A stretch of 64,000 bases of DNA from assembly GCF_025736935.1 (NCBI RefSeq), contig NZ_CP107048.1, positions 2,493,501 to 2,557,500 of the forward strand, in the 5' to 3' direction. Within the stretch, counting starts at the first letter, position 1. Every line of letters begins with the position of its first letter. The notes beneath the pieces were generated by a model. It saw nothing but the letters and a program-made list of their open reading frames with translations. It was not told the DNA's origin and searched no databases. This document shows positions 1 to 64,000 of the stretch, one piece after another. Source of the stretch: Qipengyuania sp. SS22 (GTDB taxonomy: Bacteria > Pseudomonadota > Alphaproteobacteria > Sphingomonadales > Sphingomonadaceae). The position numbers and the translations under genes are program-made.

Positions 1-607
1 CCAATGACGAACCGGCCTTGCGGGCCTCGTCGACCAGCGCCTCCCAGCGTTTCGCGGCGGCTGCATCGGGGCACCAGAAGGGGTTGCGGCCGATTTCCTC
101 GGCATCGAAATTCGCGGGGTCCACAGCATCGCCGCCGATTTCGGCGACATAGGCGAGGATCGATACTTCGGGGATCGCCTTCCGCGCCACCGCGCCTGCC
201 GCCACGCGCATCGCGGTTTCGCGTGCGCTGCTGCGGCCGCCGCCGCGATAGTCGCGCAGCCCGTATTTCGCGTCATAGGCATAATCGGCATGGCCGGGGC
301 GATAGCTATTGGCGATCTCGGAATAATCCTTCGATCGCTGGTCGGTGTTTTCGATCAGCAGGCTGATCGGGGTGCCGGTGGTGACGCCTTCGAACACGCC
401 CGAGAGGATCCGCACCGCGTCGGGTTCCTTGCGCTGCGTGGTGAACTTGTTCTGCCCCGGCTTTCGCGCATCGAGGAAGGGCTGGATGTCGTCTTCGGCC
501 AGCGCAATCCCCGGCGGGCACCCGTCGACCACCGCGCCGATTGCGGGTCCGTGGCTCTCGCCCCAGGTGGTGAAGCGCAGCGTTCGTCCGAAGGTGTTCC
601 AGCTCAT
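1..607 (-). CDS. aroC: Chorismate synthase (C-terminus outside window)
   Basis: Last enzyme of the shikimate pathway, converting EPSP to chorismate with reduced FMN. The reverse strand from the ATG at 605-607 stays open to the window edge (about 202 codons) and begins [20 protein letters not shown]. The family hallmarks GESHG near residue 17, a GCPPGI segment, and an RPGHADY stretch followed by [13 protein letters not shown] are visible. Full-length enzymes are about 355-365 residues, so roughly the C-terminal 40% is missing. It is divergent from ruvA with about 80 bp between the start codons. The identification is secure; only the distal part is unseen. Confidence 0.95.
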
Positions 608-686
608 GGCACATCTCATGCCCGCAACTGTGGGCGCCTGTCCATTCTCGCTGGACCAAATCCTTCTTGAAGCCCAAGAACAAACC

Positions 687-1292
687 ATGATTGCGAAGCT
701 GAAGGGCCTGCTCGACGAAACCGGCACCGACTGGGCGGTGATCGACGTCGCGGGCGTCGGTTATCTGGTGCATTGCTCGTCCAAGACGCTCGCCGCGCTG
801 GGCGAGGTGGGCGAAGCCTGCACCGTCTTTACCGATCTGCAGGTGAGCGAGAACGACATGCGCCTGCTCGGCTTTGCCGAGGCGGCGGAGCGCGACTGGT
901 TCCGTCTGCTCACGCAGGTGCAGGGCGTGGGCAGCAAGGTCGCGCTGGCGATTCTCTCGGCTCTGTCGATCGGCGAAGTGCAGCAGGCCTGCGCGCAGGG
1001 CGATGCCGCCACGGTCGCGCGCGCCAATGGCGTCGGGCCGAAGCTGGCGGGGCGGATCGTCAATGAACTGAAAGACAAGGCGGGCGCTTTGCCGGGTGGC
1101 GGTACGGCGGGCACCGGCCCGGGAGTAACTCCGGCAGGCGGCACCAGCGGCGATGCAGTGAGCGCGCTCGAGAACCTAGGCTTCAAGCCCGCGGTCGCCG
1201 CGCGCGCGGTCGCCGCGGCGCAGGGCGAATTGGGCGAGGGTGCGGGCGAGGGCGAGTTGATCCGCGTGGCATTGAAGAAGGCAGCAGGATGA
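687..1292 (+). CDS. ruvA: Holliday junction branch migration protein RuvA
   Basis: DNA-binding subunit of the RuvAB branch migration complex. The 201-residue product starts [11 protein letters not shown] and has the N-terminal OB-fold, two helix-hairpin-helix motifs (around [14 protein letters not shown] and [13 protein letters not shown]) and, after a Gly/Pro linker of about 30 residues, the C-terminal domain III that contacts RuvB. An in-frame extension to 345 exists but would run through the aroC 5' end, so the ATG at 687 is chosen. Its TGA overlaps the ATG of the next gene, indicating translational coupling. ruvB follows only after two unrelated genes, so the usual ruvAB adjacency is broken. 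Confidence 0.96.
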
Positions 1293-1822
1293 TGATGACA
1301 GCAATACGGTTCACGATTCTGGCAACCGCAGGTGCGCTGCTGGCAAGTACGGCGGGCGCACAGGATATGAGCGCGTTTCGCAGCGGTCCGATCTTCGAGG
1401 AGTTCGGTGCCCATGCGCCGGTTGAAGGCGTCGAAACCTTCGCCCCCGACACCGCATTCGCGATTGCCTTCGACGTCGCCGAACAGGCCGATGCGGGCAC
1501 GCGCAACCGCGGGTTCGAAAGCGCCGCGCGGTTCATCAACATGCATGCCTCGCACGCGGTCGATCCGGCGAACATGCGCATCGCGGTGGTCGTTCACGGC
1601 AAGGCAGTCCACGATCTGCTCGACGATGAGGCAGGCAACGGCTCGCACTACATGGTGACGCAGCTGCTCGACTACGGCGTGCGCTTCATCGCCTGCGGCC
1701 AGAGCGCGGCGGCGCATGGCGTGGCCAAGACGGACTTCATCCCCGGCGTCGAACTCGCGCTCTCCGCTATGACCGCGCATGCGCAATTGCAGCAGGCGGG
1801 CTACACGGTGAACCCGTTTTGA
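1289..1822 (+). CDS. Exported DsrE/DsrF-like family protein
   Basis: A 177-residue protein with an N-terminal signal peptide (cleavage probably after the AGA at about residue 24). The body has the DsrE-type alpha/beta fold pattern: a VHG-containing strand ([12 protein letters not shown]), a central [13 protein letters not shown] segment that carries the single conserved-position Cys, and a C-terminal [16 protein letters not shown] helix. Such periplasmic DsrE-like proteins occur near sulfur or redox genes, but the substrate is unknown. It starts inside the ruvA stop codon. Three consecutive ATG codons (1289, 1292, 1295) make the exact start ambiguous. An inverted repeat with a 6-bp stem (1811-1816/1825-1830) spans its stop codon. 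Confidence 0.75.
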
Positions 1823-1843
1823 GGCGGGTTTCCCCCCAGCCCC

Positions 1844-1869
1844 GTCATCCTGGACTCGTTTCAGGATCC
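1844..1869 (+). repeat. REP-like hairpin repeat, copy 1
   Basis: A 26-base element immediately downstream of the GIY-YIG gene. It folds with stem ATCCTG (1847-1852) and CAGGAT (1862-1867) around a 9-base loop. It matches 22 of 26 bases of the element at 2219-2244 read on the opposite strand. The GIY-YIG stop codon (1861-1863) lies within it. Confidence 0.8.
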
Positions 1870-2196
1870 ATCATGCGACCCGTGCGGAGCCAACGGATCG
1901 AAGCCCAAGCCCACCGCCAAATCGGCCCAGTGGGGATTGTCCCGCTCGATCAGATTGAGCTTCCATTGACGATGCCAGTTCTTCAGCTGCTTCTCACGCA
2001 AGATCGCCTGTTCCATATCGCCGAACATTTCGAAGCGGACGAGGCGATGGACCTTGTAGCGCGCCACGAACCCGCCGGTGATGCCCTCGCGGTGCTGCCA
2101 CAGACGTTTCGCGAGGTCGGATGTGACCCCGACATAGAGCGTTCCGCGCGGCTGGCTCGCGAGGATATAGACGCAGGGCTCACGGTCGATCGGCAT
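1861..2196 (-). CDS. GIY-YIG family small nuclease
   Basis: A 111-residue stand-alone GIY-YIG domain of the UPF0213/YhbQ-like type. The GIY strand appears as VYI (residues 9-11), the YIG strand as YVG (21-23), the catalytic Arg as R31 in AKRLWQH, and the metal-binding Glu as E68 in AILREKQLKNW. These are the residues expected for an active one-metal nuclease. The product starts MPIDREPC at 2196; an alternative ATG at 2241 would add residues read from the flanking repeat itself (MLNLFQHP). The stop codon lies in the other repeat. It is an antisense insertion between dsrE and ruvB. Family members are common in sphingomonads but their role is not established. Confidence 0.88.
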   Translation of the reverse strand: MPIDREPCVYILASQPRGTLYVGVTSDLAKRLWQHREGITGGFVARYKVHRLVRFEMFGDMEQAILREKQLKNWHRQWKLNLIERDNPHWADLAVGLGFDPLAPHGSHDGS

Positions 2197-2218
2197 GCTC
2201 CGGTGATTGCCGCGCGAT

Positions 2219-2244
2219 GGATGCTGAAACAAGTTCAGCATGAC
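2219..2244 (-). repeat. REP-like hairpin repeat, copy 2
   Basis: Inverted counterpart of the element at 1844-1869, located just upstream of the GIY-YIG start. On its own strand the stem is ATGCTG and CAGCAT. Compared with copy 1, the two stem changes are compensatory (C:G replaced by G:C), so pairing is preserved. That covariation argues that the hairpin itself is selected. Confidence 0.8.
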
Positions 2245-2258
2245 GGTATGGGGGTGGT

Positions 2259-3284
2259 GTGACCGAACCCGTTCCCCTCCATTCGCCCGAGCGGCAGGCC
2301 GAGGACCCCGACGCCGCGCTGCGTCCCAAGAGCCTGGCCGAGTTCGTCGGGCAACAGGCCGCGCGCGAGAATCTGCGTGTGTTCGTCGAGGCCGCCAAGG
2401 GCCGCGGTGAGGCGATGGACCATGTGCTGTTCTTCGGCCCGCCGGGGCTGGGCAAGACCACACTGGCGCAGATCGTCGCCAAGGAACTGGGCGTGGGCTT
2501 TCGCGCCACCAGCGGGCCGGTAATCGCCAAGGCGGGCGATCTGGCCGCGCTGCTGACCAATCTCGAACCGCATGACGTGTTGTTCATCGACGAGATCCAC
2601 CGGCTCAATCCGGTGGTCGAGGAAGTGCTCTATCCGGCGATGGAGGACCGCGCGCTCGACATCATCATCGGCGAGGGGCCGAGCGCGCGCAGTGTGCGGA
2701 TCGACCTGCCGCCGTTCACGCTGGTCGGCGCGACCACGCGGCAAGGGCTGCTGACCACGCCGCTGCGCGACCGTTTCGGCATCCCGGTGCGGCTGAACTT
2801 CTACACCGAGGACGAACTGCTCCGCGTGGTCACCCGCGGCGCCGGGCTGCTTGGTCTGGGGATCGACGAGGGCGGCGCGCGCGAGATCGCCCGCCGCAGC
2901 CGCGGGACGCCGCGCGTGGCGGGGCGGCTGATGCGCCGCGTGCGCGATTTCGCCAGCGTGCTGGGCGAAACGGTGGTGACGGCGACGGTTGCCGATGGTG
3001 CGCTCACCCGGCTCGAAGTCGACGGCCTCGGCCTCGACGCGATGGACCGGCGCTATCTCACCATGATCGCCACCACCTACAAGGGCGGACCGGTCGGGGT
3101 GGAGACGCTAGCGGCGGGTCTCAGCGAACCGCGCGACACGGTCGAGGAGGTGATCGAACCATATCTCATCCAGCTGGGCCTGATCGCGCGGACCGCGCGC
3201 GGGCGCTGTCTCAACGATGGCGGCTGGCTGCATCTGGGCCTTGCCCCGCCTTCCACACCGCAGGGAAGTATGTTCGACAAATAG
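2259..3284 (+). CDS. ruvB: Holliday junction helicase RuvB
   Basis: AAA+ motor of the RuvABC recombination system. The 341-residue product carries Walker A GPPGLGKT (residues 60-67), Walker B with DEIH (111-114), the sensor 1 segment LVGATTRQG and the winged-helix C-terminal domain with [17 protein letters not shown]. The start is GTG at 2259, directly after the repeat copy 2. Length matches the family. It sits downstream of ruvA but is separated from it by dsrE and the inverted GIY-YIG element, so it may need its own promoter or readthrough. Confidence 0.97.
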
Positions 3285-3501
3285 GGTTACCGGAGTGGTA
3301 GGAAAGCACCGCTAAACGGTCCCGAAACGGGACGGGGCTTGCGCAAAGCTCGCATTTCGGCGAAAAATTTACTTTTTAGGCGTACCGCGAAACGTAAAGA
3401 TTGGCACGTCCCCGAGGAAGGGATTCGCCGGAGTACATCCGGATCGTGGTAAGGGATAGAAAACAAACCCTTTTCCTCGGTCGCAACAGGAAGTCACACT
3501 T

Positions 3502-4416
3502 ATGTCGGTCAAGTCAGCTCTTGCCAAACTCTCGGCCACCGCGGCGGGTGGCGCGCTGCTTGCGGGCGGTGCGGTGCATGTCGCCGAGCGTCCGATCTCC
3601 GACAATCCGCAGTATAAGTCGAAATCGGTCAAATACGTCAAGAAGGCGACCCCGCGCGCCGTTCCCCGGCCGACCGTGCCGCGGGCGCGGACGATTCCGC
3701 GGCCGGTCGAATGCGTGCCCGCCGATTCGCCTGCAGCGGCCAACAGTCCGAACAATATCTGCCCGCCCGTCTATCGCCAGGCGATGGCGCCCGTTCCCGT
3801 CCCGCCGCTGCCCGCAGCCGCGCCGGTACGCGGTGGCGGCGCATCGCGCTCGATCGGCGGCAGCAGTTCCTCGGGCGGCGGCGGCTTCGGTGGCGGCGGC
3901 TTCTTCGGCGGCTTTTTCTCCGGATCGAGCGGCGGCGGCAGCGTGATCGTCAATTCGACCACCACCACCGGCGGCGACACGCCCGATGTGATCGTCGACG
4001 TCTCGACCACCACCTCGACTGGCGGCACCTCGACATCGACCTCGACCGGGTCGATCTCGACATCCACCGGTGAAGTCTCGACCTCTACGGGCGAAGTTTC
4101 GACCTCCACGGGCGAAGTGTCGACCTCTACCGGCAGCGTCTCGACCTCGACCGGTGAGGTCTCGACCTCGAGCGGCAACGTTACCACCAGCACGAGCAGT
4201 TCCTCCTCGACCAGCACGTCGAGTTCGAGTTCGACTTCGTCGTCCACCTCGACATCGAGCTCGACCTCGTCGTCGACCAGTTCGTCGACCAGCTCGTCGA
4301 CCTCGGGCAGCAGCAGCGGCACCGATGTGCCTGCACCGCCGATGATGGCGCTGTTCGGCTTTGCCGCCGCCGCGATCCTCGGGCGCCGCAAATTCCGTAT
4401 CAAACGCGCGGCCTGA
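3502..4416 (+). CDS. Exported Ser/Thr-repeat protein with PEP-CTERM-like tail
   Basis: A 304-residue protein in four parts: an N-terminal hydrophobic, Ala/Gly-rich leader (about 1-28); a basic Pro-rich section (about 50-110) with two Cys; a Gly/Ser-rich spacer; then a Ser/Thr tract made of repeated STSTGEV-type units grading into almost pure Ser/Thr. The end reads VPAPPMMALFGFAAAAILGRRKFR: a VPAP motif, a hydrophobic span and a basic tail. This is the architecture of PEP-CTERM sorting signals, although the canonical PEP is PAP here. It is probably an exported, glycosylated or surface-anchored protein. No enzymatic domain is seen. The function is unknown. Confidence 0.7.
   Translation: MSVKSALAKLSATAAGGALLAGGAVHVAERPISDNPQYKSKSVKYVKKATPRAVPRPTVPRARTIPRPVECVPADSPAAANSPNNICPPVYRQAMAPVPVPPLPAAAPVRGGGASRSIGGSSSSGGGGFGGGGFFGGFFSGSSGGGSVIVNSTTTTGGDTPDVIVDVSTTTSTGGTSTSTSTGSISTSTGEVSTSTGEVSTSTGEVSTSTGSVSTSTGEVSTSSGNVTTSTSSSSSTSTSSSSSTSSSTSTSSSTSSSTSSSTSSSTSGSSSGTDVPAPPMMALFGFAAAAILGRRKFRIKRAA
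4054..4185 (+). repeat. Degenerate 21-bp coding repeats (STSTGEV units)
   Basis: About six tandem units encoding variants of STSTGEV/STSTGSV within the Ser/Thr-repeat protein. Third-codon positions vary between units while the peptide is kept, so the repeat is maintained at the protein level. Downstream, a simpler Ser/Thr tract continues to about 4310. Confidence 0.8.
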
Positions 4417-4434
4417 ACGCCCCGCCGACCGCGC

Positions 4435-5154
4435 TCAATCGCGCTGGCTGAGGCTCCATTCGCCTTGCCGATACCACTGCGTCACGACGTATTTGGTACC
4501 TGCACCGACGGGTAGCGCAGCATGCCGCGTCGCGCGGTTGGGCTGCCCCCTGCGGTCCATATTGTCCCACATGACCAGCAGGCCGGGTTCGGGGACGATC
4601 TTGAGGTCCAGCTCGGGAAATTCGGTTTCACCGCCGGCTTCGACCGCATTGAGATAGACCATAGCGGTCCAGCTGCGTTGCCCTCCGCGCCGCCGTTCGA
4701 CCTGCCAATGCGGGCGGTCGGGGCGGAAATGGTCGCGGTGGTGGCGGTATTCCTCGCCCTCGCGATAGCGCTGGCCCTGCAGTGGCTCGGCATGGACCGG
4801 CGCGATGCCGGTGACCGCGCGGATCTTGCGTGCCAGCGCCGTGGTCTCGGGCATGTCCTTGGCGAAGAAATGGGTCGAGCTGGTGCGCCCGCGCGGCGAT
4901 GCCTTGTCCGAAAACAGCACCGAGGGCTGGATGCGGCTGTCGATGACCGCGATCAGCTTGCGGCATTGCTGCGGTGTCAGCAGCCCGCGCATCAGGAACA
5001 GGTCGGCCTTGCCCCCGCCCCGCGGTTCGACGCGCGGGTCGGCAAGCAGGCGTTCGCGCACCGTGGTACCGATCGCGCGCATGATGGCCGGATCGGCCTG
5101 TTGATCGGTCTCGGTGCGCCCCAGCAGCTGTGACAGGCGGCCCAAGACCGACAT
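4435..5154 (-). CDS. Prolyl-4-hydroxylase-like 2OG-Fe(II) oxygenase
   Basis: A 239-residue P4H-alpha-type dioxygenase. The iron ligands are visible as the HRD triad (H139 and D141 in YRHHRDHF) and H211 (ATRHAAL), and the 2-oxoglutarate-binding Lys is K221 in GTKYVVTQWYR. MVYLN and GGETEFPEL match the core strands. There is no signal peptide, so it acts in the cytoplasm. The substrate is unknown; bacterial members hydroxylate prolines in proteins or peptides. It converges on the gene for the Pro-rich exported protein (18 bp apart). The cofactor class is secure; the substrate is not. Confidence 0.9.
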   Translation of the reverse strand: MSVLGRLSQLLGRTETDQQADPAIMRAIGTTVRERLLADPRVEPRGGGKADLFLMRGLLTPQQCRKLIAVIDSRIQPSVLFSDKASPRGRTSSTHFFAKDMPETTALARKIRAVTGIAPVHAEPLQGQRYREGEEYRHHRDHFRPDRPHWQVERRRGGQRSWTAMVYLNAVEAGGETEFPELDLKIVPEPGLLVMWDNMDRRGQPNRATRHAALPVGAGTKYVVTQWYRQGEWSLSQRD

Positions 5155-5183
5155 GCTACCGGGGCGCTACCGTGCCTGTCGGA

Positions 5184-7859
5184 TCAGGCTGCGGCGAGCT
5201 TGCGCAGGACGTAATGGAGGATTCCGCCATTGCGGTAATATTCCATCTCGTTGGCGGTATCGATGCGGCACAGCGCGGTGAAGCTGAAGGTCGAGCCGTC
5301 TTCGCGGGTAACCTCGACTTCAACGTCCTGGCCCGGGTTGAGATCGGCAAGGCCCTTGATCGTGAAGCTGTCGGTCGCGGTCAGGCCCAGCGTGTTGCGC
5401 GTATCGCCATCCTTGAACTGCAGCGGCAGCACGCCCATCCCGATCAGGTTCGAGCGGTGGATGCGCTCGTAGCTTTCGACCATCACCGCCTTGACGCCCA
5501 GCAGGATGGTGCCCTTGGCCGCCCAGTCGCGGCTCGAACCCGTGCCATATTCCTTGCCGGCGACGACCACCAGCGGCGTGCCGTCTTCTTTGTGCTTCAT
5601 TGCCGCGTCGTAGATCGGCATCTGCTCGCCATTGTAGGTCGTCACACCGCCTTCAACGCCCGGAACCATTTCGTTCTTGATGCGGATATTGGCGAAGGTG
5701 CCGCGCATCATCACGTCGTGGTTGCCGCGACGCGAGCCGTAGGAGTTGAAGTCCTGCTTGGCGACCTGATGGCTCTGCAGATAGGAACCCGCAGGGCTGT
5801 CTTCCTTGATCGAACCGGCGGGCGAGATGTGGTCGGTGGTCACCGAATCGCCGAGGATCGCCAGCGGCTTTGCATCGGTGATGTCGGTCACCGGGGCGGG
5901 GGTCATGTCCATGTCTTCGAAGAAGGGCGGGCTGGCGACGTAGGTGCTCGTCGGATTCCAGCGATAGGTGTCGCTGGCCTCGACCTTGATCGCCTGCCAG
6001 TGCTCATCGCCCTTGTAGACGTCGGCATAGCGGGTGACGAACATCTCGCGGTCGATATTGGCGGCGCGATGTTCGCGCACCTCGGCATTGCTCGGCCAGA
6101 TGTCGGCAAGCATCACGTCATTGCCCTGCTGGTCCTGCCCAACCGGGGTTTCGGTGATGTCCTTGGTTACCGTGCCGAGGATCGAATAAGCGACCACCAG
6201 CGGCGGCGAGGCAAGGAAGTTGGCGCGGACGTCGGGCGACACGCGGCCTTCGAAATTGCGGTTGCCCGACAGCACGCTGGCGGCGACGATGTCGTTGTTG
6301 TTGATCGCCTTGCTGATCGGCGGGGCGAGCGGGCCCGAATTGCCGATGCAGGTGGTGCAGCCATAACCGACGAGGTCGAAGCCCATCGCGTCGAGATCGC
6401 TCTGCAGGCCGGATTTCACGAGATAGTCGGTGACCACCTGCGATCCGGGCGCGAGGCTCGTCTTGACCCACGGCTTGGGCTTGAGGCCTTTTTCATGCGC
6501 CTTCTTGGCGACGAGGCCCGCAGCGATCAGCACATCGGGGTTGGAGGTGTTGGTGCAGCTGGTGATCGCGGCAATGACCACGTCGCCATCGCCGATATCG
6601 TGATGCGTGTTTTCGACTTCCACGCGGACCGGCGCGCTCTTCTTGTAGATCTTCTCGAGATCCGAATTGAACAGCTCGTCGACCTGCGGCAGCGCCACGC
6701 GGTCCTGCGGACGCTTGGGGCCCGCGAGGCTGGGGACGACCTTGGACACGTCGAGATCGAGCGTCTTGGTGAAGACCGGCTCGTTCTCGGGCGTGAACCA
6801 CATGCCCTGTTCTTTCGAATAGGCTTCGACCAGCGCGATGGTTTCCTCGTCGCGGCCGGTGAGGCGCATATATTCGAGCGTCTTCTCGTCGATGCCGAAG
6901 AACCCGCAGGTCGCGCCGTATTCGGGTGCCATATTGGCGATCGTAGCGCGGTCGGCGAGGCTGAGATTGGCGACGCCGTCGCCGTAGAATTCCACGAACC
7001 GGCCGACCACGCCGACTTCGCGCAGCATCTGCACGCAGGTCAGCACGAGGTCGGTGGCGGTGACGCCTTCGGCCATCGCACCGGTCAGCTTGAAGCCGAC
7101 CACTTCGGGGATCAGCATCGAGATCGGCTGGCCGAGCATCGCGGCTTCGGCTTCGATCCCGCCGACACCCCAGCCCAGCACGCCGAGGCCGTTGATCATG
7201 GTGGTGTGGCTGTCGGTGCCGACGCAGGTGTCGGGATAGGCAACCGCGTTACCGTCGGGGTCGTTGGTCGACCATACGCCCTTGCCGATATATTCCAGGT
7301 TCACCTGGTGGCAGATGCCGGTGCCCGGGGGTACGGCGGAAAAATTCTCGAAGCTCTTCGAGCCCCATTTGAGGAAGTCGTAACGCTCGGCATTGCGGGC
7401 ATATTCGAGCTCGACGTTCTTCTCAAACGCCTTGGGGTGGCCAAACTCGTCGACCATGACCGAGTGGTCGATCACGAGGTTGACGGGAACCTGCGGGTTG
7501 ATCTTGGCGGTATCGCCGCCGAGCTTGGAAATCGCATCGCGCATCGCGGCGAGGTCGACCACGCAGGGCACGCCGGTGAAATCCTGCAACAGCACGCGCG
7601 CCGGACGGTACTGAATTTCCTTTCCGGTCGCCGGATTTTTTTGCCAGTCGGCGATTGCCTGCGCGTCGTCGGTCGAGACGGTGAAACCGTCGTCCTCGAA
7701 CCGCAGCATGTTCTCGAGCAGGACCTTGAGACTGAAGGGCAGCTTCGACACGTCGCCGATCTTTTCTTCCGCCTTGGCGAAGGAATAATAAGCGTAGTCC
7801 TTGCCGTTCACGGTGAGGGTTGAGCGGGTTCCGAGCGTGTCCTTACCGACCTGGGTCAT
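5184..7859 (-). CDS. acnA: Aconitate hydratase A
   Basis: TCA-cycle aconitase (citrate to isocitrate), 891 residues, typical for AcnA. Fe-S ligand cysteines are in [11 protein letters not shown] and in [11 protein letters not shown]; the swivel domain is marked by [18 protein letters not shown] sequence (here [15 protein letters not shown]). It starts at the ATG at 7857-7859. It is a single transcription unit reading away from the small lipoprotein-like gene at 8076. No deviation from the family is noted. Confidence 0.98.
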
Positions 7860-8075
7860 GCGCGCGTTGATCCTTTCCTTTGAGAGCCGTCACCTGCCCA
7901 ATGGCCGGGACTGCAGAATGTGCCGCGCACCTGCGCCGGAACGCCGCAAAAATCAAGTGTGCGGCGGTGCAACATCGCGTATCGGCAGGAACCCTTGCGC
8001 GATTTGTGCGCTTGGTGTGGCAGAATCGGGGCACGGACCCCGTATGGGCACCAGGGCCCGCATGAGGAGTGATTA

Positions 8076-8228
8076 ATGCGTTCGTTTTTCAATGCCGGCG
8101 ATCGTTCGCGCCGGTCGCTGCGGGTCGCCGTTACCGCGGTCGCGCTGGGTGTGGCGGGATGCTTTACCGCCGCTTTCACCTTTGCCGACCAACCCGTTCG
8201 CGCCGCTACGGTCGCTCAGCCGCGCTAG
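8076..8228 (+). CDS. Small exported protein, 50 aa
   Basis: A short gene with a good ribosome binding site (AGGAG at 8065-8069, 6 bases before the ATG). The product starts MRSFFNAGDRSRR and continues into a hydrophobic stretch VAVTAVALGVAGCFTAAFTFA. VAGC at residues 26-29 fits a lipobox, so it could be a lipoprotein; otherwise it has a signal peptide or a single membrane helix. Only about 15 residues follow. It overlaps the stop of the convergent transporter gene by 4 bp. The supporting evidence is the start signal and the protein-like composition; its function is unknown. Confidence 0.55.
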   Translation: MRSFFNAGDRSRRSLRVAVTAVALGVAGCFTAAFTFADQPVRAATVAQPR

Positions 8229-9115
8229 AGCAGATCCGGCATCGCTGCGGCGCGGGGCCTGCGGGTCGCCAGCCAGCACGATGCGATAATGATCGCCGTA
8301 CCGATCACGGTCGGCAGCGTGAGCCGCTCGGCAAAGAACAGCCAGCCGAAGAGCGAAGCCCACAGGAACCCCGAATATTCCAGCGGAACCAGCACCTGCG
8401 CCTCGGCGCGGGCATAAGCCCAGGCAAGCGCCATCGCCCCCGCCACCGTCAGCGCGGCAGCAGCGGCGAGATCGATCACGGTGGCGGTGTCGGGCATTTC
8501 GAACAGGAACGGCGCGGCCACGCCCAGCAGGACCACCGAGACACCCGAATGGAAGGTGGCGATCTCGGCCGGACCGGCGACCTGCGACTGGCGCCGGATC
8601 AGGATGAAATTATAGGCATAGAGCAATGCCGAGACGATCATCGCGGCAAGCCCCAGCGCTGCATCTCGGTCGAAATCGGCCTGCCCGATCTTTCCGCCGA
8701 CGATGATCAGCGTTCCCGCAAAGCCAAGCAGCGACGCCGCGATGGCTTCCCGGCGAATGGTTTCGCCCAGCAGGATGCGCGCGAGATAGAGCGCGATCAG
8801 CGGTGCCACGAAGCTGATCGCAATCGCTTCCGCCAGCGGCAGCTTGGTGAGCGCATAGAAAAAGGCCAGCGCCATGAAGGTGGCGACCACCGAGCGTTGC
8901 AGATGCAGCGTGAGCACATGGCGCTGCGGCCAGCGTCCGCCGCGCGCCAGCCACAGCGGCAGCGCAATTCCCGTACCGATTACCGACCGCAGCCACGAGG
9001 CGGTTAGCGCGCCTACCGCCAGCGCAGCGCTTTTCATGAAGGCATCCATCAGCGACAGGCTGGCAACCGCCAGCGCGGCCATGAAGACGGGAAGCAGGAC
9101 ATGGTCGCGGGTCAC
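8225..9115 (-). CDS. EamA/DMT-family transporter
   Basis: A 296-residue inner-membrane protein with about ten hydrophobic segments arranged as two EamA repeats. The second repeat contains PLEYSGFLWASLFGWLFFAERL, a pattern typical of drug/metabolite exporters of the RhaT/S-adenosylmethionine-transporter-like group. The start is GTG at 9113-9115. The substrate cannot be told from sequence. It overlaps the small gene at its 3' end and is divergent from the L,D-transpeptidase. Confidence 0.88.
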   Translation of the reverse strand: MTRDHVLLPVFMAALAVASLSLMDAFMKSAALAVGALTASWLRSVIGTGIALPLWLARGGRWPQRHVLTLHLQRSVVATFMALAFFYALTKLPLAEAIAISFVAPLIALYLARILLGETIRREAIAASLLGFAGTLIIVGGKIGQADFDRDAALGLAAMIVSALLYAYNFILIRRQSQVAGPAEIATFHSGVSVVLLGVAAPFLFEMPDTATVIDLAAAAALTVAGAMALAWAYARAEAQVLVPLEYSGFLWASLFGWLFFAERLTLPTVIGTAIIIASCWLATRRPRAAAMPDLL

Positions 9116-9256
9116 AGCACGGCTCTATCTGCGCATCCGTCAACCGTCACCGTTAATTCAGCACTGCGAAAGCCGGGATATTGGATTAGCTTGGCGCATT
9201 GGACTAATATCCCCCCATACGCGCTACAGGGGCGCGGGGTGCATCTGGTAGGACTT

Positions 9257-10684
9257 ATGACACGCTTCCGTCTGATTTTCGGCTCCGCAATGGGTGCGGC
9301 GCTGTGTGCAACGTCGGTCATGGCGCAGGACAATGCGCCTGAAGACCTGCTGCCGCCCGAACCGGCGAAGGTGACCGAGAAACTGCCCGACTACACCGCG
9401 GGTACCCCCACGGGGGCGACCCCGCCGAGCGTCGAGGACAGCTTCGACGATATCCGCACGGCGTCGGGCGAAGTGGTCCAGCAATTGCCGGTGCTGGTCC
9501 GCGAATGGAGCGTGCCGCAAGCGAAAAAGCTGCTCGCCTTCATCCCCACTGTCGAAGCCGAGGGGCTGGTGCCTGCGGATTACCGCAGTGCCGAGCTGTC
9601 CGCTGCAATCGCTGCGGGCGAAGGCGCGGCGCTGAATGACATTGCCAGCCAGATATTCATCTGGCTGGTCGAGGATCTGCGCGACGGGCGCACGCCGATG
9701 GACGCGCGGCGCCAGTGGTTCGTGGTCGATCCCGACCCCGATGTGCTGCCGTCGCATCGCCTGCTCGAACAGGCGGTCGCCAGCGGCGATATCGCAGGCA
9801 CGCTGACCGCGCTCAATCCGGTGTCGCCCGACTATGCGCGGCTCAAAACCGAGCTGGCGAAGACCACCGATTCGACCAAGCGCAAGCTGATCCGTGCGAA
9901 CATGGACCGCTGGCGCTGGCTGGCGCGCGATCTGGGCAAGCAGTACCTGCTGACCAACGTCCCCGAATACCAGCTGCGGCTGACGGTCAACAACCGGATC
10001 ATCAAGAATTACCGCGTGGTGGTTGGCAAGGCCGGCCGCACGGCCACGCCGCAACTCTCCGAAATGGTCGAGGCGGTGATCTTCAACCCGACCTGGACCG
10101 TGCCGCAATCGATCGTGAAGGGCGAAGGGCTGGGCGCGAAAGTGCTCAACAACCCGGCCTGGGCGCGCGCCAATGGCTACAAGGCGACCAAGGGCGCGAA
10201 TGGCTGGGTCAGCGTGGTGCAGCAACCGGGTGCGGGAAATTCGCTTGGCCTGATGAAGCTCGACATGCCCAATGAACACGCGATCTTCCTCCACGATACG
10301 CCCGCCAAATCGTTGTTCAACCAGGACAATCGCGCACTCAGCCACGGCTGTATCCGCGTGCAGGGCGCGCGCGAACTGGCGATGACGATGGCCATGCTGG
10401 GCAATGCCGATACGCGCGAGGATCTGCCGGTCATCCAGCAGGAAGTGTCCGAGATCACCGCCAGCGGAACCTACACCCGCTATGCGATGGAAAAGCAGTG
10501 GCCGGTCTACATCACCTATTTCACCTATGGCGTGGACGTGAAGGGCAATCTGACCAAATTCGCCGACATCTACGATCGCGATGCGCCGGTACTGGCCGCG
10601 CTCGACGCCCCGCGCGAACGCGACCGGGCGCGCGAGACAAGCGAAGAAGTGGTGGAGATCGTCGACGACCTGCAGACGAGCTGA
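9257..10684 (+). CDS. L,D-transpeptidase, YcbB/LdtD type
   Basis: Periplasmic peptidoglycan cross-linking enzyme that forms 3-3 links between meso-diaminopimelate residues. From the ATG at 9257 the 475-residue product has a signal peptide ending MAQ (about residue 24), a scaffold domain, and a YkuD catalytic domain with FNPTWTVPQSIV, IFLHDTP and the active-site motif SHGCIRV. An in-frame extension to 9101 would overlap the divergent transporter gene, so it was not used. The end converges on a second YkuD-type gene 5 bp away. Confidence 0.92.
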   Translation: MTRFRLIFGSAMGAALCATSVMAQDNAPEDLLPPEPAKVTEKLPDYTAGTPTGATPPSVEDSFDDIRTASGEVVQQLPVLVREWSVPQAKKLLAFIPTVEAEGLVPADYRSAELSAAIAAGEGAALNDIASQIFIWLVEDLRDGRTPMDARRQWFVVDPDPDVLPSHRLLEQAVASGDIAGTLTALNPVSPDYARLKTELAKTTDSTKRKLIRANMDRWRWLARDLGKQYLLTNVPEYQLRLTVNNRIIKNYRVVVGKAGRTATPQLSEMVEAVIFNPTWTVPQSIVKGEGLGAKVLNNPAWARANGYKATKGANGWVSVVQQPGAGNSLGLMKLDMPNEHAIFLHDTPAKSLFNQDNRALSHGCIRVQGARELAMTMAMLGNADTREDLPVIQQEVSEITASGTYTRYAMEKQWPVYITYFTYGVDVKGNLTKFADIYDRDAPVLAALDAPRERDRARETSEEVVEIVDDLQTS

Positions 10685-10689
10685 CGGGG

Positions 10690-11397
10690 TTAGAAGACGC
10701 CCGGATTGGTCCGTTCGAACGTGCCGCCGTGGTCATTTCGCAGCAGGTCGTATTGCGCGACCGGCGGAGTGACGCGGCTGCCGTCTTCCGCAATGCCATA
10801 ACTGCCCGCAACGAGCAGGCGGCCACCCGACAGGTCGATCAGCGCACGGTCGAACTGTTCGGGGCCCATCGCGAAACAGCCGTTCGAACGGCCTAACCGG
10901 CCAAAGCGATCGACATGGCTGGGCGTGGCGTAGCTCGCCTGGTGCATCACGATTGCGCGAGGCAGAGCGTTGGAATTGGTCGGGTCGAGCCCATCGAGCC
11001 GGAGCGAGGTGCCATAGCGCCCGACATACCAGCTGCGGGTCATGAAGGCACCGCGGCTCGAGGCTTCGCTGCCTTCGATATTCGAATAGCGCTTCAGCCA
11101 GCCATCGTGCTCGCCGTCGGAACCGGAGCCGTGGCTGACATGGTAGCTCGCCACGCGCTCGTTCTCGAGATCGACGAAGTGAAACCGCTTCTGCGCCGAA
11201 TGCAGCCCGAAATCGGCGATTCCAACCACATCCTTGCGCCAGATATTATCGCCCGCCCGCGTCAGTTCATCGCGCGCGATTGCCATCAGCTGCGCATCGC
11301 GCGCGGCAGTGGGATTGACCTGTGCGAACAGGCGCGCGGGCAGGGTCAGCGCCGCACCGGCGGCCAGCGAGCCCTTGAGAATATCGCGACGTTTCAT
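10690..11397 (-). CDS. Murein L,D-transpeptidase catalytic-domain protein, Tat-exported
   Basis: A 235-residue exported protein. The N-terminus MKRRDILKGSLAAGAALTLPA carries a twin-Arg signal. The catalytic-domain family is the YkuD_2 type with H152 in IVMHQASYA and the nucleophile C174 in RSNGCFAMG. It is likely an L,D-transpeptidase or L,D-carboxypeptidase acting on peptidoglycan. Convergent arrangement with the LdtD-like gene clusters two cell-wall enzymes of the same fold class but different subfamilies. Confidence 0.87.
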   Translation of the reverse strand: MKRRDILKGSLAAGAALTLPARLFAQVNPTAARDAQLMAIARDELTRAGDNIWRKDVVGIADFGLHSAQKRFHFVDLENERVASYHVSHGSGSDGEHDGWLKRYSNIEGSEASSRGAFMTRSWYVGRYGTSLRLDGLDPTNSNALPRAIVMHQASYATPSHVDRFGRLGRSNGCFAMGPEQFDRALIDLSGGRLLVAGSYGIAEDGSRVTPPVAQYDLLRNDHGGTFERTNPGVF

Positions 11398-11458
11398 CTT
11401 TCACACCTTAGCAGCCTTGTGCTGGCCACGTCATGAATATTGCGGTGAAGCGGCGCAG

Positions 11459-12007
11459 CTATTCGCCCAGCACCATGCGATCGCGTTCGATACGGACCGG
11501 TTGGACGGTCGACAGGAAGCTCTGGCCAAGCAGCGAAATGCCGAGGCCTTCGGGCACGATAATCGCCGCGACATTGCGCGCTTCGTGCCCGCCGAGCGTA
11601 ACGCGGTCGAGCGTGACACTGACGCCATAGACCGGCCCCGAAGCCCCGCGGGCGACCTCGCGCACATCGGCATCGGACCAGTAGAGCCCTGCTGCGCGCG
11701 CGTCGGTGCCCGTCAGCGCGATCTTGGTCGCGCCGGTATCGACCAGGAATTCAACCTGCGACCCGTTGACCCGCGTTTCGGCGTAGAAATGTCCGTCTTC
11801 CGCACGCGCCAGTTCGGTCGCCCCCGCGACCCAGCTCGCATAGCTGGCGCTGCTGTCCGAATGGCGGTCCAGAAGAGCGGGGTTAGCGGCTTTCTCGCTC
11901 GCAAAATCCTCTGCGCCCTCGGTCGCCGAATCGATCGCGCCGCCGGGCACGAAAGCGGCACCGACGAAGGCCAGCATGGCAATGGCAAGAAAGATGGCCT
12001 CACGCAT
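11459..12007 (-). CDS. Retropepsin-like aspartic protease, membrane anchored
   Basis: A 182-residue protein of the clan AA (TIGR02281-like) group. An N-terminal hydrophobic segment (residues 4-20) anchors or exports it. The active-site motif is DTGAT at 90-94, preceded by VEFLV; a second hallmark, GISLLGQSFLST, lies near residue 160. These single-domain proteases dimerise like retroviral proteases. The biological substrate is unknown. It lies just downstream of ispG in the same orientation's region but 42 bp apart, so it might be read from the same transcript. Confidence 0.85.
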   Translation of the reverse strand: MREAIFLAIAMLAFVGAAFVPGGAIDSATEGAEDFASEKAANPALLDRHSDSSASYASWVAGATELARAEDGHFYAETRVNGSQVEFLVDTGATKIALTGTDARAAGLYWSDADVREVARGASGPVYGVSVTLDRVTLGGHEARNVAAIIVPEGLGISLLGQSFLSTVQPVRIERDRMVLGE

Positions 12008-12049
12008 GGCACCAGCATGCGGGATCGGGTTTAATTTGGCGTAAAGTGC

Positions 12050-13201
12050 CTATTCCGCCGCTTCGGCGGGCTGCGGGGCGTGCGGATCGAAGGCAACCGC
12101 TTCGCCCGCCTCGATCGCCGCAGCCTTGGCTTCGACCAGCGCGACGATGTGGTCGAGCATGTCGTCGCTCTTCACATGATGGTCGGTCACGCCCGAGAGG
12201 AACACCATGTGCTTGCCCGCGCCGCCGCCGGTAATACCGATGTCGGTTTCGCGCGCTTCGCCGGGGCCGTTGACCACGCAGCCAAGCACCGAGAGGCTCA
12301 TCGGCGTCTTGATGTGTTCGAGCCGCTTTTCGAGCGTTTCGACCGTGCGGATGACGTCGAACCCCTGGCGCGAGCAGCTCGGGCAGGACACCACGCGGAC
12401 GCCGCGAGTGCGCAGGCCGAGCGCCTTGAGCATTTCGAAGCCGACCTTCACTTCCTGTTCGGGTTCGGCGGAAAGCGAGACGCGGATCGTATCGCCAATG
12501 CCCGCCCACAGCAGGCTGCCGATGCCGATCGAGCTCTTGACGGTGCCGCCGATCAGCCCGCCCGCTTCGGTGATGCCCAGATGCAGGGGGCAGTCCACTG
12601 CCTCGGCAAGCCCGTGATAGGCGGCCACCGCGAGGAACACATCGCTCGCCTTCACCGCCACCTTGTATTCGTGGAAATCGTGATCCTGAAGCAGCTTGAT
12701 ATGGTCAAGCGCGCTTTCGATCAGCGCCTCGGGACAGGGTTCGCCGTATTTTTCGAGCAGGTCCTTCTCGAGGCTGCCGGCATTGACCCCGATGCGGATC
12801 GCGCAGCCATTGGCCTTGGCCGCGCGGACGACTTCGGCAACGCGTTCGCTGCTGCCGATATTGCCCGGATTGATCCGCAGGCAGGCGGCGCCCTTGTCCG
12901 CCGCTTCGAGCGCGCGTTTGTAGTGGAAATGGATGTCGGCGACGATCGGCACATTGGCTGCCGCCGTGATCCTGTCGAAATGTTCGGTCGATTCCGCCGT
13001 GGGACAGGACACACGAATGATGTCCGCACCGGCATCCTCGCAGCGACGGATCTGGTCGATCGTCGCGCCGACATCCTCGGTCGGCGTGTTGGTCATGGTC
13101 TGCACCGTAATCGGGGCATCGCCGCCAACGGGGACGTTGCCGACCATGATCTGGCGGGACGGGCGGCGCTCGATAGTGCGCCAAGGGCGAATTGAAGACA
13201 T
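12050..13201 (-). CDS. ispG: 4-hydroxy-3-methylbut-2-enyl-diphosphate synthase
   Basis: Sixth step of the MEP isoprenoid pathway, a 4Fe-4S enzyme using flavodoxin or ferredoxin. The 383-residue product starting [10 protein letters not shown] has the cluster ligands C273 and C276 (SCPSCSRQG) and C308 ([10 protein letters not shown]). The N-terminal TIM barrel shows [14 protein letters not shown] and RINPGNIG. An extension to 13237 is possible but the family N-terminus favours 13201. The length is normal for the short (two-domain) GcpE form. Confidence 0.96.
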
Positions 13202-13236
13202 GCGGCGCAATATAGAGCTCCCAGTGTGAAGGGGCA

Positions 13237-13946
13237 ATGACGCTGGTCGGTTGGCGCGCCGTGCGCGGTCCGCGGGTGCTCATCGGGCTGCCGTGGGTTG
13301 CGCATCGCCCCTTCCACCGCCCCGGCGTGCAGGAATGGCTGGAAGGCGAGAACCGACCGCGGAACTGCTCGTCAGCGACCAAACGCGTCCGCGCGCCTTT
13401 CGCGAAGGCGAAACGCTGGTTGGCACGCTGCGCGGGATCAATTTCAATCCCGGCGCCGAACCCGAAGACATGATCTCGATGCAGTCCTGGTGCGACGGGC
13501 GGCGGCTGGTCACGCTGCTCGCCGAATTGCTGATCGCGCGGATGAGCCAGTCGATCGTCGATATGAACGAAGTGCTCGATGTGCTCGAACAGATCAGCCG
13601 CGACGCGCCCTTCTGGTTCGAGGAACACGACCGGCGCGAAATCGCCGAGAGCATCCCCCGCCTGCGCCGCTATCTCGACGATATCGACATCAGCAAGGAA
13701 AGCGCGCTGGTGCTGCAAGACGAGATCCGGGCGCCCAGCCTCGCCTCGAGCGAGCATGCGACCTATATGCTGACCATCGTGGCGGGTATTTTCCTGCCGC
13801 TGAGCTTCCTTACCGGTCTGCTCGGGATCAATGTCGGCGGTATGCCCGGGATGCAGGATTCCGACGCCTTCTGGGCAGTGGTGGCGCTATGCGCGCTGTT
13901 GTTCACGGGGCTGATCGTCGCTTTTCGCCGGTTGCGCTGGCTCTGA
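13237..13946 (+). pseudogene. Decayed ZntB/CorA-like metal transporter gene
   Basis: The C-terminal half encodes a CorA/ZntB-type two-helix membrane region with GINVGGMPG, the ZntB version of the GMN motif, preceded by FLTGLL and followed by a second helix ending FRRLRWL. Upstream parts are broken. Residues resembling the N-terminal region (PGVQEWLEGEN) are in one frame from 13237, while TRPRAFREGETLVGTLRGINFNPGAEPEDM continues in another, so a frameshift lies near 13350. After WCDGRRLVT the sequence jumps straight to LLAELLIARM, missing about 30 family residues, and the true N-terminus is absent. A 203-residue remnant could start at the ATG at 13335. Intact family members are about 320 residues. 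Confidence 0.65.
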
Positions 13947-14588
13947 CTACCAGCGTACCAGCGGCGGGACGGTGACGCGACCGCCTGCCGCACCCAGCAC
14001 CACCGGCAGCGCATGCCAGGTGCCGAGATGCGCCAGCGTGTCGAGCGGGCAGGCGAGGCCATAGGCGAAGCTGCCGATCGCCCCCGCTGCAATCCCGGCG
14101 AAAGTCCCGGCGGTGGCGGGCGCAACCGGGGCCCCGCGGCGCAACCAGACTACCAGCGCGGCGAAAGTCAGCACGGCAAAGCCCGAAGCGGCAAGGAAAC
14201 AATCGAGCCCGTAGGGATCGTGTGTGACCTCCTCCAGATTGCCCTGAAGGCCGAGCACGACCAGCGCCGCCAGCGGCAGGACCGTGAACATGGCCAGCGC
14301 CCAGCGTGCACCGTCATGCCGGTTGCCGACCCGCGGCCCGGCCATGCGGATGACGGTCAGCGCCGACGCCGCGCCGAGCAGCCCGAGCATGCCGTTGGCG
14401 ATGAAGAAAAAGGCCGATGCGCGGCCCGATACGATCCCGCGCCACAGCCCGTCGAACATTTCGACCAGCCCGATCGTGACGATCGCGGCAAGTCCGACCA
14501 GCGCAATGCCATGCCACAGCTTCATCGGCCGCACGGGGGCAAGATCGTCGGCAAGCTGGTCGATCAGGGGATGGGGGACCCGGTTCAT
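13947..14588 (-). CDS. nrsF: NrsF family anti-sigma membrane protein (DUF1109)
   Basis: A 213-residue membrane protein with six hydrophobic segments and a short cytoplasmic N-terminus, the DUF1109/NrsF layout. In Caulobacter NrsF holds the ECF factor SigF at the membrane until heavy-metal stress. The Cys-containing GLDCFLAASG and GLACPLDTLAH segments match the conserved cysteine positions expected to sense metals or oxidants. It lies 1 bp after the sigma factor stop, so the pair is an operon. The assignment rests on family plus neighbour. Confidence 0.88.
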   Translation of the reverse strand: MNRVPHPLIDQLADDLAPVRPMKLWHGIALVGLAAIVTIGLVEMFDGLWRGIVSGRASAFFFIANGMLGLLGAASALTVIRMAGPRVGNRHDGARWALAMFTVLPLAALVVLGLQGNLEEVTHDPYGLDCFLAASGFAVLTFAALVVWLRRGAPVAPATAGTFAGIAAGAIGSFAYGLACPLDTLAHLGTWHALPVVLGAAGGRVTVPPLVRW

Positions 14589-14589
14589 G

Positions 14590-15120
14590 TCAGTCGGCTT
14601 TCTCTACGAGCGCGGACAGCTTTTTCAGCCCGCGGTGAATGTTGACCTTGACCAGGCTCTCGCTCTGGCCGGTCTTGGCGGAGGCTTCGGCGATCGACAG
14701 CCCCTCGATCTTGACGAGTTCGATGGCCTCGCACTGTTTTTCGGGCAGGTGCACGAACAGCCGCTCGAGGCTCATCCGCGCCATGACCGCTTCTTCGGCG
14801 CTGTCTTCGGCGGCGTCGTGGTCGCCCAGTTCGTCCTCCGCCTTGCGATAGACCTTGCGCAGATGATCAACCCAGCGATAGCGCGCGATCGCGGCGAGCC
14901 ACGGCAGGAAAGCGCGGGTGGCGTCCCAGGTGGCGCGCTTGGCATGGACCGCGAGCATCACTTCCTGGACGAGATCGTCGAGCTGCGCAGGCGCGACCCG
15001 GCGGCGGAAATAGCGCTCGAGCCACAGCCGGATTTCGGCGAGGAGCACACGATAGGCCGCGGCATCGCCCTTCTGCGAGGCGGCCATGAGCCGCGCGAGG
15101 CTGGCTTCGTCGGCGATCAT
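14590..15120 (-). CDS. sigF: ECF RNA polymerase sigma factor, SigF-like
   Basis: A 176-residue sigma-70 family factor with region 2 (DDLVQEVMLAVHAKRATWD... FLPWLAAIARYRWVDHLR) and region 4 (LPEKQCEAIELVKIEGLSIAEASAKTG). The region-2 motif and the adjacent NrsF gene place it with the SigF (ECF16-like) group, which responds to copper, cadmium and chromate. It is the third gene of the leftward unit bufA1-doxX-sigF-nrsF. Both bufferin promoters here carry the motif attributed to SigF, so positive autoregulation is likely. Confidence 0.9.
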   Translation of the reverse strand: MIADEASLARLMAASQKGDAAAYRVLLAEIRLWLERYFRRRVAPAQLDDLVQEVMLAVHAKRATWDATRAFLPWLAAIARYRWVDHLRKVYRKAEDELGDHDAAEDSAEEAVMARMSLERLFVHLPEKQCEAIELVKIEGLSIAEASAKTGQSESLVKVNIHRGLKKLSALVEKAD

Positions 15121-15148
15121 CGTGTCGTCCTCATCGCGCGCGACCCTA

Positions 15149-15607
15149 TCACTCGGCCCGCCGTGCGGCGAGCAGGGCGTCGAGCGCGAACGGCCCGCCC
15201 CCGCGCGACACCAGTATCAAGGCTATGGCGCTCCACACGATATGCGTTTGCCACCAGGCCTCGGGATAGACGAACAGCTGGATCACCAGCGTCATCGCCA
15301 GTAGCGCCAGCGCCGACAGGCGGGTGAACAGGCCAAGCACCAGCAGTAGCGGGAACAGGTGCTCGGCCCCAGTGGTCAGCGGGGTCGCCAGTGCAGGAGG
15401 CAGCGGCAGCCCGGTATATTCGTATTCGAACAGGAAATAGGCCTGGTCGCTGATCGAGAAGAGTGTGCCCTCTTCTATCTTGGTACGCGCCGAGCGCCAG
15501 AATATTCCGGCCAGCGCCACACGGGAAAGCAGTAGTGCAAGCCCCTCGACCCGGCGTGATGCGAGCCAAATGACAATACGATCATGGTAGGTGAGAAGCG
15601 TCTGCAT
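15149..15607 (-). CDS. DoxX family membrane protein
   Basis: A 152-residue protein with four hydrophobic helices. It has the DoxX hallmarks RVALAGIFWRSARTKI near the N-terminus and TTGAEHLFPLLLVLGLFTRLSALALL in the middle. DoxX proteins often accompany bufferin genes and may supply reducing equivalents or protect the membrane. It lies 33 bp after bufA1 and 28 bp before sigF, in one likely transcript. Confidence 0.88.
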   Translation of the reverse strand: MQTLLTYHDRIVIWLASRRVEGLALLLSRVALAGIFWRSARTKIEEGTLFSISDQAYFLFEYEYTGLPLPPALATPLTTGAEHLFPLLLVLGLFTRLSALALLAMTLVIQLFVYPEAWWQTHIVWSAIALILVSRGGGPFALDALLAARRAE

Positions 15608-15640
15608 GACTTACCTCGTGCGGCGTGACGGGACCGGCGA

Positions 15641-15925
15641 TCAGCGCTTGATCGCGCTCAGCGAACCCTTGCCCTTGGGCGTCGCAATCTTCTCGCACGT
15701 GCCCTTGGGGACGAGCTTCCAGGCATCGCCCTGATAATCGCGGGTGGAGGTTCCGGCGCAGCTGGTGCCGGGGCCGGCAGCACAGTCGTTCTTGCCGGCT
15801 TTGGCCACACCGTAGCACTTTTCCATCGGCGTCTTCTGCGCCGCCGCGGGGCTTGCTGCGAGGCCTGCAGCGACGGTGGCGGACAATGCGAGGCCGGCGA
15901 TACGGGCGATCGGTTGAGTGTTCAT
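15641..15925 (-). CDS. bufA1: BufA1-family periplasmic bufferin precursor (DUF2282)
   Basis: A 94-residue RiPP-type metallophore precursor. A signal peptide runs to the ASPAAA at about residue 29. The mature part has four Cys: C37 ([14 protein letters not shown]), C48, C56 ([10 protein letters not shown]) and C77 (VPKGTCEK). This is the DUF2282/BufA1 pattern, whose members are modified by an MNIO enzyme and sequester copper in the periplasm. The start is the ATG at 15923-15925; a longer reading frame to 15964 is not needed. It is first in the leftward operon, 62 bases from the promoter -10 element. Confidence 0.9.
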
Positions 15926-15986
15926 GGGTCTTCTCTCTCGAAACATCGGGGGAAGTCCCGGCATGATCGCCGGAACTGGCCTGTCA

Positions 15987-16012
15987 TTCGAAGAGGACGT
16001 CCCGGGCGTTAC
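15987..16012 (-). promoter_or_regulatory. SigF-type ECF promoter for bufA1-doxX-sigF-nrsF
   Basis: On the minus strand this reads GTAACG, exactly 16 bases, then CGAA. It differs by one base from GTAACC-N16-CGAA, the motif I recall for Caulobacter SigF. The -10 element ends 62 bases upstream of the bufA1 start. Confidence 0.7.
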
Positions 16013-16036
16013 AGCGGGGCGGAAATTTTGTGCGGT

Positions 16037-16062
16037 GTAACCGGATCGGATCGCGCGACGAA
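16037..16062 (+). promoter_or_regulatory. SigF-type ECF promoter for bufA2
   Basis: GTAACC (16037-16042), 16 bases, then CGAA (16059-16062): an exact match to the motif recalled for Caulobacter SigF. It points toward bufA2, 53 bases from its ATG, and is back to back with the bufA1 promoter 25 bp away. Confidence 0.8.
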
Positions 16063-16114
16063 TGACCTGCCATGCGCATCATCCGCGCATCGCGACCACA
16101 AGGGATCACAGCCA

Positions 16115-16399
16115 ATGACCGCCATCCGCAAACCCGCCGCTGCCGCTGCCGCCGCCGCTTTCGCGCTTTCCTCCATGGCTGCTTTCGCCGCCGAGCCGCC
16201 TGCCGGCAGCAATGGCCGCGCGCTCAATGCCGGCGATACCGTCCATTGTTACGGCGTGCATTCGTGCAAGGGCCAGTCGGACTGCTCCACTGCCGAACAT
16301 GCCTGCAAGGGCCAGAACGATTGCAAGGGCCATGGTTTCAAGGCGCTGACGGCGGGCGATTGCCTCGCCAAGAACGGCACGATCGGCGACCTCGACTGA
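16115..16399 (+). CDS. bufA2: BufA2-family periplasmic bufferin precursor
   Basis: A 94-residue precursor of the second bufferin subfamily. The signal peptide ends near AFAAE (residue 26). The mature part has six Cys: C45 and C51 (HCYGVHSCKGQSDC), C57, C64 (EHACKGQNDC), C70 and C83. The repeated CKG units are the BufA2 signature. It should be matured by BufB/BufC and bind copper. The reading frame is open further upstream, but the leader peptide and the promoter at 16037 fix the ATG at 16115. A 14-bp hairpin terminator follows the stop. Confidence 0.9.
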   Translation: MTAIRKPAAAAAAAAFALSSMAAFAAEPPAGSNGRALNAGDTVHCYGVHSCKGQSDCSTAEHACKGQNDCKGHGFKALTAGDCLAKNGTIGDLD

Positions 16400-16413
16400 G
16401 CGCCGATCGTTGT

Positions 16414-16465
16414 GGCGGCCCGGTAGTCCGTCTGCCCCCCCTGGCACTACCGGGCCGCCCTTTTT
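16414..16465 (+). terminator. Intrinsic terminator/attenuator between bufA2 and bufB
   Basis: A perfect 14-bp stem (16414-16427 with 16446-16459), an 18-base loop, then CTTTTT. It lies 15 bp after the bufA2 stop and 20 bp before the bufB ATG. Partial termination here would yield excess precursor mRNA over maturase mRNA. Confidence 0.85.
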
Positions 16466-16484
16466 GCAAGCCCATGGAGTTTCG

Positions 16485-17321
16485 ATGAGCCCGATTGCCC
16501 CCTTCAAGGGTTATGGCCTGGGCCTCAGGCGCCCACATTACGCCGACTTTCTCTCTGGCGAGGTCGCTGTCGATTTCGTCGAGGTCATTTCCGAGAATTA
16601 CATGGCCGAAGGCGGCAAACCGCTGCGCGTGCTGGAACAGGTGCGCGCCAGGCACCCGGTGATCCTCCACGGCGTTTCGCTGTCGATCGGCTCGGCGCAT
16701 GGGCTGGATGCAGAACATCTCGTCCGGCTGCGTGCGCTGGCCGACCGGATCGAGCCGCTATGGGTCTCCGACCATCTGTGCTGGACCCGCACCAGTGCGC
16801 ATAACAGCCACGACCTCCTGCCGCTGCCGCTGACGCGCGAGGCGCTCGATGTGGTCTGCGACAATATCGACCGCGCGCAATCCGCGCTGGCCCGGCCCAT
16901 GTTGTTCGAAAACCCGTCGAGCTATCTCACCTTTCCCGAAGACGAGATGCCCGAATGGGAATTCCTGTCGCAGATGGCGCAGCGCACTGGGTGCTACCTG
17001 CTGCTCGACGTCAACAATGTCTATGTCAGCGCGCATAATCACGGCTTTGCGGCGCTCGACTATATCGCCGGCCTGCCGCTCGACCGGGTGCGGCAGATCC
17101 ATCTCGCCGGGCATGAGCCGGGCGCGATCGCAGTCGATACACATGACCGCGAAGTCGGCGCCGGGGTGTGGGGCCTTTATGCCGAAACGCTGGCGCTGAC
17201 GGGCCCGATCGCGACGATGATCGAGCGCGACGACAAGATCCCCCCGCTGGGTGAACTGCTGCGCGAACTCGACCGGGCGCGCGCCATTGCGGATGACATC
17301 GACAGGACGATGGCGGCGTGA
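16485..17321 (+). CDS. bufB: MNIO family bufferin maturase BufB (DUF692)
   Basis: A 278-residue multinuclear iron-dependent oxidase (DUF692). It modifies cysteines of bufferins, reported to form thiooxazoles. Family landmarks seen: GYGLGLRRPHYADF (9-22), VDFVEVISENYM (29-40), the metal-ligand segment ILHGVSLSIGSAHG (60-73), SDHLCW (95-100) and LFENPSSYL. The ATG at 16485 has a GGAG at 16476-16479. Its stop overlaps the bufC start (ATGA), so B and C are co-translated. One maturase must serve both BufA1 and BufA2. Confidence 0.95.
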   Translation: MSPIAPFKGYGLGLRRPHYADFLSGEVAVDFVEVISENYMAEGGKPLRVLEQVRARHPVILHGVSLSIGSAHGLDAEHLVRLRALADRIEPLWVSDHLCWTRTSAHNSHDLLPLPLTREALDVVCDNIDRAQSALARPMLFENPSSYLTFPEDEMPEWEFLSQMAQRTGCYLLLDVNNVYVSAHNHGFAALDYIAGLPLDRVRQIHLAGHEPGAIAVDTHDREVGAGVWGLYAETLALTGPIATMIERDDKIPPLGELLRELDRARAIADDIDRTMAA

Positions 17322-18091
17322 CCGGTCTGGCGCAGCGGCAGGAAGCCTTCCTTGGCGCAATCCTCGATGACACCGCGCCGCTGCCGCCGGGCTGGGACGC
17401 CGAACGCGCGCCGGGCCTCGCGATCTATCGCAACAATTACCGCAGCGCGCTGATCGAGGCACTGCGCACGACCTTCGAACGGACCGAGCGACTGGTGGGC
17501 GAGGCTGCCTTTCACCGCGCCGCAGCGCACCACTGCATCGCGCACCCGCCAAGCAGCTGGACGCTCGACCGTGCAGGCGCGGGCTTCCCCGAAACCTGCG
17601 CGCAACTGTTCGCCCGTGATCCCGATGTTGCCGAGCTTGCTGCGCTCGAATGGGCGATGCACGAAGCATTCACAATCCGCGATGCGGTGCCGCTGACGCT
17701 GGCCGAATTCGCCGATGCCTGTGCCGACTTTGCGGAGGATGTATGGGATAGCCTCCAGCTCGTACTCATGCCCGATATCCGGTGCATTCCTGCCAGTCAC
17801 GATCTGGTCCGCCTGTGGTCTTCGCTGGAAGCGGATAACACCGAGGCCGATCTCGCCGCGCTCGACTCCCCGCATTGCGCCGTAGTCTGGCGCGCGGGCG
17901 AGCGACCGGTGTTCGTCATCCGCCCCGCATGGGAAGGCGAGGCACTGGTGCGATTTCGCACCGGGGCATCGTTCGGCGCGGTCTGCGGGGCCATGATCGA
18001 CGCGCTCGGCGAGGAAGCCGCAATCACCGAAGCGGGCGCCATGTTGGCCCGCTGGGTCGGCGAGGGGTGGATCGAGCGCCTCGGTCAGTAA
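17318..18091 (+). CDS. bufC: BufC/HvfC-type RiPP maturation partner (DUF2063)
   Basis: A 257-residue protein of the HvfC/BufC family. The N-terminal DUF2063 domain contains LAIYRNNYRSALIEALRTTFERTERLVGE (residues 34-62) and the AAAHHCIAHPP stretch. Despite the Pfam label of putative DNA-binding, partners of this type recruit the precursor peptide to the MNIO enzyme. The start overlaps the bufB stop by 4 bp. The 3' end overlaps the convergent SDR gene by 7 bp. Confidence 0.9.
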   Translation: MTGLAQRQEAFLGAILDDTAPLPPGWDAERAPGLAIYRNNYRSALIEALRTTFERTERLVGEAAFHRAAAHHCIAHPPSSWTLDRAGAGFPETCAQLFARDPDVAELAALEWAMHEAFTIRDAVPLTLAEFADACADFAEDVWDSLQLVLMPDIRCIPASHDLVRLWSSLEADNTEADLAALDSPHCAVVWRAGERPVFVIRPAWEGEALVRFRTGASFGAVCGAMIDALGEEAAITEAGAMLARWVGEGWIERLGQ

Positions 18092-19047
18092 GCGAAGCGT
18101 TCGCCGACCAGATCCTCGCTCATCGTCCACAGTTGTTCGGCGCTGTCCGGGTCGAGTGCATAGCTGCGCACGCCGCCCATCGGGTCCGCATCGTCCTGGT
18201 CGGCGACATGGCAATCCTCGCAATAGAGCCCGCCGCTACCGGCCACCGCGTCGCTGGTCGCCGCCCAGCAGGTGGTAGCGGCGCCCTGCGGAATGGTTTT
18301 GAAGCCCTGACCCGGCTGGCCCGATTCCTCGGCCGACTTGCGCATCCGCTCCATCATCCATTCGCGGTCCTGCTCGGTCATGTGGCGTCCGAGGTTGGTC
18401 ATGATCCCGCCCGGATGCACCGCATAGGCATGGATGCCCTTGTCCGCGAGCCGCTGTTCCAGCCCGACCGAGAACAGAATGTTGGCGGTCTTCGACTGCC
18501 CGTAAGCCTTCCATTTGTCGTAATCGCGCTGTTCGTAATTGGGATCGTCGAAATGCATGCGGTCGATATGGTGACCGCGGCTCGATAAATTGACGATGCG
18601 CGGGGCCTCGCCCCGTTCGACCAGCGGCATGAGCAAATTGGTCAGCAGGAAATGACCGACATGATTGGTGCCGAACTGCATCTCGAATCCATCGGCGGTG
18701 CGGTCCAGCGGGGAAGCCATCACTCCGGCATTGTTGATCAGCAAGTCGATCTTGTCGAAGCGGTTGGCGGCATCCTTGGCCGCAGCGCGCACGCTGTCGA
18801 GCGAGGCGAGGTCGCAGACGAGCGTGTCCACCCTCGCGCCGGTTCCCTCGGCGATCTCGTCGGCGGCGGCGGACAGCTTGGTCGCGTCGCGCCCCGCCAG
18901 GATGAGATGCGCGCCCTTGGCCGCCATCGCCCGCGCGGTTTCCTGCCCGAGGCCTGAATACCCGCCCGTGACCAGCACGGTACGCCCGCTCAGATCGCGG
19001 TCTGCAAGGACCTCGTCGGCCGTGCTTTCGAACCCGAACTCGCTCAT
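18085..19047 (-). CDS. SDR-family NAD(P)-dependent oxidoreductase
   Basis: A 320-residue short-chain dehydrogenase of the retinol-dehydrogenase/WW-domain-oxidoreductase-like group. It has the Rossmann motif TGGYSGLG (about residues 28-35), LINNAG and NLSSRG, and the catalytic Y-x-x-x-K as AYGQSKTA. The C-terminus is longer than the simple SDR fold, with DCHVADQDDADP. Substrate unknown. The ATG at 19045-19047 is preferred over an upstream one at 19110 because the family N-terminus starts there. Confidence 0.88.
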   Translation of the reverse strand: MSEFGFESTADEVLADRDLSGRTVLVTGGYSGLGQETARAMAAKGAHLILAGRDATKLSAAADEIAEGTGARVDTLVCDLASLDSVRAAAKDAANRFDKIDLLINNAGVMASPLDRTADGFEMQFGTNHVGHFLLTNLLMPLVERGEAPRIVNLSSRGHHIDRMHFDDPNYEQRDYDKWKAYGQSKTANILFSVGLEQRLADKGIHAYAVHPGGIMTNLGRHMTEQDREWMMERMRKSAEESGQPGQGFKTIPQGAATTCWAATSDAVAGSGGLYCEDCHVADQDDADPMGGVRSYALDPDSAEQLWTMSEDLVGERFAY

Positions 19048-19081
19048 ACGCTCTCTCCCTTTGCAGACCGAATTAGCACAG

Positions 19082-19114
19082 AAAAAAGGGCGCGGGATGA
19101 TTAATCCCACGCCC
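19082..19114 (-). terminator. Intrinsic terminator after the CmpX-like gene
   Basis: Read leftward: stem GGGCG-mismatch-GGGAT (one A/C mismatch, 5-base loop) followed by six T. It lies 30 bp beyond the stop at 19144 and just before the SDR start. Confidence 0.8.
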
Positions 19115-19143
19115 GTAATTTGCGAGACCGAAAGGTCGGTTGT

Positions 19144-20379
19144 TTACGCCCCCGGGGGGAGCGGATCGGCCGATTTGGACGCGGCCTTGCGCCCCGGCTT
19201 GGGGGCGGAGGCGCCGCCCAGATCGCTGTCCATCTGTTCGAGCTTGCGCGCTGCCCAGTCGCGGCCTCCGAGACCGAAGGCAAGCGCACCCGCCACCGCG
19301 ACGCCCGCGATCAGGATCGTCAGCGCATTGGCCGGGATCATCCCGCCGATGCCAGTGAACTGCAGGCCCATGAAGACGAACAGGATGATGGTTGCCCAGC
19401 GTACGATTGTGCCGGCGGTCGAGCCGCCCGCATCGCCGGCAATGAGCCGCGCGAGGAGGTTGGCGATCAGGAAGCCAAAGGCGATGACCACCGCCCCGAA
19501 GATCACCCGTCCGCCCAGTTCGAGCAGTTGGTCGAGGATCACGGTCAGCTCGGGAAAGCCGAGCAGCCGCGTCGCCGCGATCGCGAAGAACAGGATGATC
19601 GCCACCTGCGCGACTCGCGCGATGATGCTCGATGCGGTCGTGCCTTCGGTTACCAGCCCGCTTTCGGCCATGGCCCGGTCGACCCCCAGCCCCGGCAAGA
19701 CTTCCTTGGCGATCTGGACCACGAACTTGCTGATGAGATAGCCGATGCCGAGCAGGACTGCCGCAGCGATGATGTTCGGAATGGCGGCGAAGATCATCCG
19801 CAGCATTTCGCTGGCCGGTGCGCTGATCGAATCGATCCCGAGCTGTTCCAGCGCGGCGATCGCCACCGGGATCGCGATCAGGACATAGATAATCGTGCCG
19901 ATGGTCTTGCTGATGGCGCTGTTGCCGGTGACACCTTCGACCCCGCCGCGATTGGCCCATTTGTCGAAATCGACCGTCTGCAGCATGGTCACGACAAGGT
20001 CGCGGACGATCCGCGCCACCATCATGCCGATGAAGAAGATCAGCCCCGCCCACAGCAGGTTGGGGAGGAAAGCGACGACGTTTTCAAGCAGGCTGTCGAT
20101 CGGGCCGGCTACTCCGCCGAGTTCGAGGATGTTGAGGATGATCAACAGGCCGAACAGCCAGACCAGCAGGCTGACGATCTTGCCGAGCGATTCCCCGAGC
20201 GACTGGCCGCTGCCAGTCCCGCGCTTGAAGAAGTCGACCGTGTCGACAAGTTTGGCGAAGGCCCATTTTGCCCCCCGCGCGACAAGCCAGGTGATGATCA
20301 GCGCGACGACGGCGAGGAGAATCTTTTCCCCCAGTTCCATCGCCACCTGTTCGTCGAAACGATAGCGGTCGAAAATCAT
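19144..20379 (-). CDS. Mechanosensitive-channel-like membrane protein, CmpX type
   Basis: A 411-residue membrane protein made of repeated conserved TM-helix units (for example FLPNLLWAGLIFFIGMMVARIVRDLV, IFAAIPNIIAAAVLLGIGYLISKFV and LGGRVIFGAVVIAFGFLIANLLARLI). This is the Pfam TM_helix architecture of CmpX-like channels, distant relatives of MscS, without the MscS beta domain. A charged, Lys/Pro-rich tail ends it. Start MIFDRYRFDE at 20379; an upstream ATG (20442) would overlap the divergent regulatory region. Role probably in membrane stress; the ligand is not evident. Confidence 0.8.
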   Translation of the reverse strand: MIFDRYRFDEQVAMELGEKILLAVVALIITWLVARGAKWAFAKLVDTVDFFKRGTGSGQSLGESLGKIVSLLVWLFGLLIILNILELGGVAGPIDSLLENVVAFLPNLLWAGLIFFIGMMVARIVRDLVVTMLQTVDFDKWANRGGVEGVTGNSAISKTIGTIIYVLIAIPVAIAALEQLGIDSISAPASEMLRMIFAAIPNIIAAAVLLGIGYLISKFVVQIAKEVLPGLGVDRAMAESGLVTEGTTASSIIARVAQVAIILFFAIAATRLLGFPELTVILDQLLELGGRVIFGAVVIAFGFLIANLLARLIAGDAGGSTAGTIVRWATIILFVFMGLQFTGIGGMIPANALTILIAGVAVAGALAFGLGGRDWAARKLEQMDSDLGGASAPKPGRKAASKSADPLPPGA

Positions 20380-20490
20380 AACCCCGTCCCCCCAAGTGGT
20401 TTCCGTAAGGGAATGGCTATCACGCAATCCGTCATTTTCCAAAACGCATTAACGGATGAAGTGGAAAAGCGGTCATGCTACTACTTTTAC

Positions 20491-21588
20491 ATGAGAGGAT
20501 TTTGCACCCGCATCGCCCGCGCGCTTGCCGCGCTTTTCGTCTTTATCGCAGTACCTGCCGCAGCTCAGGATGAACCCGGCTGGGCGATCGCCATTCATGG
20601 CGGCGCGGGGACCATCGCGCGCGAGGATATGACGCCGCAGCAGGATGCGGCCTATCGCGCCGCGCTGCAGAACGCCCTCGACGCAGGCGCGCAGGTGCTG
20701 CGTGAAGGTGGCAGCGCGATGGATGCGATCCAGGCGGCGATCGAGCCGATGGAGGATGATCCGCTGTTCAACGCCGGGCGCGGCGCGGTGTTCACTTGGG
20801 ACGGCGATATCGAGCTCGACGCCTCGATCATGGATGGCCGGACCCGCGATGCAGGCGCCGTGGCAGGGGTCACGGGCATCCGCCATCCGATCGCGCTTGC
20901 GCGCAAGGTGATGACCGACAGCCCGCATGTCATGCTGGCCGGGGCCGGAGCGGTTCAGTTCGCGGCCGAGCAGGGTCTGGCGACCATGCCCCCCGAATGG
21001 TTCGAGACCGAACGTCGCAAGAAGGCGCTCGAGCGGATGAAGGCCGAGCGGCTGTCAGCGCTCGATGTCGATATCAAGTTCGGCACGGTCGGCGCGGTGG
21101 CGCTCGACCGGGATGGCAACATGGCTGCGGGCACATCGACCGGCGGGATGACCGGCAAGCGCTGGGGCCGCATCGGCGATGCTCCGATCATCGGCGCGGG
21201 CACCTATGCCGACAATCGCGCCTGCGCGGTCTCGGCAACCGGCTGGGGCGAGTTCTTCATCCGCGTCGGCGTGGCGCATGAAATCTGCACTCGGTTACGC
21301 CATCGCTTCCGCACCGAAATCGATGCCGCGCAGGCCAGCGTCCCGCTCGATGACGAGGGTTTTCCAACCTATGTCGTTCACGCCAGCGAATTCGGCCTCG
21401 ACGCCGCACAGGCGCAGGAAGAAATCGACGCGGTCATCGCCGATGTCGGCAGTCTCGGGGGCGATGGCGGGGTAATCGTCGTCACCCGTGACGGGCATCC
21501 GCTGTTCAGCATGAACACTTCGGGCATGTACCGCGGACGCGCGACCAGCGACGGGCTGCGCGAAGTGGCGATCTACGGCGACGAGTAG
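20491..21588 (+). CDS. Isoaspartyl peptidase/L-asparaginase, exported
   Basis: A 365-residue Ntn-hydrolase of the plant-type asparaginase family, self-cleaving before the nucleophile Thr in KFGTVGAVALD. The substrate loop GTSTGGMTGKRWGRIGDAPIIGAGTYAD and the N-terminal IAIHGGAGTI are clear. An N-terminal signal peptide (ending VPAAAQ) sends it to the periplasm, where it may remove isoaspartyl dipeptides. The huge open frame reaching back to 19120 is a shadow of the opposite gene, so the ATG at 20491 is used. It converges on pheA with 4 bp between stops. Confidence 0.92.
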   Translation: MRGFCTRIARALAALFVFIAVPAAAQDEPGWAIAIHGGAGTIAREDMTPQQDAAYRAALQNALDAGAQVLREGGSAMDAIQAAIEPMEDDPLFNAGRGAVFTWDGDIELDASIMDGRTRDAGAVAGVTGIRHPIALARKVMTDSPHVMLAGAGAVQFAAEQGLATMPPEWFETERRKKALERMKAERLSALDVDIKFGTVGAVALDRDGNMAAGTSTGGMTGKRWGRIGDAPIIGAGTYADNRACAVSATGWGEFFIRVGVAHEICTRLRHRFRTEIDAAQASVPLDDEGFPTYVVHASEFGLDAAQAQEEIDAVIADVGSLGGDGGVIVVTRDGHPLFSMNTSGMYRGRATSDGLREVAIYGDE

Positions 21589-21592
21589 GCGT

Positions 21593-22486
21593 TCAGCCGC
21601 GCGGGCGGGCCTGCGCATAGCTGCCGAGCAGGCGCACGCCATTGGTCTGGAAGGCAAGTTCCTCAAGCGCGGTATCGACCCGGGCATCGCCCGGCGCCCC
21701 CTCGATGTCGGCAAAGAACATCGTCGCGGCGAAACTTGCGCCCTTCTGATAGCTTTCGAGCTTGGTCATGTTGACCCCATTGGTCGCGAAGCAGCCCAGC
21801 GCCTTGTACAGCGCGGCGGGCGTGTTCTTCACTTCGAAGATGAAGGTCGTCATCGCCTGCGTGTCTGCGAGTGCGGCCGGATCGAGCGCCTCGTTCGCCA
21901 GCACCACGAAGCGCGTCGTATTGTCGGGCGCATCCTCGACCTCGCGCTCGACGATCTCGAGCCCGTAGAGGTCGGCGGCGAGTGCGGGAGCGATGGCGGC
22001 GATGTCGGTCTTGCCGCTTTCCGCCACGAAGGCCGCCGCGCCCGCGGTATCGGCATGCCCGAGGCCGACGATGCCCCGCTCGCTGAGGAATTTATGCGAC
22101 TGGCCGAGCGCCTGCGGGTGGCTGTAAGCAGCGTCGAACGGACCCGGCCCCAGCGCCATCAGGCAATGGGTGATGCGCATGAAATGCTCGGCGACCATCG
22201 ACAACCCGCTTTCGGGCAGCAGGAAATGGATATCCGCCACGCGTCCGTGCTGGCTGTTCTCGATCGGGATCATTGCACATCCGGCCGCGCCGTTTTCGAC
22301 CGCGGCCAACGCATCTTCGAAGCTGAAGCACGGCAGCGGCAGCGCCTCGGGGGCGAACTGCATTGCCGCCTGGTGCGAATTCGATCCCGGGGCACCGCCA
22401 AAGGCGATGGCGCGCAACGGTTCCTGTGCAGCGGCGGTGCGCATCGAATCGACAAGGGCGAGGGCAGGCTTGGCAAACTGGCGCAT
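21593..22486 (-). CDS. pheA: Prephenate dehydratase
   Basis: Phenylalanine biosynthesis enzyme, 297 residues. The PDT domain shows AFGGAPGSNSHQAA, IPIENSQHGRVADI and the catalytic NTTRF motif; the ACT regulatory domain follows (NTPAALYKALGCFATNGVNMTKLESY), which binds phenylalanine for feedback inhibition. It is the stand-alone type without chorismate mutase. Divergent from the membrane cytochrome c gene at 22622. Confidence 0.96.
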   Translation of the reverse strand: MRQFAKPALALVDSMRTAAAQEPLRAIAFGGAPGSNSHQAAMQFAPEALPLPCFSFEDALAAVENGAAGCAMIPIENSQHGRVADIHFLLPESGLSMVAEHFMRITHCLMALGPGPFDAAYSHPQALGQSHKFLSERGIVGLGHADTAGAAAFVAESGKTDIAAIAPALAADLYGLEIVEREVEDAPDNTTRFVVLANEALDPAALADTQAMTTFIFEVKNTPAALYKALGCFATNGVNMTKLESYQKGASFAATMFFADIEGAPGDARVDTALEELAFQTNGVRLLGSYAQARPRG

Positions 22487-22621
22487 GGTCTGCGGGCGTT
22501 ACGGCTGCGTTCGGGTCGCATCAAGCGCTATTGCGGCTTGCGCACTTGCGAAAGGCGGCGGTGCACACTAGAGCGGCGCGCAACCATCTGACCAACCGAT
22601 TTTCGCCGGGTATTTTACGCA

Positions 22622-23317
22622 ATGGACGATCGTTTCAACACCGCTGCAGGCTGGGTCCTTGGCGCAGGTATCGTGGCCCTGGGCAGCTCCATCGTTTCGG
22701 GCATGTATTTCCATGCCGATAGCGCCGAGCACCCCGAAGAGCCGGGCTACTTCATCGAAGGCGCAGCCGAAGAAGGCGGTGCCGATGCGGGCCCCGACCT
22801 CGGCACGCTGCTTGCCAGCGCGGATGCCGCGGCGGGCGAGAAGGTCTTTGCCAAGTGTACCGCGTGTCACACGATCGACCAGGGCGGCGGCAACGGCATC
22901 GGCCCGAACCTTTACGGTGTGATGGGCAAGCCGATCGGCGGTCACGCCGCGGGCTTCGCCTACAGCTCGGCACTGTCGGGCAAGGGTGGCGATTGGACCT
23001 GGGAAGCGATGAACGAATGGCTGACCAGCCCCCGCGCTTTCGCCAATGGCACGAAGATGAGCTTCGCCGGTCTGAGCAAGGCTGAAGACCGTGCCAATGT
23101 CATGGAATTCATGTCCACTTATGGCGGTGCGCCAGCCAAGCCTGCACCGGTCGTTGCGGAAGAAGAACCGGCCGACGCACCCGGCGCCGGTGCCGGACCG
23201 GTCGAAGGTGCCGAAGCCGGGGCCGCGGAATCGGCCGGTGGCATGGGCGCGGACCAGCCGGTCCCGGCGGGCAATGCCGCCACCAACAATGACGGCGCGA
23301 CCAAGGTCGACGAATAA
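22622..23317 (+). CDS. Membrane-anchored cytochrome c, class I
   Basis: A 231-residue cytochrome with one N-terminal anchor (residues 8-27), an acidic linker, and a cyt c552-like domain: heme-binding C79-T-A-C82-H83, TIDQGGGNGIGPNLYGV, and axial Met146 in TKMSFAG. After residue 170 comes a 60-residue Ala/Pro/Glu/Gly-rich acidic tail, not part of the fold. It is likely the cytochrome c electron donor between bc1 and oxidases in the periplasm (CycM-like). A strong terminator follows. Confidence 0.92.
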   Translation: MDDRFNTAAGWVLGAGIVALGSSIVSGMYFHADSAEHPEEPGYFIEGAAEEGGADAGPDLGTLLASADAAAGEKVFAKCTACHTIDQGGGNGIGPNLYGVMGKPIGGHAAGFAYSSALSGKGGDWTWEAMNEWLTSPRAFANGTKMSFAGLSKAEDRANVMEFMSTYGGAPAKPAPVVAEEEPADAPGAGAGPVEGAEAGAAESAGGMGADQPVPAGNAATNNDGATKVDE

Positions 23318-23339
23318 GCTATCCCTCTCGGGATAATCG

Positions 23340-23368
23340 AAAGGGCCTCGCTGCGGCGGGGCCTTTTT
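23340..23368 (+). terminator. Intrinsic terminator after cytochrome c gene
   Basis: An 11-bp stem with two G-T pairs (23340-23350 with 23357-23367) around a 6-base loop, ending in TTTTT. It sits between the convergent cytochrome and rlmE genes. Confidence 0.85.
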
Positions 23369-23372
23369 CGTT

Positions 23373-24038
23373 TCAGTCAGCGCCCTTGAAGCCTTGTGCG
23401 ATGACATACCACTCGCTCGAGTCCTTGCGACTGGCGGGCGGCTTGGCGTGTTTCACCGTACGGAAATGCTGCTTGAGCAGGGCGAGCAGATCGTTGTCGG
23501 TCCCGCCCGCGAGAACCTTGGCGAGAAAGGTACCGCCCGGCGCGAGGTTCTCGATCGCAAACCATGCCCCCGCCTCGACCAGTCCCATCGTCCGCAGGTG
23601 ATCGGTCTGCTTGTGGCCGACCGTATTGGCAGCCATGTCGCTCATCACCAGCTCGGCCTTGCCGCCCAGCGCCTCTTCGAGCACGCGGGGGGCGTCGTCA
23701 TCCATGAAATCCATCTGGAAGATCGTAACGCCCTCGATCGGCTCGACTTCGAGCAGGTCGATCCCGACGACCAGCGCCTTGGGCTTGAGCTTGCGTACCA
23801 CCTGGCTCCAGCCGCCCGGCGCAAGGCCGAGGTCGACCACGCGGGTGACGCCTTTGAGCAAATCGTATTTCTCGTTCAGCTCGGTCAGCTTGTACGCCGC
23901 GCGGCTGCGATAGCCGTCGGCCTTGGCCTGCTTCACATACGGGTCGTTGAGCTGGCGCTGGAGCCAGCGCGTCGAACTCGCCGTGCGTTTCTTTGCGGTG
24001 CGCACGCGAACGTCGCGATCCTTGCCCGATCTAGACAT
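23373..24038 (-). CDS. rlmE: 23S rRNA (uridine(2552)-2'-O)-methyltransferase
   Basis: Methylates U2552 in the ribosomal A-loop. The 221-residue product has the SAM motif VVDLGLAPGGWSQV and the K-D-K-E tetrad: Lys in YRSRAAYKL, Asp in MSDMAAN, Lys in FLAKVLAG and a Glu near the end. A basic N-terminus (SRSGKDRDVRVRTAKKR) is typical of the alphaproteobacterial form. The ATG at 24036-24038 overlaps the ppx gene by 8 bp, so the two are one operon. Confidence 0.95.
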   Translation of the reverse strand: MSRSGKDRDVRVRTAKKRTASSTRWLQRQLNDPYVKQAKADGYRSRAAYKLTELNEKYDLLKGVTRVVDLGLAPGGWSQVVRKLKPKALVVGIDLLEVEPIEGVTIFQMDFMDDDAPRVLEEALGGKAELVMSDMAANTVGHKQTDHLRTMGLVEAGAWFAIENLAPGGTFLAKVLAGGTDNDLLALLKQHFRTVKHAKPPASRKDSSEWYVIAQGFKGAD

Positions 24039-25239
24039 CCTGTTCTCGCATTCTTTGTACTGTCGCGCGGCTGCGTTCGCCCTCGGCATCGGCAGCGATC
24101 AGGCTGCGCAGGATCCCTTCGCGGATGCCCCGGTCGGCCACGCCGAGCTGTTCGGCGGGCCAGATGTCTAGGATCGATTCAAGGATCGCACAGCCCGCGA
24201 TGACCAGATTGGCGCGGTCATCGCCGATACACGGGAGGCACTTGCGTTCAGCGCCGCTCATTAGCGACAGGCGAGTGGAAATATCGCGCATCGATTGCGA
24301 CGGCACGATCAGACCGTCGACCGCGCGCCGGTCATATTGCGGCAGTTCGAGATGCAGGCTCGCCAGCGTCGTCACGGTGCCGCTGGTGCCGAGCAGGCGG
24401 ATCGGGTCGCGCGAATGCGTATGTTCGCGGATCCGCTCGGCGAATTCGGCGAAGCTGCGCCCGACGGTCCGCCGCATCTCGCAATAGCGTTCGAGCCGTG
24501 TGGTCTCGGTGTCGTCCGATCCCTCGACCGTATCGGTCAGCGAGACCACGCCCCACGGTACGCTCAGCCAGTCGACGATGCGCGGGACGTTCTCGCTCGG
24601 TTGCACCAGCACGAGCTCGGTCGAACCGCCGCCGATGTCGAAGATGATCGCCGGGCCGTTGCCCTCTTCGAGCAGGACGTGGCAGCCGAGCACTGCCAGC
24701 CGTGCCTCTTCCTGCGCCGAAATGATGTCGAGCATGATTCCGGTTTCGCGGCGTACCCGCTCGATAAAGGCCGGGCCATTACTGGCGCGGCGGCACGCCT
24801 CGGTGGCGACCGAACGCGCCAGCCGGACATTGCGCCGGCGCAGCTTCTCCGCACAGACCTGCAGGGCGGCGAGCGTGCGCTCCATCGCTTCGTCGGACAG
24901 CTTGCCGCTCGCAGCCAGCCCCTCGCCCAGTCGCACCACGCGGCTGAAGGCATCAATTACGGTGAAATTTTCACCCGACGGGCGGGCGATCAGCAGACGG
25001 CAATTGTTGGTCCCGAGATCGAGCGCGGCATAGGCCTGGCGACGCGCGGGAGGGCTGGCTGCGGCAACGTTCGGGCGGGGCGCGAAGGTGCCATCGCGGC
25101 GTGACGCATTGCGCCTGTCGCCGTGCTTGCCGTCGGGCCGGGAGGGGCGCTTGTAGCGGAAATCGGCTACCTTGCCGGACTTGCCGCCCCGTTTTGTCCC
25201 TGGCCCCCTGGTCGTGTCCGGCGGAGAATGATCCGCCAT
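24031..25239 (-). CDS. Ppx/GppA phosphatase family protein
   Basis: A 402-residue actin-fold phosphatase of the exopolyphosphatase/pppGpp phosphatase group. Landmarks: ALDLGTNNCRLLIA (phosphate 1), VATEACRRASNG and IIFDIGGGSTELVLVQ (phosphate 2). An extra basic, disordered N-terminal region of about 70 residues precedes the fold. It degrades polyphosphate or pppGpp. It lacks the C-terminal HD domain of full-size Ppx. Start MADHSPPDTT at 25239. It is the nearest host gene upstream of the tRNA-Gln island that carries an alarmone-synthetase-like gene; no link is implied. Confidence 0.9.
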   Translation of the reverse strand: MADHSPPDTTRGPGTKRGGKSGKVADFRYKRPSRPDGKHGDRRNASRRDGTFAPRPNVAAASPPARRQAYAALDLGTNNCRLLIARPSGENFTVIDAFSRVVRLGEGLAASGKLSDEAMERTLAALQVCAEKLRRRNVRLARSVATEACRRASNGPAFIERVRRETGIMLDIISAQEEARLAVLGCHVLLEEGNGPAIIFDIGGGSTELVLVQPSENVPRIVDWLSVPWGVVSLTDTVEGSDDTETTRLERYCEMRRTVGRSFAEFAERIREHTHSRDPIRLLGTSGTVTTLASLHLELPQYDRRAVDGLIVPSQSMRDISTRLSLMSGAERKCLPCIGDDRANLVIAGCAILESILDIWPAEQLGVADRGIREGILRSLIAADAEGERSRATVQRMREQDV

Positions 25240-25346
25240 ATCGAGAGCTTTCTTGTTCCTCCCGCGCAAACCAACGTGCACGGGGACTTGGCGGCGATGC
25301 TAGCGGTGAAGCGGGGGCGGGGCAAGGGCAGGCAGCGTGCGCGGGG

Positions 25347-25375
25347 TTGACCTCGCGCCCTGGCAAAACTAGATG
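25347..25375 (+). promoter_or_regulatory. Probable ancestral tRNA-Gln promoter
   Basis: TTGACC (25347-25352), 17 bases, TAGATG (25370-25375), 53 bases before the tRNA-Gln 5' fragment. It is now cut off from the intact tRNA and could drive the fragment and the RelA/SpoT gene. The rest of the 350-bp gap from 25240 to 25589 holds only this and the fragment. Confidence 0.5.
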
Positions 25376-25427
25376 CGCGGCCTCTGTTCCGGAGCGGCCC
25401 GCGATTCTCGCTCGCCCGGCCAGCTGA

Positions 25428-25451
25428 TGCCCCGTCGTCTAATGGTAAGAC
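25428..25451 (+). repeat. tRNA-Gln 5' fragment, left end of 24-bp direct repeat (attL-like)
   Basis: 24 bases identical to the first 24 bases of the intact tRNA-Gln at 26844: the 5' acceptor strand and the D-arm. After this the sequence diverges completely, so no tRNA can form. It is the left core repeat of the mini-island. A complementary GGGGC occurs at 25457-25461. Confidence 0.88.
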
Positions 25452-25521
25452 AGTGAGGGGCTCAAAAAAATCAGGCACTTACGAATTTAAGTATGCGCGA
25501 AATGCGGGGTGTTTTCCCTTA

Positions 25522-25533
25522 ATCGTCGCACCG
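25522..25533 (+). repeat. Arm-type repeat, left copy
   Basis: ATCGTCGCACCG, identical to 26761-26772 near the other end of the island. It lies 71 bp inside the left core repeat. Confidence 0.55.
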
Positions 25534-25589
25534 TACCCTAGCCAAATTTGTTGAGCTCGATTAGCGTTCTTTGCGGCTAGGAGCATAAG

Positions 25590-26618
25590 GTGGCGCAAGA
25601 CGGATTCCCCGGTGGGTCAAAGGGACGTGTCAATAAGGCAGGCAACGCTGTCAGAGATGAGGCCGCGACCGAAACCGACTATGATGTGATCGAAACCTGG
25701 CGCGCCGCGCATCGTCAGGTACTGAACACCTTTCAAGGCATTTTGCGCAATCGAACCAGAGGGTCTCATATTATTGTCGCGCAGCGGCACAAGCGCCGCA
25801 CTACGATCTTCGGGAAGCTCGAACGTTTTCCGGGAATGCAGCTTGCTCGAATGGACGATGTCGCGGGATGTAGATTGATCTTCAGAACCGCTGAAGAGTT
25901 ATATCAGTTCCGGAAAGAGCTTCATGATGCGCGTTTCCGCCATAAACTGAAGAATCAGCCCGACAAATACGACTATATAAAATCACCAAAAGATACGGGC
26001 TATCGTGGCGTTCACGACGTCTACTCTTATGACGTCAACTCGGTTAGCGGGAAGCCGCTCAAAGGGCTTTTAATCGAGCTTCAATATCGAACCATCTACC
26101 AGCATGCATGGGCCACTGCAGTCGAAGTGGTGGGCGCCATCACGGAAAGCCAACCCAAATTTCAACAAGGCGACGATCGCTACCAAGTCGTACTGGCCTA
26201 CGCTAGCGAGATAATCGCTCGGACCTTCGAAGATTCCAATTCCTGTTTTCCAGATTTGTCGAACACAGATCTCGTCCAAGTTTTTCTGGAGAAGGATGCG
26301 GAAATTGGCCTGATGCACATGTTGCGTGGTCTGAACTCTGCTCACGAGGAGGTAGATGAGAAAAAGAACGTCATCCTGATCTTCGATCCAGAAATTGAGG
26401 GTGACGATCGGCTGAGGAATATTACCTCTTTCCGCGATGCCACGGACGCGCTGCGAGAACTTTTTAGGTTGGAAGCCGAACACCCCGAACTTGATATCGT
26501 GCTTGTCCGTGCAGACACCTCTGGTGAAGTCCGGATCGCCTTCCAAAACTACTTTTCTGATGCTCGCGAGTTCATAAATCTCGTAGACCACGGTTGTGAC
26601 CGGCTGAGACAGACATAG
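25590..26618 (+). CDS. RelA/SpoT-domain protein (putative toxSAS-type alarmone/tRNA pyrophosphokinase)
   Basis: A 342-residue protein with a synthetase-type RelA/SpoT domain at about 45-185. Visible motifs: QRHKRRTTIFGKLERF (66-80), MDDVAGCRLIF (88-98), KYDYIKSPKDTGYRGVH (126-142), and LIELQYRTIYQHAWATAVE (161-179), including the conserved E-x-Q-x-R-T. No hydrolase (HD) domain is present. A C-terminal region of about 150 residues shows no known fold to me. Start is GTG, with AGGAG 6 bases upstream. Codon usage is clearly AT-richer than the neighbours, and the gene is alone between tRNA-derived repeats, indicating horizontal origin. QHAWATAVE occurs in toxin-like and CapRel-like members. Activity (ppGpp, ppApp or tRNA pyrophosphorylation) is not resolved. 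Confidence 0.82.
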   Translation: MAQDGFPGGSKGRVNKAGNAVRDEAATETDYDVIETWRAAHRQVLNTFQGILRNRTRGSHIIVAQRHKRRTTIFGKLERFPGMQLARMDDVAGCRLIFRTAEELYQFRKELHDARFRHKLKNQPDKYDYIKSPKDTGYRGVHDVYSYDVNSVSGKPLKGLLIELQYRTIYQHAWATAVEVVGAITESQPKFQQGDDRYQVVLAYASEIIARTFEDSNSCFPDLSNTDLVQVFLEKDAEIGLMHMLRGLNSAHEEVDEKKNVILIFDPEIEGDDRLRNITSFRDATDALRELFRLEAEHPELDIVLVRADTSGEVRIAFQNYFSDAREFINLVDHGCDRLRQT

Positions 26619-26751
26619 TGTGACGGGCTCGCGGGACCCGAAGCTGAGAGAGGTCTATTCCGCTCTCAAGTCCGAAAATGTGCGATCAGAAGACATTCAG
26701 CACTAAGCCCTTAAAAAATGAACGGCTGCCTGATTTCCCTGCGACGGGCCC

Positions 26752-26786
26752 GTGCGACGCATCGTCGCACCGAGCGTCGCACCGAG
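26752..26786 (+). repeat. Palindrome plus tandem arm-type repeats, right end of island
   Basis: GTGCGACG (26752-26759), CAT, then CGTCGCAC (26763-26770) is a perfect 8-bp palindrome. It overlaps two tandem copies of CGTCGCACCGAG (26763-26774 and 26775-26786). The first copy with two more 5' bases equals the left arm at 25522. Confidence 0.7.
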
Positions 26787-26803
26787 ATTCCCCAAGTAGG
26801 GCC

Positions 26804-26830
26804 TTGACCCGCCGAAAACCGCCGTTTAAG
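26804..26830 (+). promoter_or_regulatory. Possible substitute promoter for intact tRNA-Gln
   Basis: TTGACC (26804-26809), 15 bases, TTTAAG (26825-26830), just upstream of the restored tRNA and within the island. The spacing is short, so this is tentative. Confidence 0.35.
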
Positions 26831-26843
26831 CGCGCGCCTCCGT

Positions 26844-26917
26844 TGCCCCGTCGTCTAATGGTAAGACTGCGGACTCTGACTCCGTCAATTGAGGTTCGAA
26901 TCCTCACGGGGCATCCA
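26844..26917 (+). tRNA. tRNA-Gln (anticodon CUG)
   Basis: A complete 74-base tRNA gene including an encoded CCA (26915-26917). The acceptor TGCCCCG pairs with CGGGGCA. The D-arm contains TCTAATGGTAAGA, the anticodon loop reads CTCTGAC (anticodon CTG) and the T-arm contains GGTTCGAATCC. Its first 24 bases form the right copy of the direct repeat at 25428. Confidence 0.97.
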
Positions 26918-27007
26918 CTGCTTTTCCTCGCGACGCTTATGTTCTGCGTGCCACGTTCGAACGGCCCACGATATGAGCGATCGATCAGGTCACCTCCGGC
27001 TGCCCTG

Positions 27008-27259
27008 TTAGCTGTCGTTCGCTAGGCCGATCCGATAGGGTCCGGACCGCGCCGACAGCGGCCTGCCTTTCCAACTCAGTCCGACGATTTGCTGGTCGAA
27101 CAAACGATCGACCGCTGCATGGACAAGCGGCATTGCCAGACGCCACTGGTCCTTGTGATCGGCGATCTTGCGTGCCGCTTCGCTGGGGCAGATCGTTGCT
27201 CCCGCCTCGCGTTCGGCAAGTAATGTCAGCACTGCCGCGTTTGCGGCATCGGCCCTCAC
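27008..27259 (-). CDS. DUF3253 domain protein
   Basis: An 83-residue protein with the DUF3253 pattern: LLAEREAGATICPSEAARKIAD, then QWRLAMPLVHAAVDRLFDQQIVGLSWKGRPLSARSGPYRIGL. It looks like a small winged-helix-type fold. The start is GTG in the stop codon of the upstream UVR-motif gene (GTGA overlap), so both are co-translated. A truncated relative of this pair lies at 46795-46940. Its function is unknown. Confidence 0.8.
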   Translation of the reverse strand: MRADAANAAVLTLLAEREAGATICPSEAARKIADHKDQWRLAMPLVHAAVDRLFDQQIVGLSWKGRPLSARSGPYRIGLANDS

Positions 27260-27528
27260 TTGCGTTTCCGGCCGGAGGTCATGGGGTCGGGCTTCGGCGG
27301 CGGCTTCCAGTCTGGCGGAGGGAGCGGGCGCTGCCGGCTCGAGCCGAGCCCCATGGCGCCCGAACGCTGGCGCACCAAACCCGACGTGTCGGCCTGCGCG
27401 GCGTCTGCAGCATCTGCTCCGCCTCGGATGAGGTTGATGCGGTCGCGAATTCGCCGGGCCTCCTCGAAATCGAGAGCGCTCGCCGCAGCTTCCATATCGC
27501 GCTGGAGATCATCAATGGTCTTGTCCAT
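27256..27528 (-). CDS. UvrB/UvrC-motif small protein
   Basis: A 90-residue protein with one UVR motif, IDDLQRDMEAAASALDFEEARRIRDRINLIRGG (given here in parts: residues 4-36), followed by a Pro-rich tail PPPDWKPPPKPDPM and a basic end. The motif mediates UvrB-UvrC-type helical pairing and occurs in small clients of Clp regulators. The frame is open to 27687, but the homologous relic and family start suggest MDKTIDD at 27528. It is coupled to the DUF3253 gene. Confidence 0.72.
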   Translation of the reverse strand: MDKTIDDLQRDMEAAASALDFEEARRIRDRINLIRGGADAADAAQADTSGLVRQRSGAMGLGSSRQRPLPPPDWKPPPKPDPMTSGRKRK

Positions 27529-27723
27529 CACCATGCAACGCACGGATGGGATTTCTGGCACCACCGTACGGTTCCACCGGTAGAAAGCGGACCACGCCTC
27601 GCCGATCATCAACTTCTGGTAGCGCGCGAGGACTTCAAGACCGGATAACTCGGCGGCTTCCATTCGCCCTTTTGCTGGCAAAAGCATGCGGGCAACTCGG
27701 CCATCACAAAATGGTCCAAGTCC

Positions 27724-28644
27724 CTAGTTCGCCTTAGACGAAACTGTCAGCCGCGATCGCGCCTCTTTGGCGATGATAGCGGATATCTCGCCATAGAGTT
27801 CGGCGAAGGCGGCGGTCTGACGCCACGCGGCACCCACACTGCGATACTCCTGCCAGCCAGCCGGCTCCGCGATCCGCACGACATCGAGTCCGCCAGCATC
27901 CGAGCGGATGTACAGCTCCGGCAATATCGCGAGCCCCACCCCCGAACCGACCATCTGCTGTACCGCGTCGAGGCTGGTGCCTTCGTAATCGGCCATCACC
28001 GTGCTGCCGAGAGCGGTGCAAATCTCCAAGAGCTGGCGGTGATAATGGTGGCGATGGTCAAGCGTCAGGAAGGTTCGTCCGACAAAGTCGCCGGTCTGGA
28101 GCCGGGCGCGTTCATCCAGGCGATCGTCGGGTGGAACGACGATGCGGAGTGGTTCGCGGAACAGGGGTTCGACATGCAGGCCATGCCCCGCGACCGGCAA
28201 GGGTGAGAGCACCATGTCGAGCTCGCCTGCCGCCAGTTCGCCGTGCTGGATATCGGGGATGCCCTCACGGATGAACAGCCGCAAATCGGGATAGCGCCGG
28301 TGCAACGTCTTGATCACGCTGGGCATTAGATAGGGCCCGATGGTGGGCGTAACGCCGAAGCGGATCGAACCGATGAACCGCTCCGCAGCGCGATCCGCAG
28401 CATCCTCGAACCCGCGTTGCGCGTTTAGCACACTGCGCGCGGGTCCCAAGAGGTCGCGGCCCGCCGGAGTCAGTTGCATGCCCTTGGGCACCCGCTCGAA
28501 CATTTGCAGACCCAGGCGGGTTTCGAGCGTGCGCAATTGCTGGCTCAGCGCGGGCTGCGTCAGCCCCAGCGCGACCGCTGCCTCGCCCATGTTGCGGGTT
28601 TCGGCGAGCTTGGCGAAGATTGCGATCTGCCTGAGGGTGACCAT
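27724..28644 (-). CDS. LysR-family regulator, OxyR-like with lost peroxidatic Cys
   Basis: A 306-residue LysR protein: winged helix at residues 3-60 (LGLTQPALSQQLRTLE) and effector domain resembling OxyR. The OxyR redox loop aligns as LTLDHRHHYHRQLLEIC; the peroxidatic Cys position is His200 and the resolving Cys remains as C209. So peroxide sensing by a disulfide is not expected. It is divergent from ydcH-nhaA-CaCA-carbonic anhydrase, and NhaR, the Na+-sensing activator of nhaA in E. coli, is also a LysR protein. A role controlling that operon is inferred. Confidence 0.88.
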   Translation of the reverse strand: MVTLRQIAIFAKLAETRNMGEAAVALGLTQPALSQQLRTLETRLGLQMFERVPKGMQLTPAGRDLLGPARSVLNAQRGFEDAADRAAERFIGSIRFGVTPTIGPYLMPSVIKTLHRRYPDLRLFIREGIPDIQHGELAAGELDMVLSPLPVAGHGLHVEPLFREPLRIVVPPDDRLDERARLQTGDFVGRTFLTLDHRHHYHRQLLEICTALGSTVMADYEGTSLDAVQQMVGSGVGLAILPELYIRSDAGGLDVVRIAEPAGWQEYRSVGAAWRQTAAFAELYGEISAIIAKEARSRLTVSSKAN

Positions 28645-28663
28645 TGCGCCCCATTAGCATTGC

Positions 28664-28710
28664 TTATCGCTTTACCGCAATGTTTCGAATTGGATTATCG
28701 CCTGTGCGAT
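28664..28710. promoter_or_regulatory. Candidate LysR operator region
   Basis: TTATCGC occurs twice (28664-28670, 28695-28701), 31 bases apart, about three helix turns. The second copy overlaps a palindrome, ATCGC-CTGT-GCGAT (28697-28710). The region lies between the LysR gene and ydcH. Confidence 0.4.
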
Positions 28711-28748
28711 CCTCATACCTTGTCCGGACACAAACGAAGGAAAGTGCG

Positions 28749-28955
28749 ATGACCAGCTCGCCCGACGAAAAGATCATGAAGCCCTATCTGCGGAAGCTCC
28801 TGCGCGAGCATCGCGCGCTGAACCGCCTGATCGACACCACCAAGGCGCTGGGCGCCAGCGAAGACATCAAGGCGATGAAGCGCCTCCGCTTGCGACTGAA
28901 GGACAAGATCGTCGCGCTCCAGCGCCACTATTACGGGCGCAGCCTCGCGGGCTGA
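28749..28955 (+). CDS. YdcH family protein (DUF465)
   Basis: A 68-residue helical protein. The DUF465 pattern is LRKLLREHRALNRLIDTTKALG... LRLRLKDKIVALQRH, a long coiled coil. AAGGAAAG ends 6 bases before the ATG at 28749. Function of this family is unknown. It is the first gene of a rightward group with nhaA. The frame is open upstream to 28644, but that part lies in the regulatory gap. Confidence 0.8.
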   Translation: MTSSPDEKIMKPYLRKLLREHRALNRLIDTTKALGASEDIKAMKRLRLRLKDKIVALQRHYYGRSLAG

Positions 28956-29042
28956 CCCGCAGGCGGCGGCCAGGCTCCCTCCCCTCTCCCCAAGACCAGG
29001 GGCCAGTCGCCGCCATCCGCCATCTGCAAAGGAATAGCAGTC

Positions 29043-30233
29043 ATGAGCCCGATCGGCCCTGCCGAGCGCCTGCGCGCCTTCATTGCCAGCGAAAGCGCTG
29101 GCGCCATCATCCTGATCGCGGCCGCCGCGCTGGCGCTGGCGATCGCCAATTCCCCGCTGCTGCCCGATTACCAGAAACTGCTGGCGACGCCGGTTGCGTT
29201 CAGCGCGGGCAGCCTCGTCACGATCGACAAGCCCTTGCTGCTGTGGATCAACGACGGGCTGATGGCGCTGTTCTTCTTCCTCATCGGGCTCGAAGTGAAG
29301 CGCGAGATCGTGACCGGCCAGCTCCGCAGCTGGAAGCAGGCTTCGCTGCCCATCATCGCTGCAGTCGGCGGCATGGCGATCCCCGCGATCATCTTCGTCG
29401 CGCCCAATTTCGGCTCGCCGGAGAACCTGCGCGGCTGGGCGATTCCCGCCGCCACCGACATCGCCTTTGCGCTGGGCCTGCTGGCCCTGCTCGGTTCGCG
29501 CGTTCCCGTCGCGCTCAAAGCCCTGCTGCTCGCCATCGCGATCATCGACGATGTCGGTGCGATCGCGATCATCGCCATCTTCTACACCGAGAACATGAAC
29601 CTCGCCGCGCTGGCGTTGGCGCTGGTTCCCGCCGCTGCCATGCTGCTGCTGAACCGTGCGGGCGTCGCACGGACAATACCCTACTTCCTGTTTGCGGCCC
29701 TGCTGTGGATTTGCGTGCTCAAGTCCGGCGTCCATGCGACGCTGGCAGGCGTGGTGACCGCGCTGTTCGTGCCTATCGCAACGGGCGAGGAGCGCCCGCT
29801 CGAACGGCTCGAACATGCACTTCACCCGTGGGTCGCCTTCCTCATCCTGCCGGTCTTCGCCTTTGCCAATGCCGGCGTTTCCTTTGCCGGTGCGGGGCTC
29901 GACGCGCTGCTCGCGCCGCTGTCGCTGGGCATTGCGGCGGGGCTCGTCATCGGCAAGCAGCTGGGCATTTTCGGTGCCTGCTGGCTGTCGATCAGAGCCG
30001 GCTGGGCGAAGCTGCCCGAAGGCGTCGGCTTCCATCATATCTACGGCCTCTCGTGTCTTGCCGGGATCAGCTTCACCATGAGCCTGTTCATCGGCAACCT
30101 CGCCTTCGCCGATCCGCAGCAGATCGCGGCGGTCAAGTTCGGGGTGCTCGGCGGATCGCTGGTCTCGGCGATCGCGGGTATCGTGGCACTGCGCTTCGCT
30201 ACCCCGCACCAACCGGCGCAGGTGGCCGCATGA
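29043..30233 (+). CDS. nhaA: Na+/H+ antiporter NhaA
   Basis: A 396-residue inner-membrane antiporter that exchanges internal Na+ or Li+ for H+. The ion-binding aspartates are in AIAIIDDVGAIAI; ALKALLLA and GLEVKREIVTG are also typical. About 12 hydrophobic segments. AAAGGAA lies upstream of the ATG. The stop overlaps the next ATG (ATGA). The long open frame on the opposite strand is a codon-bias shadow. Confidence 0.96.
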   Translation: MSPIGPAERLRAFIASESAGAIILIAAAALALAIANSPLLPDYQKLLATPVAFSAGSLVTIDKPLLLWINDGLMALFFFLIGLEVKREIVTGQLRSWKQASLPIIAAVGGMAIPAIIFVAPNFGSPENLRGWAIPAATDIAFALGLLALLGSRVPVALKALLLAIAIIDDVGAIAIIAIFYTENMNLAALALALVPAAAMLLLNRAGVARTIPYFLFAALLWICVLKSGVHATLAGVVTALFVPIATGEERPLERLEHALHPWVAFLILPVFAFANAGVSFAGAGLDALLAPLSLGIAAGLVIGKQLGIFGACWLSIRAGWAKLPEGVGFHHIYGLSCLAGISFTMSLFIGNLAFADPQQIAAVKFGVLGGSLVSAIAGIVALRFATPHQPAQVAA

Positions 30234-31210
30234 CGACCGCGCTGCTGCTTGTCGCGGCGGGTCTCGTTGCGCTGGTCCTCGGCGGCGACCTGCTCGTGCG
30301 CGGCGCAGTGGCGCTGGCCGAGAAGGCCGGGGTCAGCGCCCTCGTAATCGGGGTCGTCATCGTCGGTCTCGGCACATCCACGCCCGAGCTGGTGACCAGC
30401 ATCGAAGCCGCACTGGCCGGCGCCCCGGCGATCGCCTGGGGAAATATCGCCGGTTCGAATATCGCCAACAGCCTGCTGATCCTCGGCACGGCCGCGCTGG
30501 TCACCCCGATAGCGATCGCCTCGCCCAATCGCTGGCGGGATCCGCTTGTCGCCGTGGGGGCCAGCGCGATCATGCTGGTCCTCGTGGCGAGCGGTGCGGG
30601 ATCGGCACCGGTAGGCCTCGCGCTGCTTGCCTGCCTCGCGGGCTACATCGCCTATTGCTACCGCGAAGAACGCCTCGCGCAGCCGGCCAGCGTGCACAAT
30701 GCGCCATTCGACCGGGCGCAGGCCCTCGAACTCACCGACACGCATCTGCACGACCTGCGCAATGGCTGGACCAAACCCATCCTGCTGATTCTGTTTGGCC
30801 TTGCGGTCCTGATAGGCGGCGGGCGTATGCTGGTTATCGGGGCGATCGACCTTGCCCGGATGGCGGGGCTGACCGAGGCGCTGATCGGCCTCACGATCGT
30901 GGCGATCGGCACTTCGCTGCCCGAACTTGTCACCTCGGTGATCGCCGCGCGGAAGGGCGAGACCGAAGTCGCTTTCGGCAATGTCGTGGGATCGAATATC
31001 TACAATTTGCTGGGTATCGGCGGAGCGACCATGCTGTTCGCACCCGGCGCGATCCCCGCCGACCTGCTTCCCGTCGACCTCGGCGTGGTGCTCGCCAGCG
31101 CCGTGATCATCCTCGGCTTCACGCTACTGCGCGGCATTTCGCGCATCCCCGCGCTGGCTCTGCTGGCCGGTTACGCGGCCTATCTCGCCCACCTCGTTTC
31201 TAATGCATGA
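30230..31210 (+). CDS. Calcium/sodium antiporter (CaCA, YrbG-like)
   Basis: A 326-residue exchanger with two inverted repeats, each carrying the ion-binding motif: GLGTSTPELVTSI with GNIAGSNIANSLLILG, and AIGTSLPELVTSV with GNVVGSNIYNLLGIGG. About ten membrane helices. It is translationally coupled to nhaA, so the two exchangers work together in Na+/Ca2+ balance. Confidence 0.94.
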   Translation: MTTALLLVAAGLVALVLGGDLLVRGAVALAEKAGVSALVIGVVIVGLGTSTPELVTSIEAALAGAPAIAWGNIAGSNIANSLLILGTAALVTPIAIASPNRWRDPLVAVGASAIMLVLVASGAGSAPVGLALLACLAGYIAYCYREERLAQPASVHNAPFDRAQALELTDTHLHDLRNGWTKPILLILFGLAVLIGGGRMLVIGAIDLARMAGLTEALIGLTIVAIGTSLPELVTSVIAARKGETEVAFGNVVGSNIYNLLGIGGATMLFAPGAIPADLLPVDLGVVLASAVIILGFTLLRGISRIPALALLAGYAAYLAHLVSNA

Positions 31211-31226
31211 CTTCAAGGAGCTTACG

Positions 31227-31946
31227 ATGATGTCACGACGCAATGTTCTCGCCGGTGCGGCTTCCGCCGGGGGTGCCATGGCCGCCGGAGTCGGCACGGC
31301 CGCGGCGCAGGCTCCCGCACGGCTCGTCCCTGTGGTCGACGGCAAGACCGCTCTGTCGCCCGACGAAGCGCTCGACCTCCTGATCGAGGGCAATCGCAAC
31401 TTTCTCAACGACGTCCCCACCTCTGCACCGGTGGGACGCAAGCGCCGGCTCGAGATCGCGCAGGGCCAGGCCCCGTTTGCTGCCTATGTCACCTGTTCAG
31501 ACAGCCGCGTTTCGCCCGAGATCCTCTTCGGTCGCGGCCTGGGCGAGCTGTTCATCATCCGCAATGCGGGCAACACGGTCGACACCGTCGCGCTGGGATC
31601 GATCGAATATGCCGTTGCCGAACTGGGCGTGCCGCTGATCGTGGTCATGGGGCATGAATCCTGCGGCGCGGTGAAAGCGGCCAAGGCCGTGGTCGACGAC
31701 AATGCTACCTTCCCCGGCAGCATCGGCCGCATGATCGAACCGATCATCCCAGCCGTGCTCGAAGCTCGCGGCCGCGAAGGCGATATGCTCGACCATGCGA
31801 TCCGCAACAATGTGTCGCGCGTGGTGCACCGCTTGCGCACCACCACCGACCCGCTGCTGCTCGATCCCCAAAAGACCGGCAAGCTGAAGGTCGTCGGGGC
31901 CCATTACAATCTTGGGACCGGAGCGGTCGACTTCTTCGATCGCTAG
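31227..31946 (+). CDS. Beta-class carbonic anhydrase, exported
   Basis: A 239-residue enzyme interconverting CO2 and bicarbonate. Zinc ligands and dyad: C90-S-D92-S-R94 (TCSDSR), H143 and C146 (GHESCGAVKA). The N-terminus MMSRRNVLAGAASAGGAMAA is a Tat-like signal, so it is periplasmic. AAGGAG at 31215-31220 precedes the start at 31227 (31230 also possible). It follows two cation exchangers, consistent with a pH/bicarbonate function. Confidence 0.93.
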   Translation: MMSRRNVLAGAASAGGAMAAGVGTAAAQAPARLVPVVDGKTALSPDEALDLLIEGNRNFLNDVPTSAPVGRKRRLEIAQGQAPFAAYVTCSDSRVSPEILFGRGLGELFIIRNAGNTVDTVALGSIEYAVAELGVPLIVVMGHESCGAVKAAKAVVDDNATFPGSIGRMIEPIIPAVLEARGREGDMLDHAIRNNVSRVVHRLRTTTDPLLLDPQKTGKLKVVGAHYNLGTGAVDFFDR

Positions 31947-32011
31947 ATAGCCTCAACGACGGTGGTCCGATCCTGCAGCACCACCCTTCGGGATCGTGGT
32001 TTTGCACGGTA

Positions 32012-33325
32012 TCACACTGCCGAACTGAACTGCCTCGTTGAGGGCTGACGATAGACGTCGAACGCCGCGGCGATCGTTCGTGCATAGGGCAGCCCCTCCG
32101 TACAGATGGTAAGCCATTGCCCGTCGGTGGATGCCAACCCTCGTTCGAGAAACGGGCGGAGCGTCTCGTTCGCTTCCCGCATGAGGCATGCCCCAAGCTG
32201 CGCGCGGCCCTGGCACAGCAGACGTTCGATCACCGCAGCGCGGTACCGGTCGTCGGGCTTGCGGACGATGCCGCGCTCGGCCGCGAGGTGTCCCTGCGAA
32301 CTCAGCATGCGATAGCGGCCGCTGTTTTTTTCGTTCTGCGCGAGCAGTTGCGGAAAGCTGCTGATCGCCGAGGCGCCCAACCCGAGTAGGATGTCGCTGG
32401 GATCGTCGGTGAAACCCTGGAAGTTGCGCCGCAAAGTCCCATCGAGTGCCGCACGGGCGAGCGGGTCTCCGTCCGGCTTGGAAAAATGGTCGAAGCCGAT
32501 CGGCGTGTAGCCATGCGTGGCGAAATACGCGTATCCCATTTCGGCCATTGCAAAGCGTTCGCGCTGGCCTGGCAGGTTGCTGCCATCGATCACCCGCTGC
32601 CGTGGCACGATATGCGGCACGTGGGCATAGCCGAACAGCGCGACCCGGTCGGCGCCGAGAGCGCGAGTGCGCTGCAAACTGTCTTCGAGATCATGCATAG
32701 ACTGGCCCGGCAGGCCGTACATCAGGTCGAAGTTGAGCGACGTCACGCCCGCCCCGCGCAGCCAGTCGACGGTCTGCACAATGCAGTCCTCGGATTGCAC
32801 GCGCCCGATCGCCTCCTGGCACTGGGCCGCGAAGGTCTGGACCCCCAGGCTGGCGCGTTCGATGCCGACCTGCCCGATCATCTCGGCCCATTCCCGCGTC
32901 ATCGTTCGCGGATCGAGTTCGATCGAGAAGGTTGGATCGGACACGGGCAGCTTCGCAAACAGACTATCGATCAAGCGCCCGAAGTCGCTCGGCTCAATTG
33001 CGTTGGGGCTACCCCCGCCGAAAGCGATCCGCGCGATCCGCGCCGATTTCGGCAGGAGCGAGCCGACCAGTTCGATCTCGCGGTGCAGCGCCGCAAGATA
33101 CGTCTCGAGCCGCTGACGGCGGCCCGATGCAGCGGTGTTGCATCCGCAATAGAAGCAGATCTTCTCGCAGAACGGGACATGGATGTAGAGTGAGATGTCG
33201 CCTTTGACCTCCCCCAGCGCTCGCCTATACAGGCCGGCGTCGATGGCGCCGAATTCGGCCGCGGTGGGATAGCTCGTGTAACGGGGCACGGGCCTGGCAA
33301 GCAGATCGGGGTAGTATGTCCACAT
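32012..33325 (-). CDS. hemN: Oxygen-independent coproporphyrinogen III oxidase
   Basis: Radical SAM enzyme of anaerobic or microaerobic heme synthesis, 437 residues. PRYTSYPTA (14-22) is the HemN signature. The cluster ligands are C53, C57 and C60 (FCEKICFYCGC). GGGSPNAIEPSDFGRLID and NFDLMYGLPGQS follow. It lies downstream of the cco genes and has its own FNR-type box 36 bp upstream, linking heme supply with cbb3 oxidase production. Confidence 0.96.
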   Translation of the reverse strand: MWTYYPDLLARPVPRYTSYPTAAEFGAIDAGLYRRALGEVKGDISLYIHVPFCEKICFYCGCNTAASGRRQRLETYLAALHREIELVGSLLPKSARIARIAFGGGSPNAIEPSDFGRLIDSLFAKLPVSDPTFSIELDPRTMTREWAEMIGQVGIERASLGVQTFAAQCQEAIGRVQSEDCIVQTVDWLRGAGVTSLNFDLMYGLPGQSMHDLEDSLQRTRALGADRVALFGYAHVPHIVPRQRVIDGSNLPGQRERFAMAEMGYAYFATHGYTPIGFDHFSKPDGDPLARAALDGTLRRNFQGFTDDPSDILLGLGASAISSFPQLLAQNEKNSGRYRMLSSQGHLAAERGIVRKPDDRYRAAVIERLLCQGRAQLGACLMREANETLRPFLERGLASTDGQWLTICTEGLPYARTIAAAFDVYRQPSTRQFSSAV

Positions 33326-33357
33326 GCGGGCCTACTTGAAGCTGCCCACGATGCGCG

Positions 33358-33567
33358 TCATTGCGCCAGATCAAATCTCTTGCGGCATGATCCCGCATGA
33401 CATGCCTTTACGGTACAGGGTTCCTCGTGTGCCGGCTTACGATCAATGGGGATTTCCACCGATCCCCCGTTGCACAGCTTAGCCGTGATGGTTCGCACGG
33501 GCTGCGGCAGCGGCCCGACCGCCAGCGGCAGCAGCACGAGGATGCTCGGAAGCACGGAGCCGGTCAC
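33358..33567 (-). CDS. Small exported four-Cys protein, coupled to ccoS
   Basis: A 69-residue protein. The N-terminus SVLPSILVLLPLAVGPLP is a signal or anchor; the rest contains four Cys (LCNGG, EEPCTVKACHAGSCRK), the last three spaced CxxxxCxxxxC. Start GTG overlaps the ccoS stop (GTGA), which implies co-translation. It is not one of the known cco assembly genes; a periplasmic metal or redox role is only a guess. Confidence 0.55.
   Translation of the reverse strand: MTGSVLPSILVLLPLAVGPLPQPVRTITAKLCNGGSVEIPIDRKPAHEEPCTVKACHAGSCRKRFDLAQ
33361..33374 (-). promoter_or_regulatory. FNR/FixK-type box upstream of hemN
   Basis: TTGCGCCAGATCAA: one half is TTGCG rather than TTGAT, the other a perfect ATCAA. 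It lies 36 bp upstream of the hemN ATG and inside the 3' end of the small Cys gene. Confidence 0.55.
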
Positions 33568-33716
33568 AGCTCGTCTTCCTCATCGTCGATCAGGATGCGC
33601 TGCGCCGCGCCATCGAGGTCTTCGAACTGCCCCCTCTTCATCGCCCAGAAGAATGCTGCGAGACCGAGCATGCCGAGGCCCAGCGCGATCGGGATCAGAA
33701 AGGCCAGGCCGCTCAT
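33564..33716 (-). CDS. ccoS: cbb3 oxidase assembly protein CcoS
   Basis: A 50-residue protein with one N-terminal membrane helix (MSGLAFLIPIALGLGMLGLAAFFWAMK given in short: residues 3-26) then GQFEDLDGAAQRILID and an acidic end. This is the CcoS pattern of a short helix followed by FDDLDG-type sequence. CcoS is needed for heme and copper insertion in CcoN. The ATG overlaps the ccoI stop. It was too short for automated frame listing. Confidence 0.93.
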   Translation of the reverse strand: MSGLAFLIPIALGLGMLGLAAFFWAMKRGQFEDLDGAAQRILIDDEEDEL

Positions 33717-35836
33717 CGTGCCGCCCTGGCGAGCCGGAGCGAATTGCCCACCACTACCAGCGAACTGAGCGACATCGCCACTGCCGCGATCAGCGGCGTG
33801 ACGAGGCCTGCCAGCGCCAGCGGTACGGCAAAGACGTTGTAGACGATTGCGAAAGTGAAGTTCTGGCGAACGATCCGCATGGTCCGGCGAGCGACCCGGA
33901 CTGCGAGCGCGACGGGACGCAGTGACCTGCCGAGAAACACCGCATCCGCCGCCTGCTGGCTCACATCGCTGGCGCTGGCCGGGGCTATCGAGGCATGCGC
34001 TGCGGCCAACGCCGGGCCGTCATTGATGCCATCCCCCACCATGAGCGGACGGCGGCCCGCCGCTTTGAGCTTTTCGATATGCGCCAGCTTGGCATCGGGG
34101 TGCAGTTCGGCCTGCCATTCGAGCCTCAGGTCGTCGGCAACCGCACTCACCGGCCCCGCTCTGTCGCCAGAGACCACTGCGCTTTGCACCCCGGCCGCGG
34201 CAAGCTCGTCCAATGTCCACTTGGCGTCGTGCCGGACGGGGTCGTCGAAGGCGATATTGGTGACCTCGTCCCCGATCCGCAGGCCCGTAGCGATCCGGAT
34301 GCCGTCCGTATCGGGGCGCGTGAGCGCGACTGGGATGCCGTCAAGAACAGCGGAGACACCATTGCCTCCCGTTTCTCGCACGCCGGACAAATCGATGGCT
34401 TCGACGCCCCGACCTTCGAGCGCGCTGGTGATGCTCTTGCTCAGCGGATGGCGGCTGGTGCGGGCAAGTGCCAGAGCGATCGCCGCCTGCCGGTCGGTAA
34501 GATGCCCCAGCTCGGGAACCGGCTCGCCCAAGGTCAGCGTTCCCGTCTTGTCGAACAGCGCGGTATCGACTTCGGCAAGGCGTTCGAGCGCGCTGCCATC
34601 CTTGACCAGCAGGCCTTTCCTGGCGAGCGCCCCCGACGCCACGACCTGCGCTGCGGGAACCGCGAGTCCTATCGCGCAGGGGCAGGTAATGATCAGCACG
34701 GCAATCGCGATCACCAGCGACTGGTACCATCCCGCCCCGGCGATCATCCACCCGGCGAAGGCCAGCAACGCGAGCGAATGCACCGCGGGGGCGTAAAGCC
34801 GCGAGGCACGATCGGCGATGCGAACGTAGTGACTGCGTGATTGGCCCGCCTCGTCCATGAGGCGCGCGATCCCCGCGAGCGCCGTATCCGAAGCGGCGTC
34901 CGTCACGCGCACGCGCACCGCGTTCCCCAGGTTGATTGCCCCGGCATAGACCGTGTCGCCGACCCGCGCGGCTTGCGGCGCGCTTTCCCCGGTCAGCATG
35001 GCGTTGTCGAGCGACGTCTCGCCTTCCTCGATCACGCCGTCGGCCGCAAGCGCCTCGCCCGCTGCGACGATCATCAGCATGCTCCGCTCGAGATCCTCCG
35101 CAGCGACCGTGCGATGCGTCCCGCTTTCATCGAGCACCATCGCGCTGCGGCCCATGCGCGACAGCAGGGCGCCGATTCCTGCGCGGGTCCGGTTGCGCAT
35201 CGTCGCGTCGAGCGCGCGCCCGGCAAGCAGGAAGAACAGCAGCATCACCGCGCTGTCGAAATAGGCATGGCCGGTGCCCGCGATGGTCTCGTAGAGGCTG
35301 AGCCCCGTCGCCAGCAGGACCCCGATCGAGATCGGCACGTCCATGTTGGTGCTCCGGTGGCGCAGTGCCATCGCCGCGCTCGCGAAGAAGGGCCTTCCGG
35401 CATAGGCCACGACCGGCAGGGCGATCATCGCCGACAACCAGTGGAACAGGTCGCGCGTGCCCCCTTCCGCACCCGACCACACGCTGACCGAAAGCAGCAT
35501 GATGTTCATCATGCCGAACCCGGCGACCGCGAGCGCCCGCATCAACGTCGCCGCTTCGCGGTCGTCGCGCGCCATCGGATTGTCCGCCACGGGCTGGGCC
35601 TCGAACCCGATGGCGGCGATCGCTTCTACGACGTCGCGTTCATCCAGCCGAGCGTCGTGGCGGACCGCGACACGCTTGGCGGAGAAGTTCACCCGTGCCC
35701 AATCCACACCTTCGAGCTTCGCCAGCCCGCGCTCGATCTTCGATATGCACCCGGCACAGCGCATCCCCGGCACCGTGAACCGGCTGTCGCGCAAGGGCAT
35801 ACTGTCTTGCGTATCGAGAGCGAGCGGGGCGTTCAT
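33713..35836 (-). CDS. ccoI: Copper-exporting P-type ATPase CcoI for cbb3 assembly
   Basis: A 707-residue P1B ATPase delivering copper to the periplasm for cbb3 oxidase. N-terminal HMA domain with GMRCAGC (C27, C30), phosphorylation site DKTGTLT, membrane metal site CPCAIGLAVP, and GDGINDGPAL. Matches the CcoI/CopA2 subgroup by its place between ccoH and ccoS, with which it overlaps. Its specific role follows from context. Confidence 0.95.
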   Translation of the reverse strand: MNAPLALDTQDSMPLRDSRFTVPGMRCAGCISKIERGLAKLEGVDWARVNFSAKRVAVRHDARLDERDVVEAIAAIGFEAQPVADNPMARDDREAATLMRALAVAGFGMMNIMLLSVSVWSGAEGGTRDLFHWLSAMIALPVVAYAGRPFFASAAMALRHRSTNMDVPISIGVLLATGLSLYETIAGTGHAYFDSAVMLLFFLLAGRALDATMRNRTRAGIGALLSRMGRSAMVLDESGTHRTVAAEDLERSMLMIVAAGEALAADGVIEEGETSLDNAMLTGESAPQAARVGDTVYAGAINLGNAVRVRVTDAASDTALAGIARLMDEAGQSRSHYVRIADRASRLYAPAVHSLALLAFAGWMIAGAGWYQSLVIAIAVLIITCPCAIGLAVPAAQVVASGALARKGLLVKDGSALERLAEVDTALFDKTGTLTLGEPVPELGHLTDRQAAIALALARTSRHPLSKSITSALEGRGVEAIDLSGVRETGGNGVSAVLDGIPVALTRPDTDGIRIATGLRIGDEVTNIAFDDPVRHDAKWTLDELAAAGVQSAVVSGDRAGPVSAVADDLRLEWQAELHPDAKLAHIEKLKAAGRRPLMVGDGINDGPALAAAHASIAPASASDVSQQAADAVFLGRSLRPVALAVRVARRTMRIVRQNFTFAIVYNVFAVPLALAGLVTPLIAAVAMSLSSLVVVGNSLRLARAAR

Positions 35837-36282
35837 TGCACTTCCGCTTCGTCCATCCAGCGATTGTTGCCATCGGTGACGGCAACGCGCGCGATCCAGC
35901 GACCCGAGGGGAGGGTCTCGGTCGAGGCATAGCTACCCGGTGCCACCTGCTCTAGCTGCAACGACATGTCCTGCGGCTGGCCGAGCGGACGCCGCAATTC
36001 GGCAGAGACGCGTGCCGCCTGCGGCACGCCCTGCGTCGTTACCACCAGCCTGCCGTCGCCAGCGCGGGTCATGTTTACAGCGTAGCCAAGCTTGCCGCCC
36101 TCGCGCGCCTCGTCGAGCCAGCCGTTGAACTTCTGGCTAGCGACATAGGAATTCTCGACCACCACGCCGCCGAAACCGCCGATGGCGAGCGAAGCCATAT
36201 AGAAATTCACGGCAACCACGATGCCGAAACCAGCGACCATGACCACGGCCATGTCCCGGCCTGTGAATTCACGGCGCATCAT
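35833..36282 (-). CDS. ccoH: FixH/CcoH family protein
   Basis: A 149-residue single-spanning protein: membrane helix VVMVAGFGIVVAVNFYMASLAIGG near the start, then a periplasmic domain with ENSYVASQKFN and DEAREGGKLGYAV. Belongs to the FixH family, needed for cbb3 maturation or stability. Overlaps ccoG and ccoI by 4 bp each. Confidence 0.92.
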   Translation of the reverse strand: MMRREFTGRDMAVVMVAGFGIVVAVNFYMASLAIGGFGGVVVENSYVASQKFNGWLDEAREGGKLGYAVNMTRAGDGRLVVTTQGVPQAARVSAELRRPLGQPQDMSLQLEQVAPGSYASTETLPSGRWIARVAVTDGNNRWMDEAEVQ

Positions 36283-37862
36283 TCATCCTCCGGCGCATCG
36301 AAGCGCGTTTCCACCACATCCGTTTCGCGCTGCTTGTCGAGCGAGGTGACGCGGAATTCAAACTGTTGCGGCGCGGTCCCCGCGGGAACGACGAGATAGG
36401 CACGCACCTGCCGCACGAGATCGGCGGGCACCGTCACCCGCTGCGTGGCCGCTGCCTCGCCGCGGTTGATCGTATCGGTCCACATGACTGCACCGGGGAG
36501 GCCCTCGACTGCGATTTCCATCTCGCGCGGGCGGCTTTCCATATTGCGGATCTTGAGCGTGTAGGAATTGCGCACCGATCCGTCCGACATCAGCATGAAG
36601 GGCGGGTTGCGATCGGGGGCCACGGTCAGTTCGGTATGGCTGCGCGTGCCCAGCGCGAACACCAGTGCTCCGCCGATCCCCGCCCAGATCATCGAGTAAG
36701 CGATCGTTCGCGGCCGCAGCAAGGTGCGCCAGGGCGATTTCACGGCGCCTCCGGCTGCCTCGCGCTCGCAATCTTCGAGCGTGGCATAGTCGATCAGACC
36801 CCGCGGGCGCCCGATATCGTTCATTACCCGGTCGCAGGCATCGATGCACAGTCCGCAGGTAATGCACCCGATCTGCGGACCTTCGCGGATATCGATCCCG
36901 GTCGGGCACACCTGCACGCACTGGGTACAATCGATGCAATCGCCGAACCGGTCGGGGTTCTTCGCCGCCTTCTTGACACTTCCGCGCGGCTCGCCGCGCC
37001 AGTCCTTGTAGGTCACCAGAAGCGATTTTTCATCCATCATTGCCGTCTGGATGCGTGGCCAGGGGCACATGTAGATGCACACCTGTTCGCGCATGAAGCC
37101 GCCCAGCGTGACCGTGGTCAGCGTCAACACCGCGACCGTTATGTAGGCAACCGGTGCCGCTTCGCCGCGCCAGAAATCCTGGACCAGCGTGGGCGCATCG
37201 GCGAAATACATGATCCACGCGCCGCCGGTCCAGAAACCGATGAACAGGTAGATGCTCCACTTGAAAGCGCGGCGAACCACCTTGCTCCAGGTCCATGGTG
37301 CCGCGTCGAGGCGGATGCGCGCGTTGCGATCCCCATCGACAAAGCGGTCGACGTGCTGGAACAGGTCGGTCCACACCGTCTGCGGGCAGGCATAGCCGCA
37401 CCATGCACGTCCCACGGCGCTGGTCACCAGGAACAGGCCTATCCCCGCCATGATCAGCAATCCGGCTACGAAGTAGAATTCGTGCGGCCAGATCTCGATG
37501 CTGAACATGTAGAAGCGGCGATTGGCGAGATCCACCAGCACCGCCTGATCGGGCGCGTAAGGGCCGCGGTCCCAACGGATCCACGGCGTGGCGTAGTAGA
37601 TCCCCAGAGTGACCAGCATCACCAGCCATTTGAACCGGCGGAAAGGCCCATCGATCCGCTTGTTATGCACTGCTTTACGCGGCTCGTAGAGCCGCTCGGG
37701 CAGGTGCTCGCGCGCAGGTTCGTGTGGCTCGTGCCGCCGCATGGTCGCCGCGGGATCGGCAACCGCACTCGAAACCGGCTCGTTGCTCTTGGCGATGCCG
37801 TCCTCGACGACTACCGACCAGTCGCGTTCTCCCGGGGGGCTGGTGTCCTCAGGGTTGTTCAT
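36279..37862 (-). CDS. ccoG: Cytochrome c oxidase accessory protein CcoG
   Basis: A 527-residue membrane iron-sulfur protein (RdxA/FixG). It has several N-terminal helices, then two 4Fe-4S motifs: CIDCTQCVQVCPTGIDI and CITCGLCIDACD. It reduces copper for CcoN assembly. Long cytoplasmic N-terminal region. The start overlaps the ccoP 3' end by 14 bp. Confidence 0.95.
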   Translation of the reverse strand: MNNPEDTSPPGERDWSVVVEDGIAKSNEPVSSAVADPAATMRRHEPHEPAREHLPERLYEPRKAVHNKRIDGPFRRFKWLVMLVTLGIYYATPWIRWDRGPYAPDQAVLVDLANRRFYMFSIEIWPHEFYFVAGLLIMAGIGLFLVTSAVGRAWCGYACPQTVWTDLFQHVDRFVDGDRNARIRLDAAPWTWSKVVRRAFKWSIYLFIGFWTGGAWIMYFADAPTLVQDFWRGEAAPVAYITVAVLTLTTVTLGGFMREQVCIYMCPWPRIQTAMMDEKSLLVTYKDWRGEPRGSVKKAAKNPDRFGDCIDCTQCVQVCPTGIDIREGPQIGCITCGLCIDACDRVMNDIGRPRGLIDYATLEDCEREAAGGAVKSPWRTLLRPRTIAYSMIWAGIGGALVFALGTRSHTELTVAPDRNPPFMLMSDGSVRNSYTLKIRNMESRPREMEIAVEGLPGAVMWTDTINRGEAAATQRVTVPADLVRQVRAYLVVPAGTAPQQFEFRVTSLDKQRETDVVETRFDAPEDE

Positions 37863-38760
37863 CGACCGCTACCTCGGGATCCTCGGCAACTTCCACGAAG
37901 TCTTCACCTCCCCCGAGCGAGTGTACATAGGCCGCCAGCATCTTCAGCGTCACCGGATCGAGCCGGCCTTCCCATTTGGGCATCATGCCCATCCGCGGAT
38001 TGAGGATCTGCCGCTTGATCGCCTCGCGGCTGCTGCCCCGCAGCCAGATCGCATCGTTGAGAGTGGGCGCGCCCTGCGCGCGGTCCCCTTCCCCGCGGAT
38101 ACCATGGCAGGCGGCGCAATTGTCGGCATAGAGCTGTGCGCCCACCGGATTGCTCGCGGCCTTGCCGCTGAACGCGAGGACATGATCGGTCAGCGCATCG
38201 AGCTGGTCGGTGTCGAACGCGCCAGCGAAGGGCGGCATGACACTCCTGCGCGTCTCGTCGTCACCATCCTGCCGGATGCCATGCGCAAGCGTATATTCGA
38301 TCGCCTTGAGATCGCCGCCCCACAGCCAGTCGTCGTCATTGAGATTGGGATAGCCTAGTTCCTGGCTGCCCGCCGCGCCCGAACCATGGCATTGTACGCA
38401 ATTGACGCGGAACGCGGCTGCGCCGCCGGCAATTGCCTGCTGCATCAACGCGCTATCATCGGGCAGGCGTTCGACCGGAATACGCGCGAGTTGTTCGCTC
38501 ACGGTGGTGCGCGCCTGATCGGCAGCGCTCATTTCCTTCGCCAGTTCGCCCCGGCTCGACCAGCCGAGCACACCTTCGGTCGCCCTGTCGATCATCGGCC
38601 AGGCGGGATAAGCGATCACATAGCCCACCGCGAAAGCGATCGTCAGGTAGAAGGTCCACAGCCACCAGCGCGGCAAGGGCGTATCGAGTTCCTCGATGCC
38701 ATCCCATTCATGGCCGACGGTGGGCGTGCCGGTCGGCTGGTCGATGCGCTTATTCGCCAT
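37849..38760 (-). CDS. ccoP: cbb3-type cytochrome c oxidase subunit III
   Basis: Di-heme cytochrome subunit, 303 residues: one N-terminal helix (FYLTIAFAVGYVIAYPAW) and two class I cytochrome c domains with CVQCHGSG and CAACHGIR. It transfers electrons to CcoO/CcoN. Overlaps ccoQ by 11 bp. Confidence 0.96.
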   Translation of the reverse strand: MANKRIDQPTGTPTVGHEWDGIEELDTPLPRWWLWTFYLTIAFAVGYVIAYPAWPMIDRATEGVLGWSSRGELAKEMSAADQARTTVSEQLARIPVERLPDDSALMQQAIAGGAAAFRVNCVQCHGSGAAGSQELGYPNLNDDDWLWGGDLKAIEYTLAHGIRQDGDDETRRSVMPPFAGAFDTDQLDALTDHVLAFSGKAASNPVGAQLYADNCAACHGIRGEGDRAQGAPTLNDAIWLRGSSREAIKRQILNPRMGMMPKWEGRLDPVTLKMLAAYVHSLGGGEDFVEVAEDPEVAVDEQP

Positions 38761-38914
38761 CGGCTTTCCCTTCGAAGATCAGGTTTGCAGCGTCACGGTT
38801 GCGTTTCTTCGCACCGGGCCGGAACGGCCAGGCGCACAGCCCGACGAACAGCGCCAGCATCAACACCAGCGCATAGCTGTCGGCGAAGTGGCGCAGGGTT
38901 TCGTAAATGCTCAT
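38750..38914 (-). CDS. ccoQ: cbb3-type oxidase subunit CcoQ
   Basis: A 54-residue protein starting [19 protein letters not shown] with one membrane helix ending [13 protein letters not shown], the typical CcoQ end. It stabilises the cbb3 complex. The ATG overlaps the ccoO stop by 4 bp. Embedded in a longer shadow frame. Confidence 0.93.
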
Positions 38915-39675
38915 CGGCCCTTCTCCTCGGCCAGTTCTTCGAGCGGCGCGGCACTGTCGAAATCGACGAGCGTGCCGAGCATCTGGAGATAGGCGATGAG
39001 CGCGTCCATCTCGGTTATCCTGTCGGGATCGCCGTCGAAATCGCGGATCTGCGCCTTGGGATAGCGGGTGGCGAGATCGCCCGGGTCGCGATCGGGGTCC
39101 GCCTGCGCGAGCAGATCGGCTTCGGCATTCGCGAGGTCTTCCTCGGTATAGGGTACGCCCACCCGCATCAGGGCGATCATGGTCGCTTCCGGATCGCCGA
39201 GGTCGAGCTTGGTTTCCTTGAGGAAGCCGTATTGCGGCATGACGCTTTCGGGCACCACGCTCTGCGGGTTCTCGAGGTGCTGTACGTGCCATTCGTCCGA
39301 ATAGCGGCCGCCTACGCGCGCGAGATCAGGCCCGGTGCGCTTCGAGCCCCATTGGAACGGATGGTCGTACATGCTTTCGGCAGCCAGGCTGTAGTGGCCG
39401 TAGCGTTCCACCTCGTCGCGGAACGGACGGACCATCTGGCTGTGGCACACGTAGCAGCCTTCGCGGATGTAGATGTCGCGTCCGGCCTGTTCGAGCGGGG
39501 TGTAAGGACGCACACCCTCGACCTCCTCGATCGTATTGTCGAGATAGAACAATGGCGTAATCTGCACCAGACCGCCGATGGCGACGGTCACGAAAGTGCC
39601 GATGGCCAGCAGGGTGATGTTGCGCTCGAGCCGTTTGTGGCCCTTGACGGTTTCTTCGACGACGGGATCGGTCAT
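38911..39675 (-). CDS. ccoO: cbb3-type cytochrome c oxidase subunit II
   Basis: A 254-residue mono-heme cytochrome anchored by one N-terminal helix ([19 protein letters not shown]). The heme site is [13 protein letters not shown]; the [36 protein letters not shown] segment is diagnostic of CcoO. Part of the microaerobic oxidase core. Confidence 0.97.
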
Positions 39676-39688
39676 GACTTGCGTGATC

Positions 39689-41362
39689 CTATTCGGCCGG
39701 AACGGCGCTGGGCTGATTGACGATCGGGCGATCCGCTTCGGGATCGTAGGCAGCGTCGTTCAGCGGTGCTTCGACGCGCTGCTTTCCGGCCAGCGTCATC
39801 CAGATGTTGTAGGACATGATGAGAGCGCCACTGAGGTACATCAGGCCGCCCGCTGCGCGCATGACATACATCGGGAACATGGCAGCGACGCTGTCGGCGA
39901 AGGACCACACCAGATAGCCGTCGGGCCCGTATTCGCGCCACATCAGCCCCTGCATGATGCCCGCGACCCACATGCTAGCGGCGTAGAAAACGATGCCGAT
40001 CGTTGCGAGCCAGAAGTGCCAGTTGATCATGCGCAGCGAATACATCCGTTCGCGCTTCCACAGCCGGGGCACGAGGAAATAGACGCAGGCGAAGGTGATC
40101 ATGCCGTTCCAGCCGAGCGCGCCCGAATGCACGTGGCCGATCGTCCAGTCGGTGTAGTGCGACAGGCTGTTGACGCTCTTGATCGACAGCATAGGCCCTT
40201 CGAAAGTGCTCATGCCGTAGAAAGCCAGCGCCATCACCATCATGCGGATGATCGGGTCTGTGCGGACCTTGTCCCACGCGCCGTTGAGGGTCATCAGCCC
40301 GTTGATCATGCCGCCCCAGCTCGGCATCCACAGCATAACCGAGAACACCATGCCCAGCGTCTGCGCCCAGTCGGGCAGTGCGGTGTAATGCAGGTGGTGC
40401 GGTCCCGCCCAGATGTAGAGGAAGATCAGCGACCAGAAGTGGATGATCGACAGTCGGTAGGAATAGACCGGGCGCTCCGCCTGCTTGGGGACGAAGTAGT
40501 ACATCATCGCCAGGAAGCCCGCGGTGAGGAAGAAGCCGACCGCATTATGGCCGTACCACCACTGCGTCAGCGCATCCTGCACCCCGGCAAAGGCGCTGTA
40601 GCTCTTGGCCCCCAGCAGGCTGACCGGGATCGCCAGATTGTTGACGATGTGCAGCATCGCTACCGTCACGATGAACGCGAGGTAGAACCAGTTGGCGACG
40701 TAGATATGCGGTTCCCTGCGCTTCGCCAGCGTGCCGACGAAGACGACGAAATAGGCGACCCAGACTATCGTGAGCCACAGGTCGACATACCACTCAGGCT
40801 CGGCATATTCCCTCGACTGGGTAATGCCGAGCAGGTAGCCCGTTGCCGCCAGGACGATGAACAGCTGGTAGCCCCAGAAGACAAAGCGCGCGAGGTTGGG
40901 AAAGGCCAGCTGCGTGCGGCAGGTGCGCTGCACGACGTAGAAGCTGGTCGCCAGCAGCGCGTTGCCACCGAAGGCGAAGATCACCGCGCTGGTATGCAGC
41001 GGGCGCAGTCGGCCGAAATTGAAATAAGGTTCCAAATTGAGCTGCGGAAAAGCCAGCTGTGCAGCGATGAAAACGCCAGCCAGAAGGCCCGCGATTCCCC
41101 AGAACATGGTGGCAATGACACCCCAGCGGATGGGATCGTCGTCATAGCGAGAGGGGCCGTCGGGGAGCTTGAAAAAGCCCCTCGCCTTGCCCAGCGGGTC
41201 GAACCGCGATGCGCTCACCCAGATCATCACGAAACCCAGGGCCGCGATGATCCAGGCATGCGCCGCGAAACCGCTGTCCGCCGCGCCAACTGCCGCCGCC
41301 ATCGCGATGAGCATTACAAGGAACCACAGGCCCACACGGCCCAGCGCAGTTTCCGCTTGCAT
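39689..41362 (-). CDS. ccoN: cbb3-type cytochrome c oxidase subunit I
   Basis: Catalytic subunit, 557 residues, about 12 helices, with heme b and the heme b3-CuB site. [26 protein letters not shown] contains the CuB His and [15 protein letters not shown] provides the His pair; [12 protein letters not shown] holds further heme ligands. The first gene of the leftward cco operon, with a perfect FNR-type box 52 bp upstream. The N-terminal 60 residues include an extra helix before the core. Confidence 0.97.
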
Positions 41363-41413
41363 AGATTTCTCCGTCCTTTTGCAGGGAGTTAAGCGGGTAT
41401 CCCGCGAAGGGCA

Positions 41414-41427
41414 TTGATCCAGATCAA
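41414..41427 (-). promoter_or_regulatory. FNR/FixK-type box upstream of ccoN
   Basis: TTGATCCAGATCAA, a perfect TTGAT-N4-ATCAA palindrome, 52 bp before the ccoN ATG. The adjacent regulator has the matching E-x-x-S-R recognition helix. Confidence 0.88.
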
Positions 41428-41441
41428 ATTTGGAAAAGAAA

Positions 41442-42143
41442 TCATGCGGCCTCGCGCAGGAATCCCGCCCGGTCGCGAAGGCTTTCCAAGGCGTTCAAAA
41501 TCACGCCCGAGCGGCCCACTGTCTCGATCACCCCGTCGTCCCTCAGCTTGGATAGCTGCCGACTGACGGTCTCGATAGTGAGGCCGATGCTGTCCGAGAT
41601 GTCCCGGCGGGACATTGGCAATTCCAGAAACAGTCGATCGCCCTGCTCGACGCCGATCCGGTCCGCCATCCCGATCAGGAACACAGCGACCCGCTCGCCG
41701 GCCGTTTTGCGTCCCAGCGCGATCGTCTTCTCGCGGCACCGGCGCAGTGAGCGCGAGGTGCTATCCAGCAAATGGTGCAGGACCCCCGCCTCGCCCGATG
41801 CCAGCCGGAGGAACCGCGCCGAGTCGAAAGCTAGAATGTCGCAATCCCTGAGCGCGCTGACCGAGTAGGAGTAATTGTCGGAATCCGGCACGGAAAAAAC
41901 CTCGCCGGCGAACTGGAAGGCAACGATCTGGTCGCGCGACTCCGACGCGTGCGCAACCAGCTTGGTGGCCCCGTTGACGACGAAGACGATCTGCTGACCC
42001 GCGCCCGCGAATCCCAGCGCATGCCCCTTGGCGAGCTGGCTTGACCGGGAAAGCGACTTGAACCGGCAAAACACGGAATCCGGTAGATCCGCAGGAAGAA
42101 TCCGGTGGGCAAAACGCTGGAAGGGATCGGTTGATGTGATCAT
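41442..42143 (-). CDS. Crp/Fnr-family regulator without N-terminal Cys cluster
   Basis: A 233-residue regulator: cyclic-nucleotide-type beta roll (about 35-115), long dimer helix, C-terminal HTH with [23 protein letters not shown], whose ETVSR is the FNR-type recognition sequence for TTGAT/ATCAA. It has only C26, C101 and C136. C101 matches FNR Cys122, but the three N-terminal cluster ligands are absent, so a normal FNR 4Fe-4S cluster cannot form. A start at 42173 is possible, but it would leave the box at 42178 no room as a promoter element, so MITSTDPF at 42143 is preferred. Confidence 0.87.
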
Positions 42144-42177
42144 GAAACCGCTCTCGCCCCGATGGGCCGACACTTCC

Positions 42178-42191
42178 TTGATCTAGATCAA
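42178..42191. promoter_or_regulatory. FNR/FixK-type box between regulator and ompW
   Basis: TTGATCTAGATCAA, perfect palindrome, 35 bp before the preferred regulator start and 93 bp before the ompW ATG. It can serve either promoter, suggesting autoregulation and ompW induction. Confidence 0.85.
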
Positions 42192-42284
42192 TGCCGACAA
42201 GAAACTTTCGCTTCAAAGCCGCCCCAGCGCTGCAACAACCCTGGGCTGCATTGGGCGGCCACTGCGGCGCTCGAGGACAATCGA

Positions 42285-42953
42285 ATGAAGAAGTTTCTGG
42301 TGGCTGCGCTGACCGGTACGGCAATGTTGGCTGCGCCTGTCCAGGCCGCGGAAAACGAAGGTAAAGTGCAGCTAAAGCTGCTCGGCACCTATGTCGCGCC
42401 CGATGGCAAGATCACCGATATCAACACGGATATCGTGGGCCTTCCTGCCACCACGCAGACCAAGGCGAGCGACAATTTCGTACCCACGCTGGCAATCGAA
42501 TATTTCGCCACGCCGAATTTCTCGATCGAGACGATCTGCTGCGTGACCCAGCACGATGTCGATGCGGTGGCCGGCCTGCCGGGTGCCGAACTGGTGTCCG
42601 ACGCCAAGGTCATCCCCGCGACCTTCACGGCGAAGTACCATTTCGATCTCGGCGGCGTAAAACCCTATCTCGGTGCCGGGGCCACCTATTTCTGGTGGGT
42701 CGATGTCGAACCGGGTGCGGACACCATTCCGCTTGGTGTGACGCGCACCACGCTGTCGGACGAATTCGGCCTCGTGCTGCAGGCGGGTACCGATATCGCG
42801 CTCGGCGATAGCGGCATGGGCCTGACGATCGACGCGAAGCGCTACTTCGTCGACACGACCGCGCGCTGGTATGTCGGCGATATGCTGGCAATCGAGACCG
42901 AGCACAAGCTCGACCCGTGGGTATTGAGCGCCGGCGTAGCCTATCGGTTCTGA
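42285..42953 (+). CDS. ompW: OmpW family outer membrane protein
   Basis: A 222-residue eight-strand beta barrel of the OmpW family: signal peptide ending PVQAA, TLAIEYFATPNFSIE, KVIPATFTAKYHFDLGGVKPYLGAGATYFWW and a terminal aromatic Phe (AYRF). Typical role: passage of small hydrophobic or quinone compounds; OmpW is often FNR-controlled. An unusual adjacent Cys pair (IETICCVTQHDVD) lies in an extracellular or periplasmic turn. The next 324 bp (42954-43277) hold only a hairpin. Confidence 0.92.
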   Translation: MKKFLVAALTGTAMLAAPVQAAENEGKVQLKLLGTYVAPDGKITDINTDIVGLPATTQTKASDNFVPTLAIEYFATPNFSIETICCVTQHDVDAVAGLPGAELVSDAKVIPATFTAKYHFDLGGVKPYLGAGATYFWWVDVEPGADTIPLGVTRTTLSDEFGLVLQAGTDIALGDSGMGLTIDAKRYFVDTTARWYVGDMLAIETEHKLDPWVLSAGVAYRF

Positions 42954-42995
42954 TCGGGCATCGAATAGGCACGCTTCCAAACGGCGAGGAACTCA

Positions 42996-43027
42996 GCGCG
43001 CCCGGCTAGCTCTCTAGCCGGGCGCGC
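42996..43027 (+). terminator. Strong hairpin after ompW
   Basis: A perfect 14-bp GC-rich stem (42996-43009 with 43014-43027) and 4-base loop CTCT. There is no T tract on either side, so it may be a Rho-independent-like stabiliser rather than a standard terminator. It is 42 bp after the ompW stop. Confidence 0.6.
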
Positions 43028-43277
43028 GATCCTTGCGGCAGGATCCAATCGCTAACTGACGGTCGCCTATTTGAGAATTTCGAGCCAGTAGCGCGCAGTC
43101 CATCGTCGGCTCGATGCCAGATTAGCTGCTTCGGTTAGGTTCTGCCGGGCAGCTTTGCGGCCTGTTTCCCTGCCGTTCGAGCCGGGTTGCAGATACCGGA
43201 AAGCGGACCGACAGCTCCGCTCTGGCCACCGACGAGGGACTTGTCTGATTGCGAAGTGGAAGCGAAGAGTACTTGGC

Positions 43278-43712
43278 TCAGGCTCGCTCCGGATCCAATC
43301 GCTGAAGCAGGCGTGCCTGCGACACAGTAATCTGTGCCAAATCGAACTGATCGAGGTGCGTCAAAAAGGCTTCGATAGCGCCCGCTAGCGCGGGCTTGAG
43401 GCCGCACGCACCATCTATCACGCACTTTTCCTTTCCGCCCATGCAGGCAACGAAGCCCGTGAGGTTCTCCATGCTCCGGACGACGTCGCCTACGTTTATC
43501 TCTGCCGGCGGCCGCGCAAGTCGCAGTCCGCCGCCTCGTCCCCGCAGCGATACGACATAGCCTGCTGCGACCAGGTCTTGTGCGACCTTGGCGAGATGAT
43601 TGCGCGAAATGTCGTAGTGATCGGCCATCCAATCGATCGAAACCACCTCATCCTTGGCGGCAAGCGCCATGAGCATTCGCAAGGCATAATCAGTTCTCAG
43701 GTTCAACTGCAT
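43278..43712 (-). CDS. Rrf2-family regulator, NsrR-like
   Basis: A 144-residue Rrf2 regulator with winged helix (ISRNHLAKVAQDLVAAGYVVSLRGRGGGLRLARP) and the cluster-binding Cys triad in FVACMGGKEKCVIDGACGLK. This spacing matches NsrR, the NO-sensing repressor. It is divergent from the globin gene, and a globin target is consistent with NO control. IscR is excluded by the Cys spacing. Confidence 0.9.
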   Translation of the reverse strand: MQLNLRTDYALRMLMALAAKDEVVSIDWMADHYDISRNHLAKVAQDLVAAGYVVSLRGRGGGLRLARPPAEINVGDVVRSMENLTGFVACMGGKEKCVIDGACGLKPALAGAIEAFLTHLDQFDLAQITVSQARLLQRLDPERA

Positions 43713-43718
43713 AAAACA

Positions 43719-43774
43719 GGTATATCATATATTGATTTTCGCTCCAAGGCGCTATAACAGGCATATCAAATACC
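43719..43774. promoter_or_regulatory. Two candidate NsrR-type operators
   Basis: GGTATATCATATATT (43719-43733) and GGCATATCAAATACC (43760-43774) share GGyATATCAwATA and are 41 bp apart, four helix turns. They fill the gap between the divergent Rrf2 and globin genes. Confidence 0.55.
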
Positions 43775-43792
43775 GCTTTGAAAGAGTCGAAC

Positions 43793-44272
43793 ATGTCCAC
43801 CCTCGCCGAGAAGTCCCGCGAACAAGTCCACGCCGCAAGAGCAGCAAAGCGCGCGCAGGCGGTGGCACTTGGCGTCGATGAGCGGTTCGTGTCGCTCATG
43901 GTGGAGCGTTTTTACGCCAATGTTCGGGAGGACGAGCTGCTCGCTCCAATCTTCGCCGAGCGCATTTCTGACTGGCCCCAACATCTCGAGCGGATGAAAG
44001 CCTTCTGGCGCTCCATTCTTTTTAACAGCGGTGAGTTCTCGGGAAACCCGATGGCCAAACACATGGCGATCACTGGTCTTGAGCAGTCTCACTTCGTGCG
44101 CTGGCTCGAGCTTTTCTACGCAACTCTGGATGCACTCGGACCCCAACCCAAGGGCGTCGCGCTCGTCGCCGAACGCGCGCGCTCCATCGCCGACAGCCTT
44201 CTCACCGGGATCTCGATCCGGCGAGAAGGTCTCTCCGGATCCACAGCAGGAAAGGACCTCCCCCATGTTTGA
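43793..44272 (+). CDS. Group III truncated hemoglobin-like protein
   Basis: A 159-residue globin: DERFVSLMVERFYANVREDELLAPIFAERI, WPQHLERMKAFWRSILF and GLEQSHFVRWLELFYATL. The proximal His is the H of SHFVRW (F8). Such proteins handle NO, peroxide or oxygen under microaerobic or nitrosative conditions. It is divergent from the NsrR-like gene and followed by a membrane protein overlapping by 8 bp. Confidence 0.9.
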   Translation: MSTLAEKSREQVHAARAAKRAQAVALGVDERFVSLMVERFYANVREDELLAPIFAERISDWPQHLERMKAFWRSILFNSGEFSGNPMAKHMAITGLEQSHFVRWLELFYATLDALGPQPKGVALVAERARSIADSLLTGISIRREGLSGSTAGKDLPHV

Positions 44273-44723
44273 ACAACGATCGATATTAGCCGAACGGGAA
44301 GCCGACCTGGAGACCGAGCTTCAGCCTCTGGAGAGCATACTCCACCCCTTGGCAGCACCACCCGTCGCGCCACAGAATGCGGGGTTCCAGCTGCCGCGCG
44401 GTGTTTGGACGGCGATGCTGTCCTGCTATGCGGTATTCTTCGCAGCCATCTTCGCCGCGACCGGCGGCAGTAGCGCCGCGCGCTTCGCCATCGTCATTTC
44501 CGTCCTCTACACTGCGGTCTATTTCGGGGTGGCGAGGATCGGCGCGCGCCAGGCTGGGAGAGAAGCCACATCGCCGCTCGAACAGGGCCAGATGCTCGAT
44601 ACCTGGACCGGCTTGATGGACAAAAGAGCGGTTTACGGCCAGGTATTGATCGTGCCGCTCGCGGTCGCCCTGTTCGGCATCGGGATCCTTTTAATTACCG
44701 TCCTGATCGGTATCGGAGCATAG
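44265..44723 (+). CDS. Unknown membrane protein, globin operon
   Basis: A 152-residue protein starting MFEQRSILAE. The N-terminal 45 residues are cytoplasmic and acidic; three hydrophobic spans follow (about 50-67, 73-90, 130-150). It resembles no family I recognise. The start overlaps the globin 3' end by 8 bp, so they are co-translated. Possibly involved in nitrosative stress; no residue supports a mechanism. Confidence 0.65.
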   Translation: MFEQRSILAEREADLETELQPLESILHPLAAPPVAPQNAGFQLPRGVWTAMLSCYAVFFAAIFAATGGSSAARFAIVISVLYTAVYFGVARIGARQAGREATSPLEQGQMLDTWTGLMDKRAVYGQVLIVPLAVALFGIGILLITVLIGIGA

Positions 44724-44725
44724 GC

Positions 44726-45004
44726 ATGACGAAAAATTTGCCAGATGATGTCCGCAAATATTCGGAAACGCCGGTTTTTAACCAGCAGACGGTACCTGAT
44801 AAGCTTACTTCGGAGCACGACCTCAAGGCTGGAGTGTGGGGCAAGCTATGCGTGATCGCTGGCCACCTCGCCTATCACGTTCCGGGAGCGCCGGATCAGA
44901 AACGTGCGATAAAAACGGGCGAACACATCGTTATCGAGCCTCGACAAGTGCATTTCGTCAGGCCCATTGGCGACGTTCAATTTAAGGTCGAATTTTATCG
45001 TTGA
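44726..45004 (+). CDS. DUF1971 protein
   Basis: A 92-residue single-domain protein with the DUF1971 pattern: PVFNQQTVPDKLTSEHDLKAGVWGKLCVIAGHLAYHV and IVIEPRQVHFVRPIGDVQFKVEFY. It is a small cupin-like fold also found near TehB tellurite-resistance methyltransferases and in denitrification clusters. It is 2 bp after the membrane protein stop, so in the same operon as the globin. Confidence 0.82.
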   Translation: MTKNLPDDVRKYSETPVFNQQTVPDKLTSEHDLKAGVWGKLCVIAGHLAYHVPGAPDQKRAIKTGEHIVIEPRQVHFVRPIGDVQFKVEFYR

Positions 45005-45065
45005 GCGAGTTCAGAGAGCGCAAAGGACGAGGTGAACAGCCGACCATTCGATCCATTCGTGCCGG

Positions 45066-45461
45066 CTATCGCACTTCGACGATCCGCAGACGGCGCTCCT
45101 TACCAGAACGATCGGGCCAGTTGATCGCAGAGCCAGCCTGCATCCCGATGAGACCGGCACCCACGAGCGTCAACACGGAGAGACGGTTCTGGTCCAAGTT
45201 AGCATCGCGTGGCCAGACCAGTTGGACCTGGCGCCGATCGCCCGACCGCTCGTCGATGAATTCGACCTCAGATTGCATGGCCACGACATCGGACGGCAAG
45301 CCTTCGGCCGCCACGACAATTGCGCGGTCCAGTTCCTCGCACAGTTTTCCAGCTACATCTGGACTGCGTTCCTCAATAGACATCGCCAGTTCGTAGAGTG
45401 CGTCGGCTTCGGTATCGATAACGTGAATGGTCGGCTTTTCGCCGTTCTGGGAGGTGGTCAT
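45066..45461 (-). CDS. Rnk/GreA-GreB family protein
   Basis: A 131-residue protein with an N-terminal coiled-coil-like segment and a C-terminal GreA/GreB FKBP-like domain ([37 protein letters not shown]). This is the regulator-of-nucleoside-diphosphate-kinase type, which binds RNA polymerase. Start [10 protein letters not shown] at 45461; the longer frame to 45632 has no family support. Converges on the DUF1971 gene. Confidence 0.82.
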
Positions 45462-45729
45462 TTCTGTAACTCGCTTGAGAGCCGCAAGAGTATCGCGGCA
45501 GGGCTGTCGATCGTCCGGGAGCCTCGCCCCGGACCGGATCACGGCCGTCGAGACGAGGCGTCCGCCCGTGCGGGCAGCTGACCTGCGTGCGCGAAGTGTC
45601 GGTCGATGTGCGGCGAAAAGACCATGAGCCACATGTGGGCGCGAACTCTGATCTAGTCAAATCGCAACGTAGCAATCGCCTCATCGACTAGTCCGAGACT
45701 TTCGAGTCCGGAACGCCTATCGGCAGGAA

Positions 45730-46737
45730 ATGATGAACTTTCCTTCCTTCGGATCCAGGCGCGGGCCAGATCTCGCGATCGATCTCGGCACTGCCAATAT
45801 GCGCATCATGGTTCGAGGCGAAGGGGTCGTCTTCGACGAACCATCCTTGTGCTATTACGAGAACACGGCCGGTCAGATGAAACTGATTGCAGCAGGCCGA
45901 GACGTCCTGGCGATGATTGATCGGGTTCCCGGGAACCACGTGGTCCGCCGTCCTCTCGCCCGCGGCGTTCTTCAGGATATGGAAGCAGCCACCGCTTTGC
46001 TTGCACATGGACTGGCTTCGGTGGTCGGCAAGAAGCGTAGGGGACGCCCCCCGGCCATGATCGGCATTCCCGCGGACGCCACGAAGGCGGAGGCGAACGC
46101 ACTTCTTGTTGCCGCAGACGATGCCGGCTTCGGGCGGATCGAATTGGTGCGCGAGCCTTTTGCAGCGGCTATCGGGGCGGAACTGCCCGTTCGCGAAGCC
46201 CGTGCTTCCATGGTTGTGGAATGCGGGGCGGGAACGACCGAGATCGCGGTTTTCTCGATTGACGGGCATTGTCGTTCACGCTCCGTACGTTTGGGGGGGC
46301 TGAGCCTTGACGAGGCCCTCATCGAACACCTCCACCTGCGGCATCATTTCCTCATCGGCAAAATCACCGCCGAAACGCTGAAGAAGCATCTCGCGAAAGA
46401 TGGTGCCCAAGACGCGGAAGTGGAAATCAAAGGGCGGTCATTGCACAACGGCCTTCCCGGAACTTTGACCCTGTCGGTCACCGAGTTCAATCCGGTGCTG
46501 AAGCGACACTTCGGTCGTTTCGCAGATGCCGCCCGGCTGGTGGTGGGCGAGATATCTCCCGATCTTGCTGCTGACCTGTTGAGCGAGCGCGTTGTCGCCA
46601 CGGGCGGCGGGACCTGCGCGCGTTTCCTGGCTGAGGCGATCACCGCGGAATGCGGTATTCCGGTCGCCATTGCCAACGATCCTTCCGGTTGCGTTTCGCG
46701 TGGTCTGATGCGGTTGATGGAGGAGCGCGCTGCCTGA
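45730..46737 (+). CDS. MreB-like actin-fold paralog
   Basis: A 335-residue MreB/Hsp70-fold ATPase. Phosphate 1: DLAIDLGTANMRI (14-26). Phosphate 2: VVECGAGTTEIAVFS, where MreB has VVDIGGGTTEVA, so the key Asp is Glu. GGLSLDEAL and VATGGGT follow. The conserved MreB segment GVIADFEVTE is replaced by GVLQDMEAATA. It is therefore a paralog, not the rod-shape MreB. Start may be 45733. It stands alone among NO/stress genes; its filament function is unknown. Confidence 0.82.
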   Translation: MMNFPSFGSRRGPDLAIDLGTANMRIMVRGEGVVFDEPSLCYYENTAGQMKLIAAGRDVLAMIDRVPGNHVVRRPLARGVLQDMEAATALLAHGLASVVGKKRRGRPPAMIGIPADATKAEANALLVAADDAGFGRIELVREPFAAAIGAELPVREARASMVVECGAGTTEIAVFSIDGHCRSRSVRLGGLSLDEALIEHLHLRHHFLIGKITAETLKKHLAKDGAQDAEVEIKGRSLHNGLPGTLTLSVTEFNPVLKRHFGRFADAARLVVGEISPDLAADLLSERVVATGGGTCARFLAEAITAECGIPVAIANDPSGCVSRGLMRLMEERAA

Positions 46738-46794
46738 TCTCGAGAGCTTCGCTAATCTCTGTCGCTGATGCAGAACACTTCTAGAGACTGTTCC

Positions 46795-46940
46795 ATCTCG
46801 CGTTCGGCAAGGGTCAGAACTGCTGTGTTTTCATCGACCCTCACTTGCGTTTCCCGCCGGACGTCATGAGGTCAGGCTTTGGCGGCGGCTTCCAGTCTGG
46901 CGGAGGAACCGGGCGCTACCGGCTCGAGTCGGCACCATCG
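46795..46940 (-). pseudogene. Relic of UVR-motif/DUF3253 gene pair
   Basis: About 85% identical to 27205-27350. On the minus strand it keeps, in frame, the last 26 codons of the UVR gene (Pro-rich tail PPPDWKPPPKPDLM and a basic end), the GTGA coupling, and the first 15 or so residues of DUF3253 (MRVDENTAVLTLAERE), then ends. It is truncated on both sides. Confidence 0.75.
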
Positions 46941-46952
46941 CCCCCTCCTCGT

Positions 46953-47351
46953 CTATCCAATCTCTCGGCGCGCCAGGCTTTCCACGATCTTGCACTCGCC
47001 GATCTTGTTGGCCTTGCACGACCGCAGCATCTGTCCAAGTTCATCGCGAAGCGAAGTGAGGTAGCGAATCTTGCGCTCGACCTCGACCATTTGCTGATGG
47101 ACGAGTTGGTCGACGTCCTCGCATGGCTTGTCCTCGTGATCGGACAGCGCGAGCAATTCTCGCACCTGCGCCATGCTGAAGCCAAGCTCGCGGGCTCGTC
47201 GAACGAATGTCAGCATCTCCAGATGCTCGTCGGAGTAGTCGCGGTAATTGCTTTCGGTCCGGTCGGCGGGCGGGAGAATGCCCTCCCGCTCGTAATAGCG
47301 GATCGTCTCGGCTTTGGTGCCGGTTGCCTGTGCCAGTTCGCCGATACGCAT
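46953..47351 (-). CDS. MerR-family metal regulator, CadR/PbrR-like
   Basis: A 132-residue MerR protein with HTH (MRIGELAQATGTKAETIRYYEREGIL) and dimer coiled coil. Cys77, Cys112 and Cys120 match the metal ligands of CadR/PbrR (Cd/Pb/Zn sensors). Divergent from a CDF transporter; the shared promoter has the elongated MerR spacer and a dyad. Confidence 0.9.
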   Translation of the reverse strand: MRIGELAQATGTKAETIRYYEREGILPPADRTESNYRDYSDEHLEMLTFVRRARELGFSMAQVRELLALSDHEDKPCEDVDQLVHQQMVEVERKIRYLTSLRDELGQMLRSCKANKIGECKIVESLARREIG

Positions 47352-47354
47352 CGC

Positions 47355-47385
47355 TTGACCTTGTAGTTGCTACAGGGTGCATATG
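47355..47385 (+). promoter_or_regulatory. MerR-type promoter/operator of CDF gene
   Basis: TTGACC (47355-47360), 19-base spacer, CATATG (47380-47385). The spacer holds a dyad ACCTTGTAG-TTG-CTACAGGGT (47358-47378). The 19-bp spacing is the MerR hallmark. Confidence 0.75.
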
Positions 47386-47418
47386 TCTCCGCGACTCGAA
47401 CGTTGCAAGGAGCGCGGC

Positions 47419-48039
47419 ATGGGCAAATCCTGCTGCCAAACATCCGAACCCGACCAGGATGCGCACAACAATCCACGCTGGCGCGCGATCCTATGGGTCG
47501 CACTCATCGCCAATGCGGCGATGTTCGTTGTCGAGATCGTCGCTGGCGTTGCAGCGGATTCCCGCTCGCTCCAGGCCGATGCCCTCGATTTCTTCGGCGA
47601 CGCCGCCAACTACGCCATCAGCCTCGGCGTTGCCGGCATGGTGTTGGCCTGGCGTGCCAAGGCGGCTCTGTTCAAGGCCGCCACGATGCTTGCTTTCGGC
47701 CTGTGGGTGATTGGCTATGCCATCTACGGTCTGGTCGCTGGATCGAATCCTGAACCCCAGACAATGGGTGTGATCGGGACGCTCGCGTTGATCGTGAACA
47801 TTGTCGTCGCGCTCATGCTGTTCCGCTACCGCGATGGCGATGCCAACATGCGCTCGGTGTGGATTTGCTCGCGCAATGACGCGATCGGCAACCTGGCCGT
47901 GCTTGGCGCAGCGTTCGGTGTGTTCGGAACCGGACAGGCATGGCCCGATCTTCTGGTAGCCACCATTATGGCGGGACTGGCCTTGTGGGGCGCCGCCGAG
48001 GTCTTCGGGCATGCCCGCCGCGAACTCGCGCACCAGTGA
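47419..48039 (+). CDS. Cation diffusion facilitator, short form
   Basis: A 206-residue CDF transporter with metal-site motifs SLQADALDFFGDAANY (TM2) and CSRNDAIGNL (TM5). Six membrane helices. N-terminal GKSCCQTSE carries a CC pair. It lacks the usual C-terminal cytoplasmic domain. It likely exports Zn2+, Cd2+ or Pb2+ under MerR control. Start MGKSCC at 47419. Confidence 0.9.
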   Translation: MGKSCCQTSEPDQDAHNNPRWRAILWVALIANAAMFVVEIVAGVAADSRSLQADALDFFGDAANYAISLGVAGMVLAWRAKAALFKAATMLAFGLWVIGYAIYGLVAGSNPEPQTMGVIGTLALIVNIVVALMLFRYRDGDANMRSVWICSRNDAIGNLAVLGAAFGVFGTGQAWPDLLVATIMAGLALWGAAEVFGHARRELAHQ

Positions 48040-48073
48040 TCTTCCGCATTCAACTCTGAAAGAAAGACCGACC

Positions 48074-50053
48074 GTGACCAATGCCCTGCGCCTTGCGCTG
48101 CTTTTCGCTTCCGCTTCGCCGTTCACTCTCTCGATGCCGGCGTTCGCGCAGGATGCGCCGACAGGCGAGGATGAACATGCCCATGAAGAAGGGGAAGAGA
48201 CACAGGCCATTATCGTTCAGGGCACGCGTTCGGGTCGCAGGGTGCAGGACGAGCCGATCCGGGTCGAAGTGATCGCAGGCGAGGAAATCGAGGAAAAAGC
48301 GATCATGCGTCCCGGCAATATCGCGATGCTCGTTAACGAGACCGGCGGCGTGCGCGTCCAGGTCACGTCGCCGGCTCTCGGTGCTGCCAATATCCGCATC
48401 CAGGGGCTCGAGGGCCGATACACCCAGCTGCTGGCCGACAACCTCCCGCTCTATGGCGGGCAGGCGGCATCGCTGGGGCTATTGCAGATCCCGCCGACCG
48501 ATCTCGGGCAGGTTGAGGTCATCAAGGGTGCGGCCTCGGCGCTTTACGGTGCCTCGGCACTGGGCGGCGTGATCAACCTCATCTCCAAACGGCCCGGCGA
48601 CGCGTTCGAAGCCGAAGTCCTTGGCAACGCCACGACCCGCAACGGACAGGACGTGACCGCCTATGCCGCCGGTCCGTTGGATGATAATTCGGGCCTTTCG
48701 CTCACTGTGGGGGCGCATCGCCAGAGCGGGCAAGACCTCGACGGTGATGGCTGGTATGACATGGCCGCCTACGATCGGCTGACGGCCAGACCGCGCTTCC
48801 AGTGGGACGGCGATGACGGTTCGTCGGTCTATCTCACCGTCGGCGCGATGACGGAAGACCGCATAGGGGGCACGCTGCCCGGCAGGGCCGCGCCCGATGG
48901 CACGGCTTTTCGCCAGACGCAGGATACCGAACGCCTCGATGCAGGTGTTGTCGCGCAGACGCCCCTGTCGGACCTCGCTACGCTGAATTTGCGCGCATCG
49001 GCCATGCGTCAGGACCATCTCCACCGCTTTGGCGACGTGACGGAGGATGATCGCCACACGAGCCTGTTCGGGGAAGCCTCGGTTTCGAGCAGCAGCGGCG
49101 CAACCTCCTGGGTCGGCGGCGTCGCCTTCCAGTCCGATGGCTTCCGGTCCGAGACTTTCCCGGCATTCGATTACACTTACGATGTGCCGGGCATCTTCGC
49201 GCAGGTCGAACACGAAGCGACGCTGGACCTGACGCTGGCAGCGAGCGCGCGTGTCGATTTCCACGACGAATTTGGAACGCAGTTCAGCCCGCGGCTTTCC
49301 GCACTCTACCGTCCGGGCAACTGGACCATTCGTGGATCGTTCGGCGGAGGATTCTTCGCCCCCTCTCCCTTTGTCGATGAAATCGAGGCGGCAGGCCTCT
49401 CCCGGCTCGAGCCGCTAGGGGGCTTCGAAGCCGAAACCGCGAAAACCGCATCGCTCGATGTCGGTTACGCCGATGGCCCTTGGGAAGCCAACTTGACGCT
49501 GTTCGGTGCGGATATCGAGAACGCATCGCGGCTTCGCGAGATTGGCCCCGACAGAGTCGAGCTGGTCAATATCGATGGCACCACACGGGTTCGCGGGACC
49601 GAGGTATTGCTCCGCTTCAAGCAGGACGGTTTCACGGTCACCGGCAGTTATGTGTTCGTCGATGCGAGCGAACCCGATCCGTCGGGTGCCGGCCGCCGCG
49701 CCGCACCGCTGACGCCCAAGCATACGGCGGGTCTCGTCGGGATGTGGGAAGAGCACGGCAAGGGCCGGATCGGGATCGAGGCCTATTACACCGGCGAACA
49801 GGCCCTCGACGACAATCCCTACCGTACGCGCTCGCGCCCCTACCTGCATCTCGGCATTCTCGGCGAGATTACGCTTGGTAAAGTCAGCCTTTTCGCGAAC
49901 GCCGAGAACCTGCTCGACGTTCGCCAGACGAAATACGATCCGCTGCTGCTCCCGCAACGCGCCGCGAGCGGGCAGTGGACCGTCGATGCCTGGGCGCCTC
50001 TCGAGGGCTTCATTCTGAACGGCGGGATCCGCCTTCGGTTCGGCGGGCACTGA
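48074..50053 (+). CDS. TonB-dependent receptor (metal-linked)
   Basis: A 659-residue outer-membrane receptor. Signal peptide ending FAQ, then an N-terminal His/Glu-rich segment EDEHAHEEGEE, a plug domain (IAMLVNETGGVRVQVTSPALGAANIRIQGLEGRYTQLLAD) and the beta barrel ending LRFGGH without a final aromatic residue, an oddity. GTG start with an AAAGAAAG element upstream. The position in the MerR-CDF module and its acidic His-rich N-terminus suggest uptake of a metal complex; substrate unknown. Confidence 0.85.
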   Translation: MTNALRLALLFASASPFTLSMPAFAQDAPTGEDEHAHEEGEETQAIIVQGTRSGRRVQDEPIRVEVIAGEEIEEKAIMRPGNIAMLVNETGGVRVQVTSPALGAANIRIQGLEGRYTQLLADNLPLYGGQAASLGLLQIPPTDLGQVEVIKGAASALYGASALGGVINLISKRPGDAFEAEVLGNATTRNGQDVTAYAAGPLDDNSGLSLTVGAHRQSGQDLDGDGWYDMAAYDRLTARPRFQWDGDDGSSVYLTVGAMTEDRIGGTLPGRAAPDGTAFRQTQDTERLDAGVVAQTPLSDLATLNLRASAMRQDHLHRFGDVTEDDRHTSLFGEASVSSSSGATSWVGGVAFQSDGFRSETFPAFDYTYDVPGIFAQVEHEATLDLTLAASARVDFHDEFGTQFSPRLSALYRPGNWTIRGSFGGGFFAPSPFVDEIEAAGLSRLEPLGGFEAETAKTASLDVGYADGPWEANLTLFGADIENASRLREIGPDRVELVNIDGTTRVRGTEVLLRFKQDGFTVTGSYVFVDASEPDPSGAGRRAAPLTPKHTAGLVGMWEEHGKGRIGIEAYYTGEQALDDNPYRTRSRPYLHLGILGEITLGKVSLFANAENLLDVRQTKYDPLLLPQRAASGQWTVDAWAPLEGFILNGGIRLRFGGH

Positions 50054-50320
50054 GCAGAGCCATGGCTCGCGCCAGCCGAAACCTCCGGCAGCGTACATCT
50101 ACCGCCTGATCAGGAGCGACCGACCGCGAGCGGCCATATCCGGACTCACAGTCGATGACGCGGATCGCTGCTTTCTGCTGTCCGATCGCACTACCAGACG
50201 GTCTCGATCCGTCCCACGCGGCGACACTCGGAGCGTTCCCTCCTCGGCCGGGTACCCACAGGGCATCCAGTTTTCTTACATCCGTTGCCAAAGCCGTCTT
50301 CCCGCGCCAAACAGGTTGCA

Positions 50321-51487
50321 ATGGGAGACGGACATTTGAGTGAGACCTTTCCGGAAATCCGCGAAGCGGTGCGGCGGTTGTGCGCGCGGTTCCCCGGTGA
50401 ATACTGGCAGAAGCTCGACCGCGAGCGCGCCTATCCGAGCGAATTCGTCAGCGCGCTGACCGAGGCCGGCTTCCTGTCGGTGCTGATTCCCGAGGAATAT
50501 GGCGGCTCGGGCCTCGGGCTCGAGGCGGCGTGCGCGGTGCTCGAGGAAATCCACCGTTCGGGATCGAACGGCGGTGCCTGCCATGCGCAGATGTACACCA
50601 TGGGCACGCTGCTCAAGCATGGCTCGGACAAGCAGAAGAGCGAATACCTGCCCAAGATCGCCAGCGGCGAATTGCGGCTGCAGGCCTTCGGGGTGACCGA
50701 GCCGGGGGCGGGCACCGACACGACGCGGATCAGCACCTTCGCCAAGCGCGATGGCGACGATTACGTGGTCAACGGCCAGAAGATCTGGATCAGCCGTGCG
50801 GAGCATTCGGACCTGATGGTGCTGTTGTGCCGCACCACTCCGCGCGAGGAATGCGCCAAGCCGTCCGACGGGATGAGCGTGCTGCTGGTCGACATGCGCG
50901 AGGCGGTGGGCAACGGGCTGACGATCCGCCCGGTGCGCACCATGCTCAACCATGCCACCACCGAACTGTTCTTCGACGATTTACGGGTGCCGGCCAGCGC
51001 GCTGATCGGCGAGGAGGGCAAGGGTTTCCGCTACATCCTGTCGGGCATGAATGCCGAACGCATCCTGATCGCCAGCGAATGCATCGGCGACGGGCGCTTC
51101 TTCATCGACCGCGCGGCTGCCTATGCGAAAGACCGCAGCGTGTTCGGCCGCGCTATCGGCGAGAACCAGGGTGTCCAATTCCCCATTGCGCGCGCTTATG
51201 TCCAACTATCCGCAGCCGCCGAAATGGTCACTAAGGCCGCGCGCATGTTCGATGCCGGCGAAACCGGCGGGACCGAAGCGAACATGTCGAAGATGCTGGC
51301 GAGCGAGGCCAGCTGGTTCGCCGCCGATATGTGCATCCAGACGCACGGCGGGTTCGGCTTTGCCGAGGAATACGACATCGAGCGCAAGTTCCGCGAGACG
51401 CGGCTCTACCAGGTCGCGCCGATCAGCACCAATCTGATCCTGAGCCATGTCGCCACGCATGTCCTGGACCTTCCCAAGAGTTTCTAG
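50321..51487 (+). CDS. Acyl-CoA dehydrogenase
   Basis: A 388-residue FAD enzyme: QAFGVTEPGAGTDTT and NGQKIWISRAEHSDL are substrate- and FAD-binding segments; the C-terminal helix contains RSVFGRAIGENQGVQFPIA and QTHGGFGFAEEYDIER. It oxidises a branched or short-chain acyl-CoA. The ATG at 50321 and a TTG at 50336 (with GGGAG before it) are both possible starts. First gene of a four-gene run. The 267-bp gap before it (50054-50320) shows nothing recognisable. Confidence 0.92.
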   Translation: MGDGHLSETFPEIREAVRRLCARFPGEYWQKLDRERAYPSEFVSALTEAGFLSVLIPEEYGGSGLGLEAACAVLEEIHRSGSNGGACHAQMYTMGTLLKHGSDKQKSEYLPKIASGELRLQAFGVTEPGAGTDTTRISTFAKRDGDDYVVNGQKIWISRAEHSDLMVLLCRTTPREECAKPSDGMSVLLVDMREAVGNGLTIRPVRTMLNHATTELFFDDLRVPASALIGEEGKGFRYILSGMNAERILIASECIGDGRFFIDRAAAYAKDRSVFGRAIGENQGVQFPIARAYVQLSAAAEMVTKAARMFDAGETGGTEANMSKMLASEASWFAADMCIQTHGGFGFAEEYDIERKFRETRLYQVAPISTNLILSHVATHVLDLPKSF

Positions 51488-51514
51488 AACACATACGTTT
51501 CCAAGGAGAGAGAA

Positions 51515-52594
51515 ATGTCGAGCAACGGTCCGCTGACCGGCCTCAAGGTCGTTGAATTCCAGGGTATCGGTCCGGGGCCGCACGTCTGCATGATGCTGGC
51601 CGACATGGGTGCCGAAGTGGTGCGTATCGAGCGCGCAGGCCACCAGCCAATGAACCCGGTGGTCGAGCGCGCGCGTCACCGCGCGGCGGTCGATCTCAAG
51701 AGCGATGAGGGCAAGGCGTTCGTCAAGCAGGCCTTGGCGCATGCCGATGTGCTGGTCGAAGGGTTCCGCCCCGGCGTGATGGAACGGCTCGGGCTGGGCC
51801 CACAGGACATGCTCGCGGCCAATCCGCGGCTGGTCTATGCGCGGATGACCGGCTGGGGGCAGGAGGGCCCGCTGGCGCAGGCCGCAGGCCACGATCTCAA
51901 CTATATCGCCATCACCGGAGCGCTCGACGCGATCGGCAAGCGCGGCGAACTGCCCGTGCCGCCGCAGAACCTCGTCGGTGATTTCGGTGGTGGGTCGATG
52001 TATTGCGCGATGGGCGTGCTCGCAGCGTTGTTCGAACGCGAACGCAGCGGCAAGGGGCAGGTAGTCGATGCCGCGATTGTCGATGGCGTGACCAGCCTGA
52101 TGAGCTTCTTCTACGGTCAGCCGCACAGCGCGCTGCGCACGGTGGATCGCGGCGCTGGCCTGCTGGGCGGGGCGGCGCATTTCTATCGCTGCTATACCTG
52201 CAAGGACGGGAAAGAGATCAGCGTCGGCGCGATCGAACCGCAATTTTATGCCGAGCTGCTCCAGCGTGCCGATGCGCCCTCGCATTTGCGCGAGGCCCAG
52301 ATGAACCCGGCGAATTGGGATAGCTATGCCGAGGATCTGGCGGCGCTGTTCGTGACGAAGACGCAGGACGAATGGTGCGCATTGCTCGAAGGAACCGACG
52401 CCTGCTTCTCGCCCGTCGTCCCGCTCGACCATGCCAAGGACCATCCGCACATGAAGGCGCGCGAGGCTTTCGTCGAAAAGGACGGGCGCTGGCATACTGC
52501 GCCCGCGCCGCGGTTCGACCGCACGCCGAACACGATCCGCGACAGCGCGCAGGATGGCGAAGAGGTGGTGGCGCGCTGGCGTCAGGAGAGCTAG
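51515..52594 (+). CDS. CaiB/BaiF CoA-transferase or alpha-methylacyl-CoA racemase
   Basis: A 359-residue family III CoA-transferase/racemase-fold protein: MMLADMGAEVVRIER, GMGAPV-like RHRAAVDLKSDEG and the FGGGSMYCAMGVLAALFERERSGKGQVVDAAI segment. HDLNY plus GDFGGG fits the AMACR subgroup (His-Asp pair). Start MSSNGPLTG with AAGGAGAG just upstream. Likely an epimerase or CoA transfer step in the same degradation pathway. Confidence 0.9.
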   Translation: MSSNGPLTGLKVVEFQGIGPGPHVCMMLADMGAEVVRIERAGHQPMNPVVERARHRAAVDLKSDEGKAFVKQALAHADVLVEGFRPGVMERLGLGPQDMLAANPRLVYARMTGWGQEGPLAQAAGHDLNYIAITGALDAIGKRGELPVPPQNLVGDFGGGSMYCAMGVLAALFERERSGKGQVVDAAIVDGVTSLMSFFYGQPHSALRTVDRGAGLLGGAAHFYRCYTCKDGKEISVGAIEPQFYAELLQRADAPSHLREAQMNPANWDSYAEDLAALFVTKTQDEWCALLEGTDACFSPVVPLDHAKDHPHMKAREAFVEKDGRWHTAPAPRFDRTPNTIRDSAQDGEEVVARWRQES

Positions 52595-52619
52595 AGGCGC
52601 GCGCAAAGGAGAGTTTCCG

Positions 52620-54038
52620 ATGCGCGAATGCACCCAGTTCTATATCGACGGCCAGTGGGTCGACCCGGTCGACGAAAACACCGTTGCGGTGGAGAACCCC
52701 GCTACCGAGAAGACCATCGGCCATATCAGCTTCGGCAGCGCCGCCGATGTCGACAAGGCGGTGGCTGCCGCGCGGCGCGCGTTCGATAGCTGGTCGCAGA
52801 CCTCGAAGGAGGAACGCCTGCGCGTCATGCGCGCGATCCAGGCCGAGATCGAGGCCCGCAAGGAAGATCTCGCGCGCGCGGTCAGCGATGAAATGGGCGC
52901 GCCGATGAGCCTCGCCAGCGGGCCGCATGTCGGCCTGCTTGCGGGCCATTGCCAGAAGGCGATCGAGATCCTCGAAGGCTTCGCGTTCGAGCGGCAGGAT
53001 GGGCCGACGCTGCATGTGTGGGAGCCGGTCGGCGTGGTCGGCATGATCACCCCGTGGAACTGGCCGCTCAACCAGATCGCCTGCAAGGTCTTCCCCGCGC
53101 TGGCGACGGGCAACACCATGCTGCTCAAGCCCAGCGAGATCGCGCCCTTCAACGCCCATATCTTCGCCGAGATCATGCATGCGGCAGGTGTTCCCGCGGG
53201 CGTCTTCAACCTGATCAATGGCGACGGGCCGGGCGTGGGCGAAGCGATCAGCGGGCATCCCGATATCGATATGGTCAGCTTCACCGGCTCGACCCGCGCA
53301 GGCATCGCGATCGCCAAGAACGCCGCCGATACCGTCAAGCGCGTCGCGCAGGAACTGGGCGGCAAGAGCCCCAATATCGTGCTCGACGATTCCGCTTTCA
53401 CCCAGTCGGTCGCCAAGGGCACGGCCGCGATGATGGGCAATTCGGGCCAGACCTGCACCGCGCCCAGCCGCATGCTGGTGCCGCACGCGCGGATGGAAGA
53501 GGCGAAGGCCGCAGCCAAGGAAGCCGCTGAGGGCGTCATCCCCGGCGATCCGAAGGGCAATGCCGCGATCGGCCCAGTGGTCAGCCGCGCGCAGTGGGAC
53601 AAGATTCAGGGCCTGATCGAGAAGGGCGTCGAGGAAGGCGCGACGCTGGTTGCGGGCGGCCCCGGCAAGCCGGAGGGGCTGGAGACCGGCCACTACGTCA
53701 AGCCGACCGTCTTCGCCGATGTCACCAACGACATGACCATCGCGCGCGAGGAAATCTTCGGCCCCGTGCTGTGCATCCTCGGCTACGAGGATTACGACGA
53801 CGCGATCCGCATCGCCAACGACACCGAATACGGCCTCGCCAGCGCGATCACCGGCGAGGACATCGAACTCGCCCGCAGCCTTGCCAAGCGCATTCGCGCG
53901 GGCCGCGTGGCGATCAACGGCGGCTACGATCTCAACGCCGCCTTCGGGGGCTATAAGAAGTCGGGCAATGGCCGCGAATGGGGCGAATGGGGCTTCCACG
54001 ACTTTCTCGAAGTCAAAGCCGTGATGGGGCACGGCTGA
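52620..54038 (+). CDS. Aldehyde dehydrogenase family protein
   Basis: A 472-residue NAD(P)+-dependent aldehyde dehydrogenase: [38 protein letters not shown], and [13 protein letters not shown]; catalytic Cys in [14 protein letters not shown]. Start [11 protein letters not shown] at 52620 with AAAGGAGAG 7 bases upstream. Its stop overlaps the MaoC start. Oxidises an aldehyde from the same pathway. Confidence 0.94.
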
Positions 54039-54490
54039 TGGCGGGCCGGTATTTCGACGAATGGCAGGTCGGCGATACGTTGACCCACGAGATCCGCCGG
54101 ACCGTGACCGAGACGGACAATCTGCTCTTCACCACCATGACGCACAATCCGCAGCCGCTCCATCTCGACGCGGAAGCGGCCAAGGCGAGCGAGTTCGGGC
54201 AGATTCTCGTCAACGGGACTTTCACCTTCTCGCTGATGGTGGGGCTCAGTGTCGGTGACACCACGCTGGGTACCCTTGTGGCCAACCTCGGTTACGACAA
54301 GCTGGTCATGCCCAAACCCGTCTTTATCGGTGATACGCTGCATGCCACCAGCGAGGTAATCGGCCTGCGCGAAAGCAAGTCGCGTCCCGATGCAGGCATC
54401 GTCACTTTCCTCCACGAAGCCGTGAACCAGCGCGGCGAGGTGGTGTGCCGCTGCGAACGCTCGGCGCTGCTCAACAAGCGACCCGCCTGA
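54038..54490 (+). CDS. MaoC-like dehydratase
   Basis: A 150-residue hot-dog fold hydratase: [42 protein letters not shown] with the conserved Asp/His pair (DNLLF... HNPQPLHLD). Hydrates an enoyl-CoA. Its ATG overlaps the dehydrogenase stop. Completes a run ACAD, CoA-transferase/racemase, ALDH, MaoC. Confidence 0.92.
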
Positions 54491-54510
54491 CACCGTCCCG
54501 TTCCGCGCGC

Positions 54511-54535
54511 GTAACCTTTTGGCTCCCGGCGCGTT
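54511..54535 (+). promoter_or_regulatory. EcfG-like promoter upstream of exoD
   Basis: GTAAC (54511-54515), 16 bases, CGTT (54532-54535). It differs by one base from the alphaproteobacterial general-stress motif GGAAC-N16-CGTT, and lies 16-25 bp before exoD. Confidence 0.45.
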
Positions 54536-54550
54536 TATGGCGCAAGGGAG

Positions 54551-55180
54551 ATGGCTCTGGTGCAACACGAACCGACCAGCATGGGCGAAGTGCTCGGCGA
54601 ACTCGACGAGTTAGCCTCGACACATGACGAGGTCTGCGTCGCCGATGTGCTCGACGACTTCGGCGAACGTAGCTTCGGCCCGTTCATCATGCTCCCCGCG
54701 CTGCTCGAGATCACCCCCATCGGCGGCATTCCCGGCCTGCCCACCGCACTGGCGCTATTCATCGCGCTGATCGCAATCCAGCTCCTTGTGGGGCGCGACC
54801 ATGTATGGATGCCGCGCTTCGTCCAGCAGCGCTCGGTCGGCTCGAAGAAACTGCATAAATCGGTCCGCAAACTGCGCGGGCTGGCCAGTTTCCTCGATCA
54901 TCATAGCGAAGGACGGCTGGAAGGCCTGACGCAGGGCGCGGCGATCCGGCTGGTCGCCGCGGCGGTGATCCTGCTGTGCTGCACGGTCCCGCCGCTCGAA
55001 TTCCTGCCTTTCGCCAGTTCGGTTCCGATGCTCGCCATAGCGGTTCTCGGCCTGGCCCTGACCGTACGCGACGGGGCGCTGGTTCTGGGAGCGCTGCTGT
55101 TTACCGCTCTCGCCACCGCTCTGGGGCTTGCCATGTATTTCAATTCCTCGGGCGACGGCGCGGGTTTGCCGTTCCTCTAG
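54551..55180 (+). CDS. exoD: Exopolysaccharide biosynthesis protein ExoD
   Basis: A 209-residue membrane protein of the ExoD family: ADVLDDFGERSFGPFIMLPALLEITPIGGIPGLPTALALFIALIAIQLLVGRDHVWMP, then further hydrophobic helices. The ATG at 54551 abuts AAGGGAG, which is unusually close; GTG at 54560 (9 bases from it) is an alternative start. The protein affects exopolysaccharide and alkaline tolerance. Its function at the biochemical level is unknown. Confidence 0.88.
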   Translation: MALVQHEPTSMGEVLGELDELASTHDEVCVADVLDDFGERSFGPFIMLPALLEITPIGGIPGLPTALALFIALIAIQLLVGRDHVWMPRFVQQRSVGSKKLHKSVRKLRGLASFLDHHSEGRLEGLTQGAAIRLVAAAVILLCCTVPPLEFLPFASSVPMLAIAVLGLALTVRDGALVLGALLFTALATALGLAMYFNSSGDGAGLPFL

Positions 55181-55247
55181 CCAGCGCTGCCGCCGGTCCG
55201 GCCGCGCCCGCGCGAGGCATCGCGGGGATTCCCTTGGCTCGGCGCAA

Positions 55248-55278
55248 CTTGCCATTCACCAGTCGCACCCTACATAAT
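55248..55278 (+). promoter_or_regulatory. Sigma-32-like promoter upstream of ftsH
   Basis: CTTG (55248-55251), 18 bases, then CTACATAA (55270-55277). This resembles the alphaproteobacterial heat-shock pattern. ATG is 23 bp downstream. Other consensus readings are possible. Confidence 0.45.
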
Positions 55279-55300
55279 CGGGAACGAAAGGACTCCGTGC

Positions 55301-57262
55301 ATGAGCGACCAGAATTCCCCGCCCGAGCCTGAGGGCAACGGCCCGAACCCCTGGGTGAAGAGCCTGATGATCTGGGGCGGCATCTTTCTCGCCCTGCTGA
55401 TGGTCGTTTCGGTCTTCGGCGGCGGGTCGAGCGGCGGTGGCGCGCAGATCCTCTATTCGGACTTCCGCGACAAGGTTGCTGAAGGTTCGGTTGCCAGCGT
55501 GCAGATTTCCGACACCTCGATCGTCGGCGAGATGAAGAATGGCGAGCAGTTCTCGGCCATTCCCGTCCCCAACGACACCACGCTGCCGCAGCTGCTCGAA
55601 GACAATGGCGTGCGCTATTCGGGGGCCGAGGCCGATAGCGGCAATCTCCTGCTTTACGCGCTGATCCAGATCCTGCCGTTCGTGTTGATCCTGGGCATCG
55701 CCTTCTTCGCCCTGCGCCAGGTTCAGAAGGGCGGCGGTGCCGGCGGCGCGATGGGCTTTGGCAAGTCCAAGGCCAAGATGCTCACCGAACGGCAGGGCAA
55801 GGTAACCTTCGCCGATGTCGCCGGGATCGACGAAGCCCGCGAGGAGCTCGAGGAAATCGTCGAATTCCTCAAGGATCCGCAGCGCTTCTCCAAGCTTGGC
55901 GGCCAGATCCCCAAGGGCGCGCTGCTGGTCGGCTCGCCCGGTACCGGTAAAACGCTGTTGGCGCGCGCAATCGCGGGTGAGGCGGGCGTGCCTTTCTTCA
56001 CCATTTCGGGTTCGGACTTCGTCGAAATGTTCGTCGGCGTCGGTGCCAGCCGCGTGCGCGACATGTTCGAACAGGCGAAGAAGAACGCGCCGTGCATCCT
56101 GTTCATCGACGAAATCGATGCAGTCGGTCGCAGCCGTGGCCACGGCCTCGGCAATTCGAACGATGAACGCGAACAGACGCTCAACCAGCTGCTGGTCGAG
56201 ATGGATGGCTTCGAAGCCAATGAAGGCATCATCATCATCGCGGCGACCAATCGTCCCGATGTCCTCGACCCAGCGCTGCTGCGTCCGGGCCGGTTCGACC
56301 GCCAGGTCGTGGTGCCCGTGCCCGACATCGAGGGCCGCGAGAAGATCCTTGCCGTCCATATGAAGAAAGTGCCGCTGGCACCCGATGTGAACCCGCGCAC
56401 CATTGCCCGCGGTACGCCGGGCTTCTCGGGTGCCGATCTCGCCAATCTCGTTAACGAGGCGGCGCTGCTTGCTGCGCGGCGCAACAAGCGCCTTGTCGCG
56501 ATGCAGGAATTCGAGGACGCTAAGGACAAGGTCATGATGGGCGCCGAACGGCGTTCGATGGTCATGACCGAGGACGAAAAGCAGATGACCGCCTATCACG
56601 AGGCCGGTCACGCGCTGGTCAGCCTCAATGAACCCGCGTCGGACCCGATCCACAAGGCGACGATCATCCCGCGCGGCCGGGCATTGGGCATGGTCATGCG
56701 CCTGCCCGAACGCGATAATTACTCCTACCACCGCGACAAGATGCATGCGAACCTCGCGGTTGCCATGGGTGGCCGTGTCGCCGAGGAAATCATCTTCGGC
56801 CACGACAAGGTGTCGAGCGGGGCGTCGGGCGACATCCAATATGCCACCGATCTTGCGCGCAACATGGTCACCAAATGGGGCATGAGCGACAAGCTTGGGC
56901 CGCTGCAGTACGAGGCCAGCCAGGAAGGCTATCTCGGCATGGGCCAGACCGCGCGCACCATGTCGGGCGCGGAGACCAACAAGCTGATCGATGCCGAGAT
57001 CAAGCGGCTGGTCGAAGAAGGCCTCACGCGCGCCAAGGACGTGCTGACCGAACAGGAGGACAAGCTCCACCTGCTCGCGCAGGCCATGCTCGAATACGAG
57101 ACGCTGACCGGGGACGAGATCGACCAGCTGATGAAGGACGGCAAGATCGACCGTCCCGACGAGCCCAAGGGCCCGATCGCGGTCAAGCCGGTTGCGGGTA
57201 TTGCGGTGCCCAAGGCTGGTCGAAACAAGCTTGGCGGAGGACCGGCACCGCAGGGTGCCTGA
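55301..57262 (+). CDS. ftsH: ATP-dependent zinc metalloprotease FtsH
   Basis: A 653-residue membrane AAA+ protease. Two N-terminal helices bracket a periplasmic domain. Walker A reads GSPGTGKT, where most FtsH have GPPGTGKT. Walker B is ILFIDEID. Arg-fingers in RPGRFDR; zinc site [22 protein letters not shown] in the lid. It degrades membrane proteins and LpxC/sigma-32-like substrates. A strong terminator follows. Confidence 0.97.
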
Positions 57263-57289
57263 TCCTCTCGATCCATAACAACGATTGCG

Positions 57290-57322
57290 AAGGGCCGTCC
57301 GGGATGACCGGGCGGCCCTTTT
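57290..57322 (+). terminator. Intrinsic terminator after ftsH
   Basis: 13-bp stem (57290-57302 with 57308-57320, one G-T pair), loop GATGA, then TTTT. Lies between the convergent ftsH and DUF3667 genes. Confidence 0.9.
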
Positions 57323-57328
57323 GCCGTC

Positions 57329-58534
57329 TCAGTAGAGCCCGAGTAGCGCCAGAAGCGCAGTGAACAGGCCGAGGATCACCACGATTGCCACGGAGAGCAC
57401 CGAAAGCCGCCAGAAGGCCGAGAACCGCGACAGGCTGTAAGCGCCGCGCAGGTGCTTGTAGATGTGGATCGGCGGCACGAAGACCGACACCAGCGCCACC
57501 GTTTCCGCTGCGGCGCCCGCCAGTCCCGCCAACACGACGCCCAGGATCAGCAGTGTCATGAAGCTGAGCGAATAGGTCACGAAGATCGCATGGTCATAGG
57601 CCCTGAACCGGCGTTTCCAGGCGAACAAGACCCACACGAACGGGATGGACAGCGGGATCAACAGCCAGCTGAACTTGTAAAAATTCGTCTGTAGTTTGTA
57701 GAGCATGAGCCCGGGGTTCATGCGCCACTTCTTGACCGCTGCCTCGACCCACGAAATCTGCTCGAGGCCCGTTTCCCACTCCTCCAGCTCGCGCAGGTTG
57801 GCTTCATCGCCAGTCACCACCCCTGTTGCGTCGGTAGCCGGGGTGTCCGCTGCGGCGGCGGTAGCGATGCCGCTGGGCGCCGCAGTCGCGGGTTGTCGAT
57901 CCGTTGTATCGACAAGGAAGGGCAGTTCCTTGCGGGCCAGCACCAGTGCATCCAGCTGGCGTTCGACATCGGTGAGCGAATCGCGTGCACGGTCACGCCG
58001 GGTTTCGCTGATTCCTGGATCGTCGATGCGGTCGGACAGCACCTCGCGGCGCTCGAGCAGCGCGGTTTCCTTTTCGCCGGCCAGTTCGTTGAGCTGCGCG
58101 TCGGCATCGCCGGCAATATCGGTCGGCGCGCTGATCCCGGCGATCTGAAACACCGCGAACATCAGGAAGATCGAGAACAGAAACAAGGCCATCGGACTGA
58201 CGAAGCGCTTGCGTTCGCCGTCTATGTAGCGGCGGGTCAGCTCGCCCGGCTTGGCTATTAGCAGCGGCAGCGTGCGCCAGGTTTTGCCATCGAAGTGGAG
58301 CGCGCCGTGCAGCAAGTCGTGCATAAACGCGCTCAGCGTACGGTGCAAATGCGCTTGCTGGCCGCACGCATGACAGTGGTCGCCGATCAGAGCGGTGCCG
58401 CAGTTGAGGCAGGCCCCTTCGGCAAAATGCCCTTTTTCGAGCGGGGTCGCCTTCCCCGTGTCGCCAGATACCACCTTGGCAAACATGCCGCCTTCGGCCG
58501 CCGTTCCCAGCCCCTCAACGATATCGCTCATCAT
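57329..58534 (-). CDS. DUF3667 membrane protein
   Basis: A 401-residue protein. The N-terminal half has a zinc ribbon, ACLNCGTALIGDHCHACGQ, then LSAFMHDLLHGALHFDGKTWRTLPLLIAKPGELTRRYIDGERKRFVSPMALFLF. This is the DUF3667 pattern. A helix, a 120-residue acidic coiled region and three or four further helices follow. Role unknown. Starts MMSDIVEG at 58534; the second ATG (58531) is better spaced to AAGGGGG. Confidence 0.85.
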   Translation of the reverse strand: MMSDIVEGLGTAAEGGMFAKVVSGDTGKATPLEKGHFAEGACLNCGTALIGDHCHACGQQAHLHRTLSAFMHDLLHGALHFDGKTWRTLPLLIAKPGELTRRYIDGERKRFVSPMALFLFSIFLMFAVFQIAGISAPTDIAGDADAQLNELAGEKETALLERREVLSDRIDDPGISETRRDRARDSLTDVERQLDALVLARKELPFLVDTTDRQPATAAPSGIATAAAADTPATDATGVVTGDEANLRELEEWETGLEQISWVEAAVKKWRMNPGLMLYKLQTNFYKFSWLLIPLSIPFVWVLFAWKRRFRAYDHAIFVTYSLSFMTLLILGVVLAGLAGAAAETVALVSVFVPPIHIYKHLRGAYSLSRFSAFWRLSVLSVAIVVILGLFTALLALLGLY

Positions 58535-58585
58535 GCCCCCTTGTCGGCACATAGGGTAAGACCGGGAGGGCTTGGGCTGCAATGC

Positions 58586-58611
58586 AAAAAGGCCGCCCGA
58601 TGGGCGGCCTT
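58586..58611 (-). terminator. Intrinsic terminator after rpoZ
   Basis: 10-bp perfect stem AAGGCCGCCC/GGGCGGCCTT (58589-58598, 58602-58611), 3-base loop; leftward it is followed by T's (58586-58590 complement). Lies between rpoZ and the DUF3667 start. Confidence 0.85.
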
Positions 58612-58640
58612 CTCACAACAATACCGATGCGGCGAACGGC

Positions 58641-58985
58641 TTAGCCGTCGTAATCGGCGCCGATCGAGGTCGAGCGTGTCGGCGCGGAGGCGGTGATCCG
58701 CAGCGCTTCGGCCGACTGGCTGAGCGAGCCGACTTCATCCATCTCGTCATCGTCGTCGGGCAGAATCTTCTGCAGATTGGTAACCGCAGCTTCGTGCAGT
58801 TCCTTGGGCTTGATCGTCTGTTCGGCGATCTCGCGCAGCGCGACGACCGGGTTCTTGTCGCGATCGCGATCGACAGTCAGCTCCGCACCACCCGAAATCT
58901 CGCGCGCCCGCTGGGCAGCCAGCAGGACGAGATCGAAACGGTTGGGGACCTTGTCTACGCAGTCTTCGACGGTAACGCGCGCCAT
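58641..58985 (-). CDS. rpoZ: RNA polymerase omega subunit
   Basis: A 114-residue omega subunit starting [20 protein letters not shown]; the motif [26 protein letters not shown] and the acidic end fit. It stabilises beta' and the (p)ppGpp site. Single gene with a terminator after it. Confidence 0.96.
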
Positions 58986-59095
58986 GGGGCACTCCGATGC
59001 AAATCAAGTGATTCCGGGAAAGCGCGCCACATAGGTTCGAGGCGCGGAATAGTCAAGGATTTGCGCGGTGCGGACAAGCGGCTAAGCCCTCCCAG

Positions 59096-60277
59096 ATGCG
59101 AACTGCCGAAGCTGCCGACCGCGATGCGGACTATGCCGAGCCGGCGCCGTTTGAGGCCGAGGCCGCGGGACAGCGGCTGGTCTTCTATCCCGCGGGCGCG
59201 GACCGGCGCGCAGCGCTGTTCGATGTGGTGGAAAGCGCGCGCACGCGGCTCGACGTCTGCTTCTACATCTTCGCCGACGACGATGTCGGCGCGCAATTTC
59301 GCGATGCGCTCGCCGCGGCGGCGAAGCGCGGGGTGCGGGTAACGCTGATCATCGACCAGTTCGGGGCGGGCGCGAGCGAGGAGTTCCTGCGCCCGCTGAC
59401 CGATGCCGGGGGCGTGTGCCTACGCTTTTCCGCCAAATGGACGCGGCGCTATCTGATCCGCAATCACCAGAAGCTGGTGATCGCCGATGGCGTCAGGGCG
59501 ATGTTCGGCGGCTTCAACATCGCCGACGATTACTTCGCCCCGCCCGAACAGAACGGCTGGGCCGATCTCGGCGTCGTTATCGAAGGTTCCGCGATCGAAG
59601 GCCTCAACGACTGGTATGCCCGGCTGCGCCAATGGACTGAGCGGGAGGAACAGCATGCCCGCGAAATCGCGCGCACGGTGCGCGACTGGCAATGGCAGCA
59701 GCCGGGGGTCACCTGGCTGGTCGGCGGGCCGACGCGCGGCCTATCGAGCTGGGCGCGCTGCGTGTCGGACGATCTGCTAAACGGCGAACGGCTCGATATG
59801 TTCATGGCCTATTTCAGCCCGCCCAAGCGGCTGCTGCGCCGCATGGGCGCAATCGCGCAGAAGGGCGCGACGCGGCTGGTGATGGCGGGCAAGTCGGACA
59901 ATGGCGCGACCATCGGCGCGAGCCGCTCGCTCTATTCTTATCTGCTGTCGAAACGCGCGCAGATCTGGGAGTTCGCGCCGTGCAAGCTGCACACCAAGCT
60001 GATCGTGCTCGACGATGCGGTCTATCTCGGCAGTGCCAATTTCGACATGCGCAGCCTCTATATCAATCTGGAACTGATGCTGAAGATCGAGGATGCCGCG
60101 CTGGCCGACCGGATGCGCGACTTCGTCAGCCAGCAGATTGCCGCCTCGCAGCGGATCACCGTCTCCCTTCACAAACGCCGCGCCACGCTGTGGAACCGCA
60201 TTCGCTGGAACCTCAGCTGGCTGCTTGTATCGGTGATCGATTACACGGTGACCCGCAGGCTCAACCTGGGCATCTAA
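59096..60277 (+). CDS. Phospholipase D-like/cardiolipin synthase
   Basis: A 393-residue PLD-superfamily enzyme with two HKD motifs: RNHQKLVIADG and LHTKLIVLDDAVYLGSANFDMRS. The first is preceded by SAKWTRRYLI. Without an N-terminal membrane helix, like ClsB-type cardiolipin synthases. It makes cardiolipin from phosphatidylglycerol or related lipids. Converges on dnaB (1 bp apart). Confidence 0.9.
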   Translation: MRTAEAADRDADYAEPAPFEAEAAGQRLVFYPAGADRRAALFDVVESARTRLDVCFYIFADDDVGAQFRDALAAAAKRGVRVTLIIDQFGAGASEEFLRPLTDAGGVCLRFSAKWTRRYLIRNHQKLVIADGVRAMFGGFNIADDYFAPPEQNGWADLGVVIEGSAIEGLNDWYARLRQWTEREEQHAREIARTVRDWQWQQPGVTWLVGGPTRGLSSWARCVSDDLLNGERLDMFMAYFSPPKRLLRRMGAIAQKGATRLVMAGKSDNGATIGASRSLYSYLLSKRAQIWEFAPCKLHTKLIVLDDAVYLGSANFDMRSLYINLELMLKIEDAALADRMRDFVSQQIAASQRITVSLHKRRATLWNRIRWNLSWLLVSVIDYTVTRRLNLGI

Positions 60278-60278
60278 C

Positions 60279-61799
60279 CTATTCGTAATCGTCGTAGTGA
60301 CGGATTTCAGGGCTGCTGAACTTGGTGAACTCGCTGTGGAACAGCAGCGGGACATTGCCGGTCGAGCCGTGACGCTGCTTGGACACGATCAGCGTGGCCT
60401 TGTTGACCAGTTCGAGATGGCGCGCTTCCCATTCGGCATATTTCATCCGCACTTCTTCCGACGAGGTCTCGTCGGGCGTGTCGGGCTTGAGCGCATTGTG
60501 ATAATATTCGGCGCGGAAGATGAACCACACCATGTCGGCATCCTGCTCGATTGAGCCCGATTCGCGCAAATCGGACAGCTGGGGGCGCTTGTCCTCGCGC
60601 TGTTCGACCTGACGGCTGAGCTGCGACAGCGCGACCACCGGGACATGCAGTTCCTTGGCCAGCGTCTTGAGGCCCCGGCTGATTTCCGAAATCTCGTTCA
60701 CGCGGTTGTCGCTGGCGCGCCCCGAACCCTGCAGCAGCTGGAGGTAGTCGACGATGACGAGCCCGATATTGTGCCGCCGCTTGAGCCGCCGCGCGCGCGT
60801 GCGCAGCGCGCCGATGGTCAGTGCGGGCGTATCGTCGATATACAGCGGGAGATCGGTCAGTTCCTGGCTGGCAAAGCTGAGGCGCTGGAATTCCTCGCGG
60901 CTCAATTTGCCCGAACGCAGCTTCTCGCTCGAGATTTCCGCCTGTTCGGCAAGGATACGCGTGGCGAGCTGGTCGGCGCTCATTTCGAGGCTGAAGAAGG
61001 CGACGCCCGCACCGGGCGACTTGTCGATCTCGATCCCCGATTTCTGATCGTCCATCAGCCGGCGCGCGGCGTTGAAGGCGATATTGGTCGCGAGCGAGGT
61101 CTTGCCCATGGCCGGACGGCCCGCGAGTATCACGAGGTCCGAATTGTGCAGGCCGCTGGTCTTGTCGTTGATCGTGTCGAGACCGGTGGTCTTGCCCGAA
61201 AAGCGCCCGCCCGAATTCATTGCTGCCTGGACGACTTCCAGCGCGCCGAAGGCGGCCTTGCGGAAGGTCTGCGCCTCATTGCCGGAACTGGCACCCTCGG
61301 CCACGCGGTAGAGATCGGCTTCGGCCTGCTCGATCTTGCGCAGCGGTTCGACCTCGTCCGAAGTGTCGAGCGCGCCTTCGACGAGATTGCGCCCTACGCT
61401 CACCAGTTCGCGCAGCAGCGCAAGGTCGTAGATCTGCTCGGCCAGCTCGCGCGGATGGAGCAGGCCCTGCCCGTCGGCGGTGAGCTGCGCGAGATAGGTC
61501 ACCCCGCCCAATTGCTTGAGCGCTTCGTCGCTTTCGAAATAGGGCCGCAGCGTCACCGGCGTGGCGACCGAATTGCGATCGAGCAGCCGCAGGACGCGTT
61601 CGTAGATGCGCTGATGCACCGGCTCGTGGAAATGCTCCGCCATCAGCGGCGTGGTCAGTTCCTCGATCACCTTGTTGTCGATCAACACCGCGCCGAGGAA
61701 GGCGGCCTCCGCCTCCAGATTGGCAGGCAGCACCGGCCCCTTCGCCGGTTTCGTGGAAGTCGAATCGTCGGCGGGGACAAGAAGGTCGTTATCGGGCAT
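60279..61799 (-). CDS. dnaB: Replicative DNA helicase DnaB
   Basis: A 506-residue replicative helicase. N-terminal domain (PANLEAEAAFLGAVL... RPYFESDEALKQLGGVTYL), RecA-like domain with Walker A GRPAMGKTS, Walker B LVIVDYLQLL and the arginine-finger segment. Start MPDNDLLVPA at 61799, with an open frame upstream to 62081 that crosses the next gene's 5' end and is not coding. Confidence 0.97.
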   Translation of the reverse strand: MPDNDLLVPADDSTSTKPAKGPVLPANLEAEAAFLGAVLIDNKVIEELTTPLMAEHFHEPVHQRIYERVLRLLDRNSVATPVTLRPYFESDEALKQLGGVTYLAQLTADGQGLLHPRELAEQIYDLALLRELVSVGRNLVEGALDTSDEVEPLRKIEQAEADLYRVAEGASSGNEAQTFRKAAFGALEVVQAAMNSGGRFSGKTTGLDTINDKTSGLHNSDLVILAGRPAMGKTSLATNIAFNAARRLMDDQKSGIEIDKSPGAGVAFFSLEMSADQLATRILAEQAEISSEKLRSGKLSREEFQRLSFASQELTDLPLYIDDTPALTIGALRTRARRLKRRHNIGLVIVDYLQLLQGSGRASDNRVNEISEISRGLKTLAKELHVPVVALSQLSRQVEQREDKRPQLSDLRESGSIEQDADMVWFIFRAEYYHNALKPDTPDETSSEEVRMKYAEWEARHLELVNKATLIVSKQRHGSTGNVPLLFHSEFTKFSSPEIRHYDDYE

Positions 61800-61938
61800 C
61801 GCGCCCTGATGCGCTCCAGCCGGCGTGGATGACAAGGAAATTGGACAGCTAATTTTTTCGCGAGGGTTGTGGATAGTGGGGACACTTCGCCAAGCCCTTG
61901 CCGCACCCCGCCTATCTCTGCGAAAGCAGCGCCCAGGC

Positions 61939-62442
61939 ATGACCGATTCCCCATCCTCCCCGGGCGACCATCGCATCGCGCATATCGAGCTCGACGAGGA
62001 GACGATCATCTGGCGCAATGCCGATATCGAGCAGGAACGGCGGATCGCGATCTTCGACCTGATCGAGGAAAATACCTTCAAGCCGCTGCGCGCGGTCGAA
62101 CGCGGCGCCGATGGGCCCTATCGCCTCAAGCTCGCCGTGCGCGATGGGCGATTGCTGATGGAAATCGCCGACGAACAGCAGCAGTTGCTTGAGGAATTGC
62201 TACTCGGCCTGGCGCGTTTCCGCCGCCCGATCCGCGAGTATTTCGCGATCTGCGACAGCTATTACCAAGCCATCCGCAAAGCCACGCCGTCCGAAATCGA
62301 GACCATCGACATGGCCCGCCGCGGCGTCCACAATCAGGCCGCCGAATTGCTTATGGAGCGGCTCGAAGGCAAGATTGAAACCGATTTCGCCACCGCCCGC
62401 CGCCTGTTCACGCTGATCTGCGTGCTGCATATCAAGGGCTGA
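61939..62442 (+). CDS. UPF0262 family protein
   Basis: A 167-residue protein of the UPF0262 family, common in Alphaproteobacteria: HRIAHIELDEETIIWRNADIEQERRIAIFDLIEEN and YHKSSYP-region equivalents. Predicted soluble, mainly helical. Function unknown. The ATG at 61939 is chosen over the longer frame from 61825, which overlaps the dnaB 5' end. Confidence 0.88.
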   Translation: MTDSPSSPGDHRIAHIELDEETIIWRNADIEQERRIAIFDLIEENTFKPLRAVERGADGPYRLKLAVRDGRLLMEIADEQQQLLEELLLGLARFRRPIREYFAICDSYYQAIRKATPSEIETIDMARRGVHNQAAELLMERLEGKIETDFATARRLFTLICVLHIKG

Positions 62443-62452
62443 GGGAGAGCAC

Positions 62453-63181
62453 ATGGCCAGACGCGGACGCAAACGGCGCACGTTTCGCCTGCCCCCAGTG
62501 CTGTCGCGCGCAGGCAAGACCGCCATGTTCCTGGCGCTCATCGCCCTGATCGGCGCGGCCTATGCTTGGTACGAAGGCCGCGACTGGCGGCCGGATGAAG
62601 AGCTTTGGCCCGACCAGGGCGCGCTGGTGGGTGCGGGCGACGGCGCGGTCGATTTCGACACGCTGGCGGGGCTGGGCGCCCAGTTCGTCTATCTCGAGGC
62701 CAGCGACGGGGCCGCACGCAAGGACGCCGGTTTCGGGCCGAACTTCGCCCGTGCGCGCAACGCCGGTCTGCAGGTCGGTGCGGCACATCGCTTCGATCCT
62801 TGCGCGGTGGCCGATGGGCAATCGGGCAATTTCGTCACCATGGTCCCGCGCGATGCCGACCTGCTGCCGCCCGCGATCCTGCTCGAAACGACCGCGGATG
62901 ACTGCCCGACGCGGATTTCGGACGCCGCGGTGCAGAGTGAACTGACGACGCTGGTCAACCAGATCGAGGCGCATGCGGGCAAACCCGCGATCCTGGCCCC
63001 GGTCGAGGAATTCGAGGCGGCCTATGCCCCGTCGCGCCGGTTCGACCGGCAATTGTGGCTGACGCGCAGCTGGTTCGAACCCGAATATGCCACACGGCCC
63101 TGGCTGATGTGGACCGCCAATCGCTGGTACCAGACCGAAGCGGCGCAGGAGCCGCTACGCTGGGTCGTGGTCCGGCCCTGA
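62453..63181 (+). CDS. GH25-like lysozyme family membrane protein
   Basis: A 242-residue protein with a basic N-terminus and one helix (AMFLALIALIGAAYAWY), then a GH25-like barrel: DFDTLAGLGAQFVYLEASDG, FGPNFARARNAGLQVGAAHRF, and ILLETTADDC in place of the usual LDxE catalytic strand. The match to GH25 is clear in fold but the catalytic Asp/Glu pair appears incomplete. It may cleave peptidoglycan or be inactive. ATGGCCAGAC start at 62453, 10 bp after the UPF0262 stop. Confidence 0.75.
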   Translation: MARRGRKRRTFRLPPVLSRAGKTAMFLALIALIGAAYAWYEGRDWRPDEELWPDQGALVGAGDGAVDFDTLAGLGAQFVYLEASDGAARKDAGFGPNFARARNAGLQVGAAHRFDPCAVADGQSGNFVTMVPRDADLLPPAILLETTADDCPTRISDAAVQSELTTLVNQIEAHAGKPAILAPVEEFEAAYAPSRRFDRQLWLTRSWFEPEYATRPWLMWTANRWYQTEAAQEPLRWVVVRP

Positions 63182-63191
63182 GGACAGTGTG

Positions 63192-63596
63192 ATGACCGAC
63201 GAAGAGCTGATCGCCGCCGCCCGCGTGGCCTCGCGCCATTCCTATTCGCCCTATTCGAACTTCGCGGTGGGGGCCGCTTTGCGCTTTGCCGATGGCAGCG
63301 TGGTGACCGGCACCAATATCGAGAATGCGAGTTATGGCCTCGCGCTGTGCGCCGAGGCGGTCGCGGTCTCGAAGGCGATGGCCGATGGCGTGCGCGGCGG
63401 TCTCGAAGCGGTTGCGGTGACCGGGCCGGGACCCGATCCCATCACCCCCTGCGGGCGCTGTCGGCAAGTGCTCAACGAGCTCGCACAGCTTGGCGGGACC
63501 GATCCCGAAATACTCTGCGTGGGGCCGGATACCGTGCGCAAGGTGCGCCTATCCGACCTGCTGCCCGACGCGTTCGGACCCGCGAGCCTCGGATGA
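63192..63596 (+). CDS. cdd: Cytidine deaminase
   Basis: A 134-residue tetrameric-type cytidine deaminase: SPYSNFAVGAAL, TNIENASYGLALCAEAVA (catalytic Glu in CAEA) and zinc ligands PCGRCRQVL. Hydrolyses cytidine to uridine in pyrimidine salvage. The ATG at 63192 has a GTG one codon before. Stop overlaps the next start (ATGA). Confidence 0.95.
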   Translation: MTDEELIAAARVASRHSYSPYSNFAVGAALRFADGSVVTGTNIENASYGLALCAEAVAVSKAMADGVRGGLEAVAVTGPGPDPITPCGRCRQVLNELAQLGGTDPEILCVGPDTVRKVRLSDLLPDAFGPASLG

Positions 63597-64000
63597 TCGC
63601 GCGGCGTACCGCGCTTGGCCTGCTCGGCGGGCTAGCGGGTGCAGCCGTGGTTCCGGGCCAGCTGGCGGCAGCATCTGTGCGCAAGCCGCCGCGGCTGCGG
63701 CAGGGCGATACGGTCGGCCTCGTCGCCCCCGCCAGTGCGGTGACGCTGCCCGATGAACTCGACCGCGCGATCCACTGGATCCGCGGAATGGGGCTGGTCC
63801 CCAGGCTCGGCGCGCATGTGGCGGACCAGAAAGGCTATCTCGCAGGCACCGATGCGGATCGTGCGGCGGATCTCGCGGTCATGTTCGCCGCGCCCGATGT
63901 CCGCGCGATTTTCGCGGTGCGCGGGGGCTGGGGCGGGGCACGTATCCTCCCGCTGCTCGATTGGGACACGATCCGCGCCAACCCCAAGCTGCTGATCGGT
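63593..64000 (+). CDS. LD-carboxypeptidase (S66 family), C-terminus outside window
   Basis: The visible 136 residues start MIARRTALGLLGGLAGAAVVP, a Tat-like signal, then RQGDTVGLVAPASAV and a VRGGWGGARILPLLDW stretch carrying the region before the catalytic Ser/nucleophile (GGWGG). Family S66 removes the terminal D-alanine from tetrapeptides of muropeptides. The C-terminal half including the His/Glu partners is not visible. Confidence 0.88.
   Translation, partial: MIARRTALGLLGGLAGAAVVPGQLAAASVRKPPRLRQGDTVGLVAPASAVTLPDELDRAIHWIRGMGLVPRLGAHVADQKGYLAGTDADRAADLAVMFAAPDVRAIFAVRGGWGGARILPLLDWDTIRANPKLLIG

Follow-up and report, generated by a model that had tools for sequence, protein, structure and literature searches.

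By the window we mean the whole 64-kb stretch of DNA that was analysed here. Its sole tRNA gene is an intact tRNA-Gln(CUG) at 26844-26917 on the + strand (ARAGORN; Rfam RF00005), and ahead of this gene lies an islet of about 1.4 kb that is flanked by two copies of a 24-bp direct repeat. The left copy (25428-25451, +) is an isolated 5′ fragment of tRNA-Gln, located where the flank of relatives continues into an intact tRNA. The right copy (26844-26867, +; ARAGORN and repeat search) makes up the first 24 nt of the rebuilt gene, whose first part comes from the element. As originally predicted, the two copies are 100% identical, one of them a fragment and the other part of the intact tRNA; their starts are 1416 bp apart, and exact same-strand repeats of at least 24 bp occur at just two places in the window. 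GC content is 0.50-0.52 inside the islet vs. about 0.65 around it, and the islet holds one clear ORF and no PF00589 match, which bears out the earlier description of a single AT-richer gene with no accompanying integrase. A 26-bp exact direct repeat was also seen in the window (27296-27321 and 46881-46906, about 19.6 kb apart); it is the end of a longer match of 82% identity, and the + strand ORFs at its two copies have the peptide SGFGGGFQSGGG in common.

Just inside the two cores lies a set of short repeats built on the heptamer CGTCGCA. On the left, a single heptamer (25524-25530, +) within ATCGTCGCACCG (25522-25533) begins 96 bp from the core start. On the right, one heptamer (26740-26746, - strand, TGCGACG on the + strand) stands at offset -104 from the core, two more (offsets -91 and -81) form part of a 17-bp palindrome, TGCGACGCATCGTCGCA, at 26753-26769, and a tandem 12-bp repeat, CGTCGCACCGAG, fills 26763-26786 (+) with heptamers at -81 and -69. 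Both ATCGTCGCACCG, which recurs at 26761, and the doubled 12-bp repeat are where the original prediction had placed them. Counted on both strands, CGTCGCA is rarer in the window than expected (13 observed vs. 26 in shuffles), and five of these 13 heptamers fall within the 211 bp just inside the cores, where 0.03 would be expected from the rate elsewhere in the window. The palindrome is unique for its pattern in the window, with 0.01 expected.

The islet also separates the tRNA gene from what was probably its own promoter. By sequence reading, this is the TTGACC, 17-nt spacer and TAGATG at 25347-25375 (+), now left of the islet, and a promoter-like replacement that came with the element (TTGACC, 17 nt, TAAGCG; 26804-26832, +) was recognized by comparison with Erythrobacter mangrovi. 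A sigma-70 consensus scan of 25280-26960 scored zero promoters and zero terminators, so both promoters are read by comparison alone. The proposal of an original promoter at 25347 thus holds in that the TTGACC is there and is matched in E. mangrovi, and it fails to be scored by the consensus scan.

The empty site and a second element in Erythrobacter mangrovi

The left flank was searched in 60 genomes of the genus Erythrobacter and the junction was inspected in each of them. An intact tRNA-Gln directly after ppx/gppA, i.e., the empty site that had been predicted for related genomes, was found in 57 (28 of 30 and 29 of 30). The site is occupied in two, the window genome and E. mangrovi (G016), where the core is split off and repeated, and in the remaining genome (G037) the contig stops before the junction. 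Among the 57 empty genomes, G026 has a variant core and G052 (75% complete, 4% contamination) has a second intact copy on another contig. The nearest relatives of the window genome, G023 and G024 (95% identity over the 0.86-kb query and 93.6-94.0% over 3.5 kb), are both empty; close relatives do not all share the arrangement, and the simplest reading is that the insertion postdates the split from these two genomes. Identical cores, one of them in an intact tRNA, together with an empty site in relatives mark the islet as a tRNA-targeted, site-specific element. None of the five relatives compared matched the window 3′ of the tRNA, so the region downstream of the gene is variable too. In one of the empty genomes (G011, locus L169), ppx/gppA and tRNA-Gln are set apart by about 1.1 kb of extra DNA, located upstream at a place other than the 24-bp core.

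The E. mangrovi element is 1.8 kb long, with the identical 24-bp core occurring twice at a spacing of 1775 bp. Its right end corresponds to that of the window element (26670-26843, +) with 78% identity over 181 bp, i.e., 22% divergence, and CGTCGCA occurs exactly five times in each element, at the same offsets (+96 from the left core; -104, -91, -81, and -69 from the right core). This agreement supports the proposed anatomy of attachment cores plus arm sites. In E. mangrovi the tandem arm repeats read TGGAG for CCGAG in both copies, indicating that the tandem copies vary together. Both elements have a TTGACC 40 bp ahead of the right core (in E. mangrovi TTGACC, 17 nt, TATTGG), and the chromosomal TTGACC-17-TAGATG stands 81 bp ahead of the left core in E. 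mangrovi as well. The left flanks of the two sites are 80% identical, and the left ends of the elements are poorly conserved apart from the core and one heptamer. The GC contents of the two elements are 0.523 and 0.544. Their cargo genes are unrelated and in opposite orientation, so that the same repeat set does occur elsewhere with other cargo, as had been anticipated, and the pair has the same ends and different cargo that characterize a CIME-like (cis-mobilizable) element. A short conserved stretch, ATGTGCGATCA..., lies beyond the arm repeats at 26678-26740 and has a counterpart in E. mangrovi (L086); read by hand, it is a 42-aa peptide there and out of frame in the window.

The cargo genes and their relatives

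The single clear gene of the window islet (25590-26618, +; GTG start, AGGAG upstream) encodes a 342-aa protein with a RelA/SpoT domain (Pfam PF04607, E = 6.7e-13). It matches PADLOC PDC-S33 (E = 3.5e-99), where we take PDC to mean phage-defence candidate, and residues 10-333 match PHROG 4773. The best solved structures, PDB 7ztb and 9erv (E about 2.6e-23), are both titled "RelA/SpoT family protein," and 7ztb is presumably CapRel-SJ46. The protein of phage SJ46 itself is 27.7% identical over 93% of the length, and a profile comparison aligned it with residues 9-335 at 99.8% probability. These profile and structure matches point to a CapRel-like fused toxSAS toxin-antitoxin. As described for CapRel-SJ46, Y155 is the G-loop tyrosine and is required for protection, R79 and R116 coordinate ATP, and eight interface residues were tested (A77, R116, V338, L339, A341, A351, Y352, and Y355) (PMC9712102). 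The window protein aligns with it end to end, Y155 corresponding to Y138, and R79, R116, A77, V338, L339, A351, and Y355 are identical. In contrast, overall identity is about 27%, Y352 is replaced by Phe and A341 by Arg, and the protein has FXXY where CapRel-SJ46 has YXXY, so that six of the eight autoinhibition or interface residues considered in that paper are conserved. Y138 is invariant in all 43 sequences of an alignment that comprises the window protein, 35 of the 120 homologues listed (of 3196) and seven of 53 loci. With a synthetase domain carrying the G-loop tyrosine and homology from end to end, the gene is a probable anti-phage gene and a distant relative of CapRel-SJ46, itself a toxSAS toxin-antitoxin fusion by which phage is sensed. 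The reading of the cargo as a RelA/SpoT synthetase of toxSAS-like antiphage type with a C-terminal extension gains from the finding that its C-terminus aligns with the C-terminal region of CapRel, and judging from these similarities the protein would be toxic and would defend against phage. No paper was found on PDC-S33 by name or on genomic islands of E. mangrovi, and a literature search combining toxSAS, anti-phage and integron returned nothing but unrelated-looking work.

Relatives of the window cargo are widespread, with 3196 found in 5.8 billion proteins, 99 plasmid records, and 53 loci from many phyla. Besides the window genome, three of 397 genomes of the family encode one (40-47% identity), and no tRNA was found near these three. 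None of the 53 scanned loci has a tRNA-Gln, and two have another tRNA (Ser, Thr). An attC-like site occurs downstream of the gene at three of 51 loci (L035, L048, and L057; the 51 are the 53 loci less L073 and L085) vs. none of 299 control segments. A GTTRRRY half-site also lies upstream of the gene at these three loci, as it does at 12 of the 51 in all, a figure without a control. Long attC-like repeats flank the gene on both sides at L048 only, and partial integron-integrase-like sequence lies nearby at L056 and L040. At L036, closer inspection gave no support for an adjacent integron integrase. An integron integrase above cut-off was found in 18 of 47 genomes with such relatives (47 of the 53 were covered), a genome-wide count which disregards position relative to the gene and says little. 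Judging from these sites, integron cassettes are probably another vehicle of the RelA/SpoT cargo gene. For cassettes in integrons and CALINs, the recombinase can act in trans (PMC11389934). As single, promiscuous genes such cassettes resemble the present case, and some relatives of the window cargo were found by attC-like sites, L048 being the clearest. The window islet differs in having a tRNA core and arm repeats instead, with no attC-like site after the gene in 26616-26880.

The E. mangrovi cargo is a 303-aa protein that matches PHROG 4506 over residues 4-299 and no family of Pfam, NCBIfam, or PADLOC. It has 67 relatives (31 of which were used in an alignment), and those with an organism name are from sphingomonads. 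Four of the 397 family genomes encode relatives, with no tRNA in the stretches examined and no long flanking repeat; among the loci examined, no relative of either cargo lies in a comparable islet. A distant relative (25.5%) is present in 11 Escherichia phage records, mostly with lambda-like names among the eight listed, and in two E. coli records among the plasmids searched. In the lambdoid phage Lambda_ev203, the one phage examined in detail, this gene (3465-4364) immediately follows the repressor gene in the same orientation, the place that rexAB takes in lambda, and by this analogy of position it is possibly a superinfection-exclusion gene. Another relative, on an IMG/VR contig (L159), adjoins an IS1595-type transposase.

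Mobility and origin of the islet

No PF00589 match, or ORF of that kind, was found in or at either element, so neither has the tyrosine recombinase of an autonomous element. Genome-wide there are four such matches in the window genome and seven in E. mangrovi; within the 3.4-3.5 kb examined around them, heptamers are single and none are paired. This search covered recombinases of the tyrosine type (PF00589) only. Across the 60 genus genomes the right end matched its own kind only, besides short weak hits; these were rejected as further ends, being read as coding or chance, and no tRNA was found in the nine such loci tested with ARAGORN. Left-junction patterns matched only the window genome in the 397-genome family sample, which has 10 genus members and does not contain E. 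mangrovi, and the exact core required means that diverged copies could be missed. In IMG/VR, the palindrome pattern and the pattern of core plus left arm each gave zero matches. Other IMG/VR hits were rejected as attP or arm sites: six exact cores, each followed by a complete tRNA; five cores without the following tRNA-Gln sequence, all in the same other tRNA-like sequence; three tandem arms, repetitive or apparently coding; and one promoter-like stretch, inside a coding frame. Phage and plasmid records held no islet or right-end DNA beyond one 28-base match (E = 0.06). The distant integrase or helper with these arm repeats that had been suggested was thus found in neither genome, nor in the genus or the IMG/VR pattern scans, and the same holds for an autonomous relative with the same attachment and arm sites in the 60 genus genomes, the 397-genome sample, and the IMG/VR patterns, where diverged copies could escape. 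Packaging, capsid-hijack, or induction genes of its own, as in a phage satellite, are absent from the islet with its one clear gene.

One phage contig bears on the side of the tRNA gene that is used. IMGVR_UViG_3300020426_000284 (L117) has, in the stretch 1665-3371, a 454-aa integrase-like gene followed at a distance of 268 bp by an intact tRNA-Gln. The gene is a candidate for a 5′-side tRNA-Gln integrase, the sequence support being a SAM-like domain below its cut-off and nothing else. Its presence there suggests that this side of the tRNA gene may be a target for elements. Between gene and tRNA-Gln the contig has its own TTGCAT-type inverted repeats, unlike the arm repeats of the islet. No match to the integrase-like gene was found in the genus, in a search without positive control, and IMG/VR yielded no further relative of it.

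The islet is inserted at one 24-bp core that is empty in relatives, it has a sister element with matching ends and other cargo, and the tRNA is rebuilt behind a new upstream region. We consider it fairly likely that it is a non-autonomous, integrase-less, CIME-like mini-element that entered the 5′ part of tRNA-Gln(CUG) site-specifically, and we infer mobilization in trans by a helper integrase. The five CGTCGCA heptamers would then be putative arm sites for a tyrosine recombinase, supplied by a helper, either a phage or an integrative element, that is lacking in both sequenced genomes. The element would render its insertion harmless by replacing both the promoter and the first part of the tRNA, and the host may benefit from the cargo. 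The window protein may be held closed by its own C-terminal region until a phage protein opens it, and the opened form would block translation by modifying tRNA ends.

Alternatively, each of the two elements could be an independent relic of a larger prophage or integrative element at this site, now immobile and with all but the ends and one accessory gene deleted. Such decay would fit the absence of a helper or integrase at either element, the occupation of just two of 60 genomes, and the phage relatives of both cargo families, and the L117 gene makes larger elements on this side of tRNA-Gln plausible. However, both elements are similarly tiny and have complete ends, the five heptamers keep identical offsets although the right end is 22% diverged, no integrase remnant is recognizable, and the closest relatives are empty rather than occupied by a larger form. 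We favour a true mini-element over decay, which we regard as rather unlikely, since both elements, tiny as they are, have retained complete ends and every heptamer despite drift elsewhere. A still poorer account is the exchange of cargo by ordinary homologous recombination between conserved flanks, with the arm repeats incidental. The right ends do resemble each other beyond the core, with 78% identity over about 180 bp, but at the left end little besides the core and one heptamer is conserved, and a base-exact insertion point in the tRNA of two distant species (left flanks 80% identical), with relatives otherwise empty, makes this exchange improbable. Simple tandem duplication of tRNA-Gln followed by decay of one copy would place a tRNA fragment and an intact tRNA in tandem, but it is hardly credible given that only the 24 bp are common to the surroundings of the two cores, that a GC-poor gene lies between them, that relatives have one copy here, and that a second element has the same ends.

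The mini-element that we favour has counterparts among known systems. CIMEs, like other integrase-less islands mobilized in trans, are bounded by attachment sites, have no recombinase of their own, and carry cargo only, and the islet resembles them in all of these respects. Unlike CIMEs, it is only 1.4-1.8 kb long, no parent ICE or phage was found for it, and it lies in the 5′ part of the tRNA gene, to which it supplies a new upstream region and the tRNA front. The tmRNA islands I23, I44, and I55 carry phage-defence cargo and are described as being moved by a jumbo phage (PMC12595487). Like the islet, they insert site-specifically at an RNA gene and are marked by direct repeats, defence cargo that varies, and a lack of transfer genes (PMC12595487). 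In contrast, they encode their own integrase, IntY, have a common region of about 18 kb, and sit just downstream of tmRNA (PMC12595487). Tentatively, the two elements might be the first representatives of one-cargo "tRNA cassettes" as a class, each with a minimal but complete passport that would consist of the core, the set of five arm sites, and a spare front end for the tRNA. In that event a helper's integrase would move any antiphage gene placed between such ends, much as attC does for integron cassettes.

If the element moves, a minimal tRNA-targeted mobile element would consist of a few hundred bases of ends and one gene, and single antiphage genes would have a route by which to spread without a recombinase of their own. 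The element predicts a helper integrase that can be found, and the common ends offer a search key for further antiphage genes. The fused toxSAS family is hereby placed in phages, plasmids, integron-like cassettes, and a tRNA islet.
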